Positions 1 to 64,000 of a stretch of DNA of 64,000 nt are shown here, piece after piece. Made by a program: the position numbers and the translations under genes. The notes beneath the pieces are model-generated. The model was not told where the DNA came from. It saw nothing but the letters and a program-made list of their open reading frames with translations, and ran no database searches. Origin of the DNA: Acinetobacter pittii (GTDB lineage: Bacteria; Pseudomonadota; Gammaproteobacteria; Pseudomonadales; Moraxellaceae). Numbering within the stretch: the stretch's first letter is position 1; every line of letters begins with the position of its first letter. The stretch lies in contig NZ_CP139286.1 of assembly GCF_034067285.1 (NCBI RefSeq), positions 558,001 to 622,000 of the forward strand, written 5' to 3'.

Positions 1-875
1 ATACGCAAATCTGGTTTGTCAGATGCATAATCACGCATTGCTTCGCTATATGGCATACGGCGGAATTTTTCAAATTTTACGCCAAGCAAGTCGTTAAATA
101 GTTTAACAGTCATGCCTTCCATCAAATCCATGATTTCATCGTCATTTAAGAACGAAGTTTCAATGTCGATTTGAGTAAATTCTGGCTGACGGTCAGCACG
201 CAAGTCTTCATCACGGAAACATTTTGCGATTTGGTAGTAACGATCGATACCACCAACCATCAATAATTGTTTAAACAATTGTGGTGATTGTGGAAGTGCG
301 TAGAAGCTACCATTTTGTACACGACTTGGTACTAAATAGTCACGTGCGCCTTCAGGAGTTGCACGAGTTAAAATCGGAGTTTCAACGTCTAAGAAACCGT
401 GATCGTCTAAATAATTACGGATCAAGTTAGTTACTTTAGAACGGAAACGTAAGCGATCTAACATTTCTGGACGACGGATGTCCAAGAAACGATATTTTAA
501 ACGGTGTTCTTCTGACACGTTGATAGTGTCATCATTTAACGGGAATGGCGGAGTTTCAGAAGCAGCAAGAACTTCGATTTCTTTGCCTAAAACTTCGATT
601 TGACCACTCACCATATTTTGGTTTTCAGTACCTTCATAACGGCGACGAACACGACCTGTAATTTTTAATACATATTCAGAACGTGCTTTATCTGCAGTTG
701 CAAATGCTTCTGGAGTATCTGGGTCAATAACCACTTGAACGAGACCATCACGATCACGCATATCAAGGAAAATAACACCGCCATGGTCACGGCGACGATG
801 TACCCAACCGCATAGTGTAACGGTCTGGTCGATTTGGGCTTCAGTTAAAGAGCCACAGTAATGAGTTCGCATCAT
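1..875 (-). CDS. aspS: Aspartyl-tRNA synthetase, N-terminal part (runs off left edge)
   Basis: Class II aminoacyl-tRNA synthetase that charges tRNA-Asp in the cytoplasm. The reverse strand reads [10 protein letters not shown] at the start, followed by the OB-fold anticodon-binding domain ([11 protein letters not shown] at about residues 22-32). The class II core then opens, with [13 protein letters not shown], the [20 protein letters not shown] stretch and the [18 protein letters not shown] motif 2 region. About 291 codons are present of the roughly 590 usual for the bacterial enzyme, so the catalytic C-terminal half and the stop lie outside the window. Two adjacent ATGs (875 and 872) are possible starts, and no strong Shine-Dalgarno is visible. 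The family assignment is certain. Whether it is the discriminating or non-discriminating form cannot be judged here. Confidence 0.95.
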
Positions 876-1045
876 GATGAAGATTATCCAAACTATATTG
901 GCTGAAAGGACGGATGCGTAAACCGCGCACCGTCAAAAAAGTAAGTTTTCGATTATGCCTTGTTGGATGGTTTGCCACAAGAACTAGATCAAAAAACCGC
1001 AGAAATTAAGCTGAAAATGAGCAATTTGGCAGCAACTTTAAGTAT

Positions 1046-1810
1046 TCACCCCATTCTTTTTTGTCGATCTAAAACCAAGAATAGTAAGCATCCTAAGCTA
1101 AAGGTACTTAGCCAGCCTTGCATAAATTCATTAATAGAACGTCCAGTGAAATAATAAGTATCGGCATGCCAAACTTCATGAGGAATGTAGCGGGCATAAT
1201 CCCAAAAAGAGAATAAACCTAGCAGTGTAGATAGAATTAACAGGCACCATGCGAAAATTTTAATTTTATAGTTTACTTTCCAGTGTTGTTTATAGCGCTG
1301 ATAATAGTGAACACTCATCCAGACAATAAAAGGTAAGGCAAGAGCTGAGGTGCCTAGCTGCAAAAGACGATGTAAGGGATAAGGATGCCCGAAAAGATGA
1401 ACTGTGGTTGCTAATACATCTTTAAATGCAAAAGTCCGAAAGTCAGAATGTGTTAGACCATCCCAAATTAAATGAGTTGCAATCCCTAAAATAAGTGCAA
1501 GTAATGTTCCAATCAAAAATAAAAAAATACGTTTTATAGAGTGGAGGTCAAGATCATGTTGAATGCCAAAAAAACGATACATTACAGGCCGATAAAGTAA
1601 ATACCAAATAGCACAGAATAATAAGCCTAATGCAAGATTTGGGTAGAAAAGTCCTTTCCATTGATGAGTCAACATACCTGATTGCATTGTAAATAAGCGG
1701 TAAAGATCGGGCGTCATACTGCCAATTGCTAATGCAGCAATCGGTAAAGTGTTTTGACTAAGCTTGGAAAGAGGTGGTGCTATAACGGCATGAGAGATGG
1801 TAAAAGGCAT
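1046..1810 (-). CDS. DUF4184 family integral membrane protein
   Basis: A 254-residue membrane protein of unknown function. It begins MPFTISHAVIAPPLSKL, the characteristic DUF4184 opening (PFT.SHA), followed by ALAIGSMTPDLYRLF, which resembles the start of YdjM/metal-dependent membrane hydrolase-like proteins. Around five hydrophobic segments follow, at about residues 55-72, 95-115, 150-165, 185-205 and 230-248. Conserved His and Asp residues (SHA, PDLY, HLIWDGLTHSDF) lie where a membrane-embedded metal site is possible, but that is inference. It stands alone: aspS is upstream on the same strand across a 170-bp gap, and znuD starts divergently 136 bp away. The start has no strong ribosome binding site. 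Confidence 0.8.
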   Translation of the reverse strand: MPFTISHAVIAPPLSKLSQNTLPIAALAIGSMTPDLYRLFTMQSGMLTHQWKGLFYPNLALGLLFCAIWYLLYRPVMYRFFGIQHDLDLHSIKRIFLFLIGTLLALILGIATHLIWDGLTHSDFRTFAFKDVLATTVHLFGHPYPLHRLLQLGTSALALPFIVWMSVHYYQRYKQHWKVNYKIKIFAWCLLILSTLLGLFSFWDYARYIPHEVWHADTYYFTGRSINEFMQGWLSTFSLGCLLFLVLDRQKRMG

Positions 1811-1894
1811 TAGAAATTAGGATTTACTCACATCATTTAATTGGCCAGTCTAACGAATCATCTGATTAGAAATGTTTTTTATTGCAAAACAACT

Positions 1895-1917
1895 GAAATG
1901 TTATAATATAACAAAAC
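1895..1917 (+). promoter_or_regulatory. Zur (zinc uptake regulator) operator upstream of znuD
   Basis: The 23-bp stretch begins GAAATGTTATAATATAACA, which matches the left half and core of the proteobacterial Zur box (GAAATGTTATANTATAACATTTC). The core GTTATAATATAAC is an odd-centre palindrome. It lies 30 bp before the znuD ATG, so Zn-loaded Zur bound here would block transcription. The match is seen directly. Repression by Zur is known for this receptor family and inferred for this copy. Confidence 0.85.
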
Positions 1918-1946
1918 AAAAGGCGTAGCGATCAGAGAATCACCTC

Positions 1947-4028
1947 ATGTTGTTCTATAAAAATATTTTGACCATATCCATTTTGGCAGCAATATCGATA
2001 CCTGTATTTGCAGCAGAAAGTGAAAATGTTGAAAAGTTAGAAACTATTCGGATTAAGGCCCATCCACTTGAGCAAACGTCACAAGATTTTGCCGTTGCAG
2101 ATACTGTGGTTGATCAAAAGCATTTAGCGCAAGGTGCTGCCACCATTGGGGATGCACTCAGTAGTGAAGTTGGAATTTATGCCAATCAGTTTGGGGCAGG
2201 TTCGAGTCGTCCAGTGATTCGTGGGCAAGATGGACCACGGGTTAAAGTTCTTCAAAACTCATCAGAAAATATTGATGTCTCGACATTGTCTCCTGACCAT
2301 GCGGTAACTGTAGATCCTGTGCTTGCAAAACAAGTGGAAGTGATTCGGGGACCTTCAACTTTATTGTTTGGCGCTGGAACTGTCGGTGGTTTAGTCAATG
2401 TAATTGATAACAAGATCCCTACGCAAATGCCTGAAAACGGTTATGAAGGACAAGTTGGCTTACGTTATAACACTGGAAGTGATGAAAAACTGGCAAGCGC
2501 TGGCGTAACTGTTGGCTTGGGTAGCCAAGTTGCTTTACGTGTTGAGGGGTTAACACGTGATGCAAATAATTATATTGCACCAAATTATATTCATGAAGGT
2601 GAAAAAGAGCGCCGTGTAGACAATACTTTTGCTCAGGGTGATTCAGTTAACGTTGGTTTGTCTTGGATTTATGACCGTGGTTATACGGGTATTTCTTATA
2701 GCAATCGTCGGGATCAATATGGTTTGCCTGGGCATAGCCATGAATACGAAAGTTGTAGCGCTCATCTAGGTGGAAGACCACATTTGCATTGTGATCCACA
2801 TGAACATGAGCATGAAGATGGGGAAGAAGCTCACGATCATGGACATGAAGAACATGATCACGAACATGGCGGTCCATGGATTGACTTAAAATCTGAGCGT
2901 TATGATTTTAAAACCGAGTTAAATGATCCATTCGCAGGCTTCCAAAAGTTACGTGCACAAGCGAGCTATACTGACTATCAGCACGACGAAATTGAAGAAG
3001 GAACAATTGCGACCAGATTCCAAAACAAAGGCTATGATGGTCGTATTGAGTTAGTGCATAACCCGATTGCAAGTTGGGAAGGGGTGATCGGAGCACAGCT
3101 AGGCCAACAAAAATTAGATTTAACTGGTGAAGAAGCTTTTATGGCTCCGACCACTACCAAAAAGTGGAGCATATTTGCTTTAGAACATAAACAATGGAAA
3201 GACGTACATTTTGAGCTTTCTGCACGTGCAGATCAGCAAGAGATTGATGTAGACGATAATTCTAAACAAGATTTTGATGGTTCGGCATTTTCTTACGCAG
3301 GTGCTGCGAATTGGGAGTTTGCACCGAACTATAAACTGTCTTTTGTTGCTTCACATCAAGAGCGTTTACCTTTAGCTCAAGAGTTATATGCAAATGGTGG
3401 ACATTTTGCGACGAATACTTATGAGTTGGGGAATGATCAACTCAGTAAGGAAAAATCGAATAATGTTGAATTAGGTTTACATTTTGATAATGACAAACTT
3501 GATTATCATCTGCATGTTTACCATAACTGGTTTGATGACTACATCTATGCACAAACCCTTGACCGTTATAAAGACTTCCGTTTAGTCCAATATACTCAAG
3601 ATAAAGCACGTTTCTATGGGGCTGAGGGTGAAATTGGTTATCAAATTACCCCAATGTACAAGGTCAGTGCTTTTGGTGACTATGTACGCGGTAAAATTGA
3701 TGCAGAAGGGAACGCTCCACGTATTCCAGCGGGACGTTTAGGGACTAAAGTTGATGCAGATTTTGGCGATGGCTTTAGTGGTTCTGCCGAGTACTACCAT
3801 GTCTTTAATCAAGATAAGATCGCAGCTTACGAGACTGAAACTGAAGGCTATAACATGCTCAATCTTGGTCTGGCATATTCTGGACAATATGGTGCAAAAA
3901 CAGATTATCGTGTTTATATGAAAGCGAATAACTTGTTAGATGACACGGTTTATCAACATGCTTCGTTCTTATCAAATATTCCACAAGTTGGACGCAATTT
4001 TACAGTAGGTGTTGATTTTAGTTTCTAA
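1947..4028 (+). CDS. znuD: TonB-dependent zinc receptor ZnuD
   Basis: Outer-membrane TonB-dependent receptor of 693 residues that imports zinc, alone or bound to host or ligand carriers. Residues 1-22 are a signal peptide ending VFAA. A TonB-box-like stretch (ETIRIKA) follows, then the plug domain with RPVIRGQDGPRVKVL and VEVIRGPSTLLFG. The beta-barrel ends in the aromatic terminus VDFSF typical of outer-membrane assembly. At about residues 262-310 an extracellular loop is packed with His, Asp and Glu and carries two Cys (HEYESC, HLHCDPHEHEHEDG, HDHGHEEHDHEHGG), the ZnuD hallmark for capturing zinc. The upstream Zur operator supports zinc-starvation induction. The gene is monocistronic, closed by the hairpin at 4065-4101. 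The ATG at 1947 has only a weak ribosome binding site. Confidence 0.95.
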   Translation: MLFYKNILTISILAAISIPVFAAESENVEKLETIRIKAHPLEQTSQDFAVADTVVDQKHLAQGAATIGDALSSEVGIYANQFGAGSSRPVIRGQDGPRVKVLQNSSENIDVSTLSPDHAVTVDPVLAKQVEVIRGPSTLLFGAGTVGGLVNVIDNKIPTQMPENGYEGQVGLRYNTGSDEKLASAGVTVGLGSQVALRVEGLTRDANNYIAPNYIHEGEKERRVDNTFAQGDSVNVGLSWIYDRGYTGISYSNRRDQYGLPGHSHEYESCSAHLGGRPHLHCDPHEHEHEDGEEAHDHGHEEHDHEHGGPWIDLKSERYDFKTELNDPFAGFQKLRAQASYTDYQHDEIEEGTIATRFQNKGYDGRIELVHNPIASWEGVIGAQLGQQKLDLTGEEAFMAPTTTKKWSIFALEHKQWKDVHFELSARADQQEIDVDDNSKQDFDGSAFSYAGAANWEFAPNYKLSFVASHQERLPLAQELYANGGHFATNTYELGNDQLSKEKSNNVELGLHFDNDKLDYHLHVYHNWFDDYIYAQTLDRYKDFRLVQYTQDKARFYGAEGEIGYQITPMYKVSAFGDYVRGKIDAEGNAPRIPAGRLGTKVDADFGDGFSGSAEYYHVFNQDKIAAYETETEGYNMLNLGLAYSGQYGAKTDYRVYMKANNLLDDTVYQHASFLSNIPQVGRNFTVGVDFSF

Positions 4029-4064
4029 GGCTTTAACACGAAACTAAACTTGAAAAATCAATCT

Positions 4065-4103
4065 AAAAGACCTAATTTGAAAGCATCAAGTTAGGTCTTT
4101 TTT
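4065..4103 (+). terminator. Rho-independent terminator of znuD
   Basis: The arms AAAAGACCTAA (4065-4075) and TTAGGTCTTTT (4091-4101) form an 11-bp stem followed by a T run. The annotated start codon of the next gene (4104) directly abuts the T run. Confidence 0.85.
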
Positions 4104-5567
4104 ATGCGTATTTTTCAACGAATTCATCAAAAAATAAATTGGTCAGGGCGTCGTTATATGGCGGTATTACTTTGCGTTGTTGCTCTTGCATATCTTGCAT
4201 CGGCGATTTACCACACAGTAAAACCATTACCACAAGGGATTAACTTTAGTGGCAAGCTTAGACATGCCGATATCAAATTTTTAGCTGATAAAACCTATCT
4301 TGATGCCAAAGGACAGCAACAGGTTGATCAACACATTTTTGATGAAATTTTAAAAATGATTGATGAGGCAAAATCTACGATTGTGGTGGATATGTTCTTA
4401 TTTAATTCAGAAGTGGGTGACTCGAAACTCAAGCAAAGACCGTTAATGCAAGAGTTAACCGATGCATTAGTGAGTAAGAAAAGACAGAACCGCCAAATTC
4501 AGATCGTTATGATTACCGACCCGATTAACTCAGTCTATGGTGGTCTAAGCCCTGAACACTACCGTCAATTACGTCAGGCAGGTGTCGATGTGATTGAAAC
4601 CAATTTAGCTCCTTTGCGTGCTTCTAATCCGTTTTGGTCAGGGTTCTGGTACATCTGCTGTCAAAATGTTGGCAATAATCCTGAAAAGGGCTGGTTACCA
4701 AATCCATTCGGTGATGAAAAAATTACACTGCGCAGCTATTTAAATTTATTTAACTTTAAAGCAAATCACCGTAAAACTGTGGTAGTCGATACTGATGCTG
4801 GTTGGAAGTCATTGGTGACCTCAGCAAATCCACATGATGGCAGCTCTAGACATTCTAATGTCGCGTTGGTTGTAACAGGGGCAACAGCGGCTGATGTTCT
4901 CCAAACTGAAGCTGCTGTTGCGCAAATGTCAGGCAGTAGTTCACCATCACTTATATTAGGCGATTTTGAAAAAGACGTAACCAAACCTCAAGTTCAGGTG
5001 TTAACTGAAGGGGCGATTTATCAATCTGTACTTAAATTGATTAATTCAGCGAAGCCGAAAGAGCATCTTGATTTAAGTATGTTCTATTTGTCTGAACGTA
5101 AAATTATTCAAGCACTAAAAAATGCTCAAGAGAGAGGCGTTATTGTCCGAGTTTTACTTGACCCAAATAAAGATGCGTTTGGTCGACAAAAGAATGGTAT
5201 TCCTAACCGTCAGGTAGCTTCAGAACTACATGCTGCCGGCATTCCAATCCGCTGGTGTGATACCCATGGTGAGCAAAACCATAGCAAAATGATCTTAAAA
5301 TATAGTGCTCAACAAGCTGAGTTGATTGTAGGATCTGCCAATTTTACAGCCCGTAATTTAAAAAATTACAACCTTGAAACAGATATGTTGGTCATTGGCA
5401 AAGTTCAAGACCAAGTCTTTAAAGATGCGCAAGATTACTTCAATACTTCTTGGTCAAACTTACAAGGTAGACAGATGAGCGTGGATTACGCGAAGTATGC
5501 AGATGAGTCTAAAGTGAAGTATTGGATTTACCGCTTTATGGAATGGTCAGGATTGTCGACTTTCTAA
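4104..5567 (+). CDS. Phospholipase D family protein (two HKD motifs)
   Basis: A 487-residue phospholipase D superfamily enzyme, probably acting on phospholipids at the inner membrane or in the periplasm. One N-terminal membrane anchor (about residues 19-38, MAVLLCVVALAYLASAIYH) precedes two PLD domains. The first HKD motif is NHRKTVVVD with its His near residue 222; the second is NHSKMILK with its His near residue 393, followed by GSANFT. Both His-Lys pairs are intact. The usual Asp of the first motif is represented by VVVDTD. It resembles the cardiolipin-synthase-like/PLD proteins that occur in several copies in Acinetobacter. The ATG at 4104 sits right after the znuD terminator T run with a poor ribosome binding site. 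An in-frame ATG at 4158 (residue 19) preceded by AGGG is a credible alternative start. Confidence 0.85.
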   Translation: MRIFQRIHQKINWSGRRYMAVLLCVVALAYLASAIYHTVKPLPQGINFSGKLRHADIKFLADKTYLDAKGQQQVDQHIFDEILKMIDEAKSTIVVDMFLFNSEVGDSKLKQRPLMQELTDALVSKKRQNRQIQIVMITDPINSVYGGLSPEHYRQLRQAGVDVIETNLAPLRASNPFWSGFWYICCQNVGNNPEKGWLPNPFGDEKITLRSYLNLFNFKANHRKTVVVDTDAGWKSLVTSANPHDGSSRHSNVALVVTGATAADVLQTEAAVAQMSGSSSPSLILGDFEKDVTKPQVQVLTEGAIYQSVLKLINSAKPKEHLDLSMFYLSERKIIQALKNAQERGVIVRVLLDPNKDAFGRQKNGIPNRQVASELHAAGIPIRWCDTHGEQNHSKMILKYSAQQAELIVGSANFTARNLKNYNLETDMLVIGKVQDQVFKDAQDYFNTSWSNLQGRQMSVDYAKYADESKVKYWIYRFMEWSGLSTF

Positions 5568-5609
5568 CGAGAACAGCCTTGGAGTATTCCAAAAAGTAGC
5601 AATGTGATT

Positions 5610-5698
5610 AGCGACATGGATGTCGCTGTTTCACTGTGTGGCAGGGAGGCAACATCAGTGAAACAAAGGTTTTTGTCACTTTTGACCTCTCAAAAGTG
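5610..5698. repeat. Three consecutive hairpins in a convergent intergenic region
   Basis: This lies between the ends of the phospholipase D gene and the reverse-strand gene at 5765. Three inverted repeats follow each other: AGCGACA/TGTCGCT (5610-5616 and 5621-5627), GTTTCACTG/CAGTGAAAC (5628-5636 and 5656-5664), and CACTTTTGA/TCAAAAGTG (5677-5685 and 5690-5698). None ends in a clear T run. It may be a dispersed Acinetobacter repeat or a structured RNA, and I cannot decide which from one copy. Confidence 0.6.
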
Positions 5699-5764
5699 AG
5701 GCATTAGCCTATACAAAAGAAATTAGAATATCACTGTAAGTAAAGGCTGTGCCATAAGTCCGAT

Positions 5765-6211
5765 TTAAGGCGCTGGCGGAATCAATTGATCCAACGCTTT
5801 ATCATCAAGTTTTTCTATTTCACTCAAATCAGTCTTAATTTTCCACTGTGTCTCATCATCTACAGGGTTCGGTAAACGTGCTTCAAGCCAGTCACAGACC
5901 ACATCAGGAGAAAATTCAGGATGATTACATTGAATAATCCACGATAAAAAGTCTTTAGCTTCACCGTTCATATACGGTGGTGGAGAAACAGGAAAGAATA
6001 AAGTCGGTAGACGTTCATTCGTCGAGAGATAGTTTAAAACATGTCCTAATTCTTGAACAGTTTGCCATGCAAGGGCATGCTCTACGTCAATACTGAACTT
6101 AAACCACCAAGCATGTTCGCCATCTGCTCCATGAGCCATAATTCGGGCTTCTTGTACACTTGGAACTTTGCAAAAAAATTGATGAAGACGCTCAAAACTG
6201 ATTTCAGACAC
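5765..6211 (-). CDS. Conserved hypothetical protein
   Basis: A 148-residue soluble acidic protein that I do not recognise as a named family. It has no signal peptide or membrane segment. Visible features are a Trp-rich patch (HAWWFKFSIDVEHALAWQ at about residues 33-50), a central PTLFFPVSPPPYMNG stretch, and a C-terminal region predicted to be mostly helical and acidic that ends LIPPAP. The pattern is that of a small cytoplasmic protein with a mixed alpha/beta fold. The start is a GTG (6211) with a partial Shine-Dalgarno (AGGT). An in-strand 31-codon ORF with a much better ribosome binding site ends 10 bp upstream, so the two may be co-translated. No function is proposed. Confidence 0.7.
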   Translation of the reverse strand: MSEISFERLHQFFCKVPSVQEARIMAHGADGEHAWWFKFSIDVEHALAWQTVQELGHVLNYLSTNERLPTLFFPVSPPPYMNGEAKDFLSWIIQCNHPEFSPDVVCDWLEARLPNPVDDETQWKIKTDLSEIEKLDDKALDQLIPPAP

Positions 6212-6221
6212 AGCAATTGAC

Positions 6222-6317
6222 CTAGTTTGAAAAATGGTAATGGTAGCACAGATACAGATTCTTCATATTTTCTTTATAGTCATTACAAAGTTTAGCAATC
6301 AAAGCGGTTTTATACAT
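6222..6317 (-). CDS. Possible 31-residue small protein or leader peptide
   Basis: Reading leftwards from 6317, ATG TAT AAA ACC encodes MYKTALIAKLCNDYKENMKN and ends LYLCYHYHFSN at a TAG. It is preceded by AAGGAG six bases from the ATG, one of the best ribosome binding sites in this part of the window. Its stop lies 10 bp before the GTG of the 148-residue hypothetical protein on the same strand, so it could be a genuine small protein, a coupled leader peptide, or a decayed gene start. Codon use is unremarkable. I know of no family match. Confidence 0.4.
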   Translation of the reverse strand: MYKTALIAKLCNDYKENMKNLYLCYHYHFSN

Positions 6318-6376
6318 GGTTTCTCCTTGAGTCTCTTCTAATCTAGCTTCATATCAAGATTAAAAGGAAATAGGCC

Positions 6377-6760
6377 ATGAAAAAGCCAATCGTTCTTGTA
6401 CTTTCGACATTAATGTTAGGTATGTCAGCTACCGCGATGGCCGATTCTGGGCACCGTTGGGACAATAACCATGGTAAACACTATGATCGATATGAGCATC
6501 GTGATGACCGCCGTCATGATTACCGTAATGATCATCGGGCGCCAGTTTGGTCAAATGCTGATCGTGGTAAACACTATGGCAACTATGTTGCTTTTAAACG
6601 TGGTGAACGCATTCCTACTCAATATCGCAATAGCCGTTATTATGTTTCGGACTGGCGTGCACACCGTTTATATGCGCCACCACGTGGATACCATTGGGTT
6701 AAAACCCCTAATCAATACTTATTGGTCGACTCAAGACACAACATTTACCGAGTTCGTTAA
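6377..6760 (+). CDS. RcnB-family periplasmic protein
   Basis: A 127-residue exported protein. Residues 1-22 are a signal peptide (MKKPIVLVLSTLMLGMSATAMA). A His/Arg/Asp/Tyr-rich segment follows at about residues 25-55 (HYDRYEHRDDRRHDYRND). The C-terminal RcnB domain has RGERIPTQYR, YYVSDWRAHRLYAPPRGYHW and a final YLLVDSRHNIYRV, the standard pattern of PF11776. The E. coli member RcnB is a periplasmic modulator of nickel/cobalt export, but many RcnB-like proteins have no tested role, so metal homeostasis here is inference. The ATG follows GGAAATAGGCC. A bidirectional terminator separates it from the convergent psiE-like gene. Confidence 0.85.
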   Translation: MKKPIVLVLSTLMLGMSATAMADSGHRWDNNHGKHYDRYEHRDDRRHDYRNDHRAPVWSNADRGKHYGNYVAFKRGERIPTQYRNSRYYVSDWRAHRLYAPPRGYHWVKTPNQYLLVDSRHNIYRVR

Positions 6761-6770
6761 ATGTAAAAAT

Positions 6771-6798
6771 AAAAAGGCCTCAATATTGAGGCCTTTTT
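6771..6798. terminator. Bidirectional terminator between rcnB-like and psiE-like genes
   Basis: The perfect arms AAAAAGGCCTCAAT and ATTGAGGCCTTTTT (14 bp) abut with no spacer, giving A and T runs on both sides. It serves the two convergent genes and touches the stop codon of the reverse-strand gene. Confidence 0.9.
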
Positions 6799-7280
6799 TA
6801 TGCTAACTCGTCATCTTGCGGTTGAGGGGTTTTCAAGTTATTGGAGGTTTTTGCGTGTTTCTCTTTCATTACTGATGGGTAGTGCCATGAAGCAAATCGT
6901 ACGACAAGAATAGATAAGGCTAAAATCAAAATTGAGCCAGTAATAATGACTTGATCGATATCCGCTTTGTGGTCATGTTGGATATCTGAAATGAGTAGAC
7001 GGGTTAAGGCCGTAATCGCGACATAAATAAGAAATCGCACTGGCATATGATTGGTTTTAAAGTAAATTCCAACCATTGCTCCCAGCTCTAAGTAGATAAA
7101 TAATAATAAAATATCATCAATTGAAGCATACTTTTTGACGGTCAGAATTTCAAAAACTGTATTGGCTGCGGACCAGGCCACCATACAGCCAATAATAAAC
7201 AGGGCTAAATAATGAAAAGCTTCAACGGCATAATGACCAAATCGGTCCAGAATACGTTCATACTTTTTGGAATCGGGCAT
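6798..7280 (-). CDS. Phosphate-starvation-inducible PsiE family membrane protein
   Basis: A 160-residue inner-membrane protein with four hydrophobic segments, at about residues 20-40, 55-75, 80-97 and 110-128. The PsiE domain (PF06146) is recognisable from LFIYLELGAMVGIYFKTNHMPVRFLIYVAITALTR, where polar residues in the second and third segments are conserved. The C-terminus is a hydrophilic cytoplasmic tail rich in Lys, Asn and Gln. The biochemical role of PsiE is unknown; in E. coli the gene responds to phosphate starvation. No Pho box is visible upstream (7281-7358). The ATG at 7280 has a poor ribosome binding site. Confidence 0.85.
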   Translation of the reverse strand: MPDSKKYERILDRFGHYAVEAFHYLALFIIGCMVAWSAANTVFEILTVKKYASIDDILLLFIYLELGAMVGIYFKTNHMPVRFLIYVAITALTRLLISDIQHDHKADIDQVIITGSILILALSILVVRFASWHYPSVMKEKHAKTSNNLKTPQPQDDELA

Positions 7281-7358
7281 AGTAAGGTCTTTTGTTTACT
7301 TAATAATGCTTAGAAATTAAACAAATTTCATGCCAATTGAAATAGTAAATATAAAATA

Positions 7359-7386
7359 AAAAACGCCTGAATTGTCAGGCGTTTTT
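7359..7386 (-). terminator. Terminator of the first acyl-CoA dehydrogenase gene
   Basis: The arms AAAAACGCCTGA (7359-7370) and TCAGGCGTTTTT (7375-7386) form a 12-bp stem with a four-base loop and a T run on the reverse strand, 13 bp beyond the stop at 7400. Confidence 0.9.
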
Positions 7387-7399
7387 GTGGAAAACTTAA

Positions 7400-9181
7400 T
7401 TAAGCTTGATTTGTAAAGTAATCTTCACTAAAGCCCATAATTAAGTCTGAACCAGCTTTAATCTTAGCAATGCGCGCATCAATATCTGGCAAGATGCGTT
7501 CAACAAAGTACTGAGCCAAAGCAAGTTTATTTTGATAGAAATCACCAGACTTATCTTTAGCAGCGGCAGCAATTTTCGCAAACATATATGCGAAGCTGAG
7601 TAAGCCCACTGCATGTAAATAATCAACCGCAGCTGAGTTCGGGAAATCTACATTCTCAGCAGCTTGTTCAATAATAAACTGAGTGATCGCTTCAATTTCA
7701 GTTGCAGCATCTAAAGTTGCATCTTTAATGAAGTTTAAATCAGTATCTAAGTCATTTGCGAAGTCACGAATTTCAGTGATGTATTCAGCAATGAACGCAC
7801 CGCCACATTTAATGGTTTTACGACCAATTAAATCTTGAGATTGAACGCCGTTAGTTCCCTCGTAGATTTGAGCAATACGAAGGTCACGAATACATTGTTC
7901 CATTCCCCATTCACGGATATAACCGTGACCACCGAACACCATCTGAGCATCTAAAGTTGCTTGGAATGCTGTATCTGTGAGGTAAGCTTTTGCAATTGGA
8001 GTTAAAAGCGCAACGCGGTCATTGGCTTTTTTCACTGCTGCTGCATCAGTTGAGAATTTAGTGATATCGAGTTGCTGACCTACATATACAGCAAATGCAC
8101 GAGATGCTTCATTATTTGCACGTGCGTTTAACAACATACGACGTACATCACCATGGACTAAAATGCTGTCAGCAGGTTTATTTGGTGATTGAACACCAGC
8201 TGCACTACGGCCTTGTAAACGATCAGTCGCGTATTGAGCAGCATTTTGATAAGCAAATTCAGATGCACCTAAACCTTGAATACCCATTGATAAACGTTCG
8301 TAGTTCATCATAACGAACATGGCAGCAAGACCTTCGTTCTCTTTACCAACGAGGTAACCTTTTGCTCCATCAAAGTTCATCACACAAGTTGCAGATGCTT
8401 TGATACCCATTTTATGTTCAATAGAACCTGGGCCAACATGGTTACGGTCGCCTAAAGAACCATCTTCATTTACAAGGTACTTCGGTACAATAAATAGCGA
8501 TATACCACGTGAACCAGCAGGGGCATCTGGAGTTTTAGCAAGGACCAAGTGAATGATGTTTTCAGCTAAATCGTGGTCGCCGCCAGTGATGAAGATTTTA
8601 GTACCTGTGATGTTATAAGTACCGTCTTCATTACGTTCTGCTTTAGTTTTGATAATACCTAAGTCAGTACCTGCATGTGGCTCGGTTAAGCACATTGTGC
8701 CAGACCATTCACCTGAATAAATCTTAGGTAAATATGTTTCTTTTTGCTCTTGAGATGCGTAGCTGCTTAAAGCCATACCTGCACCCACTGAAAGAAGCGG
8801 GTAGAGCATAAATGATGGGTTTGTCGCAAATAACATTTCATCAGAAAGAACGGTGAGCATTTTTGGCATGCCTTGGCCACCCCATTCTTCATCGGCACCT
8901 AAGCCAATCCAGCCGCCTTCTGCATATTGACGAAATGCATCTTTAAAACCAGCTGGTGTGAACACCTCACCGTTTTCATAGCGAGCGCCTTCTTCATCAC
9001 CGGTACGGTTTAATGGATGAGTCACGTTCTGAGCAAATTTAGCCATTTCTTCTAAAATTGCTTCAGCTGTTGCAGCATCTACATGAGCAAGTTTCTCATT
9101 AGACTGCCAAAATTGTTCTGCTTTAAATACATCATTTAAGATGAATTTCATATCAGCTAAAGGAGCATTGTAAATTGGCAT
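7400..9181 (-). CDS. Acyl-CoA dehydrogenase (long form with C-terminal extension)
   Basis: A 593-residue FAD-dependent acyl-CoA dehydrogenase that introduces the alpha-beta double bond into acyl-CoA, passing electrons to ETF. Order of parts: an N-terminal extension (MPIYNAPLADMKFIL), the all-alpha N domain, the beta middle domain (TMCLTEPHAGTDLG at about residues 163-176, then GTKIFITGGDHD), the C domain with YEGTNGVQSQDLIGRK, and a C-terminal DUF-type extension (PF12806-like). This layout matches the DmdC-like/FadE-related enzymes of Pseudomonas and Acinetobacter. The ATG is preceded by AAGGTGA. A clearly paralogous gene lies 167 bp upstream in the same orientation, with a terminator between them, so the two are probably transcribed separately. 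The chain length handled cannot be told from sequence. Confidence 0.9.
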   Translation of the reverse strand: MPIYNAPLADMKFILNDVFKAEQFWQSNEKLAHVDAATAEAILEEMAKFAQNVTHPLNRTGDEEGARYENGEVFTPAGFKDAFRQYAEGGWIGLGADEEWGGQGMPKMLTVLSDEMLFATNPSFMLYPLLSVGAGMALSSYASQEQKETYLPKIYSGEWSGTMCLTEPHAGTDLGIIKTKAERNEDGTYNITGTKIFITGGDHDLAENIIHLVLAKTPDAPAGSRGISLFIVPKYLVNEDGSLGDRNHVGPGSIEHKMGIKASATCVMNFDGAKGYLVGKENEGLAAMFVMMNYERLSMGIQGLGASEFAYQNAAQYATDRLQGRSAAGVQSPNKPADSILVHGDVRRMLLNARANNEASRAFAVYVGQQLDITKFSTDAAAVKKANDRVALLTPIAKAYLTDTAFQATLDAQMVFGGHGYIREWGMEQCIRDLRIAQIYEGTNGVQSQDLIGRKTIKCGGAFIAEYITEIRDFANDLDTDLNFIKDATLDAATEIEAITQFIIEQAAENVDFPNSAAVDYLHAVGLLSFAYMFAKIAAAAKDKSGDFYQNKLALAQYFVERILPDIDARIAKIKAGSDLIMGFSEDYFTNQA

Positions 9182-9278
9182 AATCGTTCACCTTTTTTGT
9201 GCACATTGGCCTGTGCTAGATATCCTGTAAAACGAAATGGATATGGAATTTAAAGTGTAAATTTATCATTGATTTTAT

Positions 9279-9316
9279 AAAAAAAGGACCGTCAAAACTG
9301 AGCAGTCCTTTTTTGT
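9279..9316 (-). terminator. Terminator of the second acyl-CoA dehydrogenase gene
   Basis: AAAAAAGGAC and GTCCTTTTTT form a stem with a 15-base loop (CGTCAAAACTGAGCA), with T runs on either strand. It lies just beyond the stop at 9349 on the reverse strand. Confidence 0.8.
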
Positions 9317-9348
9317 TTTTTAACATTGCATATCGCAACTAACTATGA

Positions 9349-11151
9349 TTAGAAAGCGAAATGTTCAGCGTCTAATGACATTAATGGATCTAGACCACCC
9401 GCAATCACATCTACATGAGAACGTACACGTGGTAATACTTTCTTAAAGTAGAAGCGAGCAGTAGTTACTTTCGCATTGTAGAAGTCAACATCGGTAGTAC
9501 CGGCTGCTAATTTCTCTTGTGCTACAAGCGCCATACGAGCCCATAGGTAAGCTAAAGTGATATAACCTGAGAAGTAGAGGTAATCTACAGCAGCAGCGCC
9601 TACTTCATCTGGGTTTTGCATCGCACGCATACCGATTTGCATAGTCAGATCGCCCCATTCTTTGTTAAGAGCCGCAAGCGGTTCAACAAATTCTTTCATA
9701 GCAGCGTTGTCTTTGTTTGCTTCTACGAATTTATGGATGATCTTAGTGAAGTCACGTAGCATTGCACCTTGAGTTTGCAATACTTTACGACCTAACAAAT
9801 CAAGTGCTTGAATTTCAGTTGTACCTTCATACAAGCAAGCAATACGTGTATCACGTACGATTTGCTCCATGCCATGCTCAGAAATAAAGCCATGACCACC
9901 GAAGACTTGTACACCGTGCTTAGCAGATTCAGAACCTGTTTCAGTCAAGAATGCTTTCGCAATTGGAGTCAATAAAGACAAGATGTTGTCAGCAAACTTG
10001 CGCTCTTCTTCTGTTTCGCCTTTTTCAACGATGTCAGCGTATTGAGCAAGTAAGTAAACAAGTGCACGACCGCCTTCAGCAAACGCTTTTTGAGTTAAAA
10101 GCATGTTGCGCACAGCAGGGTGAACGATAATTGGGTCTGCTTCTTTTTCTGGAGCTTTAGGACCAGAAAGTGAACGCATTGCTAAACGTTCTTTCGCATA
10201 AGTCAACGCACCTTGGAAAGATGATTCAGATGCTGCTAAACCTTGAACAGCAGTACCAATACGTGCTGTGTTCATGAAGGTGAACATACAGTTCAAACCA
10301 CGGTTTTCAGGTCCAATCAAGTAACCTTTCGCTTGGTCAAAGTTAATGACACAAGTCGCATTACCATGAATACCCATTTTGTGTTCGATAGAACCACAAC
10401 GTACCGCATTACGTTCGCCAATAGTTCCATCTGCATTTACATGGAATTTAGGAACGATGAATAATGAGATACCTTTAGTGCCTTTTGGCGCACCTGGTAG
10501 GCGAGCAAGAACGATATGGATGATATTCTCAGCCATGTCATGTTCACCAGCAGAGATAAAGATTTTCTCGCCAGAGATTGCATAGCTACCATCAGCATTT
10601 GGTTCTGCCTTAGAACGGATAATACCTAAGTCTGAACCAGCATGAGATTCAGTTAAGCACATCGTACCCGTCCAAACACCTGAAACAAGGTTTGGTAAGT
10701 AAGTATTTTTTTGTTCATCAGAACCGTGATGTTCTAATGTACGGACAGCTCCGTGAGACAAGCCTGGGTACATACCCCACGCCCAGTTAGAGCTACCTAC
10801 CATTTCAGAAATTGCAATACCTAAAGAGTTAGGTAAAGCCTGGCCACCGTATTGTTCTTCTGCTGATAAAGACGGAAAGCCAAGTTCAATATATTTTTGA
10901 TAAGCTTCTTTAAAACCTGTTGGAGTAGTAACTACGCCATCATTCCAAGTACAACCTTCGCGGTCACCAACTTGGTTTAAAGGAGAAAGTTCATTTTCAC
11001 AGAAATCCGCCGCAGCTTCTAAATATTGATCAACCAATTCACGGCTTACGTTACCTTGGAAATCAGGTAATTTTGCATAGTGTTCTTCAGCATTTAATAA
11101 TTCATGCAAAACGAATTGCATATCACGTAAGGGCGCTTTGTATTGTGGCAT
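9349..11151 (-). CDS. Acyl-CoA dehydrogenase (paralogue of the preceding gene)
   Basis: A 600-residue FAD-dependent acyl-CoA dehydrogenase with the same domain order as its neighbour. It starts MPQYKAPLRDMQFVLHELL, then carries TMCLTESHAGSDLGI in the middle domain, GEKIFISAGEHDMAEN, and LYEGTTEIQALDLLGRK in the C domain, followed by the C-terminal extension (VDYLYFSGYITLAYLWARMA). The similarity to the 593-residue neighbour along the full length indicates an old tandem duplication rather than a recent one, since many positions differ. The GAGGAACC ribosome binding site is good. A TGGT-GAA-ACCA palindrome 16 bp upstream may be an operator. Its role is fatty acid or related acyl-CoA degradation; the substrate is not determinable. 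Confidence 0.9.
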   Translation of the reverse strand: MPQYKAPLRDMQFVLHELLNAEEHYAKLPDFQGNVSRELVDQYLEAAADFCENELSPLNQVGDREGCTWNDGVVTTPTGFKEAYQKYIELGFPSLSAEEQYGGQALPNSLGIAISEMVGSSNWAWGMYPGLSHGAVRTLEHHGSDEQKNTYLPNLVSGVWTGTMCLTESHAGSDLGIIRSKAEPNADGSYAISGEKIFISAGEHDMAENIIHIVLARLPGAPKGTKGISLFIVPKFHVNADGTIGERNAVRCGSIEHKMGIHGNATCVINFDQAKGYLIGPENRGLNCMFTFMNTARIGTAVQGLAASESSFQGALTYAKERLAMRSLSGPKAPEKEADPIIVHPAVRNMLLTQKAFAEGGRALVYLLAQYADIVEKGETEEERKFADNILSLLTPIAKAFLTETGSESAKHGVQVFGGHGFISEHGMEQIVRDTRIACLYEGTTEIQALDLLGRKVLQTQGAMLRDFTKIIHKFVEANKDNAAMKEFVEPLAALNKEWGDLTMQIGMRAMQNPDEVGAAAVDYLYFSGYITLAYLWARMALVAQEKLAAGTTDVDFYNAKVTTARFYFKKVLPRVRSHVDVIAGGLDPLMSLDAEHFAF

Positions 11152-11166
11152 ATCGGGTTCCTCAAT

Positions 11167-11182
11167 ACTGGTGAAACCAGAG
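11167..11182 (-). promoter_or_regulatory. Possible FadR-like operator upstream of acyl-CoA dehydrogenase
   Basis: CTGGT-GAA-ACCAG (11168-11180) is a perfect 5-bp inverted repeat with a three-base centre. The E. coli FadR site has the same geometry (TGGT, three bases, ACCA). The site overlaps the region just 5' of the ribosome binding site. The regulator is inferred, and other fad genes in the window lack the same motif. Confidence 0.3.
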
Positions 11183-11396
11183 TTATAATCTTAATCTATG
11201 ATAATGTGCCATGAGGCACCTTGGACTACTACATCGTGCAACAACTTGCATAACTGCACAAGCACCTCAGTACCTTTACTTTGTGACTGCAAAGTCAAGA
11301 AAAAAATACTTAAATGATGTAAGTGCTTTGAGTGTAAATACTTTTGGTTATGTTTATATGATACAAATAGTCAAAATCGTAAATAGTTATGTATAA

Positions 11397-11424
11397 GCAA
11401 AAGGCGCCTATGGGCGCCTTTTGC
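11397..11424 (-). terminator. Terminator of the Spy-like lipoprotein gene
   Basis: The perfect 12-bp arms GCAAAAGGCGCC (11397-11408) and GGCGCCTTTTGC (11413-11424) flank a TATG loop, 17 bp beyond the stop at 11441. The rest of 11152-11396 shows no gene I would support. Confidence 0.85.
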
Positions 11425-11440
11425 TTGATGATTTTTAGAA

Positions 11441-11818
11441 TTATTTTGCTTGAACAGCTGCAGGAGCAGGGGCATTAACGGGTGGTTGAGGACGTTTTGG
11501 TTCAAAACGAAGGTTACATGTTCCTTCAAGTGTTTTATCGCCAACTTGAACATTTACTGTTTGTCCATTGGCCTTGCCATCACAAGCTTTTTGGATTTGT
11601 TCAAAACGCGCTTTGCGTTCTGCACGATGTTGTTCCCATGCTGCTTTTTGTTCTGGAGTAAATTCACGGTGCTTCATACGGTGGTGCCCCTCACGCGGGC
11701 CATCTTGCATCATTCCGCGCTCTGGCTTAGGTGGTTGAGTTGTCGATTGACACGCCGCCAAACTGCCCATTGTTACAATTGCCGCACTGAATAATGCAAT
11801 TTTTGCCGTCATTTTCAT
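11441..11818 (-). CDS. Small lipoprotein with a Spy/CpxP-like segment
   Basis: A 125-residue predicted lipoprotein. The signal peptide ends in the lipobox GSLAAC, with the modified Cys at residue 23. The mature part starts with a Pro/Gln-rich linker, then has a charged helical segment at about residues 48-80 (HREFTPEQKAAWEQHRAERK) containing an F-TPEQ motif like the LTxxQ repeats of the Spy/CpxP family. The C-terminal part has CDGKANGQTVNVQVGDK and a second Cys pair candidate (CNL), ending Pro/Ala rich. It is divergent from baeS with 126 bp between. In E. coli, spy is a main BaeR target, so regulation by the neighbouring BaeSR system is a reasonable inference. Function as a periplasmic stress chaperone is speculative. 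Confidence 0.75.
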   Translation of the reverse strand: MKMTAKIALFSAAIVTMGSLAACQSTTQPPKPERGMMQDGPREGHHRMKHREFTPEQKAAWEQHRAERKARFEQIQKACDGKANGQTVNVQVGDKTLEGTCNLRFEPKRPQPPVNAPAPAAVQAK

Positions 11819-11944
11819 ATTTAAAGCCCTCTAATGTTGTGTTTACCGATGCCTTAAAGATTAGATAATAAAGATGTAGAAACAATGGAGAGTTTTTCTT
11901 TTCGTTGTTGGTTACAATGCCAAATATAGGGTAAAAATGAGAGA

Positions 11945-13609
11945 GTGCTTTTGAACGTTCTACGTGTTCCCATTGCATTACGGTTATTTTTGACAGTCTT
12001 GCTCACCACATTACTTATTGCGACTGCAAGCTTGAGCGTTTTGCACTGGACAATGCAAAAGAACTTTGCCAAATATGTGGCTGACGTTGAAATGCAGAAG
12101 CTCGACCGCCTCATTACCAATTTGGGTGATGTCTATACGGTCTACCATGATTGGGGGAATGCGATTCAGGCACAGATTTTACAAATCGAAGGAACCGCGG
12201 CTCCCGATGACTACGATCGTCTTTCGCAGTGGTGGCTTCGTCGTCAATATGATATTGCCATACAACAGCATTCTTTTGATGAGCATGCGCTTATTAATAT
12301 TTCGCCTGAAGTTGCACCAACTAATAAAAATAGTATTTTTAGTGATGAAGAGTTAAGAACGCTTGAGCAAAATTTACCTTCTCAATATCAACCCTTTGAA
12401 GGATTGCGTTTCCCTTTAAGTGCAAACCAGTTTCGTCCAAGTGATGATAAAAATAAATCAAAGAAGGGAAGCTTAAAAGATATTGAAACTCAAAATGGTA
12501 AGAAGCGTTTTATCGCTTTACCAGACCGCTTAGGATTGAGTTCACGTTTATCTCTATATGACGCGCAGCACCAGTTTGTAGTGGGTGAACCGCCTTCTTC
12601 AGATCAGATGTCATTTCGTCCCATTATCTTAAACAATCAAGTGGTTGGATATTTGGGTTTGAAACCCGTTTTGGATAAAGAAGATGCTTTGAGTATTAAC
12701 TTCTTTAGTAATCAAAAGCGCTATTTGCTCTTAATTTATGCCTTAACCTTACTTTCAAGTTTAGTTGCAGCGCTATTGATGGCGACTTATTTTAAAAAAC
12801 CGATTCAGCGTTTATTAAATGCAACCAATGAATTAACGAAAGGAAATTATCAACATCAAGTTGTTATTAAACGAAATGATGAGCTGGGCGACCTATCCAC
12901 TCAATTGAACCATTTAGCAGAAATTTTACATCAGCATGAAGAGTCGCGACGTCAATGGGTAGCAGATACTTCTCATGAATTAAAAACGCCGCTGGCTGTA
13001 TTGCAAGCTCAAATTGAAGCCATGCAAGATGGGATTCGAAAAGCAACCCCTGAACATCTAGATGCGATGATGCGTCAGGTATCAAGCCTGAAAAAATTAA
13101 CCCAAGACCTTGCCGACTTGGCACAGGCAGATGCTCAGCAGCTTAAGTGTTATTTGAGTTCTGTAAATCCATGGGAAGTGGTATTACAGGAAGTTGAAAA
13201 CTTTAAACCAAAACTTGAGCAAGCTGGGCTTGAAATTCAAGTTGAAGGAACAAGTTCTCCGCTATTATTAGATCGTGATCGGTTTAAACAGATTGTTGTT
13301 AATTTAATTAGTAATAGTATTCGTTACACAGAAACAGGTGGCAAAATTCATATTCATACGAGCCAGACTCCTCAAGAGTGGACTTTATATGTTGATGATA
13401 GCCCGTTTGGTTTAAGTGATGAGCAATTATCCCGTTTAGGTGAGCGCTTCTATCGTGTAGATGATTCGCGTACGCGTAGTACAGGTGGAACAGGGCTGGG
13501 CTTAGCTTTGTCTTGTAAAATTGCGCAAGCGCTTGGTGGTACACTTAGTTTTGAACATTCACCGTTAGGTGGTTTACGTTGTGTACTTACTTTCAAAAAG
13601 CAGAGTTAA
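11945..13609 (+). CDS. baeS: Sensor histidine kinase BaeS
   Basis: Inner-membrane sensor kinase (554 residues) of the envelope-stress BaeSR system, which in A. baumannii influences AdeABC-type efflux. TM1 lies at about residues 10-32, a periplasmic sensor domain spans about 33-258, and TM2 at about 259-283 is followed by a HAMP domain. The dimerisation/phosphoacceptor motif is DTSHELKTPL, with the His near residue 344. The N box is NLISNSIRYTE, and the ATP lid includes FYRVDDSRTRSTGGTGLGLA. The G1 box reads VDDSPFG, not the canonical DxGxG, as in E. coli BaeS (DSAPG). The start is GTG at 11945, with TTG at 11951 as a possible alternative. It is followed 21 bp later by baeR in an obvious operon. 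Confidence 0.88.
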   Translation: MLLNVLRVPIALRLFLTVLLTTLLIATASLSVLHWTMQKNFAKYVADVEMQKLDRLITNLGDVYTVYHDWGNAIQAQILQIEGTAAPDDYDRLSQWWLRRQYDIAIQQHSFDEHALINISPEVAPTNKNSIFSDEELRTLEQNLPSQYQPFEGLRFPLSANQFRPSDDKNKSKKGSLKDIETQNGKKRFIALPDRLGLSSRLSLYDAQHQFVVGEPPSSDQMSFRPIILNNQVVGYLGLKPVLDKEDALSINFFSNQKRYLLLIYALTLLSSLVAALLMATYFKKPIQRLLNATNELTKGNYQHQVVIKRNDELGDLSTQLNHLAEILHQHEESRRQWVADTSHELKTPLAVLQAQIEAMQDGIRKATPEHLDAMMRQVSSLKKLTQDLADLAQADAQQLKCYLSSVNPWEVVLQEVENFKPKLEQAGLEIQVEGTSSPLLLDRDRFKQIVVNLISNSIRYTETGGKIHIHTSQTPQEWTLYVDDSPFGLSDEQLSRLGERFYRVDDSRTRSTGGTGLGLALSCKIAQALGGTLSFEHSPLGGLRCVLTFKKQS

Positions 13610-13630
13610 ATATAAAAGGAAAAAAATCTC

Positions 13631-14317
13631 ATGAAACATGTGATGTTGGTTGAAGATGAAGTCGAATTAGCGCATTTGGTACGTGATTATCTTGAAGCTG
13701 CCGGTTTTGAAGTAAGTATGTTTCATGATGGTCAGGATGCCTATGCGAGTTTCCAGCAACGTAAACCAAATTTGATGATTTTGGACTTAATGGTTCCAAG
13801 AATGGATGGTTTGACTATTTGCCGTAAAGTTCGTGAGCAGTCAGATTTACCGATTATTATGGTCACTGCCCGTACCGAAGAAATTGACCGTGTACTAGGT
13901 CTCAACATGGGCGCTGATGATTATGTATGTAAGCCATTTAGTCCAAAAGAACTTGTTGCTCGCGTACAAGCTGTGCTACGCCGTTTAGAGCGTAAGGCAG
14001 AGCCTGAACAAAATGATTCGTTCCGAATCGATAAAGCTCAGCAAAGAATTTGGTATCAACAAAAATCATTGAGCTTAACGCCAACCGAATTTCGCTTACT
14101 TGAGCTATTTTTAGAGCATGTGGGGCAAGTTTATTCGCGTGCACAATTATTGGATCATATTAATCCGGATAGCTTTGATGTTGCCGATCGCGTGATTGAC
14201 AGCCATATCAAAAACTTGCGCCGAAAAATTAGTGAAGCGGCTGAAACTGGTAACCGCCATGAATGGATTCAAGCTGTTTATGGTGTAGGTTACCGCTTCG
14301 AATATCCTGAAGAGTAA
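13631..14317 (+). CDS. baeR: Response regulator BaeR
   Basis: OmpR/PhoB-family response regulator of 228 residues. The receiver domain (1-115) has the acidic pocket (EDE at 8-10), the phosphoacceptor Asp at residue 52 (MILDLMVPRMDG), Thr in MVTART and Lys 101 in YVCKPF. The winged-helix DNA-binding domain follows (about 130-225) with SLTPTEFRLLELF and RVIDSHIKNLRRKI and ends VYGVGYRFEYPEE. The AAGGAAAA ribosome binding site is clear. Co-transcribed with baeS, it would activate envelope-stress and efflux genes. The divergent lipoprotein gene is a candidate local target, though no BaeR box was identified with certainty. Confidence 0.9.
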   Translation: MKHVMLVEDEVELAHLVRDYLEAAGFEVSMFHDGQDAYASFQQRKPNLMILDLMVPRMDGLTICRKVREQSDLPIIMVTARTEEIDRVLGLNMGADDYVCKPFSPKELVARVQAVLRRLERKAEPEQNDSFRIDKAQQRIWYQQKSLSLTPTEFRLLELFLEHVGQVYSRAQLLDHINPDSFDVADRVIDSHIKNLRRKISEAAETGNRHEWIQAVYGVGYRFEYPEE

Positions 14318-14333
14318 GTCTTCATAAAAGTTA

Positions 14334-14376
14334 TTCTGTGGATAACCACAATGTTATCCACAGAAAATGTGGATAA
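14334..14376. repeat. Inverted repeat containing three DnaA-box 9-mers
   Basis: The perfect 13-bp arms TTCTGTGGATAAC (14334-14346) and GTTATCCACAGAA (14353-14365) flank CACAAT. Each arm contains the DnaA consensus TTATCCACA (14337-14345 reverse, 14354-14362 forward), and a third copy sits at 14368-14376 (reverse). The element lies between convergent baeR and selO. The stem has no T run, so it is a poor intrinsic terminator. Confidence 0.75.
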
Positions 14377-14380
14377 AAAA

Positions 14381-15823
14381 TTAAGACGAACAACTCACTG
14401 CCACATCAGGCATATCGCTTGGTAACGGGCCTAAATCTTCCGGGTTTTCCAAATTTGGCTGTCTTGTGTAAGGATGGTTGAGTAGTTTAAATAAACGGTC
14501 AACTTCACTAAAATCATCTTTCTCAGCTGCTTCAATAGCACGCTGCGCCATGTGGTTCCGTAAAACATAAACTGGATTTGCTTTTTGCATATTGGCATCA
14601 AGTTCATCAATATCTTGATGCTCACGGATGCTGTCATATTGGCTAATAAACGCATCAAATTGACGAATATCAAGACAATCATCTCGTAAAGCTTTGTATT
14701 CTTTGTTTTGAAGACGAATAAAACTTTGCGTGTAATCGAGTTGTTCAGTTTGTAAGATTCTTAAAAAAGCAAAACTACAATCAAGACTGTCTTTATGGAA
14801 ATGAGGAAGTCCCATCTTTTGACATAAACCTTGCCCATAGTGCTCTAAAAAGATCGGTTCAAATTGTTCTAAGCAACGTGCTAACTCTTCTTTGAACTGA
14901 TCTTTTTGTTCAGGTTCAGCAAGAGGAATTAAGTTATTTAACCACGTCCATAAGTTCCAATGGCCTATACTTGGTTGATTTTGGTAAGTATAACGACCTT
15001 GGTAATCCGAGTGATTGTTGATCCAGTTTGGGCGAAAACGCTCCATAAAGCCATATGGACCAAAATCGAGTGTTGAACCTGTAATATTTAAGTTGTCGGT
15101 ATTCATTACACCATGAGCAAATCCAACCAATTGCCATTTCGCAATCATAATTGCAGTACGTTCAACTACCTTTTTTGCAAAAGATAAAATTGGATTTTCA
15201 GTTTCTAGGCATTCTGGATAGTGCCATTCAATACATTTTTGAGTAAATTCTGACAGCAACTCAGGTGCATATTGATTAATCCATTCGAAGTGTCCTAAAC
15301 GAATATGACATTCAGATGTTCTAAGTAGCATTGCACCTAACTCTAGTTTTTCACGCTGTACACCTTGAGTCGAGGTTGTAAAACCGACTGCGTGACTAGA
15401 AGCGACGCCTAAAGCATTTAGCGCATGTCCTGCTAAATATTCACGGACCACAGAACGTAATACTGCTCGCCCATCTCCCATTCTTGAATAAGGCGTAGGG
15501 CCTGCACCTTTGAGATGAAGGTCGATGGTTTGGCCCTTTGTATTCAATATTTGCGCAATCAGTAAACCACGACCATCACCAAGTTGACCTGCCCATTGTC
15601 CGAATTGATGGCCAGCATAAACCATCGCAAGTGGAGGAAATTCAGTGAAAGTACGTTGTCCACTACAGATCTCAACCCATGCATTTTTATCGTCTTCTGA
15701 CCATTGCAGTTCATCAGCCAATGCGCTGTTAAAATGTCCTGCCTTTGCACCACGTAACGGTGATGGCTGCTGAACATGAAATAATTTAGACGGAAGTGAA
15801 GGGTAGAGCGGATTAAACTGCAT
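14381..15823 (-). CDS. selO: Protein adenylyltransferase SelO (YdiU/UPF0061)
   Basis: A 480-residue SelO pseudokinase, a family that transfers AMP from ATP to Ser, Thr or Tyr of target proteins and is linked to redox stress. Recognisable blocks are YAGHQFGQWAGQLGDGRG (about residues 69-86), LKGAGPTPYSRMGDGRAVLR and SVVREYLAGHALNALGV. The MNTDNLNITGSTLDFGPYGF region follows, with the DFGPYGF stretch matching the metal-binding DFG-like motif. The protein ends DVAVSCSS; the Cys occupies the position of the selenocysteine in animal SelO, and the gene ends in TAA, so no Sec decoding is implied. Length is typical for bacteria (about 480). It stands alone, convergent with baeR, and has a weak ribosome binding site. 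Confidence 0.92.
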   Translation of the reverse strand: MQFNPLYPSLPSKLFHVQQPSPLRGAKAGHFNSALADELQWSEDDKNAWVEICSGQRTFTEFPPLAMVYAGHQFGQWAGQLGDGRGLLIAQILNTKGQTIDLHLKGAGPTPYSRMGDGRAVLRSVVREYLAGHALNALGVASSHAVGFTTSTQGVQREKLELGAMLLRTSECHIRLGHFEWINQYAPELLSEFTQKCIEWHYPECLETENPILSFAKKVVERTAIMIAKWQLVGFAHGVMNTDNLNITGSTLDFGPYGFMERFRPNWINNHSDYQGRYTYQNQPSIGHWNLWTWLNNLIPLAEPEQKDQFKEELARCLEQFEPIFLEHYGQGLCQKMGLPHFHKDSLDCSFAFLRILQTEQLDYTQSFIRLQNKEYKALRDDCLDIRQFDAFISQYDSIREHQDIDELDANMQKANPVYVLRNHMAQRAIEAAEKDDFSEVDRLFKLLNHPYTRQPNLENPEDLGPLPSDMPDVAVSCSS

Positions 15824-15881
15824 AGGCTTAGCAAAATAAAGAGAGCGGATTTCACTATAACACAGTTAAAAAGCAGGCATA

Positions 15882-15907
15882 AAAATAGCTCCCGAAAGAG
15901 CTATTTT
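15882..15907 (-). terminator. Terminator of the desaturase gene
   Basis: AAAATAGCTC (15882-15891) and GAGCTATTTT (15898-15907) form a 10-bp stem around CCGAAA, with a T run on the reverse strand 15 bp past the stop at 15923. Confidence 0.85.
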
Positions 15908-15922
15908 AGATCAGAATTTAAT

Positions 15923-17095
15923 TTAGTCTGATACTACATTGGTATTCTTTTTAACACTACGCATAAGTGTTTCTAAGCATTCACGATGATGACTTAGACG
16001 ATGTTCAAGCAATTGGAAATCAACTTTAAGCTTATGATCCATTCTATGAATCTTTTCAGCCATTGCTGCTTTTTTAGCTTGTAACTCTTGTTCTTTAAGT
16101 TTCGCCCAATCATTTAAGGTGTGTGTAAATGCTTCGTACTCTTGTGCAATACGTTGCTTCATTTGAGTAATGTCTGCATTTACATCATGACCATAAATAG
16201 CAAGGTCTTGTTCAGCATATTTAAATTTCATCGCCAATTCTGCTTTTTTAATATTAAAGCTTGGAATACGACGTAAATTTTTAGCTAAACCAATTTTAGA
16301 ACATGACCAGATCAACCATTTAGTTGGATCATATTGCCACCATTTCACACCATTACGATAGTCATATTGGAAGATATGGTGATAGTTGTGGTAACCCTCG
16401 CCCCAAGTGGCGATGGCTAACCAGAAATTGTCACGTGCTGAGTTTTCGTCTGTATAAGGACGTTTACCAAACATATGGCAAAGTGAGTTAATAAAGAAAG
16501 TCACTTGATGGCTAATGATTAAACGTACTAAACCACCCAAGAGTACTACACCCCATAGGTCGCCAGTCGCCCAACCGATTAAGCCTAAAATACCAACATG
16601 AACTGCAACTACCAATAAACCATAGTATTTATGTTGGAACATGACCAATTTATCGTTGAGTAGGTCTGGTGCATTTTTAAAATCCGGCTCAGATGGTGAA
16701 TGATCACGGATCATCCAACCCATATGGGCATACCAAAAACCACGCTCAATTGAATATGGATCTTCATCAACATCATCAACATGTCGATGGTGAGTACGGT
16801 GACCAGATGCCCAGAACAAAATACTATTTTGCACGGCAAATGTACCACCGATCATTAAAAGAATTTTAAGCGGTAACGACGCTTCATAAGCTCGGTGAGC
16901 CCAAAGGCGATGGTAACCAGCAGTAATCCCCATACTACTTAGAGCTAAAAGAAAAAATAGGCTTACCCATGCGCTTACACTAAAATCATAATAATACGCA
17001 TAAATCGGGATTATGATTGCGGCAAGAATTGGTAAACCAATTAAGGTAATGCTAGCGGTCCAGTTAATTGGGGCTTTGAGTGGGGCGGAAGTCAT
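15923..17095 (-). CDS. Acyl-CoA/fatty acid desaturase (delta-9 type)
   Basis: A 390-residue integral-membrane di-iron desaturase that puts a cis double bond into saturated acyl chains. The three histidine boxes are present: HRLWAH, HRTHH and HNYHH (in GEGYHNYHHIFQYDYRNG). Four hydrophobic segments surround them. The C-terminal 110 residues form a charged, probably coiled-coil tail (KLKEQELQAKKAAMAEKIHRM) longer than in the core family. I chose the ATG at 17095 (MTSAPLKAP) because AGGAG lies 11 bases upstream; a longer reading from 17161 begins with an implausible hydrophobic Cys-rich stretch. In Acinetobacter such enzymes tune membrane fluidity and wax ester composition. The gene is monocistronic. 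Confidence 0.88.
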   Translation of the reverse strand: MTSAPLKAPINWTASITLIGLPILAAIIIPIYAYYYDFSVSAWVSLFFLLALSSMGITAGYHRLWAHRAYEASLPLKILLMIGGTFAVQNSILFWASGHRTHHRHVDDVDEDPYSIERGFWYAHMGWMIRDHSPSEPDFKNAPDLLNDKLVMFQHKYYGLLVVAVHVGILGLIGWATGDLWGVVLLGGLVRLIISHQVTFFINSLCHMFGKRPYTDENSARDNFWLAIATWGEGYHNYHHIFQYDYRNGVKWWQYDPTKWLIWSCSKIGLAKNLRRIPSFNIKKAELAMKFKYAEQDLAIYGHDVNADITQMKQRIAQEYEAFTHTLNDWAKLKEQELQAKKAAMAEKIHRMDHKLKVDFQLLEHRLSHHRECLETLMRSVKKNTNVVSD

Positions 17096-17303
17096 ATCCG
17101 GCAGCGCTCCTAGAATCCTTGTGAAACAAGGTACAAAGACAAAACGACATAGCAAAACCAATCATCAAGATATATTGCTATTCTATCCTTCATATTAGCA
17201 CGTGCTTAGTGAGAATCACTAGCATTATTGTACAGATGTATTGAAAGAACCGTAACAGAATTAAACTATGTCAGAGAGTTTTTCAAGCAGGAGAAGTTGT
17301 TTA

Positions 17304-17837
17304 ATGAACGTACAACGATTGAAAAAAAAGAACCGCATTGATATTTCAAGAAAATTATCTTTGAAGTGTGTCTTGGTCACAATCAGTCTTGTATTAGCCG
17401 CATGTCAAAGTGCACCCGAACAGAATACAAAAAACGTTCAAGCAAAAAGAACAGTTCATCAGATTCAAGCTCCTATTGTAAAAAAGAGAGTGAGTCCGGA
17501 TGGCATTCAAGATATTGATTGGCAGATCACTCAGATCAGCGGTCATAAGGCAAAATTTTTTACACAGTGGCCGACTCTATCTTTAAATTCTTCGGTCAAA
17601 ACAGTGTCTGGACATACTGGCTGTAATGGAGTTTTTGGTCGTTATACATTTAATTTCAGCCAGCAAAAACTTGATATGCAAGTAAATGCAGGCCATTCAA
17701 GTTGTGATGGTGCTTTGGCGCAAGAGGCAGAATTGGTAGATGCTTTGCAACGTATTCAACGCTTCCAGCTCGTAGGTAATACGCTATATCTACTTGATCA
17801 GAATGGGCAACGCCTCATTCAGGCACAAAAGAAGTAA
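17304..17837 (+). CDS. META domain lipoprotein (HslJ-like)
   Basis: A predicted 177-residue lipoprotein. With the ATG at 17304 (AGGAG ten bases upstream) the N-terminus is a basic stretch, a hydrophobic segment and the lipobox LVLAAC. An upstream in-frame ATG at 17268 has no ribosome binding site. The C-terminal half is a META/HslJ domain: IQDIDWQITQISG, then SGHTGCNGVFGRYTF (the GCN motif) and DGALAQEAELVDALQRIQRF, ending YLLDQNGQRLIQA. META-domain proteins such as E. coli HslJ are envelope proteins linked to heat-shock and antibiotic tolerance, but their molecular role is unclear. A terminator at 17836-17860 separates it from the convergent GDPD gene. Confidence 0.8.
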   Translation: MNVQRLKKKNRIDISRKLSLKCVLVTISLVLAACQSAPEQNTKNVQAKRTVHQIQAPIVKKRVSPDGIQDIDWQITQISGHKAKFFTQWPTLSLNSSVKTVSGHTGCNGVFGRYTFNFSQQKLDMQVNAGHSSCDGALAQEAELVDALQRIQRFQLVGNTLYLLDQNGQRLIQAQKK

Positions 17838-17860
17838 AAGGTGGTTTTTACCACCTTTTT
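17836..17860. terminator. Terminator between META lipoprotein and GDPD genes
   Basis: The AAAAGGTGGT and ACCACCTTTTT arms form a stable stem with a short T-rich loop between two convergent genes. Confidence 0.85.
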
Positions 17861-17865
17861 TATAT

Positions 17866-18579
17866 TTATAGGACCTGTAACATCGTGGTCGGAATATCTG
17901 TAATTAAGCCCTGAACATCTAAATCACGTAGCCTTTTTGCTCTTTCTACATCATTGACTGTCCACACACTAATGTTCAAATTAGCTTGATGAGACAGTTT
18001 AATCATTTCATCTGTTGCCAGCTGATCGTGCCAACCAATATGACAGCAACCATATTGATGGGCGAGTTCTATCGCAGTTACCCCAACAGGAAGCTCGACT
18101 AACAATCCGCGTTTAAATTGAGAGTTTATATCGCGTAAAGCAGTTAAAATTTGAAGATCAAAACTTGTGATGGTGACGACTTTCTCAAAACCCTGTAATT
18201 CAGTCTCAAGCTCTTGAACGAGTTTTTCAGCTAAAGCCATGTCTCTTACAGCTTTCACTTCCACTTCAATATGATCGAATTTATTAAGTAAGTTTAAAAC
18301 GCCTGTGAGTGTAGGTGTTGGCTCTGAATTTGGCCAGTCAGGCCAGTTTTGACGATGGTCAAATGATAACGCTTGAGCCAATGTCGATTGCTCTACAATT
18401 TGATCGACTCCGGCTGTACGTAAAAAATTGTCATCATGAATGACAACCAACTCTTCGTCTTGAAGCTGACGAATATCAAATTCGACACCGCGAATACCTA
18501 AATTCTTTATGTGCTGAAACCCACCTAATGTATTTTCAGGGGCTTCTCGGCGTGCACCACGATGACCAATAATGCGCAT
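17866..18579 (-). CDS. Glycerophosphodiester phosphodiesterase
   Basis: A 237-residue GDPD enzyme hydrolysing glycerophosphodiesters to sn-glycerol 3-phosphate and an alcohol. The TIM-barrel signature is at the start: IGHRGARREAPENTLGGF, with the catalytic His and Arg, then GVEFDIRQLQDEELVVIHDD, which contains the metal-binding Glu/Asp and the second catalytic His. The C-terminus has SVWTVNDVERAKRL and GLITDIP, both typical. There is no signal peptide, so it is a cytoplasmic UgpQ-like enzyme rather than periplasmic GlpQ. The ATG at 18579 follows AGAAG. It lies downstream of the cobalamin adenosyltransferase gene on the same strand, with a small hairpin between. Confidence 0.92.
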   Translation of the reverse strand: MRIIGHRGARREAPENTLGGFQHIKNLGIRGVEFDIRQLQDEELVVIHDDNFLRTAGVDQIVEQSTLAQALSFDHRQNWPDWPNSEPTPTLTGVLNLLNKFDHIEVEVKAVRDMALAEKLVQELETELQGFEKVVTITSFDLQILTALRDINSQFKRGLLVELPVGVTAIELAHQYGCCHIGWHDQLATDEMIKLSHQANLNISVWTVNDVERAKRLRDLDVQGLITDIPTTMLQVL

Positions 18580-18606
18580 AATTTTCTTCTATAAAATCTT
18601 TTGCCT

Positions 18607-18633
18607 ATGGTCTCTTTAAAAAGTAGAGACCAT
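18607..18633 (-). terminator. Hairpin downstream of the cobalamin adenosyltransferase gene
   Basis: The 9-bp arms ATGGTCTCT and AGAGACCAT flank TTAAAAAGT. No T run follows on the reverse strand, so termination would be weak and read-through into the GDPD gene is possible. Confidence 0.5.
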
Positions 18634-18651
18634 GTTTAATCTAATCTATTT

Positions 18652-19230
18652 TTAAATAATCTCATTAATATTTTTTTGCCAAAGCACTTCTTGACCACCT
18701 TCGGCACGCTGTAAAGCACGTGATGCAACAAATAACCAGTCAGATAAACGGTTAATTAACTGAAGGGCAGTTGTCTGAATATTTTGATCACGAGTTTGTA
18801 CCGACATTAGAGATCGTTCTGCACGACGACAAACAGCACGTGCTTGATGAGCGTAACTGCACGATAAAGTGCCAGACGGCAGAATAAACTCTTTCAACAT
18901 AGGCAAATCTTCATTCATACGGTCAATTTCTTTTTCAAGAAATTCAATACAAACGGGCTGGAGTAGGTTGTAGTTTGGAATACAAATCTCTCCACCTAAG
19001 TCGAATAGCCAATGTTGAATCAAACTTAAGCTTTTATCCCAAGCGGCCTTCTCAGTTACTTGGCTATCGGTAATTTGAGCACGAAGTACCCCAATAATGG
19101 CATTGAGTTCATCAACATCACCAAGCGCGGCTACTCGTAAGTCATCCTTGGCAACACGAGAACCATCGCCTAAACCTGTGGTGCCTGAGTCGCCTGTACG
19201 TGTATAGATCTTGCTTAAACGGTGTCCCAT
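18652..19230 (-). CDS. PduO-type cob(I)alamin adenosyltransferase
   Basis: A 192-residue ATP:cob(I)alamin adenosyltransferase that makes adenosylcobalamin from imported corrinoid. The N-terminal ATP-binding segment is IYTRTGDSGTTGLGDGSR, followed by the VAALGDVDELNA helix. The C-terminal helix carries RAVCRRAERSL, with the conserved Arg residues. Length fits the PduO N-terminal domain family. The ATG at 19230 (MGHRLSK) has AGGA eight bases upstream; the longer reading from 19248 starts inside the T run of the btuB terminator. It follows btuB on the same strand with 93 bp between. This genome fragment thus pairs B12 import with conversion to the coenzyme form, both possibly under the riboswitch if read-through occurs. 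Confidence 0.9.
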   Translation of the reverse strand: MGHRLSKIYTRTGDSGTTGLGDGSRVAKDDLRVAALGDVDELNAIIGVLRAQITDSQVTEKAAWDKSLSLIQHWLFDLGGEICIPNYNLLQPVCIEFLEKEIDRMNEDLPMLKEFILPSGTLSCSYAHQARAVCRRAERSLMSVQTRDQNIQTTALQLINRLSDWLFVASRALQRAEGGQEVLWQKNINEII

Positions 19231-19248
19231 GATGGATATCCTGAACAT

Positions 19249-19282
19249 AAAAAAGGGATAATGTCGGTCAGAACATTACCCC
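19249..19282 (-). terminator. Terminator of btuB
   Basis: GGGATAATGT (19255-19264) and AACATTACCCC (19272-19282) pair with one wobble, and the reverse strand continues into TTTTTT. It lies directly before the adenosyltransferase start region. Confidence 0.75.
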
Positions 19283-19323
19283 GAAACTGGAGTTAAGAAA
19301 ATATTTTTATAATAAAGTTTTGC

Positions 19324-21156
19324 TTAGTAGCTTAAGGTCACACCAGCTGATGCGAGACGGCCGCCGTTGACATAATAGTATCCTTGGTCTTGATAAGCTG
19401 TTTTGTATTCAACATCTCCAATATTTTGAATATTAGTAAACAATTTAATGTGCGGATTCATATTCCAGTAAGCATTAATATCTACAGTTGCGTAACCTGG
19501 ATTCTTGTAATTGCTATCCCAGTCTTTCGACTTAGATTTTGCAACGAGCGAAGCACTAATACCATAAACTTCATTTTGTAGACCTGTTGTTAAGGTTAAT
19601 CCTTGACGAGGGCGACGATTTAAATCCTGATGAGTCTCTTCGTTTTCGGGTTTGACATAGCTATAAGTTGCTTTTGCAAAAAGATCATCTTTCTGCCAAC
19701 CAATATAAAATTCACCACCTTGGTAAGTTGCTTTATTAATATTAGTTAATTTACCAAAGTTCACTGAGCCGATAAGATCTTCAACTTCAGTATAGTAAGC
19801 AGATAAACCTGTTTTAAAACCTGCTGGTAGAGCTTGATCTATACCAATTTCATAAGATGTACTTTCTTCTGGTTTTAAATCTGGGTTGCCGTTCCATGAG
19901 TTGAAAAGTTCATTAAGCGTTGGCGATTTAAATGCACTACCAATATTGGTATAGATACTTGTTTTATCTAAGAGTTGGTAACGTGCAGCAATTTGACCAA
20001 CAGTATGTGAGCCATATTTTTCATTATCTTCTACGCGAACACCGACTTGAGTGTTTAATCTATCACCATTGAATTGATGTTGAAGATAATACCCTGTCGA
20101 GTCTACGTTCTCATTGTATGGTGCTCCATAAGATAGAATATCTCCATCCAACGTACGGTGGGTGGCACCAACTAAGAGTGTTTGCTGTGGTAAAAACTTC
20201 CATTTGCTATATAGCTCTACTTCCTGCGTTTTGCTGTGAACAAAATCAGTAGAGTCTTTTTGATTAACTTCATCTTTGAATTGTGATAAGCGAGTATTTA
20301 ATTCTAGGTTATTTGTTACATTTAAACGGCTACGTAAATTGATAATCTCATTTTCGAAGTCTTGTTTAAGCAATGCACCATTAAATGTATAAGCATCATA
20401 AAGGCTTGAACCTTCATTATGGCTATAGTCAACAGAAATACCGTAATCTTTCTGCTCAACACCAAACTTTGTACTAAAACCTTTCTGATCAAATGATGCT
20501 GTATCTGATGAGTTGGTTTTTTGATTAGTTACTTTAGTTGCATCAGACTCTAAGCGTTGTCCACGAATTTGGGCATAAAAACCATCTTCATATAAATCAG
20601 CGCCAATAACTGATTTATAAGTTTTATTCTCGCCAATTTCACCCGTGATAAAAGCTCTATTCTTTTCAGGTGTTTTTGAAACGAGCTGAATTACTCCGCC
20701 AATTGCATCCGTACCATAGAGAACAGAGGCAGGCCCTTTCAATACTTCAATTTGTTTAATATCTGTTGTGTCAATAAATGCAAGACTTGCTGTTCCTGAG
20801 GATGCATTATTTAGTCGAATTCCATCTCGTAGCACGAGAGTATGATCAGATTCTGTACCTCGTAAATAAATCTCTGCAAGTTGTCCCATACCACCACTTT
20901 GCACCATATTGATGGAAGCATCGGTTTGTAATAATTGTGGTAAAGAAGCGATAGGGGATTGTTCGAGAACCTTTGGTTCAATAATGTTAATACGCGCCGG
21001 AACTTCACTCGCTTTTTCAGCACTTTTTGAAGCAGTGACTACAATTGGATCAAGTTGAGTTGCGTTCGTTGCATCTTCAGCAAAAATAACAGGTGAAAAC
21101 CCCATCGCAATAGCGATAGCCCCTACCAGACGAGTAGGTTGAAAAGACTTAGACAT
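19324..21156 (-). CDS. btuB: TonB-dependent vitamin B12 receptor BtuB
   Basis: Outer-membrane cobalamin receptor of about 610 residues. The signal peptide (MSKSFQPTRLVGAIAIAMGF, cleaved after about residue 27) is followed by the TonB box DPIVVTAS. The plug domain has EIYLRGTESDHTLVLRDGIR and EVLKGPASVLYGTDAIGG, and the barrel ends SAGVTLSY. Identity as BtuB rests on these BtuB-like plug motifs and on the cobalamin riboswitch immediately upstream. I chose the ATG at 21156, which has GGAG six bases before it. An ATG at 21168 (adding MEHV, with GGTGA upstream) is equally possible. A TTG-started longer form would begin inside the riboswitch and is rejected. Confidence 0.92.
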   Translation of the reverse strand: MSKSFQPTRLVGAIAIAMGFSPVIFAEDATNATQLDPIVVTASKSAEKASEVPARINIIEPKVLEQSPIASLPQLLQTDASINMVQSGGMGQLAEIYLRGTESDHTLVLRDGIRLNNASSGTASLAFIDTTDIKQIEVLKGPASVLYGTDAIGGVIQLVSKTPEKNRAFITGEIGENKTYKSVIGADLYEDGFYAQIRGQRLESDATKVTNQKTNSSDTASFDQKGFSTKFGVEQKDYGISVDYSHNEGSSLYDAYTFNGALLKQDFENEIINLRSRLNVTNNLELNTRLSQFKDEVNQKDSTDFVHSKTQEVELYSKWKFLPQQTLLVGATHRTLDGDILSYGAPYNENVDSTGYYLQHQFNGDRLNTQVGVRVEDNEKYGSHTVGQIAARYQLLDKTSIYTNIGSAFKSPTLNELFNSWNGNPDLKPEESTSYEIGIDQALPAGFKTGLSAYYTEVEDLIGSVNFGKLTNINKATYQGGEFYIGWQKDDLFAKATYSYVKPENEETHQDLNRRPRQGLTLTTGLQNEVYGISASLVAKSKSKDWDSNYKNPGYATVDINAYWNMNPHIKLFTNIQNIGDVEYKTAYQDQGYYYVNGGRLASAGVTLSY

Positions 21157-21208
21157 AACATGCTCCATACATTCACCCCACGTGAATGATCGGGTAGATA
21201 GATGAAAC

Positions 21209-21390
21209 AAGTAGGTCTCCGGACTTCAGCGCCATATTTATGTTATGGACATATTCACCTTCCCACATGACTGCAGTGGTGTAAGTCGCTCTCGACTTAA
21301 AAAATATGCTTTACATTGTTACCGTTGCGGGGGCAGTGCCGGACTTTCACCAGCTTCCCTAAAGCATTAATTGCTTACACTTGCTTCCAA
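21209..21390 (-). ncRNA. Cobalamin riboswitch controlling btuB
   Basis: On the reverse strand this region contains GGTGAAAGTCCGGCACTG, then CCCCCGCAACGGTAA, and near the 3' end GAAGTCCGGAGACCTACTT, all conserved parts of the AdoCbl riboswitch aptamer. The order and spacing of these blocks (about 180 nt overall) fit the class. It ends about 40-50 nt before the btuB start codon, so adenosylcobalamin binding should lower BtuB expression, probably at translation initiation since no intrinsic terminator follows. Confidence 0.95.
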
Positions 21391-21525
21391 TTTTACGCAG
21401 TATAAAGTGACGATTTATTTCATACAATGTCATTTAGCCCAATTCCCAGAGAACTTTTACGCAAGGGGCAAAAATTGCATTACAATGGCGCTTATTTTAA
21501 GAAATGGTTGTAGTTTAAACAGCTC

Positions 21526-22185
21526 ATGAGCCAATCAAACCAAAAACGTACACGAGCAAAAATCTGTGGAATTACTCGCATTGAAGATGTTCAGGCAGTT
21601 GTTGCTGCTGGAGCAGATGCGATAGGTTTTGTTTTTTTCCCGCCGAGTCCAAGACATGTGACAGTTGAACAGGCAGAAAAATTAGCAAAAGTAATTCCAC
21701 CTTATGTACAAATGGTTGGTTTGTTTGTTAATGCAAGTGCTACTGAAATTCAGGATGTACTTGATTGTATTCCCCTAGATGTATTACAACTACATGGCGA
21801 TGAAACTCCTGAACAATGTCAGGAAATAGCTCGCCATTGTAAACGTCGCTGGTATAAAGCGATTCAGGTTAAACCTGATTTAGATGTAATTGCTGAAATT
21901 CAAAAATATCAGATGGCTGGTGCCAGTGCTGTATTGCTCGATGCGTGGCATCCTGAGCTTAAAGGGGGCACAGGACATCAGTTTGACTGGTCTAAATTTC
22001 CAAAACTTGATATTCCTTTAATCTTGGCAGGGGGTTTAACCCCTGACAATGTCATTGACGCTATTCATACTACCGGTGCTTTTGCAGTAGATGTGAGCGG
22101 AGGCGTAGAGTCCGCAAAAGGTATAAAAGACCAACAACTCATTGAACGATTTATGCAAGGAGTCCAACGTGGATCAGCAAAATAA
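21526..22185 (+). CDS. trpF: Phosphoribosylanthranilate isomerase
   Basis: Catalyses the Amadori rearrangement of N-(5-phosphoribosyl)anthranilate to CdRP in tryptophan synthesis. It is a 219-residue TIM barrel with the signature [16 protein letters not shown] (catalytic Cys near residue 14), [38 protein letters not shown] with the catalytic Asp, [10 protein letters not shown] and [15 protein letters not shown]. The start ATG at 21526 has a poor ribosome binding site. The 3' end overlaps the trpB start by 17 bp, so translation of the two is likely coupled. The upstream gap from the riboswitch (about 135 bp) contains the promoter, which I could not place with confidence. Confidence 0.95.
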
Positions 22186-23398
22186 TGTGATTGACTATAC
22201 ACAGTACCCAGATGCTGCAGGGCATTTCGGTATCCATGGCGGACGTTTTGTGTCAGAAACACTCATGGCGGCATTAGAAGATTTAGAAAATCTCTATTCT
22301 CGCATGAAAAATGATGAACAGTTTCTGGCAGAATTCGACCGCGATCTAGCCTACTATGTAGGTCGTCCTAGTCCACTTTATTATGCTGAGCGATGGTCAA
22401 AAGAGTTAGGTGGTGCGCAAATTTATCTTAAACGTGAAGACTTAAACCATACAGGCTCACACAAGGTAAATAACACGATTGGTCAGGCGTTATTGGCAAA
22501 GCTTTCCGGTAAAAAACGTATTATTGCTGAGACTGGTGCAGGGCAGCATGGTGTAGCAACTGCAACAATTGCAGCACGTTTGGGCCTTGAATGTGTTGTT
22601 TATATGGGTGCCGAAGATGTTAAGCGTCAAGCGATGAACGTTTATCGTATGCGTTTGTTGGGTGCAACAGTTGTACCTGTGCAAAGTGGTTCTAAAACTT
22701 TGAAAGATGCCATGAACGAAGCGATGCGTGACTGGGTAACCAATGTTGATACGACTTACTATGTCATTGGTACGGTTGCAGGCCCGCACCCTTACCCTCA
22801 ACTCGTCCGTGACTTCCAGTCGATTATTGGCCGTGAAGCACGTAAACAGATTTTGGAACAAGCAGGTCGCTTACCAGATGCATTGGTTGCATGCGTGGGT
22901 GGTGGTTCAAATGCAATGGGCTTGTTCTATCCATTCTTAAACGATGCCAACGTGAAAATGTATGGTGTTGAAGCAGCTGGTTTTGGTATTGAAACTGGTA
23001 AACACTCTGCACCATTAAATGCAGGTCATGTGGGGGTATTACACGGTAACCGTACTTACTTAATGAGTGATGAACAAGGCCAGATCATTGAGACACATAG
23101 TATCTCGGCGGGCCTTGATTATCCGGGTGTTGGCCCTGAACATAGCTTCTTGAAAGATATGAAGCGCGTAGAATATGTGCCAATTAATGATACAGAAGCT
23201 CTGCAAGGTTTCCGTGATTTAACCAAAATCGAAGGGATTATTCCTGCACTTGAAAGCTCACATGCGATGGCGTACGTCTCTAAGCTTGCACCAACGATGT
23301 CTAAAGATCAGATTATTATTGCGACTGTTTCAGGCCGTGGTGATAAAGATTTAATGACAGTTGCACGCATTGATGGCGTAGAAATGGTCGAGATGTAA
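22169..23398 (+). CDS. trpB: Tryptophan synthase beta chain
   Basis: PLP-dependent subunit that condenses indole with serine (409 residues). Motifs: [35 protein letters not shown] with the PLP-binding Lys in [29 protein letters not shown] for phosphate binding, and [12 protein letters not shown] chose the GTG at 22169 ([10 protein letters not shown]), because AAGGAG precedes it with ideal spacing inside the trpF end; a longer ATG reading from 22142 has no ribosome binding site. Its partner trpA is not adjacent but 3.9 kb downstream, beyond four other genes. The alpha and beta subunits should still assemble as the usual alpha2-beta2 complex. Confidence 0.95.
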
Positions 23399-23408
23399 GA
23401 GAACTATA

Positions 23409-23921
23409 ATGCCAAGCTTGTTTATGGTGATGTTGGGCGGGCGCCATGCCCGCGCTAATACAGAAGTTCATGATGTAGTCATGGCGGTAGGGGATACTTT
23501 GGAAGAAGTTTATCCTCAACTTAAACAGGCTTGGTTTGGTGAGGCTCAAGGGTTGCATATCGATGCTTGGGCCAAGCTCTCAGGAGTTAGCTCTCAAGGG
23601 CAAAATTATCAAATTCATTTTACAGATGCTGCTCCACAACCAGATGATTTTAAATTATATTTAATTAATTTGGGTGGATATAATGCGCATGAATTCGGTG
23701 AGCTTCATCGTTATGAGTTTGTGGTTGCACCCAATGCGGTCATTGCCAAACAATTAGGTAAACAATTTATAGATCAGCAGTGGCAAAAAGCACATACAGA
23801 TCGAGTTATTGATATTGATGACTGCTTAGCAATAGATTGTGTAGCAGGGCGCTATATTCATTTAATAAAAGGCGATTTTGCTGCAGCAACTTGGGAAAAT
23901 ACGTATTTGACCGTGGTATAG
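23409..23921 (+). CDS. DUF1543 domain protein
   Basis: A 170-residue cytoplasmic protein matching the DUF1543 pattern, with an N-terminal FMVMLGGRHARANTEVHDV block. A second half of related fold starts at about residue 85 (LYLINLGGYNAHEFGELHRY). The two halves look like a repeated module, each with a G-G-(R/Y)-x-A-x-x-x-E/F-x-x-H pattern, which I take as evidence of internal duplication. Function is unknown. It begins 11 bp after trpB with AAGAGA as ribosome binding site, so it is probably transcribed with trpFB, but nothing links it to tryptophan biosynthesis biochemically. Confidence 0.8.
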   Translation: MPSLFMVMLGGRHARANTEVHDVVMAVGDTLEEVYPQLKQAWFGEAQGLHIDAWAKLSGVSSQGQNYQIHFTDAAPQPDDFKLYLINLGGYNAHEFGELHRYEFVVAPNAVIAKQLGKQFIDQQWQKAHTDRVIDIDDCLAIDCVAGRYIHLIKGDFAAATWENTYLTVV

Positions 23922-23958
23922 GTCATTTGAAATCTAATATTCATATGGAAGTGGGTAA

Positions 23959-24954
23959 ATGGATTTAATTCAAGAAAATGGGCAGCCTCGTTATGGGCGT
24001 TTTGAATCTGTACCGTCCACCATTCATGTACAACATTATATTTATAAAACGCCGTATGGTAAGGTCTTAAAAGGCTGGCGTAAGCAATTAAAATATAAAA
24101 AATTCAAATTCTGCGGCATTCAACATAAACACTATAGTATTGGTCTGGCTATTGCAGATATTGGCTGGGTTGGGCACGGTTTTTTCTATATTTATGATCA
24201 TAAAACGGGGCAGGTTATTGAGTGGAATGCCATTCAGCCTTTAGGGCATAAAACCTATCTTGATGAACAGCCGTTGTTTAATCAAAGTTATTTTTCTAAA
24301 TCTCCTTATCAGTTTGATATTCAGCATGCCAATGGTGTGCGGTACATTCGAGTCACGAAATATGGTGAGATTCAACTTAGCGCTCGAATTTTTTGTGCTG
24401 GAACAGACATATTAAGTTTATGTACACCAACTGGCATTAACGGTTGGACTTATACTCAAAAGCAGACCACGCTTGCTGTAGAAGGCATGTTTATTAATAA
24501 ACAAAACCAAGTTGTACAATTTGATGAAAAGACATTTGCATCACTAGATGATACTTGTGGTTTTCTGCGACCTGAAACGGCTTGGTTCTGGCTTTCATGT
24601 AACTTTTGGGACGAGCAAGGACGACGTATTGGTTTAAATTTAGCTTCAGGGGTTAATGAAAGCTTTGGTAATGAAAACTGCTTATGGATTAACGGAGTTT
24701 TATTTTCACTAACAGATGTTTTATTTGAAAAAGTAAATGATGAACGTTGGCAAATTAGCTCTCTAGATCAAAAGCTTAATCTACAAGTGCATATTGGTTG
24801 GTGTAGATACGAAAATATTAATTTAAGAATGATCGGCAGCCAGTTCAATCAGTGGCAAGCTAAAATTAGTGGCACGATTGAACATGAGGCATCCGATATC
24901 ATCAATTGCAACGAACAATACGGTTTACTAGAACAACATTATGCAAAATGGTAA
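23959..24954 (+). CDS. DUF2804 domain protein
   Basis: A 331-residue protein of the DUF2804 family, of unknown function. Recognisable features are the KFCGIQHKHYSIGLAIADIG segment near residues 50-70, the GHGFFYIYDHKTGQVIEWN stretch, and the central GFLRPETAWFWLSCNFWDEQG region, which suggests a lipocalin-like or AttH-like beta barrel. No signal peptide or membrane span is visible. GGAAGTGGG precedes the ATG. The gene follows the DUF1543 gene by 37 bp on the same strand and converges with the PF10118 hydrolase gene 8 bp beyond its stop, with no obvious terminator in that short gap. Confidence 0.8.
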   Translation: MDLIQENGQPRYGRFESVPSTIHVQHYIYKTPYGKVLKGWRKQLKYKKFKFCGIQHKHYSIGLAIADIGWVGHGFFYIYDHKTGQVIEWNAIQPLGHKTYLDEQPLFNQSYFSKSPYQFDIQHANGVRYIRVTKYGEIQLSARIFCAGTDILSLCTPTGINGWTYTQKQTTLAVEGMFINKQNQVVQFDEKTFASLDDTCGFLRPETAWFWLSCNFWDEQGRRIGLNLASGVNESFGNENCLWINGVLFSLTDVLFEKVNDERWQISSLDQKLNLQVHIGWCRYENINLRMIGSQFNQWQAKISGTIEHEASDIINCNEQYGLLEQHYAKW

Positions 24955-24962
24955 CAAGCAGG

Positions 24963-25838
24963 TTATAAACCTGCTTGCCAAAATGCTTCACCCGCTGCAA
25001 TAGGATCATTTGTCTTTTCAAGTGTTTCGATCCAAACTGGATATTGACGAATGACTGGATGCTGACTTGGATGAAAATCTTTTTTAAACCAATCTAAATA
25101 TTGGCTTTTCATGGCGGTTAAGGTGCCATTTTTACCAAAGAACCAAGGTAAGCCTTTAAGGCTCATCAAGAGTCTTTCTCTAGAACTAAAGCCATCACAT
25201 TTCAACATGATATTGGTGCGATAGAGTGTAAAACCAAACATGAGTACAGTCGTAAGAACCAATACAAAACGACGAGTTGACTCTGGTACTTCACCTACTT
25301 GTTTCATGACATCAAAAGCAACATCACGGTGCTCCATCTCTTCAATGGCATGCCACGCAAACAGCGCTCGAATATAGGGGTGAGCATTTTCCAAAGTTTT
25401 TTTATTGCTATAAAACGTTTCTGCCATTAATGCCGTTAAATGTTCAGCTGCCGCTGTCATTGCAATATTGTATTGCGGTGAGCGTTTGGTGAGTTCAAAA
25501 CGAAAAATTCTTTTCAAGGTAGCTGTGAATTGGTCAACAGGCATACCTTGTTCTTTCATGAGCTGATTCATTTTGTCATGAGCAATACCGTGTTGAGCTT
25601 CTTGTTTAATAAAGTCCACAACTCGTTTTTGTAGTTCTGGATCATCAATTTTGTCACGGAACATACGAACACATTCGATAAAATAACGCTCTCCATCAGG
25701 AAAGGTTAAGCTGAGTGCATCAAACATACGAGTCAAAAAAGGATCATTATTAAACCAAAAGCGTGGTGCTTCGTTTAAATGAAAATCCAGATCTTTACGA
25801 ACCACGGGTTCGACTTGATAAGAAACATGTGCGTTCAT
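24963..25838 (-). CDS. PF10118 family putative metal-dependent hydrolase
   Basis: A roughly 291-residue mainly helical protein of the COG3687/PF10118 group annotated as metal-dependent hydrolases. Key blocks are FHLNEAPRFWFNNDPFLTRM, SLTFPDGERYFIECVRMFRD, IKQEAQHGIAHDKMN (Glu and His likely metal ligands), and FAWHAIEEMEHRDVAFDV (a second E-x-x-H set). The paired E..H/E..EH motifs recall ferritin-like di-iron proteins, so oxygenase-like chemistry is as plausible as hydrolysis. I chose the ATG at 25838 (MNAHVSYQ) with GAG upstream; a longer TTG reading to 25913 is weaker. It is divergent from an AraC regulator, which probably controls it. Confidence 0.8.
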   Translation of the reverse strand: MNAHVSYQVEPVVRKDLDFHLNEAPRFWFNNDPFLTRMFDALSLTFPDGERYFIECVRMFRDKIDDPELQKRVVDFIKQEAQHGIAHDKMNQLMKEQGMPVDQFTATLKRIFRFELTKRSPQYNIAMTAAAEHLTALMAETFYSNKKTLENAHPYIRALFAWHAIEEMEHRDVAFDVMKQVGEVPESTRRFVLVLTTVLMFGFTLYRTNIMLKCDGFSSRERLLMSLKGLPWFFGKNGTLTAMKSQYLDWFKKDFHPSQHPVIRQYPVWIETLEKTNDPIAAGEAFWQAGL

Positions 25839-25959
25839 ATTTTTATTTCTCGCATCTAACATGTTCATTAGTATGTCGTGAATGGTCGGCTTTGTTTTGA
25901 CAGTTATTACCAATTTTTATACAGTTTGCGACAAGATGGCATTAAAAAAAGGATGAGCC

Positions 25960-27009
25960 ATGCAGGATTTTACGATTTCAAATGGCTATTTTTATTTGTG
26001 GAACACTTACTTAAAAGAAAGAGGAATCGATTGGCAGGGATTAAATCTTACGGACGTTCAGGCTCGTCAGGTTCAAAATATTTTAGCTTCATCTATTGAT
26101 GCTCAATCTTCTTTACACTTTTTTCTTGAACTCTTAGAGCTGACAGAGTCTCGTCTACAAGTTTCTAATTTAGCTTTGGAAATGGCAACTTGTATTACAC
26201 CTGCCAATTTTGGTGTATTGGGCTATATGGCTTCTCGAAGCGGCAGTTTCGCAGAGGTTCTTGAATATGTCATGAAATTTCATCGTCTCGTCATTGACGG
26301 TGAGCAAGTCGTGCCTATGAAAATCGAACAAGATACTTCTAGCATCCGTTTGTATTGGCCTTTGGTTGATGACAGCAATATTATACTTTGTGAGCTAACA
26401 TTGGCAGCTATGGTACAACTTGCTAAACAAATTGCTCCTTTTCATGATTTCCTCTTGCAGCATGTTGAGTTTGTACATCGCTCCCGTGGAGCATTAGTAC
26501 ATTATCAGCGTTTCTTTCAATGCAAATTATCATTTGAGCAACCTTACTATGCATTAACTTTTGCAAGTGAAGGATTAAGTGTTCGTCCTCGTCAGGCCGA
26601 CCCAACTCTAATGCAACTTTTGGTGAAACAGGCAGAAGAGGCATTGGCTCAGCGGAAAATACATACAGATTTAGCTCAGCAAATACATTGGATTGTTCAT
26701 GAATATTTTAAGCACAAGCAACAAGCCCCGAAAATAGAGGATATTGCTATTGAGTTGAATATCTCAGTACGAAGCTTGCAACGCCAACTACAGTCGTTAA
26801 ACACTTCATTTAAATTAATTTTAGATACTGAACGGATGAAGCGCTGTGAAATATTACTTCACCAAAATGAAAGCCTGACTGTAATTGCTGAACAGTTGGG
26901 ATATTCGGACCAGTCGGCGCTTGCGCGTGCACATAAAAATTTGACAGGACAAACTTTACTCACACGTAAAAGGCAATTACAACTCGCGCATAAAAATATT
27001 GAGAAATAA
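25960..27009 (+). CDS. AraC family transcriptional regulator
   Basis: A 349-residue regulator with an N-terminal ligand-binding domain of the PF12625 (arabinose-binding-like) type seen in OruR/MmsR-like proteins (PANFGVLGYMASRSGSFAEVLEY at about residues 84-106). The C-terminal AraC double helix-turn-helix has IAIELNISVRSLQRQLQ and VIAEQLGYSDQSALARAHKNLTG. The latter is the second HTH, with an Ala-Arg-Ala-His version of the usual FxRAFK. AAAGGATGAGCC precedes the ATG. It is transcribed divergently from the PF10118 gene across about 120 bp, so that gene is the likely target. The second AraC protein in this window (47176-48186) has the same architecture and pairs with fatty-acyl-CoA genes. Confidence 0.9.
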   Translation: MQDFTISNGYFYLWNTYLKERGIDWQGLNLTDVQARQVQNILASSIDAQSSLHFFLELLELTESRLQVSNLALEMATCITPANFGVLGYMASRSGSFAEVLEYVMKFHRLVIDGEQVVPMKIEQDTSSIRLYWPLVDDSNIILCELTLAAMVQLAKQIAPFHDFLLQHVEFVHRSRGALVHYQRFFQCKLSFEQPYYALTFASEGLSVRPRQADPTLMQLLVKQAEEALAQRKIHTDLAQQIHWIVHEYFKHKQQAPKIEDIAIELNISVRSLQRQLQSLNTSFKLILDTERMKRCEILLHQNESLTVIAEQLGYSDQSALARAHKNLTGQTLLTRKRQLQLAHKNIEK

Positions 27010-27255
27010 CTTTTGGGTGGTGATTTCTTGTTCATGCTAGGGTCTAATAATGGCTCGAAAATAGGAAGCTTTGATCATTGAGAAAAGTTTCAAAATATTG
27101 ATAAATGTACGCCATGGGTTGTATGAATCATACAATCGAATATCGCCATAACGTTAGAGCTGTTCAATGGACAAAAAATAGCGTTAAAATGCGATGTTCT
27201 TGTATTTCTACAAACAACTCCTCAATTTTAAATAATTCAAGGAAAGCACAACCCT

Positions 27256-28059
27256 ATGTCACGTCTTGCCACCCGTTTTGAAAAGCTTAAGTCCCAACAA
27301 CGTAAAGCGCTTGTATCTTATGTTATGGCGGGTGATCCACAGCCACAAGTAACGGTTCCGTTACTGCATAAAATGGTTGCGGCAGGAGTAGATGTCATTG
27401 AGCTTGGTTTACCATTTTCAGATCCAATGGCTGATGGCCCGGTAATTGCGCTTGCAGCTGAACGTGCGCTTGCAGCAGGGACCAATACGTTGGATGCACT
27501 TAACATGGTAAAAGAGTTCCGTGAGCAGGATCAGGAAACACCTGTTGTTTTAATGGGTTATCTAAATCCGGTTGAAGTGATTGGTTACGAGAAGTTTGTT
27601 TCTCATGCGAAACAATGTGGTGTAGATGGCTTATTACTTGTGGATTTACCACCAGAAGAGTCAAAAGAATTTGGTGCTGTGTTGAAACAACATGATATGG
27701 ACCAAATTTTCTTGCTTGCACCAACTTCTACAGATCAACGCATTCAACATGTGGCAAATCAGGCAAGTGGATTTATCTACTACGTTTCACTGAAAGGTGT
27801 AACGGGAGCCGCAACACTTGATACGGCAGAAGCTGCTGCACGTATTCAAAAGATCAAAAGTGCTACTGATATTCCAGTAGGTGTTGGTTTTGGTATTAGT
27901 GATGCCGCTTCAGCAAAAGCAATGGGTAACGTTGCTGATGCCGTGATTGTAGGTAGTGCTTTCGTTAAAAATTTTGCAACGTTGGCAGCGGATGACGCTG
28001 TTGAACAGACGGTGAGTAAAGTCAAGGAGCTTCGAGCAGCGCTCGATGAGTTAGTATGA
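27256..28059 (+). CDS. trpA: Tryptophan synthase alpha chain
   Basis: Cleaves indole-3-glycerol phosphate to indole and glyceraldehyde 3-phosphate (267 residues). The family signature VIELGLPFSDPMADGPVIALA carries catalytic Asp in PFSDPMADG, and the catalytic Glu is in DVIELG. Further motifs are LMGYLNPV, GLLLVDLPPEES, FIYYVSLKGVTGA, VGFGISDA and GSAFV. AAGGAAAG precedes the ATG. It overlaps accD by four bases (ATGA) and so leads the operon trpA-accD-folC-SPOR. The 246 bp upstream (27010-27255) contains an AT-rich region with a TAAAAT element that may be a promoter, but no leader peptide rich in Trp codons is seen. Confidence 0.95.
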   Translation: MSRLATRFEKLKSQQRKALVSYVMAGDPQPQVTVPLLHKMVAAGVDVIELGLPFSDPMADGPVIALAAERALAAGTNTLDALNMVKEFREQDQETPVVLMGYLNPVEVIGYEKFVSHAKQCGVDGLLLVDLPPEESKEFGAVLKQHDMDQIFLLAPTSTDQRIQHVANQASGFIYYVSLKGVTGAATLDTAEAAARIQKIKSATDIPVGVGFGISDAASAKAMGNVADAVIVGSAFVKNFATLAADDAVEQTVSKVKELRAALDELV

Positions 28060-28952
28060 ATCAAGAAGTGAAACCAGGGAAAGTTCTTAGCCCTTCGACA
28101 CCATGGACAAAACGTCCGGTTCCAGGTATTGAGGTCGCAGATGAGCAACAAATTCTCAAAGCAACATTTACTGAGCCAACGATTGAATGTCCTGAATGTC
28201 ATGCACTAGTGACACGTACAGCAATATCTTTCAATGCGTATGTTTGTCCGCAATGTGATGAACATTTACGTATGAAAGCTCGTGACCGCTTGAACTGGTT
28301 CTTCGACAATGTTGTAACTGAATTGGGCCAAGAATTTAGTGCCAAAGATCCACTAAAGTTTGTTGACTCTAAACCGTATCCAGATCGTATGCGTGAAGCG
28401 CAAACTAAAACTGGTGAAACGGAAGCTTTAATTGCCATGCAAGGTAACTTAAATGGCGTGGATATGATTGCATGTGCTTTTGAGTTCGACTTTATGGGCG
28501 GCTCAATGGGTACGGTTGTAGGTGATCGCTTTGTTCAGGCTGCCGAGCTTGCAATTGAAAAACGTCAACCATTAATCTGTTTCGCAGCTTCTGGTGGCGC
28601 GCGTATGCAAGAAGGTATGTTATCGCTTATGCAAATGGCGCGTACTTCTGCTGCGATTCAAAAATTAAAAGATGCTGGCTTACCGTATATCGTGGTGTTA
28701 ACACATCCTGTATATGGTGGTGTAACAGCTTCATTAGCAATGTTGGGTGATATTCATATTGCTGAACCTAAAGCGATGATTGGCTTTGCTGGTAAACGTG
28801 TAATTGAGCAAACTGTACGTGAAACACTAGAAGAACCGTTCCAACGTGCTGAATATTTGCTTGATCATGGTGTAATCGATCAGATTGTTCATCGTCATGC
28901 TTTACGTGATACTGTATCTCGACTTGTATCGAAATTGATGAACTTACCTTGA
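28056..28952 (+). CDS. accD: Acetyl-CoA carboxylase carboxyltransferase subunit beta
   Basis: Beta subunit of the carboxyltransferase that makes malonyl-CoA for fatty acid synthesis (298 residues). The N-terminal zinc ribbon is visible as IECPECHALV and YVCPQCDEH (four Cys, about residues 48-70). The crotonase-like core has DFMGGSMGTVVGDRF, CFAASGGARMQEG for CoA binding and VLTHPVYGGVTASLAMLGD, and IGFAGKRVIEQT follows. It starts within the trpA stop (ATGA overlap) and its own stop overlaps the TTG start of folC, so the three genes are translationally coupled. The accD-folC arrangement is conserved among gammaproteobacteria. Confidence 0.96.
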   Translation: MNQEVKPGKVLSPSTPWTKRPVPGIEVADEQQILKATFTEPTIECPECHALVTRTAISFNAYVCPQCDEHLRMKARDRLNWFFDNVVTELGQEFSAKDPLKFVDSKPYPDRMREAQTKTGETEALIAMQGNLNGVDMIACAFEFDFMGGSMGTVVGDRFVQAAELAIEKRQPLICFAASGGARMQEGMLSLMQMARTSAAIQKLKDAGLPYIVVLTHPVYGGVTASLAMLGDIHIAEPKAMIGFAGKRVIEQTVRETLEEPFQRAEYLLDHGVIDQIVHRHALRDTVSRLVSKLMNLP

Positions 28953-30235
28953 ACCAACAAGCTCCACTTTCAATAGACTCTTTAGATACATGGCTCAATT
29001 ATTGGAGCCATGTTCACGTTACAGGGATAGATCTTGGTCTGGAACGTGTAATTCCTGTTGCAGAAAAGCTGGGTGTAACTCAGCCCCATGCTAAAGTTTT
29101 TACAGTAGCCGGAACGAATGGTAAAGGCTCAACTACAACTACACTGGCTGCGATATTAAACGCACAAGGTTATAAAGTTGGGCTATATCAGTCACCGCAT
29201 ATCTATCGCTTTAATGAGCGAGTCAAATTAGGTGGAGTCGAAGTCGATGATCAAAGTCTGATTGATGCTTTTGTTCAAGTCGATCAGGCTCGTCGCGATT
29301 GCGATTTAAGCTTATCTTTTTTTGAAGCAACCACTTTGGCTGCTTTTGTTATTTTTAAACAACAACAATGTGATGTATGGGTGCTCGAAGTCGGTTTGGG
29401 CGGGCGTTTAGATGTCGTCAATGTGATTGATCCCGACATTGCAGTAATTACTAATATTGGCCTAGATCACACAGATTGGTTAGGCGATACCATCGAAAAA
29501 ATTGCTTTTGAAAAAGCAGGTATTATTCGTCCACATATTCCGGTTATTTTTGCAGGCGAGCAACCATTGCCGCAAGCAATTCAAGATAAAGCACAAAGTA
29601 CACAAGCAGAGTTATATACTATTAATCGTGATTATTTTTATAAGCTCGCAGATGATGGACAAAACTGGTACTTTGCTTCGGAAGGAACTACTTTAAAATT
29701 TCCGTTAGGTACATTAGCGATTGAAAATATTGCTGGGGCAGTTGCTGCCATTTTAAATAGCGGACTTGAGATTTCTCAGTCAGCATTAGAAAAAGGTATT
29801 CAATCTGCTCGCTTAGCAGGGCGTTTTGAACAGCGCCAAGTGGATGGGAAAACGGTAATTTTTGATGCTGGACACAATCCTCATGGTGTTGAATTTTTGT
29901 TAAAGCAATTGCGAAATTTCTTAGAATACAATAAACAGTACACAGAAGTTGTCGCAGTATTTTCAATGCTGGCAGATAAAGATATAAAATCAGTAGTCGA
30001 TTTATTGAAACCTACTGTTTTACATTGGAAAATTGCTGAATTGAATGTGCCGCGTGCTGCATCGATTCAGCAACTCAATGATGCCTTGCAAGGCCAGACA
30101 GTACAACAATATGGCAATATCAAAGAGGCTTTTAAATCAGCGCTTGAGCAAACAAATAACAATCAGCTGATTTTGGCCTGTGGTTCGTTTCATACTTTAG
30201 AAGCGATTTGGGAGTATTTGGAAGAATGTCAATGA
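28949..30235 (+). CDS. folC: Bifunctional dihydrofolate/folylpolyglutamate synthase
   Basis: Adds glutamate to dihydropteroate and to reduced folates (428 residues). The Mur-ligase-type P loop is TVAGTNGKGSTTTTLAA (about residues 50-66). The omega loop SPHIYRFNERV and the VGLGGRLDVVNVIDPD and TNIGLDHTDWLGDT blocks are typical, with the catalytic Lys in FEKAGIIRP and the C-terminal ligase domain including FDAGHNPHGVEF. The start is a TTG at 28949 overlapping the accD stop, a common arrangement under translational coupling. The last four bases overlap the ATG of the SPOR gene. Confidence 0.95.
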   Translation: MNQQAPLSIDSLDTWLNYWSHVHVTGIDLGLERVIPVAEKLGVTQPHAKVFTVAGTNGKGSTTTTLAAILNAQGYKVGLYQSPHIYRFNERVKLGGVEVDDQSLIDAFVQVDQARRDCDLSLSFFEATTLAAFVIFKQQQCDVWVLEVGLGGRLDVVNVIDPDIAVITNIGLDHTDWLGDTIEKIAFEKAGIIRPHIPVIFAGEQPLPQAIQDKAQSTQAELYTINRDYFYKLADDGQNWYFASEGTTLKFPLGTLAIENIAGAVAAILNSGLEISQSALEKGIQSARLAGRFEQRQVDGKTVIFDAGHNPHGVEFLLKQLRNFLEYNKQYTEVVAVFSMLADKDIKSVVDLLKPTVLHWKIAELNVPRAASIQQLNDALQGQTVQQYGNIKEAFKSALEQTNNNQLILACGSFHTLEAIWEYLEECQ

Positions 30236-31323
30236 ATAACAAACAACGCTGGATGGGTGGCGTTGTTTTACTAGGAGGTGGTGTTTTATTGGCAGCATTA
30301 CTTCTAAAAGGAAATGAGGAAATAAAACAGGTTGAAGTTCAACCATCCGCATCCACATCGCCAAAAACTCAAACTAAACCAAAACAGACAACTGAAGGGC
30401 AAATGGTACAACTGCAACCGCTTGCGGTTGACGTTGAAACTGAAAAACGTTTGCTTGAAGAACAACGTCGTGCGCGTGAAAAGGCTGTTGCCGAACAAGA
30501 AGCACGTGCAGCTGAGTTTTTAGCAATGCAGCAGCAGGCTGAGGCTGATGCTGCTCGTAAAGCCGCAGCAGAGTACGCTGCAATTAATGCGCGCCGTACA
30601 GCGGCTCAAGAAAGTTCAGATAATATTCCACCAGAGTTAGTGGGTGAGGCGAAAGCTAAAAACCAGCAAACCAATACGGTGAATAAAACAACTGCTACTT
30701 CAAAAATAGATGCAGATAAAAAAGCTGCTGAAGCAAAACGACAAGCAGAAGCTGATAAAAAAGCAGCAGATGCTAAGCGCCAAGCAGAAGCGGATAAAAA
30801 AACAACTGAAGCCAAACGCCAAGCGGAAGTTGATAAGAAAACAGCCGAAGCCAAACGCCAAGCAGAAGCTGATAAAAAAGCGGCAGATGCTAAGCGCCAA
30901 GCAGAAGCAGACAAGAAAGCAGCTGAAGCCAAACGCCAAGCAGAGGCTGATAAGAAAGCAGCCGAAGCTAAACGCCAAGCAGAAGCTGATAAAAAAGCTT
31001 CTGATGCTAAACGAAAAGCGGAAGCGGAGAAAAAAGCTGAAGCTGAAAAGGCGCGTGAACTGCTTGAAAACGGTGATAAAAAGTGGATGGTTCAAGTGGC
31101 TTTGGCTGCTAACCAAGCAAATGCAGATGCAGTGGTTTCTAAATTACGAGCTAAGGGCTATAAGGTAACTACAAGCCCAACCAGTAAGGGAATCCGTATT
31201 ATGGTTGGTCCTGCGAAAGACCGTGATACAGCAGATGCAGCTCGTAAAAAAATTACTTCTGATTCAAGCTTAAATATGAAATCAGCTTGGGTAATTGACT
31301 GGGTGCCGCTTGATCAGCGATAA
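30232..31323 (+). CDS. SPOR domain protein with alanine/lysine tandem repeats
   Basis: A 363-residue inner-membrane cell-division-type protein. The N-terminal anchor is at about residues 5-24 (RWMGGVVLLGGGVLLAALLL). A helical charged region follows, then eight copies of a 13-residue unit like ADKKAAEAKRQAE (30712-31023), forming a long rigid TolA-like helix. The C-terminal SPOR domain (about residues 285-360, KWMVQVALAANQANADAVVS ... GIRIMVGPAKDRDTADAA) would bind denuded peptidoglycan at the septum, as DedD, FtsN and DamX do. The ATG at 30232 has GGAAG seven bases upstream and overlaps the folC stop; an upstream GTG/ATG reading from 30208 is unlikely. In related genomes this position (after folC) holds a DedD-like gene. 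Confidence 0.85.
   Translation: MNNKQRWMGGVVLLGGGVLLAALLLKGNEEIKQVEVQPSASTSPKTQTKPKQTTEGQMVQLQPLAVDVETEKRLLEEQRRAREKAVAEQEARAAEFLAMQQQAEADAARKAAAEYAAINARRTAAQESSDNIPPELVGEAKAKNQQTNTVNKTTATSKIDADKKAAEAKRQAEADKKAADAKRQAEADKKTTEAKRQAEVDKKTAEAKRQAEADKKAADAKRQAEADKKAAEAKRQAEADKKAAEAKRQAEADKKASDAKRKAEAEKKAEAEKARELLENGDKKWMVQVALAANQANADAVVSKLRAKGYKVTTSPTSKGIRIMVGPAKDRDTADAARKKITSDSSLNMKSAWVIDWVPLDQR
30712..31023 (+). repeat. 39-bp tandem repeat array (eight units) within the SPOR gene
   Basis: Eight consecutive 39-bp units encode 13-residue repeats of the form (A/V)DKK(A/T)(A/T/S)(E/D)AKRQAE. Units differ mainly at synonymous and Ala/Thr/Asp positions. The array is an obvious candidate for slip-strand length variation between strains. 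Confidence 0.9.
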
Positions 31324-31333
31324 AGGCTGATCA
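31311..31333 (+). terminator. Hairpin at the end of the trpA-accD-folC-SPOR operon
   Basis: TGATCAGC (31311-31318) and GCTGATCA (31326-31333) are perfect 8-bp arms spanning the stop codon. No T run follows, so it is a weak terminator at best. Confidence 0.4.
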
Positions 31334-31403
31334 TCCCCTAAATCAAATCTGGAACACTTCAAAGGCTGTATTCTTGTGAGGAGTGTTCCATTCAATAGGG
31401 GAT
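31333..31403 (+). promoter_or_regulatory. Nested inverted repeat enclosing the ribosome binding site of the DUF6929 gene
   Basis: The outer arms ATCCCCTA (31333-31340) and TAGGGGAT (31396-31403) surround the inner arms GGAACACT (31351-31358) and AGTGTTCC (31382-31389). The AGGGGA that would serve as Shine-Dalgarno for the ATG at 31411 lies inside the outer right arm, so folding would hide it. Confidence 0.55.
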
Positions 31404-31410
31404 CTTGAAG

Positions 31411-32340
31411 ATGAATACAATAATTAAAATATTAGAAAAATTTGTTTTTGCACAAGATTCAATGATTAGCGCGCTGTCTGGAGTTGCTTGTGTGGGGGAG
31501 GATGTTTATTTTGTTGGCGATAATCTCCCTTATCTATTAAGAATCAAGCGAACCCAGAACATGGCCGATGCAAAGGTCTTTGAAAAAATTCCATTATTTG
31601 ATCCCTCAGAGCAAATACCGCTCAGTGTATTAAGCAAAAAACAGAAACCTGATTTTGAGGCTTTAACCTCCATAAGTTGGAACGGACAATCACAGCTTTT
31701 GGTGATGGGGTCGGGTTCAACAGAAAATCGAAAACGAGCATTACTTTATAACCCTGCCAATGATCAGGTCAGGACCTTCTTGGATGCGGTTGATTATGAT
31801 TTTTTGCAGCATCAGGTTGAGTTAACAGGTGGGGCTGATCTCAATATAGAAGCCATATGTTCAGACCATCGTTATCTCTATATTTTTCAACGTGGTAACA
31901 TAAATAGCCATCATGGGGTTTTAATCTTTGATTTAATTAAAATTCAAGCAGAAGAACCCTTAGCAAATACACTTATACATTCCCTCAAACTGAGCTTAGC
32001 TGAGCTTGATGGTTCAGCAAGCGGCATTTCAGATGCTTGTTTTTTAGCGGATAAAAATTTGATTGTTGCTACAGCTACGGTCGAACAAACACTCAATACC
32101 TATGATGATGGTGTTGTCTTAGGAAGTTTTATCTTGGTGTTTTCACCTGATGGTAAAGCTTTAGCGACTCATTTGATTCAAGATGCGAAAGGACAGACGC
32201 TGCCAATCAAGGTTGAAGGGATTACTTGGTTTGAATCTAGATCTAATGGCGAAGTCTTTTTATTAGTAACAGACAGCGATGGTGGTGATTCTGAGATTTT
32301 GAAGATATTGCTTAGCAACGCCGCTTTGGGAAAATCATAA
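31411..32340 (+). CDS. DUF6929-like beta-propeller protein
   Basis: A 309-residue protein with no signal peptide that resembles the DUF6929 group, which I place by its repeated blade-like stretches: SGVACVGEDVYFVGDNLPYLLRI near the start, then FEALTSISWNGQSQLLVMGSGS, ADLNIEAICSDHRYLYIFQRG and KVEGITWFESRSNGEVFLLVTDSDGGDS. The pattern of short strands with conserved (D/N)xE-(G/A)(I/L) segments is what esterase-like or phytase-like propellers show. I cannot assign an activity. The start is taken as the ATG at 31411; a TTG two codons earlier is possible. The ribosome binding site lies inside a nested inverted repeat, so its translation may be conditional. It stands at the start of an accessory-looking block. 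Confidence 0.65.
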   Translation: MNTIIKILEKFVFAQDSMISALSGVACVGEDVYFVGDNLPYLLRIKRTQNMADAKVFEKIPLFDPSEQIPLSVLSKKQKPDFEALTSISWNGQSQLLVMGSGSTENRKRALLYNPANDQVRTFLDAVDYDFLQHQVELTGGADLNIEAICSDHRYLYIFQRGNINSHHGVLIFDLIKIQAEEPLANTLIHSLKLSLAELDGSASGISDACFLADKNLIVATATVEQTLNTYDDGVVLGSFILVFSPDGKALATHLIQDAKGQTLPIKVEGITWFESRSNGEVFLLVTDSDGGDSEILKILLSNAALGKS

Positions 32341-32485
32341 AAATAAAACATATTTTTGATAGTTATCTCTCTTTAAATATATATTTTTCGATGTATTTGC
32401 TAAAAATGAAAACGATCAATAAGTGGGTGATTGAGCCAATTTATTTGCCTAGTAATTGGGTTTGTATGCAAAAACACTCGAGTCT

Positions 32486-33067
32486 TTAGCTGCTAGAATT
32501 CGACAATTGTTGTTGAATCCATCTTACATTTTCAGGAGTAAATAACCGGTCAATGTTCTTCCAAATAATATGATAACCATAACCTCCGTGTTTCATTTCT
32601 TTAACGGCATCATCAATTGCCCAATTTTCAAAAATAATGCGATACATGGCAACGCTGGCCCCTGTACGATCTGAACCATGGTAACAATGCAATAAAACGC
32701 GTTGATCATTCTGCTTAGCAATTTTGATTTGTTGCATGACTTCTAATAAATCTTGTCGGTTAATTGCCCATGTGTTGATAGGAATGTGTACAAGATTAAA
32801 ATTTTCATTTTTAAAAACTAAAGTATCTGCGTCTTTGGCCCTCAAATTAATGATCGTTCCAATTTGATTTTTCTTTAATTCTGAAATCATGGCAGCATTT
32901 GGTTGTTCACTGCGAAAAACATCATTACTAATTTGGTAAAAGTTATGGGTTTGAGAAACTAAGCTTCCCCAATCTTGTGGTCGATGCTCATGAGCAATAC
33001 TTTCGTGCTGCATACAGCCTTGTAGATTTATACAGATCACAAGTGTAAGGAGTGATAATTTCTTCAT
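32486..33067 (-). CDS. Tyrosine/dual-specificity phosphatase-like lipoprotein
   Basis: A 193-residue predicted lipoprotein with a protein-phosphatase fold. The signal peptide ends in LQGC (Cys 18), so the enzyme would sit at the envelope. The phosphatase signature HCYHGSDRTG gives the catalytic Cys 128 and Arg 134 of the Cx5R loop. VFRSEQPNAAMI and IGTIINLRAKDADT are typical of the SAM-associated/DSP-PTPase subfamily (PF22741-like). A general acid Asp is not obvious and may be replaced by NTW. It overlaps the MBL-fold gene upstream by four bases, so the two are co-translated. Periplasmic phosphatases of this type have been proposed to act on phosphosugars or phospholipids, but no substrate can be named here. 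Confidence 0.8.
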   Translation of the reverse strand: MKKLSLLTLVICINLQGCMQHESIAHEHRPQDWGSLVSQTHNFYQISNDVFRSEQPNAAMISELKKNQIGTIINLRAKDADTLVFKNENFNLVHIPINTWAINRQDLLEVMQQIKIAKQNDQRVLLHCYHGSDRTGASVAMYRIIFENWAIDDAVKEMKHGGYGYHIIWKNIDRLFTPENVRWIQQQLSNSSS

Positions 33068-33876
33068 GTTTGATACCGTTTCAGCTCATCGGGGTCGTGA
33101 GCACAAATTATTTCAATTGTTGGCTCATGTTGAGCTAAATGCTGTAAGCGCTTAAGGTTGAAAATACGTTTTTCATTATCCTCTGCAAATGTTTTTTCCA
33201 GCAGACTGAGCGATCTTAATTTATTTTTAGGATTTAACTCTCGGTGTGAGTAGTAAGCATCTCCACTAAATAATAACCAGTGTTTTTTTTGCTTTATAGC
33301 AATACCGCAATGTCCAGCCGAGTGACCTAGGAGCGGTACCATTAAAATTTCATCTTGAAATAGGGGAAAACCTTTTACTTTTTCGAGGTTGAACCATCTT
33401 TCACCTTTTTGATATTCAACAAAGTTCCAATATCGATGGTCTTTATATTGATTGGTTCTATAGCGAAGTTTGCCTTTAAGATTTGGAAGTTGAGCCGCAT
33501 TATATTCTGCTGCTAAAACATGGACTGTGGCATGGGGAAAATCTGAGATACCACCAGCATGGTCAAAATCAAGATGAGTAACAAAGATGTGCTGTACATC
33601 TTTAGGGCTAAATCCGAGCTTTTGGATTTGCTGGATCGCGCTAAATTCAAGATTATGCTCAATCTTGCCTAGACGTTTCACTAATGGGCCTAAGCGCTGC
33701 TTCATATGTAAGTAGTCTTGCAAGCCAAAGCCCGTATCGATAAGTACTAAGCCTCGATCAGTTTCAACCAGAAGGCAATGACAGATTACCTCAGCTCGGA
33801 AGCCTTTTTGTCCAAATAATGGCGCACAAACCGGGCACATACTGCCACACTTTAAATGATGAATCTTATAGATCAT
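33064..33876 (-). CDS. MBL-fold metallo-hydrolase
   Basis: A 270-residue metallo-beta-lactamase-fold hydrolase. It starts MIYKIHHLKCGSMCPVC, whose CGSMCP stretch occurs in a lactonase-like subgroup, and continues with LVLIDTGFG. The metal motif is FVTHLDFDHAGG (His 101, Asp 103, Asp 105, His 106), a variant in which the second His of HxHxDH is Asp, as in other members of this subgroup. Further ligands are HSAGHCG and FSGDAYY. It resembles N-acyl homoserine lactonase-like proteins, but activity cannot be assumed with the Asp variant. I chose the ATG at 33876; the reading from 33936 includes a weaker N-terminus. A perfect ACCGA-A-TCGGT palindrome lies just upstream. Confidence 0.8.
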   Translation of the reverse strand: MIYKIHHLKCGSMCPVCAPLFGQKGFRAEVICHCLLVETDRGLVLIDTGFGLQDYLHMKQRLGPLVKRLGKIEHNLEFSAIQQIQKLGFSPKDVQHIFVTHLDFDHAGGISDFPHATVHVLAAEYNAAQLPNLKGKLRYRTNQYKDHRYWNFVEYQKGERWFNLEKVKGFPLFQDEILMVPLLGHSAGHCGIAIKQKKHWLLFSGDAYYSHRELNPKNKLRSLSLLEKTFAEDNEKRIFNLKRLQHLAQHEPTIEIICAHDPDELKRYQT

Positions 33877-33891
33877 GATTTTTATTTTTTT

Positions 33892-33902
33892 ACCGAATCG
33901 GT
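33892..33902 (-). promoter_or_regulatory. ACCGAATCGGT palindrome upstream of the MBL/phosphatase pair
   Basis: An 11-bp odd-centred palindrome (ACCGA-A-TCGGT) lies 16 bp upstream of the MBL gene start. Its size and position suit an operator of a TetR-type regulator, but no regulator gene is nearby and the length is short enough to be chance. Confidence 0.3.
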
Positions 33903-34030
33903 TCGAGTTATAACTGATCTGAACAATAAAAACCATGAGTATTCAATGCATAAATAAAAAAGCCACCGCGTTGGATGACTTTTTAAGGTGTGATATTTAA
34001 TCTCTCGTGCCTACGCACTTCGTTTGTCTT

Positions 34031-34067
34031 GAAAGCAATAAAACCTTTAGTCGGTTTTATTGCTTTC
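34031..34067 (-). terminator. Terminator overlapping the 3' end of the peroxiredoxin gene
   Basis: Perfect 15-bp arms GAAAGCAATAAAACC (34031-34045) and GGTTTTATTGCTTTC (34053-34067) flank TTTAGTC. The right arm encodes the last residues (ESNKTD) and the stop of the gene at 34047, so the hairpin is part of the coding sequence. Confidence 0.75.
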
Positions 34068-34697
34068 AGGCTGTGGCGTGAGGCGTAAATAAGGTTTAAC
34101 TGCTGTATAGCCTTTAGGGAAGCGCTGTTTAATTTCTTCTTCATCTTTAAGTGATGGCACAATAACGACATCTTCACCCTGCTGCCAATTCGCTGGTGTA
34201 GCGACTTTATGTTTATCTGTTAACTGTAAAGAATCAACAACACGTAAGACTTCATTAAAATTTCGGCCAGTTGAAGCAGGGTAGGTAATGATTAAGCGAA
34301 CTTTTTTGTTAGGATCAATAATCACTAATGAGCGTACCGTCAGTGTTTCACTGGCCTTAGGGTGGATAAAACCATAGAGCTCAGATACCTTACGGTCTTT
34401 ATCCGCAATGATAGGGAAGTTGACAGTTGTATTTTGTGTTTCATTAATATCGTTGATCCAGCCTTTATGAGACTCTACATCGTCTACTGACAAAGCAATC
34501 GCTTTAACATTACGCTTCGTAAATTCATCTTTTAATTTTGCTGTGTAACCTAACTCAGTTGTACATACGGGGGTATAGTCAGCCGGATGCGAAAATAAAA
34601 TCCCCCAACTATCCCCTAAAAAATCATAAAAATTAATTGTGCCTTCACTCGATTCTTGTTGAAAATCGGGAGCAGTATCTCCTAATCGTAGTGTCAT
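34047..34697 (-). CDS. 1-Cys peroxiredoxin (Prx6 type)
   Basis: A 216-residue peroxiredoxin that reduces peroxides. The peroxidatic motif is PADYTPVCTTE with Cys 45, the only cysteine in the protein, so it is a 1-Cys enzyme that must be re-reduced by an external thiol. The conserved Arg and Trp positions follow, and the C-terminal dimerisation domain (LQLTDKHKVATPANWQQGEDVVIVPS) matches the Prx6/AhpC-TSA family, residue count included. The gene is monocistronic on the reverse strand. The AT-rich 376-bp region upstream (to secA) should contain its promoter. No OxyR site was identified. Confidence 0.92.
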   Translation of the reverse strand: MTLRLGDTAPDFQQESSEGTINFYDFLGDSWGILFSHPADYTPVCTTELGYTAKLKDEFTKRNVKAIALSVDDVESHKGWINDINETQNTTVNFPIIADKDRKVSELYGFIHPKASETLTVRSLVIIDPNKKVRLIITYPASTGRNFNEVLRVVDSLQLTDKHKVATPANWQQGEDVVIVPSLKDEEEIKQRFPKGYTAVKPYLRLTPQPESNKTD

Positions 34698-35103
34698 GAT
34701 CGTTCCTCAATTGCTCATAATTTGTCATTCGATCAAAAGAATATGCAGCATTTGCTTTATGATTAAAATTATTGTTTTTGTATTTTATTATGAATTTTTT
34801 ATATAAGTGTAAATATATATGACTAAAACTCATTATTTTAACTGCTTAATCAATGTAACTTTAAGGTAAATTTGCTAAATTAGATTTCTCGGAAGTTATG
34901 CTTAATCGATGAGCGTTAATGGTGTGTTTTTGGTGCTCGGCACATTAAGGGGAGATTAGATGAATGAAAAACCGTTCATCTAACTATCAGATTTTTTTTA
35001 GGGGTTTTGTGCAAACCCCTTGTACTTCAAATTTCTGGCACCATAATAAACGACTGAGAAAAAGTTTATTCATTTGACCAAGCAAGATTTAGAGAGTTTA
35101 TCC
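34698..35103. other. Divergent intergenic region between peroxiredoxin and secA (406 bp)
   Basis: The left part (34698-34940) is AT-rich and shows no gene. The right part holds two hairpins, a strong Shine-Dalgarno (AAGGGGAG, 34947-34954) with two overlapping short ORFs, and a likely secA promoter: TTGTAC (35020-35025), 16 bp, CATAAT (35042-35047). Confidence 0.6.
34956..35020 (+). promoter_or_regulatory. Structured leader with short ORFs upstream of secA
   Basis: A 9-bp hairpin TTAGATGAA/TTCATCTAA (34956-34964 and 34975-34983) encloses two ATGs served by AAGGGGAG: MNEKPFI (34960-34983) and a 37-codon ORF starting MKNRSSNYQIFFRGF (34964-35077). An AGGGGTTT/AAACCCCT hairpin (35000-35007 and 35013-35020) follows. 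The arrangement could be a translational sensor of secretion or chance. Confidence 0.4.
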
Positions 35104-37824
35104 ATGTTGGCAAGTCTGATCGGAGGTATCTTCGGTACAAAAAATGAGCGTGAACTCAAACGCATGCGCAAAATTGTTGAGCAAATCAATGCGCTCGAGC
35201 CGACGATATCAGCTTTAAGCGATGCAGACTTATCTGCAAAAACTCCAGAATTCAAACAACGTTATAATAATGGCGAAAGTTTAGATAAATTACTTCCAGA
35301 AGCGTTTGCAGTGTGTCGTGAGGCCGCTAAACGTGTGATGGGGATGCGTCACTATGACGTTCAGTTAATTGGTGGTATTACCTTACATGAAGGTAAGATT
35401 GCCGAGATGCGTACTGGTGAAGGTAAAACCCTCATGGGTACTTTGGCGTGTTATTTAAACGCTTTGAGTGGCCAAGGTGTGCATGTCATTACTGTGAACG
35501 ATTATTTGGCACAGCGTGATGCCGAGTTGAACCGCCCATTATTTGAGTTTTTGGGTCTATCAATTGGTACGATTTATTCAATGCAAGGTCCGTCAGAAAA
35601 AGCGGCAGCTTACCTTGCTGATATTACTTACGGTACCAATAACGAATTTGGTTTTGACTACCTTCGTGACAACATGGTGTTTTCTTTAGCAGAAAAGAAA
35701 CAACGTGGTTTGCACTATGCCATTATCGATGAAGTTGACTCCATCTTGATTGATGAGGCACGTACACCATTAATTATTTCTGGTCAAAGTGAAGATTCTT
35801 CACACCTCTACAGTGCAATCAATACGATTCCACCTAAATTACATCCGCAAAAAGAAGAAAAAGTAGCAGATGGTGGGCATTTCTGGATTGATGAAAAGCA
35901 GCGTTCAGTTGAAATGACCGAAATCGGTTATGAAACTGTTGAACAAGAACTTATTCAAATGGGCTTGTTGGCCGAAGGCGAAAGCTTATATTCAGCAACA
36001 AACCTAAATCTTGTTCATCATGTGTCGGCTGCTATCCGTGCGCATTTCCTGTTCCAACGCGATGTTCACTATATTATTCATGAGGGTGAAGTCGTTATTG
36101 TTGATGAACATACGGGTCGTACGATGCCGGGTCGTCGTTGGTCAGAAGGTTTACATCAAGCTGTTGAAGCAAAAGAAGGCTTGGAAATTCAGCCTGAAAA
36201 CCAAACCTTAGCAACAACAACATTCCAGAACTATTTCCGTCTATATAAAAAGCTTTCAGGTATGACAGGTACTGCTGATACTGAAGCTGCGGAAATGAAA
36301 GAAATTTACGGCCTTGATGTTGTGATTATTCCAACGCATCGCCCAATGATTCGTAACGACCAAAACGATTTAATTTATTTAAACCGTAACGGCAAATATA
36401 ACGCGATTATTCAAGAAATTATGAATATTCGTCAGCAAGGTGTTGCTCCGATTCTGATTGGTACGGCAACGATTGAAGCCAGTGAAATTTTATCTTCTAA
36501 GTTAATGCAAGCTGGTATTCACCATGAAGTGTTGAATGCAAAGCAGCATGAGCGTGAAGCGGACATTATTGCTCAGGCGGGTAGCCCGAATGCAGTAACG
36601 ATTGCAACTAACATGGCTGGCCGTGGTACGGACATTATCTTGGGTGGTAACTGGAAAGCTAAGCTTGCCAAACTAGAGAACCCAACTGCAGAAGATGAAG
36701 CACGTCTGAAAGCACAATGGGAGCAGGACCACGAAGATGTATTGCAAGCGGGTGGTTTGCATATTATTGGTTCTGAACGCCATGAATCACGTCGTATTGA
36801 TAACCAGTTACGTGGTCGTGCCGGTCGTCAGGGTGACCCTGGTGTTTCTCGTTTCTATTTGTCTCTTGAAGATGACCTTATGCGTATTTTCGCAGGCGAC
36901 CGTGTCGTTGGTATGATGCGCGCGATGGGTTTGAAAGAAGACGAAGCGATTGAACATAAAATGGTGAGCCGTTCGATTGAGAATGCTCAGCGTAAAGTTG
37001 AAGCGCGTAACTTCGATATTCGTAAAAACTTATTGAAATACGATGACGTGAATAATGAACAGCGTAAGATTATTTATTCACAACGTGATGAAGTATTAGC
37101 TGAAAATACCTTAAAAGAATATGTTGAAGAAATGCATCGTGAAGTGATGCAAGGCATGATTGCTAACTTTATTCCACCAGAGTCAATTCATGACCAGTGG
37201 GATGTGGAAGGTTTAGAAAATGCTTTACGTATTGATTTAGGTATTGAGCTGCCAATTCAACAATGGTTAGACCAAGATCGTCGTTTAGATGAAGAAGGTT
37301 TAGTTGAGCGCATTAGCGATGAAGTGATTGAGCGTTATCGTCAGCGCCGTGCTCAAATGGGTGACGAATCGGCAGCAATGCTTGAACGTCATTTCGTTTT
37401 AAACTCTCTTGATCGCCATTGGAAAGATCACTTAGCTGCAATGGATTATTTGCGTCAAGGTATTCACTTACGTGGCTATGCGCAAAAGAATCCTGAACAG
37501 GAATATAAGAAAGAAGCTTTCAACCTGTTTGTAAATATGTTGGGTATTATTAAAACTGATGTTGTGACTGATTTGTCTCGTGTACATATCCCAACACCAG
37601 AAGAACTTGCAGAAATGGAAGCTCAACAGCAGCAGCAAGCTGAATCAATGAAGCTTTCTTTTGAACATGATGATGTAGATGGTTTAACTGGTGAAGTTAC
37701 ACTTTCTCAAGAAACCATGAACGAGTCTGCCGATCAGCAAACTTTCCCTGTTCCAGAAAGTCGCAATGCGCCATGTCCATGTGGTTCAGGACTAAAATAT
37801 AAGCAATGTCACGGTAAGATCTAA
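35104..37824 (+). CDS. secA: Preprotein translocase ATPase SecA
   Basis: ATPase motor of the Sec export system (906 residues from the chosen start). I used the ATG at 35104 ([18 protein letters not shown]), which aligns with the E. coli N-terminus and has GAGAG upstream, rather than the TTG at 35074. Walker A is [11 protein letters not shown] (about residues 102-112). [15 protein letters not shown] is the DEAD box, and SAT-like and motif V/VI stretches are [25 protein letters not shown] and [15 protein letters not shown]. Preprotein cross-linking and scaffold domains are intact. The C-terminus has the zinc-binding SEC-C motif [18 protein letters not shown]. Downstream a strong terminator closes the gene. 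Upstream lies an unusual leader instead of the SecM gene found in enterobacteria. Confidence 0.97.
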
Positions 37825-37835
37825 TCTGCCTTCAC

Positions 37836-37865
37836 AAAAAAGCAGAACAATTGTTCTGCTTTTTT
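37836..37865 (+). terminator. Terminator of secA
   Basis: AAAAAAGCAGAACAA and TTGTTCTGCTTTTTT form a perfect 15-bp inverted repeat with a T run. Confidence 0.9.
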
Positions 37866-37954
37866 TATGTTTGTAGTAAGCCTGTGAATAATGTTTGCAG
37901 TTTTAAGCATTAAATGATATTTACTTCTCATCCAGAGTGTATGTTGGAAAGACA

Positions 37955-38398
37955 ATGAAAAAAGTATTACAACCTTTATTTTTAACTGTTCTTGCTGTGC
38001 CTAGTTTTGTTTTCGCAGCAGAAACAGCTTCAGCCCCTCAAACGACAACGGTTGATAAAGTTCTTGCAGCAAAAGGCCCAACTTCGGCTCAAGCTGTAGT
38101 GAAGCAAGAAAATACTACAGTGATTAGCCCACGTACTGGTATTCGCTATACGTTGGGGAACACAAATAATCGCCCAATTATTTTACAAACTACTGCGATT
38201 GCTCCAGCAAACTCAGCAAACATCAATCGTATTGTGGCAACTAACCCAGCTCTCTCTGCAAAGAGCCAAGAAAAAGCAAAAGTGGCTTTAATTGGTGAAG
38301 CAGCTGTAGCAGGACCAGCAGCTGTTGCAGCAAGCAATGTTACAGCTCCAGCTGTATCAAATAGTATGGCTCCTTCGAATCCAGCAACAATGAATTAA
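37955..38398 (+). CDS. Small Ala/Val-rich exported hypothetical protein
   Basis: A 147-residue exported protein with no recognised domain. Signal peptide residues 1-22 end VFAAE. The mature part is low in aromatic residues and rich in Ala, Val, Thr, Asn and Pro, with a short conserved-looking core near residues 45-70 (VVKQENTTVISPRTGIRYTLGNTNNRP) and an Ala-rich tail (VAGPAAVAASNVTAP). Composition suggests an extended or intrinsically disordered periplasmic protein. I chose the ATG at 37955, which has GGAAAG upstream; an ATG at 37937 extends it by six residues. It stands between secA and a convergent MFS gene, with terminators on both sides. Confidence 0.7.
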   Translation: MKKVLQPLFLTVLAVPSFVFAAETASAPQTTTVDKVLAAKGPTSAQAVVKQENTTVISPRTGIRYTLGNTNNRPIILQTTAIAPANSANINRIVATNPALSAKSQEKAKVALIGEAAVAGPAAVAASNVTAPAVSNSMAPSNPATMN

Positions 38399-38412
38399 GA
38401 CATATATGTATA

Positions 38413-38444
38413 AAAAAGCCGGTTCAATTTTGAACCGGCTTTTT
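38413..38444. terminator. Bidirectional terminator between small exported protein and MHS transporter
   Basis: AAAAAGCCGGTTCA (38413-38426) and TGAACCGGCTTTTT (38431-38444) are perfect 14-bp arms around ATTT between convergent genes. Confidence 0.9.
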
Positions 38445-38464
38445 TATGGGGTGTTTTTAAAACT

Positions 38465-39775
38465 TTAAATCTGGTTATTTACATCATCATTTTTTGTTTC
38501 ACGAATGAGTAAGAACGCGATGAGTGATAAAAGTGATGCAGCAGTAAGATAATAACCAACCGCATATAAACCATAAGTTTCAGCAAGCTTAGTCGCAATG
38601 AGTGGGGCAAAAGATGCACCAAAAATACCAGCCAAGTTAAAAGTTAATGCTGAACCTGTATAACGAACTGAAGTTGGGAAAAGTTCAGAAAGAACTGTAC
38701 CAATTGGACCATAGGTTAAGCCCATAATTGCCAAGCCAGTACATAAGAAAAGGAAGACGATTAAGGTATTTCCAGACTCTAACATACTAGAGAAGAACAA
38801 GCCGAAAATCGCAGCAGCAATACAAACGCCAATAGAAGTTGTTTTACGACCAAATTTTTCTGCAAAAATAGCCGATAAAGGAATGAATGCGGCAAAGCAA
38901 AGTGTAGCAAAGAGTTGAAGTTCTAAGAATTCACCACGTGCATAGCCAAGCTTTGTGGTTCCCCAGTTTAAAGCAAATACGGTAGTAAGATAGAACACGA
39001 CAAAGGTACAAATTGCTGCAAATGTGCCAAGAATAAGTTTACCTGTATGTTTAGTTAATACTTCTTTAAATGGAATATTAACTTCTTTTTGCTTATCTAA
39101 AACCTTTTGGAAAGCTGGAGTTTCATGAAGCTTTAAGCGAATGTATAAGCCAACAATAACCAATACAGCACTGGCAATAAATGGAATGCGCCAGCCCCAT
39201 TGCATGAATGCTTGCTCAGGAATAGCTGCACTTAATAATAAGAAAGAACCTGTTGCTAAAATAAAGCCAATTGGAGCACCTAGCTGTGGAAACATGCCAT
39301 ACCATGCTCTTTTACCTTCTGGAGCATTTTCAGTCGCTAATAATACTGCGCCACTCCATTCACCGCCTAAGCCTAGACCTTGTCCTAAACGACAAACGGC
39401 TAATAGTAATGGTGCGACAATTCCGATTTGGGTATAGGTTGGAAGCAAACCAATACATACGGTCGAAATACCCATGGTCAGTAAAGCTGCAACTAAAGTT
39501 GCTTTTCGGCCAATACGGTCTCCGAGATGGCCGAATAGTGCAGCACCAATAGGGCGAGCAATAAAGGCAATTGCAAAGGTTGCCAGAGATTGTAAGACTG
39601 CGGCACTGCCACTACTAGCAGGGAAAAATAGGTGTGGAAAGATAATCACGGCAGCTGTTGCATAGATATAAAAGTCGAAGAACTCAATGGTTGTACCGAC
39701 TAAGCTTGCAAACAAAACTCGTGTCTTTGAATTAGTGGCTACTACAGGAGCAGCAGTCGCAGAGGTTGACTCCAT
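38465..39775 (-). CDS. MFS transporter, metabolite:H+ symporter (MHS) family
   Basis: A 436-residue major facilitator superfamily protein with twelve predicted membrane segments. MHS-family features are FDFYIYATAAVIIFPHLFFP near the start, the loop ALFGHLGDRIGRKATL between TM2 and TM3, and RLGQGLGLGGEWSGAVLLATENAPEGKRAWYG in TM4/5. The family imports organic acids, osmolytes or shikimate-like compounds with protons; the substrate cannot be told. The C-terminal tail is short. The gene is alone and closes convergently with the small exported protein gene. The upstream gap (39776-39907) is AT-rich and contains no gene. Confidence 0.85.
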   Translation of the reverse strand: MESTSATAAPVVATNSKTRVLFASLVGTTIEFFDFYIYATAAVIIFPHLFFPASSGSAAVLQSLATFAIAFIARPIGAALFGHLGDRIGRKATLVAALLTMGISTVCIGLLPTYTQIGIVAPLLLAVCRLGQGLGLGGEWSGAVLLATENAPEGKRAWYGMFPQLGAPIGFILATGSFLLLSAAIPEQAFMQWGWRIPFIASAVLVIVGLYIRLKLHETPAFQKVLDKQKEVNIPFKEVLTKHTGKLILGTFAAICTFVVFYLTTVFALNWGTTKLGYARGEFLELQLFATLCFAAFIPLSAIFAEKFGRKTTSIGVCIAAAIFGLFFSSMLESGNTLIVFLFLCTGLAIMGLTYGPIGTVLSELFPTSVRYTGSALTFNLAGIFGASFAPLIATKLAETYGLYAVGYYLTAASLLSLIAFLLIRETKNDDVNNQI

Positions 39776-39907
39776 ATAAGTCCTTATATAAGTTAAAATT
39801 TATTTTTAATTACTACTCTTTTTAAAGACATATTTTTCTCAAAGAATAGCGTGAAAGAACATCATCCATGACTCTTTCAGGATCACTGAATATGAGTGAA
39901 AAATGGA

Positions 39908-40549
39908 TTAAACTATGTACCAATAGATGGCAAGAAAATGTGCCCCTGCACCTAAAAGCACAAAAATATGCCAGATCGCATGGGTATATCTTACCTTTTT
40001 TAACGCGTAAAACAATGCTCCAACCGTATAAGCTAATCCGCCAATGATTAAGAAAATCAATGCATCTTTGCTTAAATAAGTACGCATATCATCCATAACA
40101 AAAACAGCAAGCCACCCCATAAGAACATAAGCAAGTAAAGAAATTTTCTGAAAGCGGTGAATGAAAACTAACTTGAAAAGTGTACCAATTGCAGCAATGC
40201 TCCAAAGTGCAATAAGCAAAATATGAGCTTTTTGTGTAGGAATCGCGATGCTCAAGAACGGGGTATAGGTACCGGCAATTAAATAATAAATAGCAGTATG
40301 GTCGAGTTTTTTATACCAGTAGCGTAGGTTTTGGGTTTGAGCAAAATGATAGAGAGTCGAGCTGGTAAAAACTAAAATAAGACTAAATGAATATACCCAT
40401 AAACCCACCCACTGAGCAGTGGAAAGATAAGATCCTTTTATAATTAAAAAGATAGAAGCTACGACTGCCATAACAACACCAGCGCCATGACTATAAGCAT
40501 TAAATAGTTCTTCTTTTGGATCGTAAGTTTCCAACACAGATTTACTCAT
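39908..40549 (-). CDS. Hemolysin III / PAQR-family membrane protein (TrhA-like)
   Basis: A 213-residue membrane protein of the hemolysin III (HlyIII/PAQR) superfamily with seven membrane segments. Motifs are EELFNAYSHGAGVVM at the start, SSTLYHFAQ and KLDHTAIYYLIAGTYTPF in the middle, and a C-terminal HAIWHIFVLLGAGAHFLAIYW. The conserved Ser, Asp and His residues are those that bind zinc in PAQR proteins, implying possible amide hydrolase activity. The bacterial E. coli homologue (TrhA, formerly YqfA) affects membrane energetics; a lytic role is not established. I chose the ATG at 40549 (MSKSVLET); a longer form from 40594 adds residues without a convincing ribosome binding site. Confidence 0.88.
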   Translation of the reverse strand: MSKSVLETYDPKEELFNAYSHGAGVVMAVVASIFLIIKGSYLSTAQWVGLWVYSFSLILVFTSSTLYHFAQTQNLRYWYKKLDHTAIYYLIAGTYTPFLSIAIPTQKAHILLIALWSIAAIGTLFKLVFIHRFQKISLLAYVLMGWLAVFVMDDMRTYLSKDALIFLIIGGLAYTVGALFYALKKVRYTHAIWHIFVLLGAGAHFLAIYWYIV

Positions 40550-40676
40550 AACTTTAATTTTTTTGATTAAAAATACAAATGTATAGAAATACAAAACAGT
40601 CGTAAAGTTATTTTATTTTTAATCCTAGACCCTTTAAACTTCTATTTTATATGAGTCTTCATTTTTAGGTATATCC

Positions 40677-41888
40677 GTGTCGGTTTTCTCCTTTGAGCAA
40701 GAACAGCAATTCTTTCATGAAATCAAGCAAATGCTTGACCAACAAGCTTTTGAGCGATTGATCTTGAGCCAATATAAGGGAGAGTTGGCGCAGCTGGAAA
40801 AAATTACTTTCCGTGTTGTAGAGCTACATGGACAAAAACAGCTTTCAGCTTTATATCACTATACCACCCAAGATGTGACTAAAAACTATTCATTTGAAGA
40901 AGGTTTGCAACAGATTGAGCAATTAATCACTCAGTGTAAGCAAGCGAACTTATTTTCGACTACTCAAGAAATTCAACTAAAAAAAAATAAGAAAAAAGCC
41001 ATATTGAATATGGGTAAAAAGCAGGCGGTAAATGCGTCACAAACGGTTCAGTCACATGACCGTGAAAAGCAGCGTTATGTACAGCAGGGGAATGCATTTT
41101 TAAAAGAGTTGGGTATTACTGATGAAAAAGCTCAAGTCATTCCAAGCATGGCTCGTAAATGGAAACAGATTAATAAATTTATCGAAATTTTTGCGAGTGC
41201 TTATGAACAGATTGATGCGTCTCAACAAGAGTTACGCATTGTCGATTTTGGTTCGGGGAAAGGTTATTTAACTTTTGCTTTGTATGATTATCTGCAACAA
41301 CAACAGAAAACACCACTGATTACGGGTGTAGAGCTGCGTCGTAATTTGGTGGAGTTTTGCCAAAATGTTGCAGACAAAGTGCATTTTAACCATTTAGACT
41401 TTTTTGAAGGTGATGTACGCAGTTATCAACCGGAAAAGCTAGACGTCATGATTGCTTTACACGCTTGTGATATTGCGACTGATTTTGCTATTCATACTGG
41501 AATTCGTTTAAACGCTTCGATGATTATGTGCGCGCCATGTTGTCACAAAGAGTTGCGCCCACAATTACATAGCCCAGAAGTTTTACAGCCAATGCTACAG
41601 TTTGGTATTCATGCTGGGCAACAAGCCGAGATGCTAACCGATACTTTACGTGCATTACTTTTAAAAGCGTATGGCTATGAAACCAAAGTTTTTGAGTTTG
41701 TATCGCTTGAACATACCAGTAAAAACAAAATGATTTTGGCAACAAAGCGCAAAAATGTTTCTCAACCTGATGCCAAGATTATGGCTCAAATCCAAGCATT
41801 GAAAGAAATGTATGGAATTAAGAAACACACACTAGAATTGCTGTTACAAGATCAGTTACCAATCGAAAATATTGGCTGCAAGTGCTAG
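40677..41888 (+). CDS. Class I SAM-dependent methyltransferase (PF13679-like)
   Basis: A 403-residue protein with an N-terminal helical region of unknown role (about 1-150, including a Lys-rich stretch near residue 100) and a C-terminal Rossmann-type methyltransferase domain. The SAM-binding motif I is RIVDFGSGKGYLTFALYDYL near residues 182-201. The motif IV-like region is MIALHACDIATDFAI, and MIMCAPCCHKELRPQ has three Cys/His residues that could bind a metal. The family occurs from bacteria to human METTL25-like proteins, and an RNA substrate is suspected. The start is GTG (40677) with AGGT eight bases upstream. It precedes a GNAT gene by 12 bp and is probably co-transcribed with it. Confidence 0.85.
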   Translation: MSVFSFEQEQQFFHEIKQMLDQQAFERLILSQYKGELAQLEKITFRVVELHGQKQLSALYHYTTQDVTKNYSFEEGLQQIEQLITQCKQANLFSTTQEIQLKKNKKKAILNMGKKQAVNASQTVQSHDREKQRYVQQGNAFLKELGITDEKAQVIPSMARKWKQINKFIEIFASAYEQIDASQQELRIVDFGSGKGYLTFALYDYLQQQQKTPLITGVELRRNLVEFCQNVADKVHFNHLDFFEGDVRSYQPEKLDVMIALHACDIATDFAIHTGIRLNASMIMCAPCCHKELRPQLHSPEVLQPMLQFGIHAGQQAEMLTDTLRALLLKAYGYETKVFEFVSLEHTSKNKMILATKRKNVSQPDAKIMAQIQALKEMYGIKKHTLELLLQDQLPIENIGCKC

Positions 41889-41900
41889 GACGGTGAGCGG

Positions 41901-42320
41901 ATGTATAAAATTATAGAGAGTGGTTGGGAACAACTTGAAAAAGATGCGAAATACATCCGTGAGCAAGTCTTTATTCAAGAACAGGGAATTGCACCTGAAG
42001 ATGAATGGGATGACTTGGATGCCATAGTTTTGCATTTTATTGTCTATGACAAAGAACAGCCTATCGCTACAGCACGTCTATTACCGCAGCATAGCGTAGG
42101 GCGTGTTGCTGTTTTAATGCCTTATCGGAAGCAGGGTATAGGTAAAATTTTAATGCAGCATATTATTGAATATGCGCGTCATCATAAATTGCCTTACTTA
42201 AAGCTTTCGGCGCAAACCTATGTGACCGCTTTTTACGAAGCTTTAGGCTTTAAAGTACAAGGCGAGGTTTATCAGGACTGTGGCATTCCACATATTGATA
42301 TGGTTTTAGAATTAAATTGA
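41901..42320 (+). CDS. GNAT family N-acetyltransferase
   Basis: A 139-residue acetyl-CoA-dependent acyltransferase of the ElaA-like type. The fold is visible from YIREQVFIQEQGIAPEDEWDDLD (residues 18-40), the AVLMPYRKQGIGKILMQH segment containing the Q/R-x-x-G-x-G/A acetyl-CoA loop, and YLKLSAQTYVTAFYEALGF near the end. E. coli ElaA has unknown acceptor specificity, so the substrate is open. GGTGAGCGG precedes the ATG and the gene lies 12 bp after the methyltransferase gene. A bidirectional terminator at 42314-42345 follows, before the convergent patatin gene. Confidence 0.9.
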   Translation: MYKIIESGWEQLEKDAKYIREQVFIQEQGIAPEDEWDDLDAIVLHFIVYDKEQPIATARLLPQHSVGRVAVLMPYRKQGIGKILMQHIIEYARHHKLPYLKLSAQTYVTAFYEALGFKVQGEVYQDCGIPHIDMVLELN

Positions 42321-42345
42321 GACTTCTTTTTAGAAATCTCAATTT
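42314..42345. terminator. Bidirectional terminator between GNAT and patatin genes
   Basis: AAATTGAGA (42314-42322) and TCTCAATTT (42337-42345) form a 9-bp stem with a T-rich loop between convergent genes; the left arm overlaps the GNAT stop. Confidence 0.75.
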
Positions 42346-42349
42346 TAAT

Positions 42350-43210
42350 TTATTTCATTGCATTCCAACTTTCGATGGCTTGTAAGCCAGTCTCTAAACC
42401 AACTTCATAACTGTAGCGAAGCTTTTTCGGATTGGTCGTTAAACGGCCAGCCATATTTTTAAGTGGCGGTGGACACACTTCTAAAATTTGTTGATCTGGA
42501 TTTTCACCACGAACAAAATCTACTGAAGCGTTATAACGAGCACAGCGGCTACGCAAACTATTTGCAAAACCATAATGATGTTTAAAAGCATATTTTGCGA
42601 GGAATTGATCACCTCGACTACTTGCCTTGAAGTAGTTTTTCGGGCGAGTGCGTAAAACTAACAGTTTTTTGACGCCACTTTGCTGAGCCGTCCAGCGAAC
42701 GGGTAAAGCATCTGCAACACCACCATCAAAATATGGTTCACCCATAATATCAACAGGATGACGCGTTAAAACTGGAATTGAGCTAGAAGCACGAAGTGCA
42801 TTGAGTAAATTATCTTTACCTGCACGAAGATATTCCGCATGACCCGTTTTGGCATGGGTTAATACCATATAAAAATCTGGATTTTTGGCAAAAAGACTTT
42901 GTTGATCAAGTGGGTGCTCTTGCTCACCAATTTCCCACATCCATTTTAAATCAAGTAAATCGCCGCCTTTAAAAAAGCGTTTGTAATCGATGAATTCCGG
43001 ACGGAGTGAATGATCAATATAAAAGGTTAGCGTGCGGCCTTGCTGGCCTGCTAAGTAGTTGGCAACATTGGTTGAGCCAGATGATACACCAACATATAAA
43101 TCGAAAGGGTTGAACTGTTGTTGTAAAAACGCGTCAAGTACACCACTGGTAAAGGCACCGCGCATGCCTCCACCTTCTACAACCAGTGCATTACGGGAAA
43201 AATCTGTCAT
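42350..43210 (-). CDS. Patatin-like phospholipase
   Basis: A 286-residue patatin-fold lipid acyl hydrolase. The oxyanion motif is VVEGGGMRGAFTSGVLDA (residues 10-27). The nucleophile elbow is GVSSG with Ser 43, and the catalytic Asp is in FDGGVADALP (Asp 162). There is no signal peptide, so it is likely cytoplasmic or delivered by other means. It resembles the YjjU group of bacterial patatins (DUF6363-type C-terminus with ARYNASVDFVRGENPDQQI). The ATG at 43210 has a poor ribosome binding site. The small membrane protein gene lies 15 bp upstream on the same strand, so the two are probably one transcript. Confidence 0.88.
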   Translation of the reverse strand: MTDFSRNALVVEGGGMRGAFTSGVLDAFLQQQFNPFDLYVGVSSGSTNVANYLAGQQGRTLTFYIDHSLRPEFIDYKRFFKGGDLLDLKWMWEIGEQEHPLDQQSLFAKNPDFYMVLTHAKTGHAEYLRAGKDNLLNALRASSSIPVLTRHPVDIMGEPYFDGGVADALPVRWTAQQSGVKKLLVLRTRPKNYFKASSRGDQFLAKYAFKHHYGFANSLRSRCARYNASVDFVRGENPDQQILEVCPPPLKNMAGRLTTNPKKLRYSYEVGLETGLQAIESWNAMK

Positions 43211-43225
43211 TTGAAAAATATCTAA

Positions 43226-43483
43226 TTACTGAGTTGATTGCTTGTGTTCTTGCATATCCATTTCAGGCATATTGTCACTATGTTGAGCGTGTTGCTCAGT
43301 AGAGTGTTCAGCCTTTTGCTGCATTTGCTCTTGTTGAGCTTTGCGCTGTGCACCTGGCATATAGTCAGGTTCATTACTCATCGCTAAATAGAAAAAACCA
43401 AGGAAAATCGCACTTAAGACACCAACGATCAGAACAAATTTCCAGCCTAAAATTGCTGACTCGGAAGAATTTTTATCGGACAT
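43226..43483 (-). CDS. Small single-pass membrane protein with His/Met/Gln-rich tail
   Basis: An 85-residue hypothetical protein with one hydrophobic helix at about residues 13-36 (FVLIVGVLSAIFLGFFYLAM). The C-terminal region is rich in Gln, His, Met and Glu (QQEQMQQKAEHSTEQHAQHS, then MPEMDMQEHKQ), which might bind metal. No family is recognised; composition resembles small membrane accessory proteins. The start is taken at 43483 (MSDKNSSE) with GAG eight bases upstream; the longer reading from 43513 is less credible. It sits directly upstream of the patatin gene. Confidence 0.65.
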   Translation of the reverse strand: MSDKNSSESAILGWKFVLIVGVLSAIFLGFFYLAMSNEPDYMPGAQRKAQQEQMQQKAEHSTEQHAQHSDNMPEMDMQEHKQSTQ

Positions 43484-43577
43484 AAGGATTTCTCGAATGT
43501 GCTGTAGAAGCACAAAAATGAAGTCTATTTATAGCATATTTAGGTGGGGGCTGAAATCTTAAAGGTTATAAAGAAAA

Positions 43578-43608
43578 ACCCATATAAATAAAATATATTT
43601 ATATGGGT
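43578..43608 (-). terminator. Terminator of the fadBA-type operon
   Basis: ACCCATATAAATA (43578-43590) and TATTTATATGGGT (43596-43608) are perfect 13-bp arms, and the reverse strand continues into TTTTTCTTT. Confidence 0.85.
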
Positions 43609-43646
43609 AAGGTTTATGCAGTTTTTGAATATTCAGTACGTCTAAG

Positions 43647-45782
43647 TTATTGAATATTTTGTTTCTGCTCAGCTTTAGCTTTTAGTAATGCAGGTGGGGT
43701 AAAACGTTCACCATATTTTGCAGCCAATTCTTCGGCACGTTTTTGTGCTTTATCAGTACCATACTGATTTAGGAATTGAATTGCTCCTCCCGTCCAAGGT
43801 GCATAACCAATTCCAAAAATAGAACCGACATTGGCATCAATTACAGACTCTAATACACCTTCTTCATAACAACGTAAGGTATCTAGCGCTTGTACAAACA
43901 GAATGCGATCAATCATATCTTGTTCAGAAATATCATGATCTTTTTTCCAGCGGTTTAAGCCTTCCCAAAGGTGCTTTTTGCCATTTTCAGGATAGTCATA
44001 GAAACCAGCACCAGCAGCTTTACCTTTACGGTTTAATTCATGAATCATGGTGTGAACCACTTCATCTACAGAAGTTTTCGGTAAATCTTTTCCTTCAGCT
44101 TGTAGAGCTTTACGTGCTTCACTGGCAACATGCTCAGTTAAGGTTAAAGATACTTCATCTTGAATCGCAAGTGGTCCAACTGGCATACCAGCTTTCAGTG
44201 CAGCCATTTCAATGCGCGCTGGATGGACGCCTTCGGCAAGCAAGCGCATACCTTCTTGAATAAAAGTACCAAACACACGACTTGTAAAGAAACCTCGGCT
44301 GTCATTAACGACAATTGGTGTTTTTCCAATTTGTTGTACAAAGTCGTAGGCTTTAGCAAGAGTTTCACTTGAGGTATTTTTGCCTTTAATAATCTCAACC
44401 AACTGCATTTTGTCGACAGGACTAAAAAAGTGTAGGCCGATAAACGCTTTATCATCCTTACTTGCTTGAGCTAAACCCGTAATTGGTAGGGTTGATGTGT
44501 TGGAAGCCATTACGCCGTTTGCAGCTAAGTATTGTTCAGCTTCTTGAGTAACTTTCGCTTTGAGCTCTTGATTTTCAAATACCGCTTCAATAATTAAATC
44601 ACAGCCTTGTAGATCTACTGCTGAAGCTGTAGCTGTGATGAGCGATAAAACCTGATCACGTTTTTCTGCAGTCATGCGGCCTTGTGAAACACGTTTATCA
44701 AGGAGCTTTTGTGAATAAGCTTTACCTTTCTCTGCATTTTCAATAGATACATCTTTAAGTACAACAGGAATGCCTTTAATGGCTGTTGAATAAGCAATAC
44801 CGGCACCCATCATGCCTGCACCCAATACACCCACTTTAGTGGCTTGCCATTTTGCAACGTCGGCAGGGCGGCTTGCACCAGACTTAATTGCATTTAGACC
44901 ATGCCAGAAAGTGCCAATCATATTTTTAGAGATTTGGCCTGTTGCTAGTTGAGTAAAGTAGCGAGACTCAATACGCAAGGCGGTATCGACATCGACTTGA
45001 GCACCTTCAACTGCGGCAGCCATAATCGCTTCAGGGGCAGGGTAACAACCTTTGGTTTTGTCTCTTAACATGGCTGGTGCAATTGCAAGAACTTGTGCAA
45101 CTGCTGGAGTTTTTGGATCACCACCCGGAATTTTATAACCCTTTACATCAAAAGGCTGCTGAGATTTTGGATTAGCTTTTATCCAAGCAATTGCCTTATC
45201 TAAAAGTTCTTGTTCATTTTCAGCTGTATCGTGGATTAAGCCTAAAGATTTTGCTTTATCAACACCGAACTGTTTGCCTTCCATTAAAAATGGAAATGCA
45301 TTTTGAAGGCCAAGTAGGCGTACCATACGTACAATACCGCCGCCGCCTGGTAACAAACCTAAGGTAACTTCGGGTAGGCCAAATTTACTTTTCGGATCAT
45401 TAATTGCAATACGGTGATGGCAACTTAATGCGATTTCCCAACCACCCCCAAGTGCTGTGCCATTTAATGCTGCAACAACTGGAATACCAAGCGTTTCAAT
45501 TGTACGTAAATGGCCTTTTAGCTTTTCAACCATATTGAAAAAGTCAGTCACATGTTCAGGCTGAACTTGAATCAGCTCATCTAGATCACCGCCTGCAAAG
45601 AACGTTTTTTTAGCTGAGCGAAAAATAACACCTGAAAGTTCTGTTTCTGTTTTAAGTTTCTGAGTCGCTTCATCGAGCGAGTCACGGAACTCTGCATTCA
45701 TGGTGTTCGCAGATTGACCTGTTGAATCAAGCGTTAAAATGACAATATTGTCGGCATTTTTTTCGTATTGAATTGCACTCAT
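43647..45782 (-). CDS. 3-Hydroxyacyl-CoA dehydrogenase / enoyl-CoA hydratase (FadB/FadJ-like)
   Basis: A 711-residue multifunctional beta-oxidation enzyme. The N-terminal crotonase domain has NGTALGGGWEIALSCHH and SKFGLPEVTLGLLPGGGG, with both catalytic Glu in place. The NAD-binding domain begins near residue 315 with VGVLGAGMMGAGIAYSTA, and the dehydrogenase catalytic stretch GLHFFSPVDKMQLVEII and the PIVVNDSRGFFTSRV segment follow. It converts enoyl-CoA to 3-ketoacyl-CoA. The partner thiolase gene lies 18 bp upstream on the same strand, so the two make the alpha2-beta2 complex typical of FadBA. Acinetobacter usually has another fadBA elsewhere, so I give no symbol. Confidence 0.9.
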   Translation of the reverse strand: MSAIQYEKNADNIVILTLDSTGQSANTMNAEFRDSLDEATQKLKTETELSGVIFRSAKKTFFAGGDLDELIQVQPEHVTDFFNMVEKLKGHLRTIETLGIPVVAALNGTALGGGWEIALSCHHRIAINDPKSKFGLPEVTLGLLPGGGGIVRMVRLLGLQNAFPFLMEGKQFGVDKAKSLGLIHDTAENEQELLDKAIAWIKANPKSQQPFDVKGYKIPGGDPKTPAVAQVLAIAPAMLRDKTKGCYPAPEAIMAAAVEGAQVDVDTALRIESRYFTQLATGQISKNMIGTFWHGLNAIKSGASRPADVAKWQATKVGVLGAGMMGAGIAYSTAIKGIPVVLKDVSIENAEKGKAYSQKLLDKRVSQGRMTAEKRDQVLSLITATASAVDLQGCDLIIEAVFENQELKAKVTQEAEQYLAANGVMASNTSTLPITGLAQASKDDKAFIGLHFFSPVDKMQLVEIIKGKNTSSETLAKAYDFVQQIGKTPIVVNDSRGFFTSRVFGTFIQEGMRLLAEGVHPARIEMAALKAGMPVGPLAIQDEVSLTLTEHVASEARKALQAEGKDLPKTSVDEVVHTMIHELNRKGKAAGAGFYDYPENGKKHLWEGLNRWKKDHDISEQDMIDRILFVQALDTLRCYEEGVLESVIDANVGSIFGIGYAPWTGGAIQFLNQYGTDKAQKRAEELAAKYGERFTPPALLKAKAEQKQNIQ

Positions 45783-45800
45783 CTTTTATATCCCTAATTT

Positions 45801-47006
45801 TTATACGCGTTCAATAATGGTGGCAATACCCATTCCACCGCCCACACAGAGCGTTGCTAAACCGCGCTTTTTATCTTTTCGTTCAAGCTCATCAAGTAGT
45901 GTGCCTAAAATCATGGCACCTGTTGCTCCTAATGGATGGCCTAAAGCAATCGCGCCGCCATTTACGTTGACTTTTTCAACAGGAACGTTGAGCTCATTAA
46001 TAAAACGCATAACAACCGCCGCAAATGCTTCGTTGACTTCAAATAGGTCAATATCATCGATCGTGAGGCCAGCTTTTTCTAAAGCTTTACGTGCGGCAGG
46101 AGCAGGTCCTGTTAGCATGATAGTTGGGTCAGTACCGACTAGGGCAGTCGCCAAAACTTTAGCGCGCGGTTTTAAATTTTGTTCTTTTACCGCTTTTTCA
46201 GAAGCCAATAAAACTACAGCTGCTCCATCGACAATGCCTGATGAGTTACCTGCGTGATGAACATGATTGATTTTTTGTGCTTCAGGATATTTTTGCAAAG
46301 CCACTGCATCAAAGCCCATTTGCCCCATCATTTCAAAACTTGGGTTGAGCTTCGTTAAACCTTCGAGTGTGGTGTTGCCTTTAATAAATTCATCTTTATC
46401 TAAAATCACCACGCCGGCGTGATCTTTTACTGGCACAACTGAGTGATTGAAATAACCATTTGATTGAGCCGCTGCCGCTTTTTGTTGTGACTTCACAGCA
46501 AAATTATCGACATCTTCACGGCTATACCCATCTAACGTTGCAATGAGGTCGGCCCCAATGCCTTGTGGAACAAATGATGACTTAAGGTTTGTTTCTGGGT
46601 CTAAAGCCCATGGCCCACCATCAGAACCCATTGGAATGCGTGACATTGATTCAACGCCACCAGCAACCACTAAATCTTCCCAACCAGAGCGGACTTTCAT
46701 TGCTGCCATGTTGACTGCTTCTAAACCTGATGCACAAAAACGATTGATTTGCACCCCAGCAACATCATCGTTCCAACCTGCTGCAATCGCTGCTGTTTTA
46801 GCAATATCACCACCTTGGTCGCCAATTGGTGTTACACAGCCTAAAACAATGTCGTCAACTTTAGATGTATCAAGTTGATGGCGCTGCTGTAATTCATTTA
46901 ATAAGGTGGTCAGTAATGTGATTGGTTTTACTTCATAAAGAGAGCCATCTTTTTTTCCTTTTCCGCGTGGGGTGCGAATGGCATCAATAATATAAGCCTC
47001 GCTCAT
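45801..47006 (-). CDS. Acetyl-CoA C-acyltransferase (3-ketoacyl-CoA thiolase)
   Basis: A 401-residue thiolase that cleaves 3-ketoacyl-CoA to acetyl-CoA and shortened acyl-CoA. Catalytic Cys is in [16 protein letters not shown] (near residue 90), the His in [15 protein letters not shown] and the second Cys in [13 protein letters not shown] chose the ATG at 47006 ([15 protein letters not shown]), with AAGGAACT upstream; a longer open frame to 47093 has an unlikely N-terminus. It is the first gene of a two-gene operon with the FadB-like gene. Its promoter should lie in 47007-47120, between this start and the terminator of the AraC regulator gene. Confidence 0.92.
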
Positions 47007-47127
47007 AGCAGTTCCTTTTTTATTACTTAAACTTTGTTGTGTTTTGAGTGTACTGGTTTTAATAGCGAGTGCAATGACGATAAGCGCACCCATCAGGTGA
47101 TGATTTTTGCCAATAGAAATACAAAAA

Positions 47128-47148
47128 AGCCCAAGTTGAACTTGGGCT
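47128..47148 (-). terminator. Terminator of the AraC regulator gene
   Basis: AGCCCAAGTT and AACTTGGGCT form an almost contiguous inverted repeat followed by TTTTTT on the reverse strand, placed between the regulator gene and the beta-oxidation operon. Confidence 0.85.
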
Positions 47149-47175
47149 AAATGTAAAGCTAAATAGATTTAAGTA

Positions 47176-48186
47176 TTAATGGTAACCGTGTAGCTGGCGA
47201 TAAAGGCCAGGGGTTACTCCCGTCCATTTTTTAAATGCACGGTGGAACGTACTGGTTTCACTAAAACCAACTTGTTGAGCAACGTCTTCAAGTGTTAACT
47301 CGGGGTTGAGTAACAGGTGAATTGCAGCATCTCGACGTAAAGCGTCTTTTACGCCTTGATAACTTTTACCTTCGGCAGCTAAGCGGCGACGTAAGGTTTG
47401 AGGAGATAGATACAACATTGATGCAACATCATTAAGCGTTGGCATTTCTTCACCAATCTGGCTTTTGAGCACTTCACGAATACGAGAAGTTAGCGAATTG
47501 GTATTTTTGAATTTTACTAAAAGCTGAGCAGGTGCTGCTTTTAAGAACTCTTCTAGCGTTTTTTCGTCTTGGCGGATTGGCAAATCAAGATAATCAGCTG
47601 CAAAGGTAATTTCCGTACGCGGTGCATCAAACTGCATGACTGGTGCAAAAAATAATGCATCATATTCATCTGCATGTGCAGGGCGTGGATAGCTAAAATG
47701 AACACGTTCTAATGGTAAACGGCGTTCAATCAACCATGATGCTAGACCGTGCCAAATCATGAGCATACTTTCAGTAATGAAATGATCTGGATCTAAAGTT
47801 TTTGGAATAAGAGGAACGAGACGTGCTTCGTGTTTGTCACGTTCTAGTGTTACCGACCATTCATCACCAAATAATTTATAAAATTGAGATGATAGTTCAA
47901 GGGCTTGGCCCAATGTTTTTGCGTGAATAATCAACTGACACATAATGGCAAAAGTGCCCAGACGACGTGGTTGTACGTCAAATCCAACGTGTTCATCCTG
48001 CGTGACCATCCACAACATTTTTATAAAACGAGTGTATTGTTCTGGTGAGATTCGAGCTTTAGGTTGACGTAATAATTCTGCTTCAATACCCACATGTGAA
48101 AGGAGCATTTCAACATCCATGCCAAGGCGTTTTACGCCTGTCAAAGCCGCATTCACGAAGTGGATGCTAATCGTATCGCGACTCAT
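47176..48186 (-). CDS. AraC family transcriptional regulator
   Basis: A 336-residue regulator with a PF12625-type sensor domain (RLGTFAIMCQLIIHAKTLGQAL, about residues 85-106). The C-terminal AraC helix-turn-helix pair is MLYLSPQTLRRRLAAEGKSY and DVAQQVGFSETSTFHRAFKKWTGVTP. The ATG at 48186 (MSRDTISIHF) follows AAGGATTC; the open frame to 48333 adds a Cys-rich stretch unlikely to be coding. The divergent gene on the right encodes a family III CoA-transferase, and the beta-oxidation operon lies on the left in the same direction. The regulator may sense an acyl-CoA or acid and control one or both, which is inference. Confidence 0.88.
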   Translation of the reverse strand: MSRDTISIHFVNAALTGVKRLGMDVEMLLSHVGIEAELLRQPKARISPEQYTRFIKMLWMVTQDEHVGFDVQPRRLGTFAIMCQLIIHAKTLGQALELSSQFYKLFGDEWSVTLERDKHEARLVPLIPKTLDPDHFITESMLMIWHGLASWLIERRLPLERVHFSYPRPAHADEYDALFFAPVMQFDAPRTEITFAADYLDLPIRQDEKTLEEFLKAAPAQLLVKFKNTNSLTSRIREVLKSQIGEEMPTLNDVASMLYLSPQTLRRRLAAEGKSYQGVKDALRRDAAIHLLLNPELTLEDVAQQVGFSETSTFHRAFKKWTGVTPGLYRQLHGYH

Positions 48187-48396
48187 ATTGAATCCTTCAG
48201 TCTCTTTGATGTTCACTTTAAATTGACCTAAATGACCGTCTAAAAAAATAAATTGGCGATTTACAACAGAGTAAAAGCACTTTTTACATGTTAAATTGCC
48301 GAAATGATCAAGGTAAATGGCTGAACATGACATTGTTTTACTATATTTGCTTAACTAATATAAAAGAAAATTCGAATAATAGTGGTTAAAAATACG

Positions 48397-49515
48397 ATGA
48401 CGACAGCATTAAATGGACTTAAAGTTCTCGATTTCTCGACGCTCTTACCTGGACCTTTTGCAACAATGTATCTGGCCGATATGGGAGCCGAAGTCATCCA
48501 TATCGAATCTCCATCACGTCCTGATTTAATCCGAATCATGCCACCATATGCAAATGGTCAAGCAACAGCACATAGTTATCTAAACCGAAATAAACAGTCG
48601 ATTGTTTTGGATTTAAAGGATAAGACGAGTATTGATCTGATTAAAGCCAAAATTTCTGAGTTTGATATTGTCATAGAGCAGTTCCGACCAGATGTCATGC
48701 GCCGTCTCGGATTAGACTATGCGACACTTGCCGAAATTAACCCGCGTCTCATTTATTGTTCAATTACAGGATACGGACAAACAGGAAGCTATAAAGACAG
48801 AGCTGGGCATGACATAAACTATTTAGCTTTAGCTGGTATTGCTGGATATAGTGGTCGACAAGACAGCGGTCCGCCTCCGCTCGGTATACAAGTTGCAGAT
48901 ATTGCGGGTGGTTCACTTCATGCGGTCATTGCGATTTTGGCTGCGGTCGTCGAACGCGGACGTAGTGGAATGGGGCAATATATTGATATTTCTATGACTG
49001 ATTGTGTTGCTAGCCTCAATAGTATGGCCGCATCCGCTACACTTGCGGCACAAGTTGAACAGGCTCCTGAACATGGCATGCTCAATGGTGGCATTTTCTA
49101 TGACTATTATATGACTCAAGATGGTCGTTATCTTTCAATAGGTAGTCTTGAGCCACAGTTTATGTCTGGTTTGTCAGTAGCTCTTGATTTACCTTTATTA
49201 TTACAAAAAGGTGCTTCTTTGAATGTAGAAGACAGACAAGAAGTTAAACAAGCAATTCAAGAGAAAATTAAAAGCAAAACATTTAAAGAATGGCATGAAA
49301 TTTTCGCAAATCTTGATGTATGTGTAGAACCTGTTTTAAGCCTATCTGAGTCCCTAAACTCGCCTTTAGCACAAGAACGTGGATGGATTGTGGATGTACC
49401 TTTGCAAAATAATGCGACGGATACAGAATCACAATTGGCTTGTCCAATTAAGTTTTCAAGATCGAAAATGAGATATTCCTTTATTGGTCAAAAACTTGGT
49501 GAAGGACATTGGTAA
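48397..49515 (+). CDS. Family III CoA-transferase / alpha-methylacyl-CoA racemase-like
   Basis: A 372-residue CaiB/BaiF (family III) enzyme. Its N-terminus NGLKVLDFSTLLPGPFATMYLADMG is the standard opening. RNKQSIVLDLKD and IEQFRPDVMRRLGLDY precede GYGQTGSYKDRAGHDINYLALAG, where GHD-x-N-Y is the active-site region of alpha-methylacyl-CoA racemase. The Asp of the typical family III transferase aspartyl motif is here in AGHDINY, which favours racemase over transferase, but this is not settled. It would serve degradation of branched or methylated acyl chains, in line with the adjacent beta-oxidation genes. I chose the ATG at 48397; the GTG at 48382 adds five residues. No strong ribosome binding site is present for either. 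Confidence 0.82.
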   Translation: MTTALNGLKVLDFSTLLPGPFATMYLADMGAEVIHIESPSRPDLIRIMPPYANGQATAHSYLNRNKQSIVLDLKDKTSIDLIKAKISEFDIVIEQFRPDVMRRLGLDYATLAEINPRLIYCSITGYGQTGSYKDRAGHDINYLALAGIAGYSGRQDSGPPPLGIQVADIAGGSLHAVIAILAAVVERGRSGMGQYIDISMTDCVASLNSMAASATLAAQVEQAPEHGMLNGGIFYDYYMTQDGRYLSIGSLEPQFMSGLSVALDLPLLLQKGASLNVEDRQEVKQAIQEKIKSKTFKEWHEIFANLDVCVEPVLSLSESLNSPLAQERGWIVDVPLQNNATDTESQLACPIKFSRSKMRYSFIGQKLGEGHW

Positions 49516-49649
49516 AGAGCCAAGGCTGTTTCTTATACAATGTGTATTAAAATTATTATTAGATTAATCAATCGATTAACATTTTGAATAATTTCTTTAC
49601 ATAAAATTAGCGTACCCTTTATAAACAAAGACATAAAAGGTATGTAAAC

Positions 49650-50903
49650 ATGAAAACACATAAATCCTTGATGGCTTCCTGTTTATCCGTTTTATCAATT
49701 ACTCTTTTTATACAGCATGCACAAGCTGCTGCTGCATTCGACCCAAATAGTCCTTGGATGTTGGGTGATTGGAACGGTCAACGCACTGCGTTACAAGCAC
49801 AAGGTTATGATTTTTCTTTTGGATATACCGGCGAATATGCCGGTATTTTAGATTCAAAAAATACATCTACGCATGGTAGTGCTTATACGGGGCAACTGGC
49901 ATTAGGAACTCATTTTGATCTAAATAAAATTTTAGGTTGGCAAGATACTGAAGCTCAAATCACATTAACTTATCGTGATGGGCAGTCGCTTTCTGAACAT
50001 TCACCAGCTTTAGCAGGGCACTTAAGCTCTGTACAAGAAGTGTGGGGGCGTGAGCAAACTTGGCGTTTAACTGATTTGTGGATTAAGAAAAAATTCATGG
50101 ATCAAAAATTAGATGTTAAAGTCGGTCGTTTTGGTGAAGGTGAAGACTTTAATAGTTTTGATTGTGATTTCCAGAACTTGGCACTTTGTGGTTCGCAAGT
50201 CGGTAACTGGGTGGGCGATCAGTGGTATAACTGGCCGGTTAGCCAATGGGCAATGCGTGTTAAATATAACTTGCAGCCTGACTTATATACCCAAGTTGGT
50301 GTATATGAATACAACCCGGAAAATCTGGAGCGAGGCAAAGGTTTTAACTTAAGTACTGATGGTTCTCACGGTGCAATTATTCCTGCCGAAGTGGTTTGGT
50401 CACCTAAATTAGGTGCTCAAAGTATGGCGGGTGAATACCGTTTAGGTTATTACTACAGCACTGCCGATGCTGAAGAAATTACGAATAAGGTTCAAACATC
50501 TCATAAACAAGGTGTATGGGTAACTGCAAAACAAAAATTATTCCAGCCTGCTGATCAAACAGATCGCGGTTTAACAGGTTTTGTAAACCTGACTTTTCAC
50601 GACTCTGACACCAACAAAATTGATAATATGCAAAATGTAGGCTTAGTCTATAAAGGTTTGCTTAATCAACGTCCTCAAGATGAGTTGGCGCTCGGTGTGG
50701 CTCGTATCCATATCAATGATGATTGGAACGATGTTCAAACTAAAGAATATGACACCGAATATAATACCGAGCTTTACTACGGTATTCATGCGACGAACTG
50801 GTTAACTATTCGTCCAAATGTGCAATATGTTCGTCATGTTGGTGCATTAAAAAATGGTGATAACACTTGGGTAGGCGGCATTAAATTCTCAACCGCATTC
50901 TAA
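49650..50903 (+). CDS. OprB-family carbohydrate-selective porin
   Basis: A 417-residue outer-membrane porin of the OprB type that lets glucose and related sugars into the periplasm. The signal peptide ends at about residue 26 (HAQAAAAF). The mature barrel has PWMLGDWNGQRTALQAQGYDF near the start, typical of OprB. KKKFMDQKLDVKVGRFGEGEDFNSFDCDFQN and WYNWPVSQWAMRVKYN are in the barrel, and the terminal Phe is in GGIKFSTAF. The AAAGGTATG ribosome binding site is good. The next gene on the same strand, 177 bp downstream, encodes the membrane glucose dehydrogenase, so porin and enzyme form a periplasmic sugar-oxidation module. A possible long-loop terminator lies at 50917-50978. Confidence 0.9.
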   Translation: MKTHKSLMASCLSVLSITLFIQHAQAAAAFDPNSPWMLGDWNGQRTALQAQGYDFSFGYTGEYAGILDSKNTSTHGSAYTGQLALGTHFDLNKILGWQDTEAQITLTYRDGQSLSEHSPALAGHLSSVQEVWGREQTWRLTDLWIKKKFMDQKLDVKVGRFGEGEDFNSFDCDFQNLALCGSQVGNWVGDQWYNWPVSQWAMRVKYNLQPDLYTQVGVYEYNPENLERGKGFNLSTDGSHGAIIPAEVVWSPKLGAQSMAGEYRLGYYYSTADAEEITNKVQTSHKQGVWVTAKQKLFQPADQTDRGLTGFVNLTFHDSDTNKIDNMQNVGLVYKGLLNQRPQDELALGVARIHINDDWNDVQTKEYDTEYNTELYYGIHATNWLTIRPNVQYVRHVGALKNGDNTWVGGIKFSTAF

Positions 50904-50916
50904 GCGTAATTACTCC

Positions 50917-50978
50917 GAAAAAACGGATTGTCGAGGGCTAACTCATTGATTGAAGTATCCTGACCTTCCGTTTTTTTC
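50917..50978 (+). terminator. Possible long-loop terminator between porin and glucose dehydrogenase genes
   Basis: GAAAAAACGGA (50917-50927) and TCCGTTTTTTTC (50967-50978) can pair across a 39-base loop and end in a T run. The long loop makes efficient termination uncertain. Confidence 0.45.
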
Positions 50979-51080
50979 TTTATGCCTGAATTTTGTTTTA
51001 GATGTATGGGTAATGTCGATTTTTAATTAGAAACTCGGCATATCTTTCCTATAAAAATGATGATTGATAAGAGGTGGTTT

Positions 51081-53486
51081 ATGAATCAACCTACTTCAAG
51101 ATCAGGTTTAACGACTTTTACCGTAATTATTATTGGGTTATTAGCGTTATTCCTGTTAATTGGAGGTATTTGGCTCGCTACATTAGGCGGTTCAATTTAC
51201 TACATTATAGCTGGAGTCTTGCTCCTCATTGTTGCATGGCAACTCTACAAGCGTGCTTCTACTGCTTTGTGGGTTTATGCTGCATTAATGCTAGGAACTA
51301 TTATCTGGAGTGTCTGGGAAGTTGGAACAGACTTTTGGGCGCTTGCACCACGTTTAGATATTTTAGGTATTCTTGGTTTATGGTTATTGGTTCCGGCTGT
51401 AACTCGTGGAATCAACAACCTTGGATCAAGTAAAGTTGCTTTATCTTCAACTTTAGCAATTGCAATCGTGTTGATGGTTTATTCAATCTTCAATGATCCG
51501 CAAGAAATTAATGGTGAAATTAAAACTCCTCAGCCTGAAACTGCTCAAGCCGTTCCGGGCGTTGCAGAGAGCGACTGGCCTGCTTATGGTCGTACTCAAG
51601 CTGGTGAACGTTATTCTCCATTGAAACAGATCAACGATCAAAACGTAAAAGACTTGAAAGTTGCTTGGACTTTACGTACTGGCGATCTCAAAACAGGTAA
51701 TGACTCAGGCGAAACGACCAATCAGGTTACACCGATTAAAATCGGTAATAACATGTTTATCTGTACGGCTCACCAGCAATTAATTGCGATTGATCCTGCG
51801 ACAGGTAAAGAAAAATGGCGCTTTGATCCGAAGCTTAAAACGGATAAATCGTTCCAGCATTTAACTTGTCGTGGTGTGATGTACTACGATGCAAACAATA
51901 CAACTGAGTTTGCAAAGAGTCTTCAAAGCAAGAAATCTAGCTCTACACAATGTCCGCGTAAGGTATTTGTACCAGTGAATGATGGTCGTTTAGTGGCTGT
52001 GAATGCTGACACTGGTAAAGCATGTACTGACTTTGGTCAAAATGGTGAAGTGAACTTGCAAGAGTTTATGCCATACGCGTATCCAGGCGGTTACAACCCG
52101 ACATCTCCTGGTATCGTAACTGGTTCAACAGTTGTTATTGCTGGTTCGGTAACCGATAACTACTCAAATAAAGAACCATCTGGTGTAATTCGTGGCTACG
52201 ACGTTAACACTGGTAAACTTCTTTGGGTATTTGATACTGGCGCAGCAGATCCAAATGCAATGCCGGGCGAAGGTACGAATTTTGTTCATAACTCACCAAA
52301 TGCGTGGGCACCTTTAGCATACGATGCCAAACTTGATATCGTTTATGTACCAACAGGTGTAGGTACACCAGACATCTGGGGCGGTGACCGTACTGAGCTG
52401 AAAGAGCGTTATGCAAACTCAATGTTAGCGATTAATGCTTCTACTGGTAAATTAGTGTGGAACTTCCAGACAACCCATCATGATTTATGGGATATGGACG
52501 TACCATCACAACCATCTTTAGCTGATATTAAAAACAAAGCTGGCCAAACTGTTCCTGCAATCTATGTATTGACAAAAACAGGTAATGCCTTTGTTCTTGA
52601 TCGCCGTAATGGTCAACCAATTGTTCCTGTGACTGAAAAACCAGTACCACAAACAGTTAAACGTGGACCACAAACTAAAGGTGAGTTCTACTCAAAAACT
52701 CAGCCATTCTCTGACTTGAACTTGGCACCACAAGACAAATTGACAGATAAAGATATGTGGGGTGCCACTATGCTTGATCAGCTCATGTGTCGTGTATCTT
52801 TCAAACGTCTAAATTACGATGGTATTTACACTCCACCATCTGAAAACGGTACTTTAGTTTTCCCAGGTAACTTAGGTGTATTTGAATGGGGCGGTATGTC
52901 GGTTAACCCTGACCGTCAAGTTGCTGTAATGAACCCGATTGGTCTGCCATTCGTAAGCCGTTTAATTCCGGCTGATCCAAACCGTGCAGAAACTGCAAAA
53001 GGTGCGGGAACTGAGCAGGGCGTACAACCGATGTACGGCGTACCTTATGGTGTAGAAATTAGCGCATTCTTATCTCCGCTTGGTTTACCTTGTAAACAAC
53101 CAGCTTGGGGTTATGTAGCTGGCGTTGATTTGAAAACTCATGAAGTGGTATGGAAAAAACGTATTGGTACAATTCGTGACAGCTTACCGAACTTGTTCCA
53201 GTTACCAGCTGTGAAAATTGGTGTACCTGGTTTAGGTGGTTCAATTTCTACTGCCGGTAATGTCATGTTTGTTGGTGCAACTCAAGATAACTACATACGT
53301 GCGTTTAACGTCACTAATGGTAAGAAACTTTGGGAAGCACGTTTACCAGCTGGTGGACAAGCAACACCAATGACTTATGAAATCAATGGTAAGCAATATG
53401 TTGTAATCATGGCTGGTGGTCATGGTTCATTTGGTACGAAAATGGGCGACTATTTAGTGGCTTATGCCTTACCAGATAACAAATAA
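51081..53486 (+). CDS. gcd: PQQ-dependent membrane glucose dehydrogenase
   Basis: A quinoprotein that oxidises D-glucose to D-glucono-1,5-lactone on the periplasmic side and passes electrons to ubiquinone. It has 801 residues, the same length as the A. calcoaceticus enzyme. Five N-terminal membrane helices (about residues 8-140) precede the eight-bladed PQQ propeller domain: SDWPAYGRTQAGERYSPL, CTAHQQLIAIDPATGKEKW, FQTTHHDLWDMDVPSQPSL and the Trp-docking repeats, and the C-terminus has VMAGGHGSFGTKMGDYL. I chose the ATG at 51081 (MNQPTSRSG), with AGAGGTGG just upstream; an ATG at 51057 lacks one. The PQQ biosynthesis genes are not in this window. It is probably linked with the upstream OprB porin. 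Confidence 0.96.
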   Translation: MNQPTSRSGLTTFTVIIIGLLALFLLIGGIWLATLGGSIYYIIAGVLLLIVAWQLYKRASTALWVYAALMLGTIIWSVWEVGTDFWALAPRLDILGILGLWLLVPAVTRGINNLGSSKVALSSTLAIAIVLMVYSIFNDPQEINGEIKTPQPETAQAVPGVAESDWPAYGRTQAGERYSPLKQINDQNVKDLKVAWTLRTGDLKTGNDSGETTNQVTPIKIGNNMFICTAHQQLIAIDPATGKEKWRFDPKLKTDKSFQHLTCRGVMYYDANNTTEFAKSLQSKKSSSTQCPRKVFVPVNDGRLVAVNADTGKACTDFGQNGEVNLQEFMPYAYPGGYNPTSPGIVTGSTVVIAGSVTDNYSNKEPSGVIRGYDVNTGKLLWVFDTGAADPNAMPGEGTNFVHNSPNAWAPLAYDAKLDIVYVPTGVGTPDIWGGDRTELKERYANSMLAINASTGKLVWNFQTTHHDLWDMDVPSQPSLADIKNKAGQTVPAIYVLTKTGNAFVLDRRNGQPIVPVTEKPVPQTVKRGPQTKGEFYSKTQPFSDLNLAPQDKLTDKDMWGATMLDQLMCRVSFKRLNYDGIYTPPSENGTLVFPGNLGVFEWGGMSVNPDRQVAVMNPIGLPFVSRLIPADPNRAETAKGAGTEQGVQPMYGVPYGVEISAFLSPLGLPCKQPAWGYVAGVDLKTHEVVWKKRIGTIRDSLPNLFQLPAVKIGVPGLGGSISTAGNVMFVGATQDNYIRAFNVTNGKKLWEARLPAGGQATPMTYEINGKQYVVIMAGGHGSFGTKMGDYLVAYALPDNK

Positions 53487-53500
53487 AAAGCTTTTATAGA

Positions 53501-53528
53501 AAGGGCCCGGATTTATCCGGGCTTTTTT
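53501..53528 (+). terminator. Terminator of gcd
   Basis: GCCCGG (53505-53510) and CCGGGC (53517-53522) form the stem with loop ATTTAT followed by TTTTTT. Confidence 0.85.
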
Positions 53529-53651
53529 ATGGCGATTTGTATTAAAGCTTATCAATAAAACCGTTATTAAATATGCAAAAAAAGCATTTTATTGATGAAT
53601 AAAAGCTCGCTATGCTATCCGCCTTAATAATGAATCTACTAGCCATACGCC

Positions 53652-55295
53652 ATGTATTTATATACCGATTTCGACCAGCAGCTGGTTAATGAACGAGTTG
53701 CTCAGTTCCGTGATCAAACAGAACGCTATTTAGCTGGCAAACTTTCTGAAGACGAATATCGTCCATTACGTTTGCAAAATGGTTTATATGTGCAACGTTA
53801 TGCGCCTATGCTGCGTATTGCTGTGCCGTATGGCTTAATGAATTCTAAACAATTACGTAAAGTCGCTGAAGTTTCAACCGCTTATGACCGTGGTTACGCA
53901 CACGTATCTACACGTCAAAATATTCAGTTGAACTGGCCTGCACTTGAAGATGTGCCAGACATTTTGGCGGAACTTGCAACTGTACAAATGCATGCTATTC
54001 AAACCAGTGGTAACTGTATTCGTAATACGACAACTGACCAATATGCTGGTGTGGTTGCTGGTGAAATTGCAGATCCACGTCCAACCTGTGAATTAATTCG
54101 TCAGTGGAGTACATTCCACCCTGAATTTGCATTCTTACCACGCAAGTTCAAAATTGCTGTTTCTGCACTTGAAGAAAAAGATCGTGCGGCGACTGCATTC
54201 CATGATATTGGTGTTTATATCGTACGTAATGAAGCGGGCGAGATTGGCTATAAAATTATGGCTGGTGGTGGTTTAGGCCGTACTCCAATCATTGGTAGTG
54301 TCATTCGTGAGTTTTTACCACGTGAAGATTTAATTGCTTACTTAGAAGCGGTTTTACGTGTTTATAACTTGCATGGTCGTCGTGATAACAAATATAAAGC
54401 GCGTATCAAAATTCTAGTTAAAGCATTAACGCCTGAAGTGTTTGCACAGAAAGTTGAAGCTGAATTCGAACATACACGCGAAGCATTGAAAATTCAGCCA
54501 GAAATCTTGAAAAAACTGGATGAAGAATTCACACCGTTTGATTATCAAGCTTTAGAGGATGAAGACTTCACAGCTTTATTTGCTGAGCATCCAAAATTCA
54601 AACAGTGGTTCAACATCAACACGCATGCGCATAAAGTGAAGGGCTATCGTATTGTTACGATTTCTCTAAAACGTGCAGGTATCGCACCGGGTGATATGAC
54701 CACTGAAGAAATGAATTTTATTGCAGATCTTGCTGATAAATACACTTTCGGTGAACTTCGCACGACTCACGAACAAAACATTGCTTTGGCTGACGTACCT
54801 CAAAAAGATTTGTTTGATGTATGGCAAGCGCTTGAACAACAAAATATGGCGCGTGCACATATTGGTTTTATTACCGATATCATTAGTTGCCCGGGCGGTG
54901 ATTTCTGTTCACTGGCAAATGCGAAATCAATTCCAATTGCTGAAGCCATTACACGCCGTTTCGATGACTTAGACAAAGTTTATGATCTTGGTCATTTAGA
55001 TCTCAATATTTCTGGTTGTATGAATGCTTGTGGTCATCACCATGTAGGTAACATCGGTATTTTAGGTGTAGATAAAAAAGGTGCTGAATTCTACCAAATT
55101 ACATTAGGTGGCAATTCAGACCATGATGCATCAATCGGTGACATCTTAGGGCCATCATTTGCAGCAGATGCTGTGCCTGATGTCATCGAAGAGGTATTGA
55201 ATACTTACCTTGATCTACGTACTGAAGGTGAGCGTTTTGTTGATACATATCGCCGTGTAGGAATTCAACCATTTAAGGAGCGTGCATATGCTTAA
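53652..55295 (+). CDS. cysI: Sulfite reductase hemoprotein / nitrite-sulfite reductase family
   Basis: A 547-residue siroheme and 4Fe-4S enzyme that reduces sulfite to sulfide for cysteine synthesis. Two ferredoxin-like halves are present: the N-terminal half has SNxxxx-type VSTRQNIQLNWPALEDVP, and the second half carries the cluster cysteines SCPGGDFCSLANAKS (about residues 413 and 419) and SGCMNACGHHHVGNIG (about residues 456 and 460), giving the C-x5-C ... C-x3-C pattern of siroheme/4Fe-4S reductases. The DUF934 protein encoded next overlaps its end by eight bases and is the usual companion of this type of reductase. No strong ribosome binding site precedes 53652. Assimilatory sulfite, rather than nitrite, reduction is the favoured role from the DUF934 partner. 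Confidence 0.9.
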   Translation: MYLYTDFDQQLVNERVAQFRDQTERYLAGKLSEDEYRPLRLQNGLYVQRYAPMLRIAVPYGLMNSKQLRKVAEVSTAYDRGYAHVSTRQNIQLNWPALEDVPDILAELATVQMHAIQTSGNCIRNTTTDQYAGVVAGEIADPRPTCELIRQWSTFHPEFAFLPRKFKIAVSALEEKDRAATAFHDIGVYIVRNEAGEIGYKIMAGGGLGRTPIIGSVIREFLPREDLIAYLEAVLRVYNLHGRRDNKYKARIKILVKALTPEVFAQKVEAEFEHTREALKIQPEILKKLDEEFTPFDYQALEDEDFTALFAEHPKFKQWFNINTHAHKVKGYRIVTISLKRAGIAPGDMTTEEMNFIADLADKYTFGELRTTHEQNIALADVPQKDLFDVWQALEQQNMARAHIGFITDIISCPGGDFCSLANAKSIPIAEAITRRFDDLDKVYDLGHLDLNISGCMNACGHHHVGNIGILGVDKKGAEFYQITLGGNSDHDASIGDILGPSFAADAVPDVIEEVLNTYLDLRTEGERFVDTYRRVGIQPFKERAYA

Positions 55296-55773
55296 TACAG
55301 CTCTACCAGTGCTTTATAAAGATGGCACGATTGCAGATAATACTTATCAAATCATTGCTGAAGATGGTGTTGTTCCACAAGGTGATGTTGTTGTAACAAC
55401 AGCTCAACTCGATCAATTGGCAAACATTCAAGGTAAAAAAGCTTTGTATGTAACTGTGAATGATTCACCTGAAGAACATACATTTCCATTAAATGAACTT
55501 GATGCAATCTTTATTGAGTTTGCTGGTTTTGGTGATGGGCGCGGTTATTCATTCGCTGCACTATTGCGTCGCCAAGGTTTCCAAGGTGAACTTCGTGCAA
55601 CAGGTGATGTATTTAAGGATGTTTTAAACTACTTAAAACGTTCAGGTTTTGACAGTTTTGTGATTAAAGAAGGTAAAGATGTGCAAGAAGCAGCAGCTGG
55701 TTTGCAAGACTTTACTCGTCCATATCAAGCTTCAACAGGCGTACCGCAAGCAAGTTATCAAACTGGTGCTTAA
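55288..55773 (+). CDS. DUF934 domain protein, sulfite reduction partner
   Basis: A 161-residue protein of the DUF934 family, which is found beside cysI-type reductases in proteobacteria and is thought to assist sulfite or phosphoadenylylsulfate reduction. Recognisable segments are the FIEFAGFGDGRGYSFAALLRRQGF block (about residues 73-96) and LNYLKRSGFDSFVI. No cofactor-binding motif is visible. I used the ATG at 55288, because AAGGAG lies eight bases upstream; a GTG two codons earlier is less likely. The overlap with the reductase gene makes co-translation certain in practice. A hairpin terminator at 55791-55818 ends the unit. Confidence 0.88.
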   Translation: MLNTALPVLYKDGTIADNTYQIIAEDGVVPQGDVVVTTAQLDQLANIQGKKALYVTVNDSPEEHTFPLNELDAIFIEFAGFGDGRGYSFAALLRRQGFQGELRATGDVFKDVLNYLKRSGFDSFVIKEGKDVQEAAAGLQDFTRPYQASTGVPQASYQTGA

Positions 55774-55790
55774 ATAGCTTTAAAATATAA

Positions 55791-55818
55791 AGGCTGAACT
55801 CCGGTTCAGCTTTTTTTA
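55791..55818 (+). terminator. Terminator of the cysI-DUF934 operon
   Basis: GGCTGAAC and GTTCAGC pair around TCCG, followed by seven T. Confidence 0.85.
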
Positions 55819-55854
55819 TAAATAATTTTTATATGACTCAACTGAAGAACAATA

Positions 55855-56208
55855 ATGTTAGGTTTAATTTCAAAAATAAATCCCGGTGCTTGGTGGCTAC
55901 TCTTTGCTATTGCGACAGATGTACTCTCAACATTTTATTCTGCTAAGGGGAATGGATTAGTTAATAAAACAGCTCAGGGCATTGCTCTGGTTTTATATAT
56001 TATTTCTTTTGCCTGCGCTGCTATTGCTTTGAAGTATATGCAAGCTGGAATCTTATATGTGCTTTGGTCTGGAATAGGTGTATTAGCGACGGCTTTTTTA
56101 GCAAAGATTTTTCTTGGTCAGAATATTGATATTGCAGGGTGGATAGGAATCGGCTTTATTACGGTTGGTTTAATGATTATTGCACAATATTCCAATATCG
56201 ATGTTTAA
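55855..56208 (+). CDS. Small multidrug resistance family transporter with Asp in place of the key Glu
   Basis: A 117-residue, four-helix inner-membrane protein of the SMR family (EmrE, QacE). The TM1 signature normally holds a membrane-embedded Glu (A-E-V-I/G in EmrE, Glu 14) that binds proton and substrate. Here the aligned residue is Asp 22 in FAIATDVLSTFYSAK. The rest looks standard: the LYVLWSGIGVLATAFLAKIFL stretch in TM3, and the GWIGIGFITVGLMIIAQYSN stretch in TM4. The Trp of TM3 and the Gly of the WSG motif are present. The conserved Lys near the end of TM1 is present (SAK). Asp can support transport in engineered EmrE with altered pH dependence, so this paralogue may have a different proton coupling or substrate. 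It ends convergently with a VOC gene. Confidence 0.85.
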   Translation: MLGLISKINPGAWWLLFAIATDVLSTFYSAKGNGLVNKTAQGIALVLYIISFACAAIALKYMQAGILYVLWSGIGVLATAFLAKIFLGQNIDIAGWIGIGFITVGLMIIAQYSNIDV

Positions 56209-56245
56209 AGCCCTTATAGAAATAATGGGCATCTCTATAAGGGCT
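56209..56245. terminator. Bidirectional terminator between SMR and VOC genes
   Basis: Perfect 12-bp arms AGCCCTTATAGA (56209-56220) and TCTATAAGGGCT (56234-56245) lie between convergent genes and touch the SMR stop. Confidence 0.8.
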
Positions 56246-56259
56246 AAATATTGAAAATA

Positions 56260-56703
56260 TTAAGTATCAAGCTGGCAGTTAACCATCCACTTTATACCGA
56301 ATTGGTCGGTAAAAGCACCGTACAGTGCACCCCAGAATGTTTTTTCTAGAGGCATTTCAATTTGACCATTAACAGATAAGGCATCAAAAAGCTGTTTTGC
56401 TTTTTCTTGCTCATCTTTTTCAAGGTTGATCGAGATATAGTGATTATTTCCTTGAGTAAAAACGCTGTTAGGCGCACAAAACTGATCATTTGTATCTGAG
56501 GCCATAAGCACGGTGTACTCATTAATCGGTAGAGAAACATGAAGAATCAGGTTTTTGTCGGCTTCCGATAAAGTTACTCCTTCAGGCGCGGGCATATCAC
56601 CATAACGGCTTAACATACCGAATTCACCACCAAATACTGATTTATAAAAGTTAAAGGCTTGCTCTGCTTGACCTTGGAAATTGAGATAGTGATTGAGTTG
56701 CAT
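56260..56703 (-). CDS. PhnB-like VOC/glyoxalase family protein
   Basis: A 147-residue vicinal-oxygen-chelate superfamily protein of the PhnB/YjdN group (3-demethylubiquinone-9 methyltransferase-like fold). It begins MQLNHYLNFQGQAEQAFNFY, then has SVFGGEFGMLSRYGDMP, NLILHVSLPINEYTVLMASD, and ends FWGALYGAFTDQFGIKWMVN, which is the standard C-terminal GxxxDxFGxxW motif. The metal-binding residues typical of glyoxalases are only partly evident, as in other PhnB proteins, and no reaction can be assigned. The ATG at 56703 is clear. It is a single gene between two terminators. Confidence 0.85.
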   Translation of the reverse strand: MQLNHYLNFQGQAEQAFNFYKSVFGGEFGMLSRYGDMPAPEGVTLSEADKNLILHVSLPINEYTVLMASDTNDQFCAPNSVFTQGNNHYISINLEKDEQEKAKQLFDALSVNGQIEMPLEKTFWGALYGAFTDQFGIKWMVNCQLDT

Positions 56704-56793
56704 TGTTATTGTCCATTGTTGTTTTCGTTTAAAGGAATAAGTTAAAACTTAAAAGTGATTTTGTGGGTCATTTTTTGTAGTTTTTTCATAAAA

Positions 56794-56815
56794 AAATCCC
56801 GCCGAAGCGGGATTT
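56794..56815 (-). terminator. Terminator of the acetyl-CoA acetyltransferase gene
   Basis: AAATCCCGC (56794-56802) and GCGGGATTT (56807-56815) pair around CGAA, with a T run on the reverse strand. Confidence 0.9.
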
Positions 56816-56833
56816 TAAAATAATGAATTTGGA

Positions 56834-58009
56834 TTAAATGAGTTCAATTGCAACTGCTGTTGCCTCACCACCACCAATACAGAGTGCAGCAATACCTTTT
56901 TTACCACCAGTACGTTTTAGCGCATGAATAAGGGTAAGAATAATACGAGAACCCGTAGAACCTACAGGATGACCTAGGGCACAAGCACCACCATTGATAT
57001 TGACTTTTTCAGCATCAAGTTTGAAGTCATCGATTGGGCACATGGTAACCATCGCAAATGCTTCGTTAATTTCCCAAAGGTCAACGTCTTGAGCATTCCA
57101 CCCCGCTTTTTTAAGCACTTTTTCGATAGCACCCACAGGAGCGATCGTAAATTCTGAAGGATGCTGTGAGTTTGAAGCTGTCGCGATAATTTTTGCAAGC
57201 GGTTGTAAACCACGTTGTGTAGCAACATCACTTGAAGTTAATACTAATGCAGACGCACCATCCGAAATAGAACTCGCATTTGCCGCGGTAATTGTACCGT
57301 CTTTTGCAAAAGCTGGTTTGAGTGAAGGAATCTTGTCAATCTTTGCATTTAAAGGTTGTTCATCCTGATCAACAACGACATCACCTTTGCGACTAGGTAC
57401 GGTAACTGGAACGATTTCATCTTTGAAATAGCCTTCAGTAATTGCTGTTTGAGCACGCTTCAAAGAGCGAATCGCAAAGTCATCCATTTGTTCACGTGTA
57501 TAACCACGAGTATTTGCCATATCTTGAGCAAAAGAACCCATTAAACGCCCAGTTTCAGCATCTTCAAGCCCATCAAAGAACATATGGTCTTTAATTTCAC
57601 CATGGCCCATGCGGTAGCCAGCTCGTGCTTTTGGTAAAACATAAGGTGCATTTGTCATAGACTCCATACCGCCAGCAACAACTACTTCAGCACTACCTGC
57701 TTTAATCATATCAGCAGCTTGCATGACTGCCTTCATACCAGAGCCACAAAGCTTATTAATCGTTACAGCACCTGTAGAGTCTGGTAAGCCAGCTTTACGC
57801 ATGGCTTGACGAGCAGGGCCTTGTTTTAAACCAGCAGGAAGAACACACCCCATAATGACTTCTTCGACATCAGTAGGTTGTAAACCTGCTCGTGCGATTG
57901 CTTCTTTAATCGTTACAGCCCCTAACTCAGGCGCTGTAAGTCCTGATAATGATCCTTGAAAACCACCCATAGCAGTACGAGCACCATTTACAATTACGAT
58001 GTCAGTCAT
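56834..58009 (-). CDS. Acetyl-CoA acetyltransferase (thiolase II type)
   Basis: A 391-residue thiolase condensing or cleaving acetyl-CoA and acetoacetyl-CoA. The catalytic Cys is in NKLCGSGMKAV (near residue 88), the His in GGACALGHPVGSTGSR and the second Cys in ALCIGGGEATAVAI. The start IVNGARTAMGGFQGSLSGL is characteristic of the AtoB/PhbA group, distinguishing it from the longer 3-ketoacyl-CoA thiolase near 46 kb. The GGAG ribosome binding site lies ten bases before the ATG. It stands alone between the VOC gene and the pseudopilin gene. It is not in a PHB operon, so the role may be short-chain acyl-CoA degradation or ketone body turnover. Confidence 0.92.
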   Translation of the reverse strand: MTDIVIVNGARTAMGGFQGSLSGLTAPELGAVTIKEAIARAGLQPTDVEEVIMGCVLPAGLKQGPARQAMRKAGLPDSTGAVTINKLCGSGMKAVMQAADMIKAGSAEVVVAGGMESMTNAPYVLPKARAGYRMGHGEIKDHMFFDGLEDAETGRLMGSFAQDMANTRGYTREQMDDFAIRSLKRAQTAITEGYFKDEIVPVTVPSRKGDVVVDQDEQPLNAKIDKIPSLKPAFAKDGTITAANASSISDGASALVLTSSDVATQRGLQPLAKIIATASNSQHPSEFTIAPVGAIEKVLKKAGWNAQDVDLWEINEAFAMVTMCPIDDFKLDAEKVNINGGACALGHPVGSTGSRIILTLIHALKRTGGKKGIAALCIGGGEATAVAIELI

Positions 58010-58117
58010 TGTTGTAATCTCCGATTGTTCTTAATCTCGAAATAAGAAATATTTAAAACTTAGGCAGTATATTGCAAAAATTAAAGAGAGATATCTTCTG
58101 CATTAGACTGTAGAGTT

Positions 58118-58633
58118 CTAACAATTTTTTAGGTCTTCTAAACGAGTGTGCCCCATTTTACTGAGAACTAATTTAAAGTTTTTAAGCTGGTTATAAGAAC
58201 AATAAGTAAAAGTGCCGTTAGATTCTCGCGGAAGGCCAGTATCGCCTTGAAATACAATACTATTTAATTTTTTTCCAAACTTTTGAAATTTTAAAGAACC
58301 GTAGTGGTGAGCAAGTTCAATATTGCTCAAAATCTCTTCATTGCTTTCTCTCTGTAGGTTATGATTTGTGTCTACAAAGCTAATAAGACTTGCATCCCAA
58401 TTACTATTACATATAGATAAATCAACACTTGGACAAAGTACGACGCTCTTATGTCGTAGAATTGCGTCGTATTTGGCTTTTTGTATATGAATTGTGAGTA
58501 ATCGAGAAACATTTTTTAATTCTACAGAAGCCATAAATTGATGGTATAAAGGTAGAGCTATAATGACCATAATCATAAGAATTGCGAGTGTTATAGCGAG
58601 TTCAAATAGCGTAAAACCGGGAGATTTAAACAT
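58118..58633 (-). CDS. GspH/FimT-type pseudopilin
   Basis: A 171-residue type IV pilin-like protein. The prepilin cleavage site and helix are at the start: PGFTLFELAITLAILMIMVI, with the Gly/Phe junction at residues 6-7 and the required Glu at mature position 5. The globular part has CPSVDLSIC and GDTGLPRESNGTF, which match the GspH/FimT domain pattern, and C-terminal Cys residues (FTYCSYNQ and LKNC) that may form a disulfide. It is a lone pseudopilin gene without the fimU/pilVWXYE cluster next to it. AAGGAATTT precedes the ATG. It could act in minor pilus assembly or DNA uptake, which is inference from the family. Confidence 0.82.
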   Translation of the reverse strand: MFKSPGFTLFELAITLAILMIMVIIALPLYHQFMASVELKNVSRLLTIHIQKAKYDAILRHKSVVLCPSVDLSICNSNWDASLISFVDTNHNLQRESNEEILSNIELAHHYGSLKFQKFGKKLNSIVFQGDTGLPRESNGTFTYCSYNQLKNFKLVLSKMGHTRLEDLKNC

Positions 58634-59012
58634 TAAAATTCCTTAATATATGGATAAATATTTTGATTTTATGCTTTCTATCAATGATTTATAATGATTT
58701 TTATAGTGAGGAAACACAAAATTAAATAAAGGTTATCAGGATGCTAGAATACTGGTAAAATCACCGTAAGCGAAAGAAAGAAGTTGTTCATATTTACTAG
58801 TTGAGTGAAAAATTACCGAATTACAACGGAAATTGTAAGTAATTTTGTCAATAATTTACTTGATTAAAATTATCAAGCACTTGGAAAGTCTATCAAGTGT
58901 TTGTATGATTCAAATGTGAATAGCTTAAAAATAATACTGGGGTAAAAATATCTCAGGGGCCAATAAATTTAGGCTGAGCTTGAACAACAATTGTTATCTC
59001 TGGAGGATATCC
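58634..59012 (+). other. Intergenic region upstream of ompA (379 bp)
   Basis: AT-rich region between the divergent pseudopilin and ompA genes, with no gene that I can support. A hairpin CAAGCACTTG/CAAGTGTTTG (58874-58883 and 58894-58903, one G-T pair) lies about 110 bp before the ATG. An AACAATTGTT palindrome and a TCTGGAGG ribosome binding site sit in the leader. The ompA promoter must lie here, but I could not fix it. Confidence 0.5.
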
Positions 59013-60056
59013 ATGAAATTGAGTCGTATTGCACTTGCTATGCTTGTCGCTGCTCCATTAGCTGCTGCTAATGCGGGCGTAACTGTTACTCCTTTATTAG
59101 TAGGTTATACTTGGCAGGATAGTGACCACAACAACGATAAATTAACAAGTCATGCTGAATTACAAGATGATTTATTCGTTGGTGCTGCACTAGGTGTTGA
59201 ATTAACTCCTTGGTTAGGTTTCGAAGCTGAATATAACCAAGTTAAAGGTGATCTTGAAGGTACTGGCGTAGCTGGTTCTGAATACAAGCAAAAAACTATT
59301 GCTGGTAACTTCTACGCAACTTCTGATTTGATTACTAAGAACTACGACAGCAAATTCAAGCCGTATGTATTATTAGGTGCAGGTCAAACTAAAACTGAGT
59401 TTGATGGTATCTATGAAGACAAGAAAGATACTATCGGTAATGCCGGTGTAGGTGCTTTCTATCGTTTGAATGATGCATTATCACTTCGTACAGAAGCTCG
59501 TGGTACTTATGATTTTGACGAAAAATACTGGCGTTACACAGCTCTTGCTGGTTTAAACGTAGTTCTTGGTGGTCACTTGAAGCCTGCTGCTCCTGTAGTA
59601 GAAGTTGCTCCAGTTGAACCAACTCCAGTTGCTCCACAACCACAAGAGTTAACTGAAGATCTTAACATGGAACTTCGTGTGTTCTTTGATACTAACAAAT
59701 CAAACATCAAAGACCAATACAAGCCAGAAATCGCTAAAGTTGCTGAGAAGTTAACTGAATACCCTAACGCTACTGCACGTATCGAAGGTCACACAGATAA
59801 CACTGGTCCACGTAAGTTGAACGAACGTTTATCTTTAGCTCGTGCTAACTCTGTTAAATCAGCTCTTGTAAACGAATACAACGTTGATGCATCTCGTTTG
59901 TCTACTCAAGGTTTCGCTTGGGATCAACCGATTGCTGACAACAAAACTAAAGAAGGTCGTGCTATGAACCGTCGTGTATTCGCGACAATCACTGGTAGCC
60001 GTACTGTAGTTGTTCAACCTGGTCAAGAAGCGGCAGCTCCTGCAGCAGCTCAATAA
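59013..60056 (+). CDS. ompA: Outer membrane protein A (OmpA)
   Basis: The major 347-residue porin and peptidoglycan-linked protein of Acinetobacter. I used the ATG at 59013 ([20 protein letters not shown]) because GGAGG lies upstream; a longer reading from 58980 is not supported. The N-terminal eight-stranded barrel ([57 protein letters not shown]) has loop sequences that differ from common A. baumannii alleles. A Pro-rich linker ([16 protein letters not shown]) follows. The C-terminal OmpA_C domain has [18 protein letters not shown] and [12 protein letters not shown], with the Asp/Arg pair that binds diaminopimelate. The sequence ends in a charged Ala-rich tail. A strong terminator follows. 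Confidence 0.97.
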
Positions 60057-60076
60057 TTTGAGTTCTTGAACAGTAA

Positions 60077-60105
60077 AAAAGCGACTCGTTAGAGTCGCTT
60101 TTTTT
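60077..60105 (+). terminator. Terminator of ompA
   Basis: AAAAGCGACTC (60077-60087) and GAGTCGCTTTT (60092-60102) are perfect arms around GTTA with a long T run. Confidence 0.92.
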
Positions 60106-60176
60106 ATTGCGATTTTTAAAATATTTAGTCATTTCTAAGTCTCCTTAATAATTACTACGATCTTGGTTTAAATTAT

Positions 60177-60335
60177 TTACCAAATACCTTTCTTCAATTG
60201 CTGTTTAGTATCTTGTCTATCTTTACGATGTTGGGCACGAGGTTTTTCCGTTTCATGCATCCCACCTTTATGAAGTAAAGGGGATAGAGCTACTTGATTA
60301 CGGACTTTGATTTTTGACATTTCTTTAATTTTCAT
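60177..60335 (-). CDS. Small basic protein (52 residues) coupled to rtcB
   Basis: A small ORF on the reverse strand encoding MKIKEMSKIKVRNQVALSPL, then LLHKGGMHETEKPRAQHRKDR and a basic tail ending GIW. It begins two bases after the rtcB stop, and the AAAGG Shine-Dalgarno for it lies in the last codons of rtcB, so the two are translationally coupled. The protein is rich in Lys, Arg, His and Gln, has no signal peptide or membrane helix, and could bind nucleic acid. The R-N-x-(V/L)-A-(L/V)-S-P-L-L-(R/H)-K-G-G pattern looks like a small conserved family I have seen in proteobacteria without an assigned role. An alternative start is the Met at residue 6 (MSKIKVRN). Confidence 0.65.
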   Translation of the reverse strand: MKIKEMSKIKVRNQVALSPLLHKGGMHETEKPRAQHRKDRQDTKQQLKKGIW

Positions 60336-60337
60336 GT

Positions 60338-61543
60338 TTAGCCTTTAATACATAAAACTTGTTTAAGAGTGTGAATAACTTCAATGAGGTCAGCCTGATT
60401 TGCCATGACTTCATCAATATCTTTATAAGCACTTGGGATTTCATCGACAACACCACTGTCTTTACGGCATTCAATACCTTGGGTTTGTTCAATAAGATCT
60501 TGCTGGTTAAAAAGAGTTTTTGCCTTGCTTCGACTCATCTTGCGACCTGCTCCATGAGAGCAAGAACAAAATGATTCAGGATTTGCCTTGCCTTTAACGA
60601 TATAAGATCGTGCTCCCATTGAGCCAGGAATAATTCCTAATTCATCTAAGCCTGCTCGAATTGCACCTTTTCGGGTAATCAATAGATTTTCACCAAAATG
60701 TGTCTCACGGCTCACATAATTATGATGACAATTAATCGCTTCTTTTGTCATTTGAAAAGAAGGTAAAAGGGGGCGGATAGCTTCTAATATTAAACGCATC
60801 ATCTCTTTGCGATTTTCAAAAGCATACTCTTGCGCCCACTCTACAGCTTCTACATAATCATCAAAACTGTTTGAGCCTTCGGCAAAATAACTTAAGTCTT
60901 TATCTGGAACATGGCCAAAGCGATGTTGAGCTTCTTTTTTGGCTAACTCAATAAAATAAGTACCAATAACATTGCCAAGTCCTCTGCTGCCAGAATGTAG
61001 CATCACCCATACGTTTTGATTTTCATCAATACATAACTCTATAAAGTGGTTACCACCACCTAAAGTCCCAAGCTGCTTTTGCCATGTTGCATCAAATTGT
61101 CGAAGCATACGAACAAGGCCAGGATGCTTTTTGATAATTGGCTCTAAGCGTTTTTCAAGTGGAATAATGCTGGAAGCCTTTGCCTTAACCTGTTTATGTA
61201 AAGCAAAGCCAACCGGGACTTTGCGTTCGATTGCATCGCGTAAACGACTTAAATTATCAGGTAATTGTGAAGCCTTTAAACTCAAGCGAATTGCATTCAT
61301 ACCACAACCAATATCTACTCCTACAGCGGCAGGAATAATGGCGTGTTTAGTTGGAATAACACTACCTACAGTTGCGCCTTTTCCTAGGTGAACATCAGGC
61401 ATAACAGCAATATGTGAATATATAAATTGCAGTTGAGCCATTTTTTTGAGTTGTTCGATACTTTCACTATCTATATCTTGAGTGAAAATTTTAACAGGGA
61501 CACCGTAGAGTGCCTCCTTGTTTAATATTTTTTGTATGCCCAT
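60338..61543 (-). CDS. rtcB: RNA-splicing ligase RtcB
   Basis: GTP- and Mn-dependent RNA ligase (401 residues from the chosen start) that joins 2',3'-cyclic-phosphate or 3'-phosphate ends to 5'-OH ends in RNA repair. Motifs: MPDVHLGKGATVGSV, VGVDIGCGMNAIRL with the metal-binding Asp and Cys, LGTLGGGNHFIELC, LHSGSRGLGNVIG, and CSCSHGAGRKMSRSKA with the catalytic guanylylated His. I used the ATG at 61543 (MGIQKILNK) with AGAGA upstream; the frame up to 61576 begins in the T run of an upstream terminator. It is preceded by an unusual structured leader and followed by a coupled small basic protein. No rtcA or rtcR gene is adjacent. Confidence 0.95.
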   Translation of the reverse strand: MGIQKILNKEALYGVPVKIFTQDIDSESIEQLKKMAQLQFIYSHIAVMPDVHLGKGATVGSVIPTKHAIIPAAVGVDIGCGMNAIRLSLKASQLPDNLSRLRDAIERKVPVGFALHKQVKAKASSIIPLEKRLEPIIKKHPGLVRMLRQFDATWQKQLGTLGGGNHFIELCIDENQNVWVMLHSGSRGLGNVIGTYFIELAKKEAQHRFGHVPDKDLSYFAEGSNSFDDYVEAVEWAQEYAFENRKEMMRLILEAIRPLLPSFQMTKEAINCHHNYVSRETHFGENLLITRKGAIRAGLDELGIIPGSMGARSYIVKGKANPESFCSCSHGAGRKMSRSKAKTLFNQQDLIEQTQGIECRKDSGVVDEIPSAYKDIDEVMANQADLIEVIHTLKQVLCIKG

Positions 61544-61576
61544 AATTTTTTCTCTTATTTTTGTCCGAGCAGGCAT

Positions 61577-61603
61577 AAAAAAACCTAGCGAATGCTAGGT
61601 TTT
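61577..61603 (-). terminator. Intrinsic terminator immediately upstream of rtcB
   Basis: AAAACCTAGC and GCTAGGTTTT pair around ATTC (on the reverse strand) and run into seven T, ending next to an in-frame ATG (61576) 33 bases before the chosen rtcB start. It points into rtcB, so it must be bypassed or regulated for rtcB transcription from upstream. Confidence 0.85.
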
Positions 61604-61673
61604 AAATTTAAGCATTCGGACAAGTGGTGTGAATTTGTACACTTGTCCGTGAGCTGACATCGTGCCAAATTAT

Positions 61674-61703
61674 TTAATCTGTTTTACCTTGTAGTGTTGG
61701 CAT
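61674..61703 (-). CDS. Nine-codon leader peptide MPTLQGKTD ahead of rtcB
   Basis: Reading leftwards from 61703, ATG CCA ACA CTA CAA GGT AAA ACA GAT TAA encodes MPTLQGKTD. It is preceded by AAGGAGG with five bases of spacing, a perfect Shine-Dalgarno. Its start codon lies within an 11-base stretch that can pair with GGCACGATGTC downstream of the ORF. Nothing is known about the peptide. Its likely role would be to couple ribosome position to folding of the leader, which is inference. Confidence 0.55.
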   Translation of the reverse strand: MPTLQGKTD

Positions 61704-61759
61704 GATGTCCTCCTTATTTAAAAGTGCCGTTGAAAATCTGAACGGCATTTTACGCTTTT

Positions 61760-61793
61760 TTAATCAAAGATCAAGCTTTTGATCTTTGATTAA
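61760..61793. terminator. AT-rich 15-bp inverted repeat between lysP and the rtcB leader
   Basis: TTAATCAAAGATCAA (61760-61774) and TTGATCTTTGATTAA (61779-61793) are perfect arms around GCTT. There is no T run on the reverse strand. Its left part also provides the -35 element of the leader promoter, so it may be an operator or a weak lysP terminator. Confidence 0.5.
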
Positions 61794-61810
61794 CTTTTAA
61801 TTACCGATTC

Positions 61811-63271
61811 TTAGTCTTGCTCAGGCTTCACATTCATTTGATCGTAAGAGATCAATTTGGTTTTATTTTTCCACTTATAGCCTAACCAGATGATCAAGAA
61901 CAAAGGCAAGCTAATATAGGTTGAAAGTAAGCCCAACCAATCAATTTTTCCACCTAAAATGGCTTGATAGTTCTGCCCTAAGATAATGATTGAACAGAGA
62001 ATAAAGGCAAACCAAGGGGCAAATGGGAAAAATTTGGCACGATATGCTAAATCTTCTAATTTATAGCCTTGAGCAATATATCCTTTACGGAAACGATAGT
62101 GTGAAATCGCAATTCCTAACCAAACAATAAAACCGCACATACCAGACATATTGAGTAGCCAGTTAAATACTTGCTTCTCTCCAATAAATGTCGTCAAGAA
62201 ACAAAATGCGGCAATAAATGTGGTGGCATATAGCGCGTTCATCGGGACGCCACGACCATCAAGTTTTGCAAACCACTTTGGTGCGCGACCTTCTTGAGCC
62301 ATTTTAAATAACATGCGAGTTGAAGAATACATGCCTGAATTACCTGCTGACAGAATAGCAGTAAGAATGACGGCATTCATTAAACCCGCAGCAAAAGCAA
62401 AGCCTACTCTCTCATAGAGTAATGTAAATGGAGATAGTGCAATATCTTCAGTGGCAGCTGCTTGTAATAGGTTGGGGTCATCATAGGCGATTAGAGTGCC
62501 GATAATGAAAATACATAGGATGTAGAATAATAAGATTCGCCAGAAAATCTGTTTGATTGCAAGTGGAATCGTCTTCTTTGGATCTTTTGATTCGCCCGCA
62601 GCAACCCCAACCATTTCGGTTCCTTGGAAAGAGAACCCGGCAATCATTGCTACACCAATCATGGCTTGTAAACCGCCAACAAAAGGTGCTTCTTTGTAGG
62701 TCCAGTTCCCGAAAGTTGCCACGCCAGGGGTTAGCATAATCTTGATGATCATGGCTAAACCAATAATAATAAAGGCAACAATCGCAATCACTTTAACCAT
62801 TGAGAACCAGAATTCGCTTTCCCCGAAGCCCTTAACCGTCATCGCATTAATCATGAAGATAACGATAAGAAATAGGGCACTCCAGTAAAATCCTGGAATA
62901 TCAGGGAACCAGAACTTCATAATGAACTGGACCGCAACAAGTTCGAATGCAACTGTGATGGCCCAGTTATACCAATAGTTCCAACCTAGAGCGAAACCAA
63001 AACCTTCTTCGACATAACGACTGCCGTAAGTAAAAAAGGCACCGGATGTTGGCGTATGAGTTGCAAGCTCACCTAAGCTGGTCATTAAGAAGTAAATCAT
63101 AATGCCAATAAGTGAATAGGCGAGTAGCGCTCCACCTGGGCCAGCATTTGCAATGGTTGATCCAGAAGCAAGGAAGAGGCCTGTACCAATGGAACCACCA
63201 ATGGCGATCATATTCAGATGACGAGCCCCAAGCTTACGCTGGAGTTTTTCAGGAGCATGTGTTTCGCTCAT
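61811..63271 (-). CDS. lysP: Lysine-specific permease LysP (AAT family)
   Basis: A 486-residue amino acid:H+ symporter of the APC superfamily with twelve membrane helices. It resembles E. coli LysP throughout: RHLNMIAIGGSIGTGLFLASG near the start, EEGFGFALGWNYWYNWAI, GVAMIAGFSFQGTEMVGVAAGES, and VILTAILSAGNSGMYSSTRML in the unwound helix region. FRKGYIAQG and GQNYQA follow near the C-terminus. This high similarity supports lysine import, but a broader basic or aromatic range cannot be excluded. AAGGAATC precedes the ATG. No lysine riboswitch precedes it, and rsmC ends only 21 bp upstream on the same strand. Confidence 0.85.
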   Translation of the reverse strand: MSETHAPEKLQRKLGARHLNMIAIGGSIGTGLFLASGSTIANAGPGGALLAYSLIGIMIYFLMTSLGELATHTPTSGAFFTYGSRYVEEGFGFALGWNYWYNWAITVAFELVAVQFIMKFWFPDIPGFYWSALFLIVIFMINAMTVKGFGESEFWFSMVKVIAIVAFIIIGLAMIIKIMLTPGVATFGNWTYKEAPFVGGLQAMIGVAMIAGFSFQGTEMVGVAAGESKDPKKTIPLAIKQIFWRILLFYILCIFIIGTLIAYDDPNLLQAAATEDIALSPFTLLYERVGFAFAAGLMNAVILTAILSAGNSGMYSSTRMLFKMAQEGRAPKWFAKLDGRGVPMNALYATTFIAAFCFLTTFIGEKQVFNWLLNMSGMCGFIVWLGIAISHYRFRKGYIAQGYKLEDLAYRAKFFPFAPWFAFILCSIIILGQNYQAILGGKIDWLGLLSTYISLPLFLIIWLGYKWKNKTKLISYDQMNVKPEQD

Positions 63272-63292
63272 GGAGATTCCTTACATAGTTTG

Positions 63293-64000
63293 TTATGCAC
63301 AGGCATATAACACCTTAAAGCCTTGAAGATCAGTTTTAATCTGGCACTGACCAAAGTGCTTCTCAATTAAGATCGGATAGTTTAAAAAACGGTTTGCTAC
63401 AATCCATAGCTCACCTGATGCCTTTAAATGTTTTTTAGCGTTTTGGCAGAGTCCTTCACTTGCATCATAGTTGGTATGAATACCTTGATGGAAAGGGGGA
63501 TTACTGACAATGGCATCGAGTTCTGTTGGAGCGTCTGCAATACCTGTAACAGGCTGCAATCTCAACTGGTCTGAACCTATTCCATTTCGACTAAAAGTCA
63601 TTTCCGTTGACCGTAAAGCGAAAGCATCAATATCTAGGGCATGAATAATATTACTTGAATTTATTTTTGCCAAATAGCAACTGATAATTCCAGCACCACA
63701 CCCGAAGTCGGCAATTCTACCTGATTTCACCTGATTAAGATAAGGGAGTAAAACAGCAGTTCCGATATCGAGATGATTTTGGCTAAAAACACCCGGAAGG
63801 GCACAAATCGTAAGCTCTTGTTCATTCACCTGAACAGTGTAACTTTTGAGCCAGCTTTCTAGAGGTTTAAGTTGTTCTGTTTTTTCAATCTTTAAGTGCC
63901 ATAGCTGACAATGGCGTGCACTATCGAGTTTAAGTACTTTACCAAAGCTTTGTAATTGTTTGGCAGCACGTTCAACACCACCCTTTTTTTCACCCACTAA
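63293..64000 (-). CDS. rsmC: 16S rRNA m2G1207 methyltransferase RsmC, C-terminal part (runs off right edge)
   Basis: Methylates G1207 of 16S rRNA. The 236 codons present are roughly the C-terminal two thirds of the usual 340-residue protein, the frame being open to the window edge. The N-terminal-domain end is [20 protein letters not shown], and the catalytic Rossmann domain starts with [16 protein letters not shown] (motif I). [20 protein letters not shown] precedes [15 protein letters not shown] (motif IV, NPPFH). The protein ends FKVLYACA. The start codon and N-terminal domain lie outside the window. The gene precedes lysP by 21 bp, with no terminator between. Confidence 0.93.

Follow-up and report, generated by a model that had tools for sequence, protein, structure and literature searches.

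The RNA ligase gene rtcB of Acinetobacter pittii is preceded by a leader that is probably a transcription attenuator of the rtcB operon, reading the position of the ribosome on a tiny open reading frame (uORF); the single details of this reading are held with less confidence than the reading as a whole. The leader itself is real and conserved and is very probably regulatory for rtcB, and it is the same RNA as the published small RNA AbsR28. If true, this would explain why rtcB is the top tigecycline-induced gene of Acinetobacter baumannii, it would recast AbsR28 as the product of an attenuator, and it would provide a testable explanation of how bacteria time the production of the RNA ligase RtcB.

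The leader and its parts

The window, that is the whole stretch of 64,000 nucleotides that was analysed, carries rtcB and its leader on the minus strand, and its RtcB is 98% identical to those of A. calcoaceticus ANC 3811 and A. pittii. An Rfam scan of the whole window placed the leader in the AbsR28 family (RF02606) with 180 bits over model positions 1–180, above the gathering cut-off of 50. Elsewhere in the window, at 21193–21399 on the minus strand, there is a cobalamin riboswitch (RF00174, 80 bits). The parts of the rtcB locus are as follows.

61747..61774, minus strand: sigma-70-type promoter by sequence pattern, with a −35-like TTGATC (61774–61769), 16 nt and TAAAAT (61752–61747)
61560..61739, minus strand: AbsR28 (RF02606) match, 180 bits, equal to the terminated leader RNA plus the first bases past the terminator
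61709..61715, minus strand: Shine-Dalgarno sequence (SD) of the uORF, AAGGAGG, five bases before the ATG at 61703
61674..61703, minus strand: uORF of nine codons, MPTLQGKTD, with stop codon TAA at 61676–61674
61698..61709, minus strand: segment 1, the 5' arm of helix P1, spanning the uORF start codon
61656..61671, minus strand: segment 2, the 3' arm of P1 (61667–61656) and the partner of segment 3 (61671–61656)
61632..61649, minus strand: segment 3, comprising the hairpin 1 loop and the arm 5' of it; its alternative partners are segment 2 (helix 2:3) and segment 4
61612..61626, minus strand: segment 4, the 3' arm of hairpin 1 (61626–61617) and the 5' arm of the antiterminator (61618–61612)
61577..61603, minus strand: segments 5 and 6, the intrinsic terminator with seven T; its GCATTCG (61595–61589) is the antiterminator partner
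61561..61568, minus strand: another TCGGACAA ahead of the start of rtcB, with complementarity to TTGTCCGA in segment 4
60338..61543, minus strand: rtcB, RNA ligase (PF01139), with a longer frame starting at 61576
60177..60335, minus strand: small gene of 52 aa, two bases after rtcB

All elements which an earlier note on this DNA had named are present in the letters of the minus strand where it had put them. These are the promoter-like sequence, the nine-codon ORF with its SD, a pairing around the ATG (P1; GACATC-A-TGCCA at 61709–61698 with TGGCA-C-GATGTC at 61667–61656), a perfect hairpin (CGGACAAGTG at 61649–61640 with CACTTGTCCG at 61626–61617), a terminator pointing into rtcB (AAAACCTAGC-ATTC-GCTAGG at 61603–61584 followed by seven T at 61583–61577) and a further CGGACAA near the rtcB start (61567–61561). 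As a pattern alone the promoter is weak, since a scan found 4 such sites and 6.1 were expected from shuffled sequences; among the upstream sequences listed, TTGATC is replaced by TTGACC or TTGACA in many relatives. The region 61560–61740 folds at −52.3 kcal/mol compared to a mean of −29.3 for its shuffles (z −6.7; as good in 0 of 200). The terminator sequence CCTAGCATTCGCTAGG is unique in its own genome as an exact match, with one further site at two mismatches. A simple terminator scan reported two sites elsewhere (1.4 expected) and not this one, probably because part of the T tract is taken up by its stem, so that too few T remain.

AbsR28 was described from prediction, Northern blot and RACE as an RNA of 180 nt that was seen in the growth phases tested and maps between a hypothetical gene and one for a lysine permease (PMC3976366), and was annotated at 203 nt in RNA-seq of strain AB5075 (PMC5320573). 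The earlier note had offered a stand-alone small RNA as an alternative to attenuation, which is literally true as the terminated leader is AbsR28 seen in these experiments; the two readings of the leader are compatible. Later work treats AbsR28 as an Hfq-aided trans-acting sRNA (PMC11796373, PMC12455925), the former, a study from 2024, crediting it with a Mn2+-dependent repression of tssM; in the text of that study rtcB, intergenic, terminator and RNA ligase were looked for and not found. Locus, length and sequence family are the same as for the leader, but in the published passages found AbsR28 figures as a stand-alone, genus-specific sRNA with rtcB, uORF and attenuation unmentioned, whereas our model of the leaders (R1, see below) finds them beyond the genus. 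In A. baylyi base substitutions within or near the predicted AbsR28 homologue have been reported in five of six lines of one deletion strain (PMC11426457).

Searches of open-licence PubMed Central text for rtcB together with transcription attenuation, or with a uORF or terminator in bacteria, yielded no paper, and one may exist elsewhere. Those for rtcB with "leader peptide" led to two reviews on the armZ leader PA5471.1 of Pseudomonas (PMC12057347, PMC13041342). The statement of the earlier note that no rtcB leader of this kind had been described has to be corrected, since Rfam contains AbsR28 and since for the RtcB-like armZ a leader peptide has been described and attenuation proposed.

Linkage of the leader to rtcB

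In 175 genomes of the genus the AbsR28 model matched 97 at E 0.001 and 72 over the cut-off. An RtcB protein match was found in 81 genomes, of which 78 have the rtcB type studied here (81–100% identical; in two pieces in G119), the other three having only the paralogue (G020, G157) or a remnant (G038). The leader stands upstream of rtcB in all 78, in 75 as found by script and in G070, G076 and G148, which have an insertion between terminator and rtcB, as found by reading. Six of the 97 other genomes keep a leader (G007, G030, G038, G100, G153 and G084), with a weaker remnant in G157 counted as absent. This gives a co-occurrence of 78/6/0/91 for both, leader only, rtcB only and neither (Fisher 4e-43 over 175 genomes with kinship ignored). 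By eye, such a leader is absent from three upstream regions of the second rtcB paralogue.

The small gene was found in 75 of the 175 genomes. A relative of its protein, from G007, has no match in Pfam or NCBIfam, and all named database relatives are from Acinetobacter. The 52-aa protein is basic, and its gene stays beside the leader where rtcB has been lost.

These counts bear on the view that AbsR28 is primarily a trans-acting, Mn-dependent sRNA repressing tssM with Hfq and RNase E, its position before rtcB being incidental and its uORF unused. Calorimetry of Mn2+ binding, in vitro pairing with tssM and increased expression of T6SS genes in the deletion mutant (PMC11796373) speak for this view, as does the persistence of leaders in the six genomes without an intact rtcB. 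In these six, however, the leader precedes the small gene of the same operon, and the leader tracks rtcB, not tssM (PF06744; found in 110 of 175 genomes), for which the corresponding numbers are 56/28/54/37 (Fisher 0.35, kinship ignored). Also the retention of the uORF and of helix 2:3 despite sequence drift, shown below, argues against it. Furthermore, the published seed A27–A30, which was mutated in PMC11796373, coincides with the SD of the uORF by our count on relatives, so that a seed change in a cell would also stop uORF translation. Deletions of absR28 and seed mutations should thus be read with caution, as they also hit the uORF and a neighbouring operon. Altogether we consider it unlikely that this trans-acting role is the primary one, and we return to the attenuator.

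Retention of the uORF

From the genus 84 leaders were collected, 83 of them by a script which missed G119 (seen by reading); the script required a uORF with SD and pre-filtered for a stop within 5–20 codons, and the following numbers have to be read with this selection in mind. The SD agrees with AGGAGG in six of six bases in 66 leaders and in five of six in 17. The start codon is ATG in 82 of 83, with GTG in G030, one of the genomes without rtcB, and the stop is TAA in 74, TGA in seven and TAG in two. Nine codons are found in 69 leaders, ten in nine, eight in two, seven in two and 17 in one (G148), meaning that a uORF of 7–10 codons with a strong SD is kept in 82 of the 83. An independent filter recovered an SD-uORF in 75 of 78 leaders, the other three being found by reading. 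When only clade representatives are counted, 19 of 19 stop at 7–10 codons, compared to 3.65 expected and a maximum of 11 in 20000 base shuffles.

In contrast to this the encoded peptides drift freely (MPTLQGKTD, MPLQLGTTP, MLTLENTTN, MLKQERNFK). Judged from these sequences, it seems to be the translation of the uORF and not its peptide that is retained. An amino-acid attenuator of the trp or his type was considered as well and rejected because of the drifting peptides and the absence of a shared codon run.

A predicted chain of alternative helices

For the comparison of the arms across Acinetobacter, which the earlier note had proposed as a check, we compiled an aligned set (A1) of 40 leaders out of 46 representatives, leaving out G148 and five leaders without rtcB. 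A scan of A1 found hairpin 1, the terminator, P1 and the nearly invariant CGAATGC/GCATTCG, plus a helix 2:3 absent from the earlier note, in which the bases after the stop codon including the 3' arm of P1 pair with the 5' arm and loop of hairpin 1. Nearly the whole of segment 2 (AAUUUGGCACGAUGUC) can pair with GGACAAGUGUACAAAUU in the window. P1 (1:2), 2:3, hairpin 1 (3:4), the antiterminator (4:5) and the terminator (5:6) form an odd/even chain, and the switch of the earlier note, hairpin versus antiterminator, was incomplete in that helix 2:3 is its missing link.

P1, 2:3 and hairpin 1 covary between clades. Native pairs beat pairs crossed between species in 85% (P1), 86% (2:3) and 87% (hairpin 1) of cases, with controls at 39–48% (45 representatives), and the nearly invariant terminator arms, at 31%, give no cross-species signal. 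With 32 and with 19 clade representatives the native mean of the three helices exceeds all 20000 cross-clade permutations (p = 5e-5), and with eight representatives p is 0.003 for P1, 0.0003 for 2:3 and 0.0016 for hairpin 1. For the control pairs 1-3 and 2-4 native pairing does not exceed all permutations. The control pair of segments 1 and 4 has p of 0.09, 0.04 and 0.006 in three Acinetobacter sets, a signal that a likeness between segments 1 and 3 would produce and that may also reflect a real helix. Examples of compensatory changes in 2:3 are AAAUUAAGC/GCUUAAUUU in G075, UACAGCAA/UUGCUGUA in G065 and AAUGAAGC/GCUUCAUU in G081 and G082.

For helix 4:5, which is nearly invariant in Acinetobacter, covariation within the genus carries no information since the terminator sequence hardly varies. 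Outside the genus the terminator stem changes (CCCCGGCATTCGCCGGGG in L167) and GCATTCG stays. Of the helices that would link the ORF to the terminator by mutual exclusion, 1:2, 2:3 and 3:4 covary here and 4:5 only in other leaders, and equilibrium folds do not give a full switch.

As a paired element the second CGGACA before rtcB has no covariation signal, its native pairs beating 48% of the cross pairs, and one matching double change was seen in G047. It is altered in some rtcB genomes (G017, G081, G082, G121) and was not seen in five leaders without rtcB, G038 retaining one next to what is left of its rtcB. Ahead of the start of rtcB, TTCGGACA persists despite insertions of about 200–250 bases separating it from the terminator in G070, G076 and G148. 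A pairing of a post-terminator ATGCC with segment 2 was dropped after reading its variants.

Ribosome position and proposed mechanism

With its start left free, helix 2:3 begins between −3 and +7 of the first base of the stop codon in 74 of 82 leaders (earlier in seven, later in one). Counted from the stop codon onward it starts 27–35 nt downstream of the A of the start codon in all 82, a range whose lower limit is built in as segment 2 was cut at the stop codon. G148 with its 17-codon uORF was dropped from the covariation, geometry and ribosome-state tests. The folds with a ribosome assume a footprint of 15 bases each way. In an RNA just long enough to contain segment 3, all 82 leaders form helix 2:3 when a ribosome sits at the start codon; 19 of the 82 do so without a ribosome and none with a ribosome at the stop codon, the last number being largely due to the assumed footprint.

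For RNA reaching into the terminator loop 83 leaders were folded (81 from Acinetobacter, L164 and L166; G148 and G065, which has no GCATT, were left out). With a start-held ribosome the mean for 2:3 goes up from 0.25 to 5.54 pairs, and that for 3:4 goes down from 8.73 to 5.21. The mean for 4:5 is 5.63 pairs in the free RNA, 5.94 with the ribosome at the start and 4.82 with the ribosome at the stop; 4:5 is larger start-held than stop-held in 38 leaders and smaller in three, and compared to the free RNA it is larger by 0.5 in 25 and smaller in five. Under a coarser segment choice L164, L165 and L167 reversed this trend, with L164 and L166 in agreement in the finer folding. In the window itself hairpin 1 beats 2:3 at this length (0.1 pairs for 2:3).

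At full length and equilibrium the terminator of the window wins in every ribosome state modelled, so that any switch must be kinetic or assisted. Among the other full-length cases listed clear departures were seen only for L229, with 5.4 pairs in the terminator and 2.5 in the antiterminator when start-held, and for L165, where both values are low. The pairing of CGAATGC (61618–61612) with GCATTCG (61595–61589) proposed in the earlier note is present, but its mutual exclusion with the hairpin was overstated, only the two bases CG being shared. A classical switch of hairpin against antiterminator was rejected for the same reason, and as the terminator has a predicted probability of 1.0 whatever the ribosome does. 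Before the 3' arm of the terminator is made the antiterminator reaches 0.94.

We propose the following model. The sigma-70-type promoter would make the leader RNA, and with no ribosome bound P1, hairpin 1 and the terminator would form, leaving only the 180-nt AbsR28 RNA. During normal translation the ribosome would end at the stop codon on the edge of segment 2 and cover this segment, again allowing 3:4 and 5:6. A ribosome held at or near the start, by drugs of the tetracycline class or other early stalls, would instead cover segment 1 and leave segment 2 free for 2:3. Formation of 2:3 would delay or abolish hairpin 1, the antiterminator 4:5 would gain time and RNA polymerase would read into rtcB and the small gene. 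As segment 2 begins at the stop codon, the leader would detect early-stalled ribosomes and tie RNA repair to translation arrest. The first half of this cascade is well supported, and its last step is in the Acinetobacter form still a proposal.

Published expression data fit a response to translation stress. In A. baumannii 6772166 treated for 30 min with 2.5 µg/ml tigecycline, the strongest induction of all genes, 252-fold, was that of rtcB and of its immediate downstream neighbour AB57_3343, the small gene (PMC7652931), and minocycline increased rtcB 2.6-fold (PMC9741440). We take the induced rtcB to be the gene studied here because the small gene lies next to it and because G006 has only one rtcB; the published AbsR28 probe is present in the leader of G006 and in those of its near relatives. 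The suggestion of the earlier note that rtcB is attenuated and responds to translation stress thus gains support from the comparison as well as from these inductions, and we infer that read-through of the terminator would be their cause. Under severe desiccation rtcB_2, which may be either of the paralogues, was up in strain Tol 5 (PMC13130816).

Tigecycline might also act via a transcription regulator or RNA stability, the leader then being a terminated 5' region without any switch. Such an explanation would agree with the dominance of the terminator at equilibrium, with the report that flanking gene transcripts were unchanged after deletion of absR28 (PMC11796373) and with a 15-bp palindrome that overlaps the −35 region in the clade of the window (61760–61793). 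This palindrome was, however, absent by reading from more distant leaders among those listed, and an explanation without a switch leaves the uORF retention, the covarying 2:3 and the recurrence of the chain in other leaders unexplained, which makes it improbable in our view.

Leaders outside Acinetobacter

We searched for the proposed attenuator outside the genus using R1, a model of the 40 aligned leaders. Among 42 loci it recognised a leader immediately upstream of rtcB in a gammaproteobacterial MAG, Alkanindiges, a Neisseriaceae bacterium and Moraxella cuniculi (E 1e-15 to 2e-6), with only E 0.013 for Agitococcus. In 299 genomes of the family it gave ten matches outside the genus (G183, G185, G197, G199, G209, G215, G217, G227, G280, G346). 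M. cuniculi apart, no such leader was seen in the Psychrobacter and Moraxella regions among those listed.

A scan of 369 gammaproteobacterial genomes gave a match in 126, and the best 29 rtcB loci besides the window were examined. Eight of them have leaders of the same plan (L228, L229, L232, L233, L235, L238, L247 and L255, from six families by handle), one has a variant (L231) and in 20 none was recognised; three named MAG loci (L202, L204, L205) bring the same-plan leaders to 11 loci in all. In L231, apparently a shorter variant, segment 4 seems to serve as the 5' arm of the terminator, an arrangement that would invert the logic of the chain. As this locus does not fit the chain, the chain test was run without it. 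Rfam at gathering scores named no leader in 16 loci scanned, and R1 found none in the eight loci, L202 and L204, and gave E 0.12 for L205. An example of the plan is L232 with GGAGACU, AGUCUCC, GGAGACU, AUCCGG, CCCGGAU and CUCCGGG as its segments in order.

In 15 loci none of 20000 permutations reached the native pairing of 1:2, 2:3, 3:4 or 4:5. For the 11 loci without likeness to AbsR28 p is 0.00125 for 1:2 and 0.00005 each for 2:3, 3:4 and 4:5, where 3:4 is inflated as the border between segments 3 and 4 was set by the strongest hairpin. The loci had been chosen for having an ORF and a terminator, the reading frame of L235 was chosen by eye, and L232 and L233, L247 and L255 as well as L202 and L204 share families. 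Pairs 1-3, 2-4, 2-5, 1-5 and 3-5 gave no signal in the same loci; the control pair 1-4 did, with p 0.0007 (15 loci) and 0.0009 (11 loci).

The predicted 4:5 pairing is larger start-held than stop-held in 11 of 11 loci (for example 10.8 vs 0.0 in L232 and 8.7 vs 0.0 in L233). Without a ribosome some loci have little of this pairing (0.5 in L255, 2.8 in L232), whereas others equal or nearly reach the start-held value (12.9 in L204, 9.4 in L202, 7.8 in L229; also high in L205), so that an empty leader is not predicted to be off in L202, L204, L229 and L205.

This last behaviour would also be expected if the signal were damage of ribosome or RNA, such as the loss of the anti-SD end of the 16S rRNA, sensed as failed initiation on a strong SD. 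RtcB does repair such RNA (PMC9741440) and the 83 leaders have a nearly perfect SD. In Acinetobacter, however, the RNA without a ribosome forms P1 and has 2:3 in only 19 of 82 leaders, meaning that failed initiation should keep the gene off, and we regard this signal as very unlikely.

For the ribosome-position reading we see an even chance that it extends to a widespread and so far undescribed class of gammaproteobacterial rtcB leaders measuring the ribosome position on a short ORF. Its Acinetobacter form would be on only with a start-held ribosome and off with an empty or a fully translated ORF, with AbsR28 as a by-product of the off state.

Relation to known attenuators

In Gram-positive attenuators of the erm, tet(M) and vmlR type a ribosome held on a short ORF decides which helix forms before the terminator. 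These control resistance genes, whereas here an RNA-repair gene is found behind a six-segment chain in Gammaproteobacteria.

The closest parallel is PA5471.1-PA5471 (armZ) from Pseudomonas aeruginosa, where a constitutive short leader ORF (13 aa, PMC3516279) and a terminator precede an RtcB-like gene. Like the induced rtcB, armZ responds to ribosome-targeting drugs, and in its leader an early amber codon activates and full translation gives the terminator (PMC12057347, PMC13041342); the attenuation is still called proposed (PMC12057347). The leader in the window shares with this type a short ORF with SD between promoter and terminator, the translation of this ORF being putative, and an intrinsic terminator before the controlled gene. 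By analogy the rtcB leader may work like that of armZ, but they differ in gene subfamily, segment number and distribution. ArmZ, an anti-repressor of MexZ, belongs to another RtcB subfamily (NF007153, for which RtcB of the window scores 188 compared to a cut-off of 407), and its leader is drawn with segments 1–4 instead of a chain of six. In L257 a 13-codon uORF with SD was observed 136 bases before an RtcB-like gene of the armZ-like NF007153 family.
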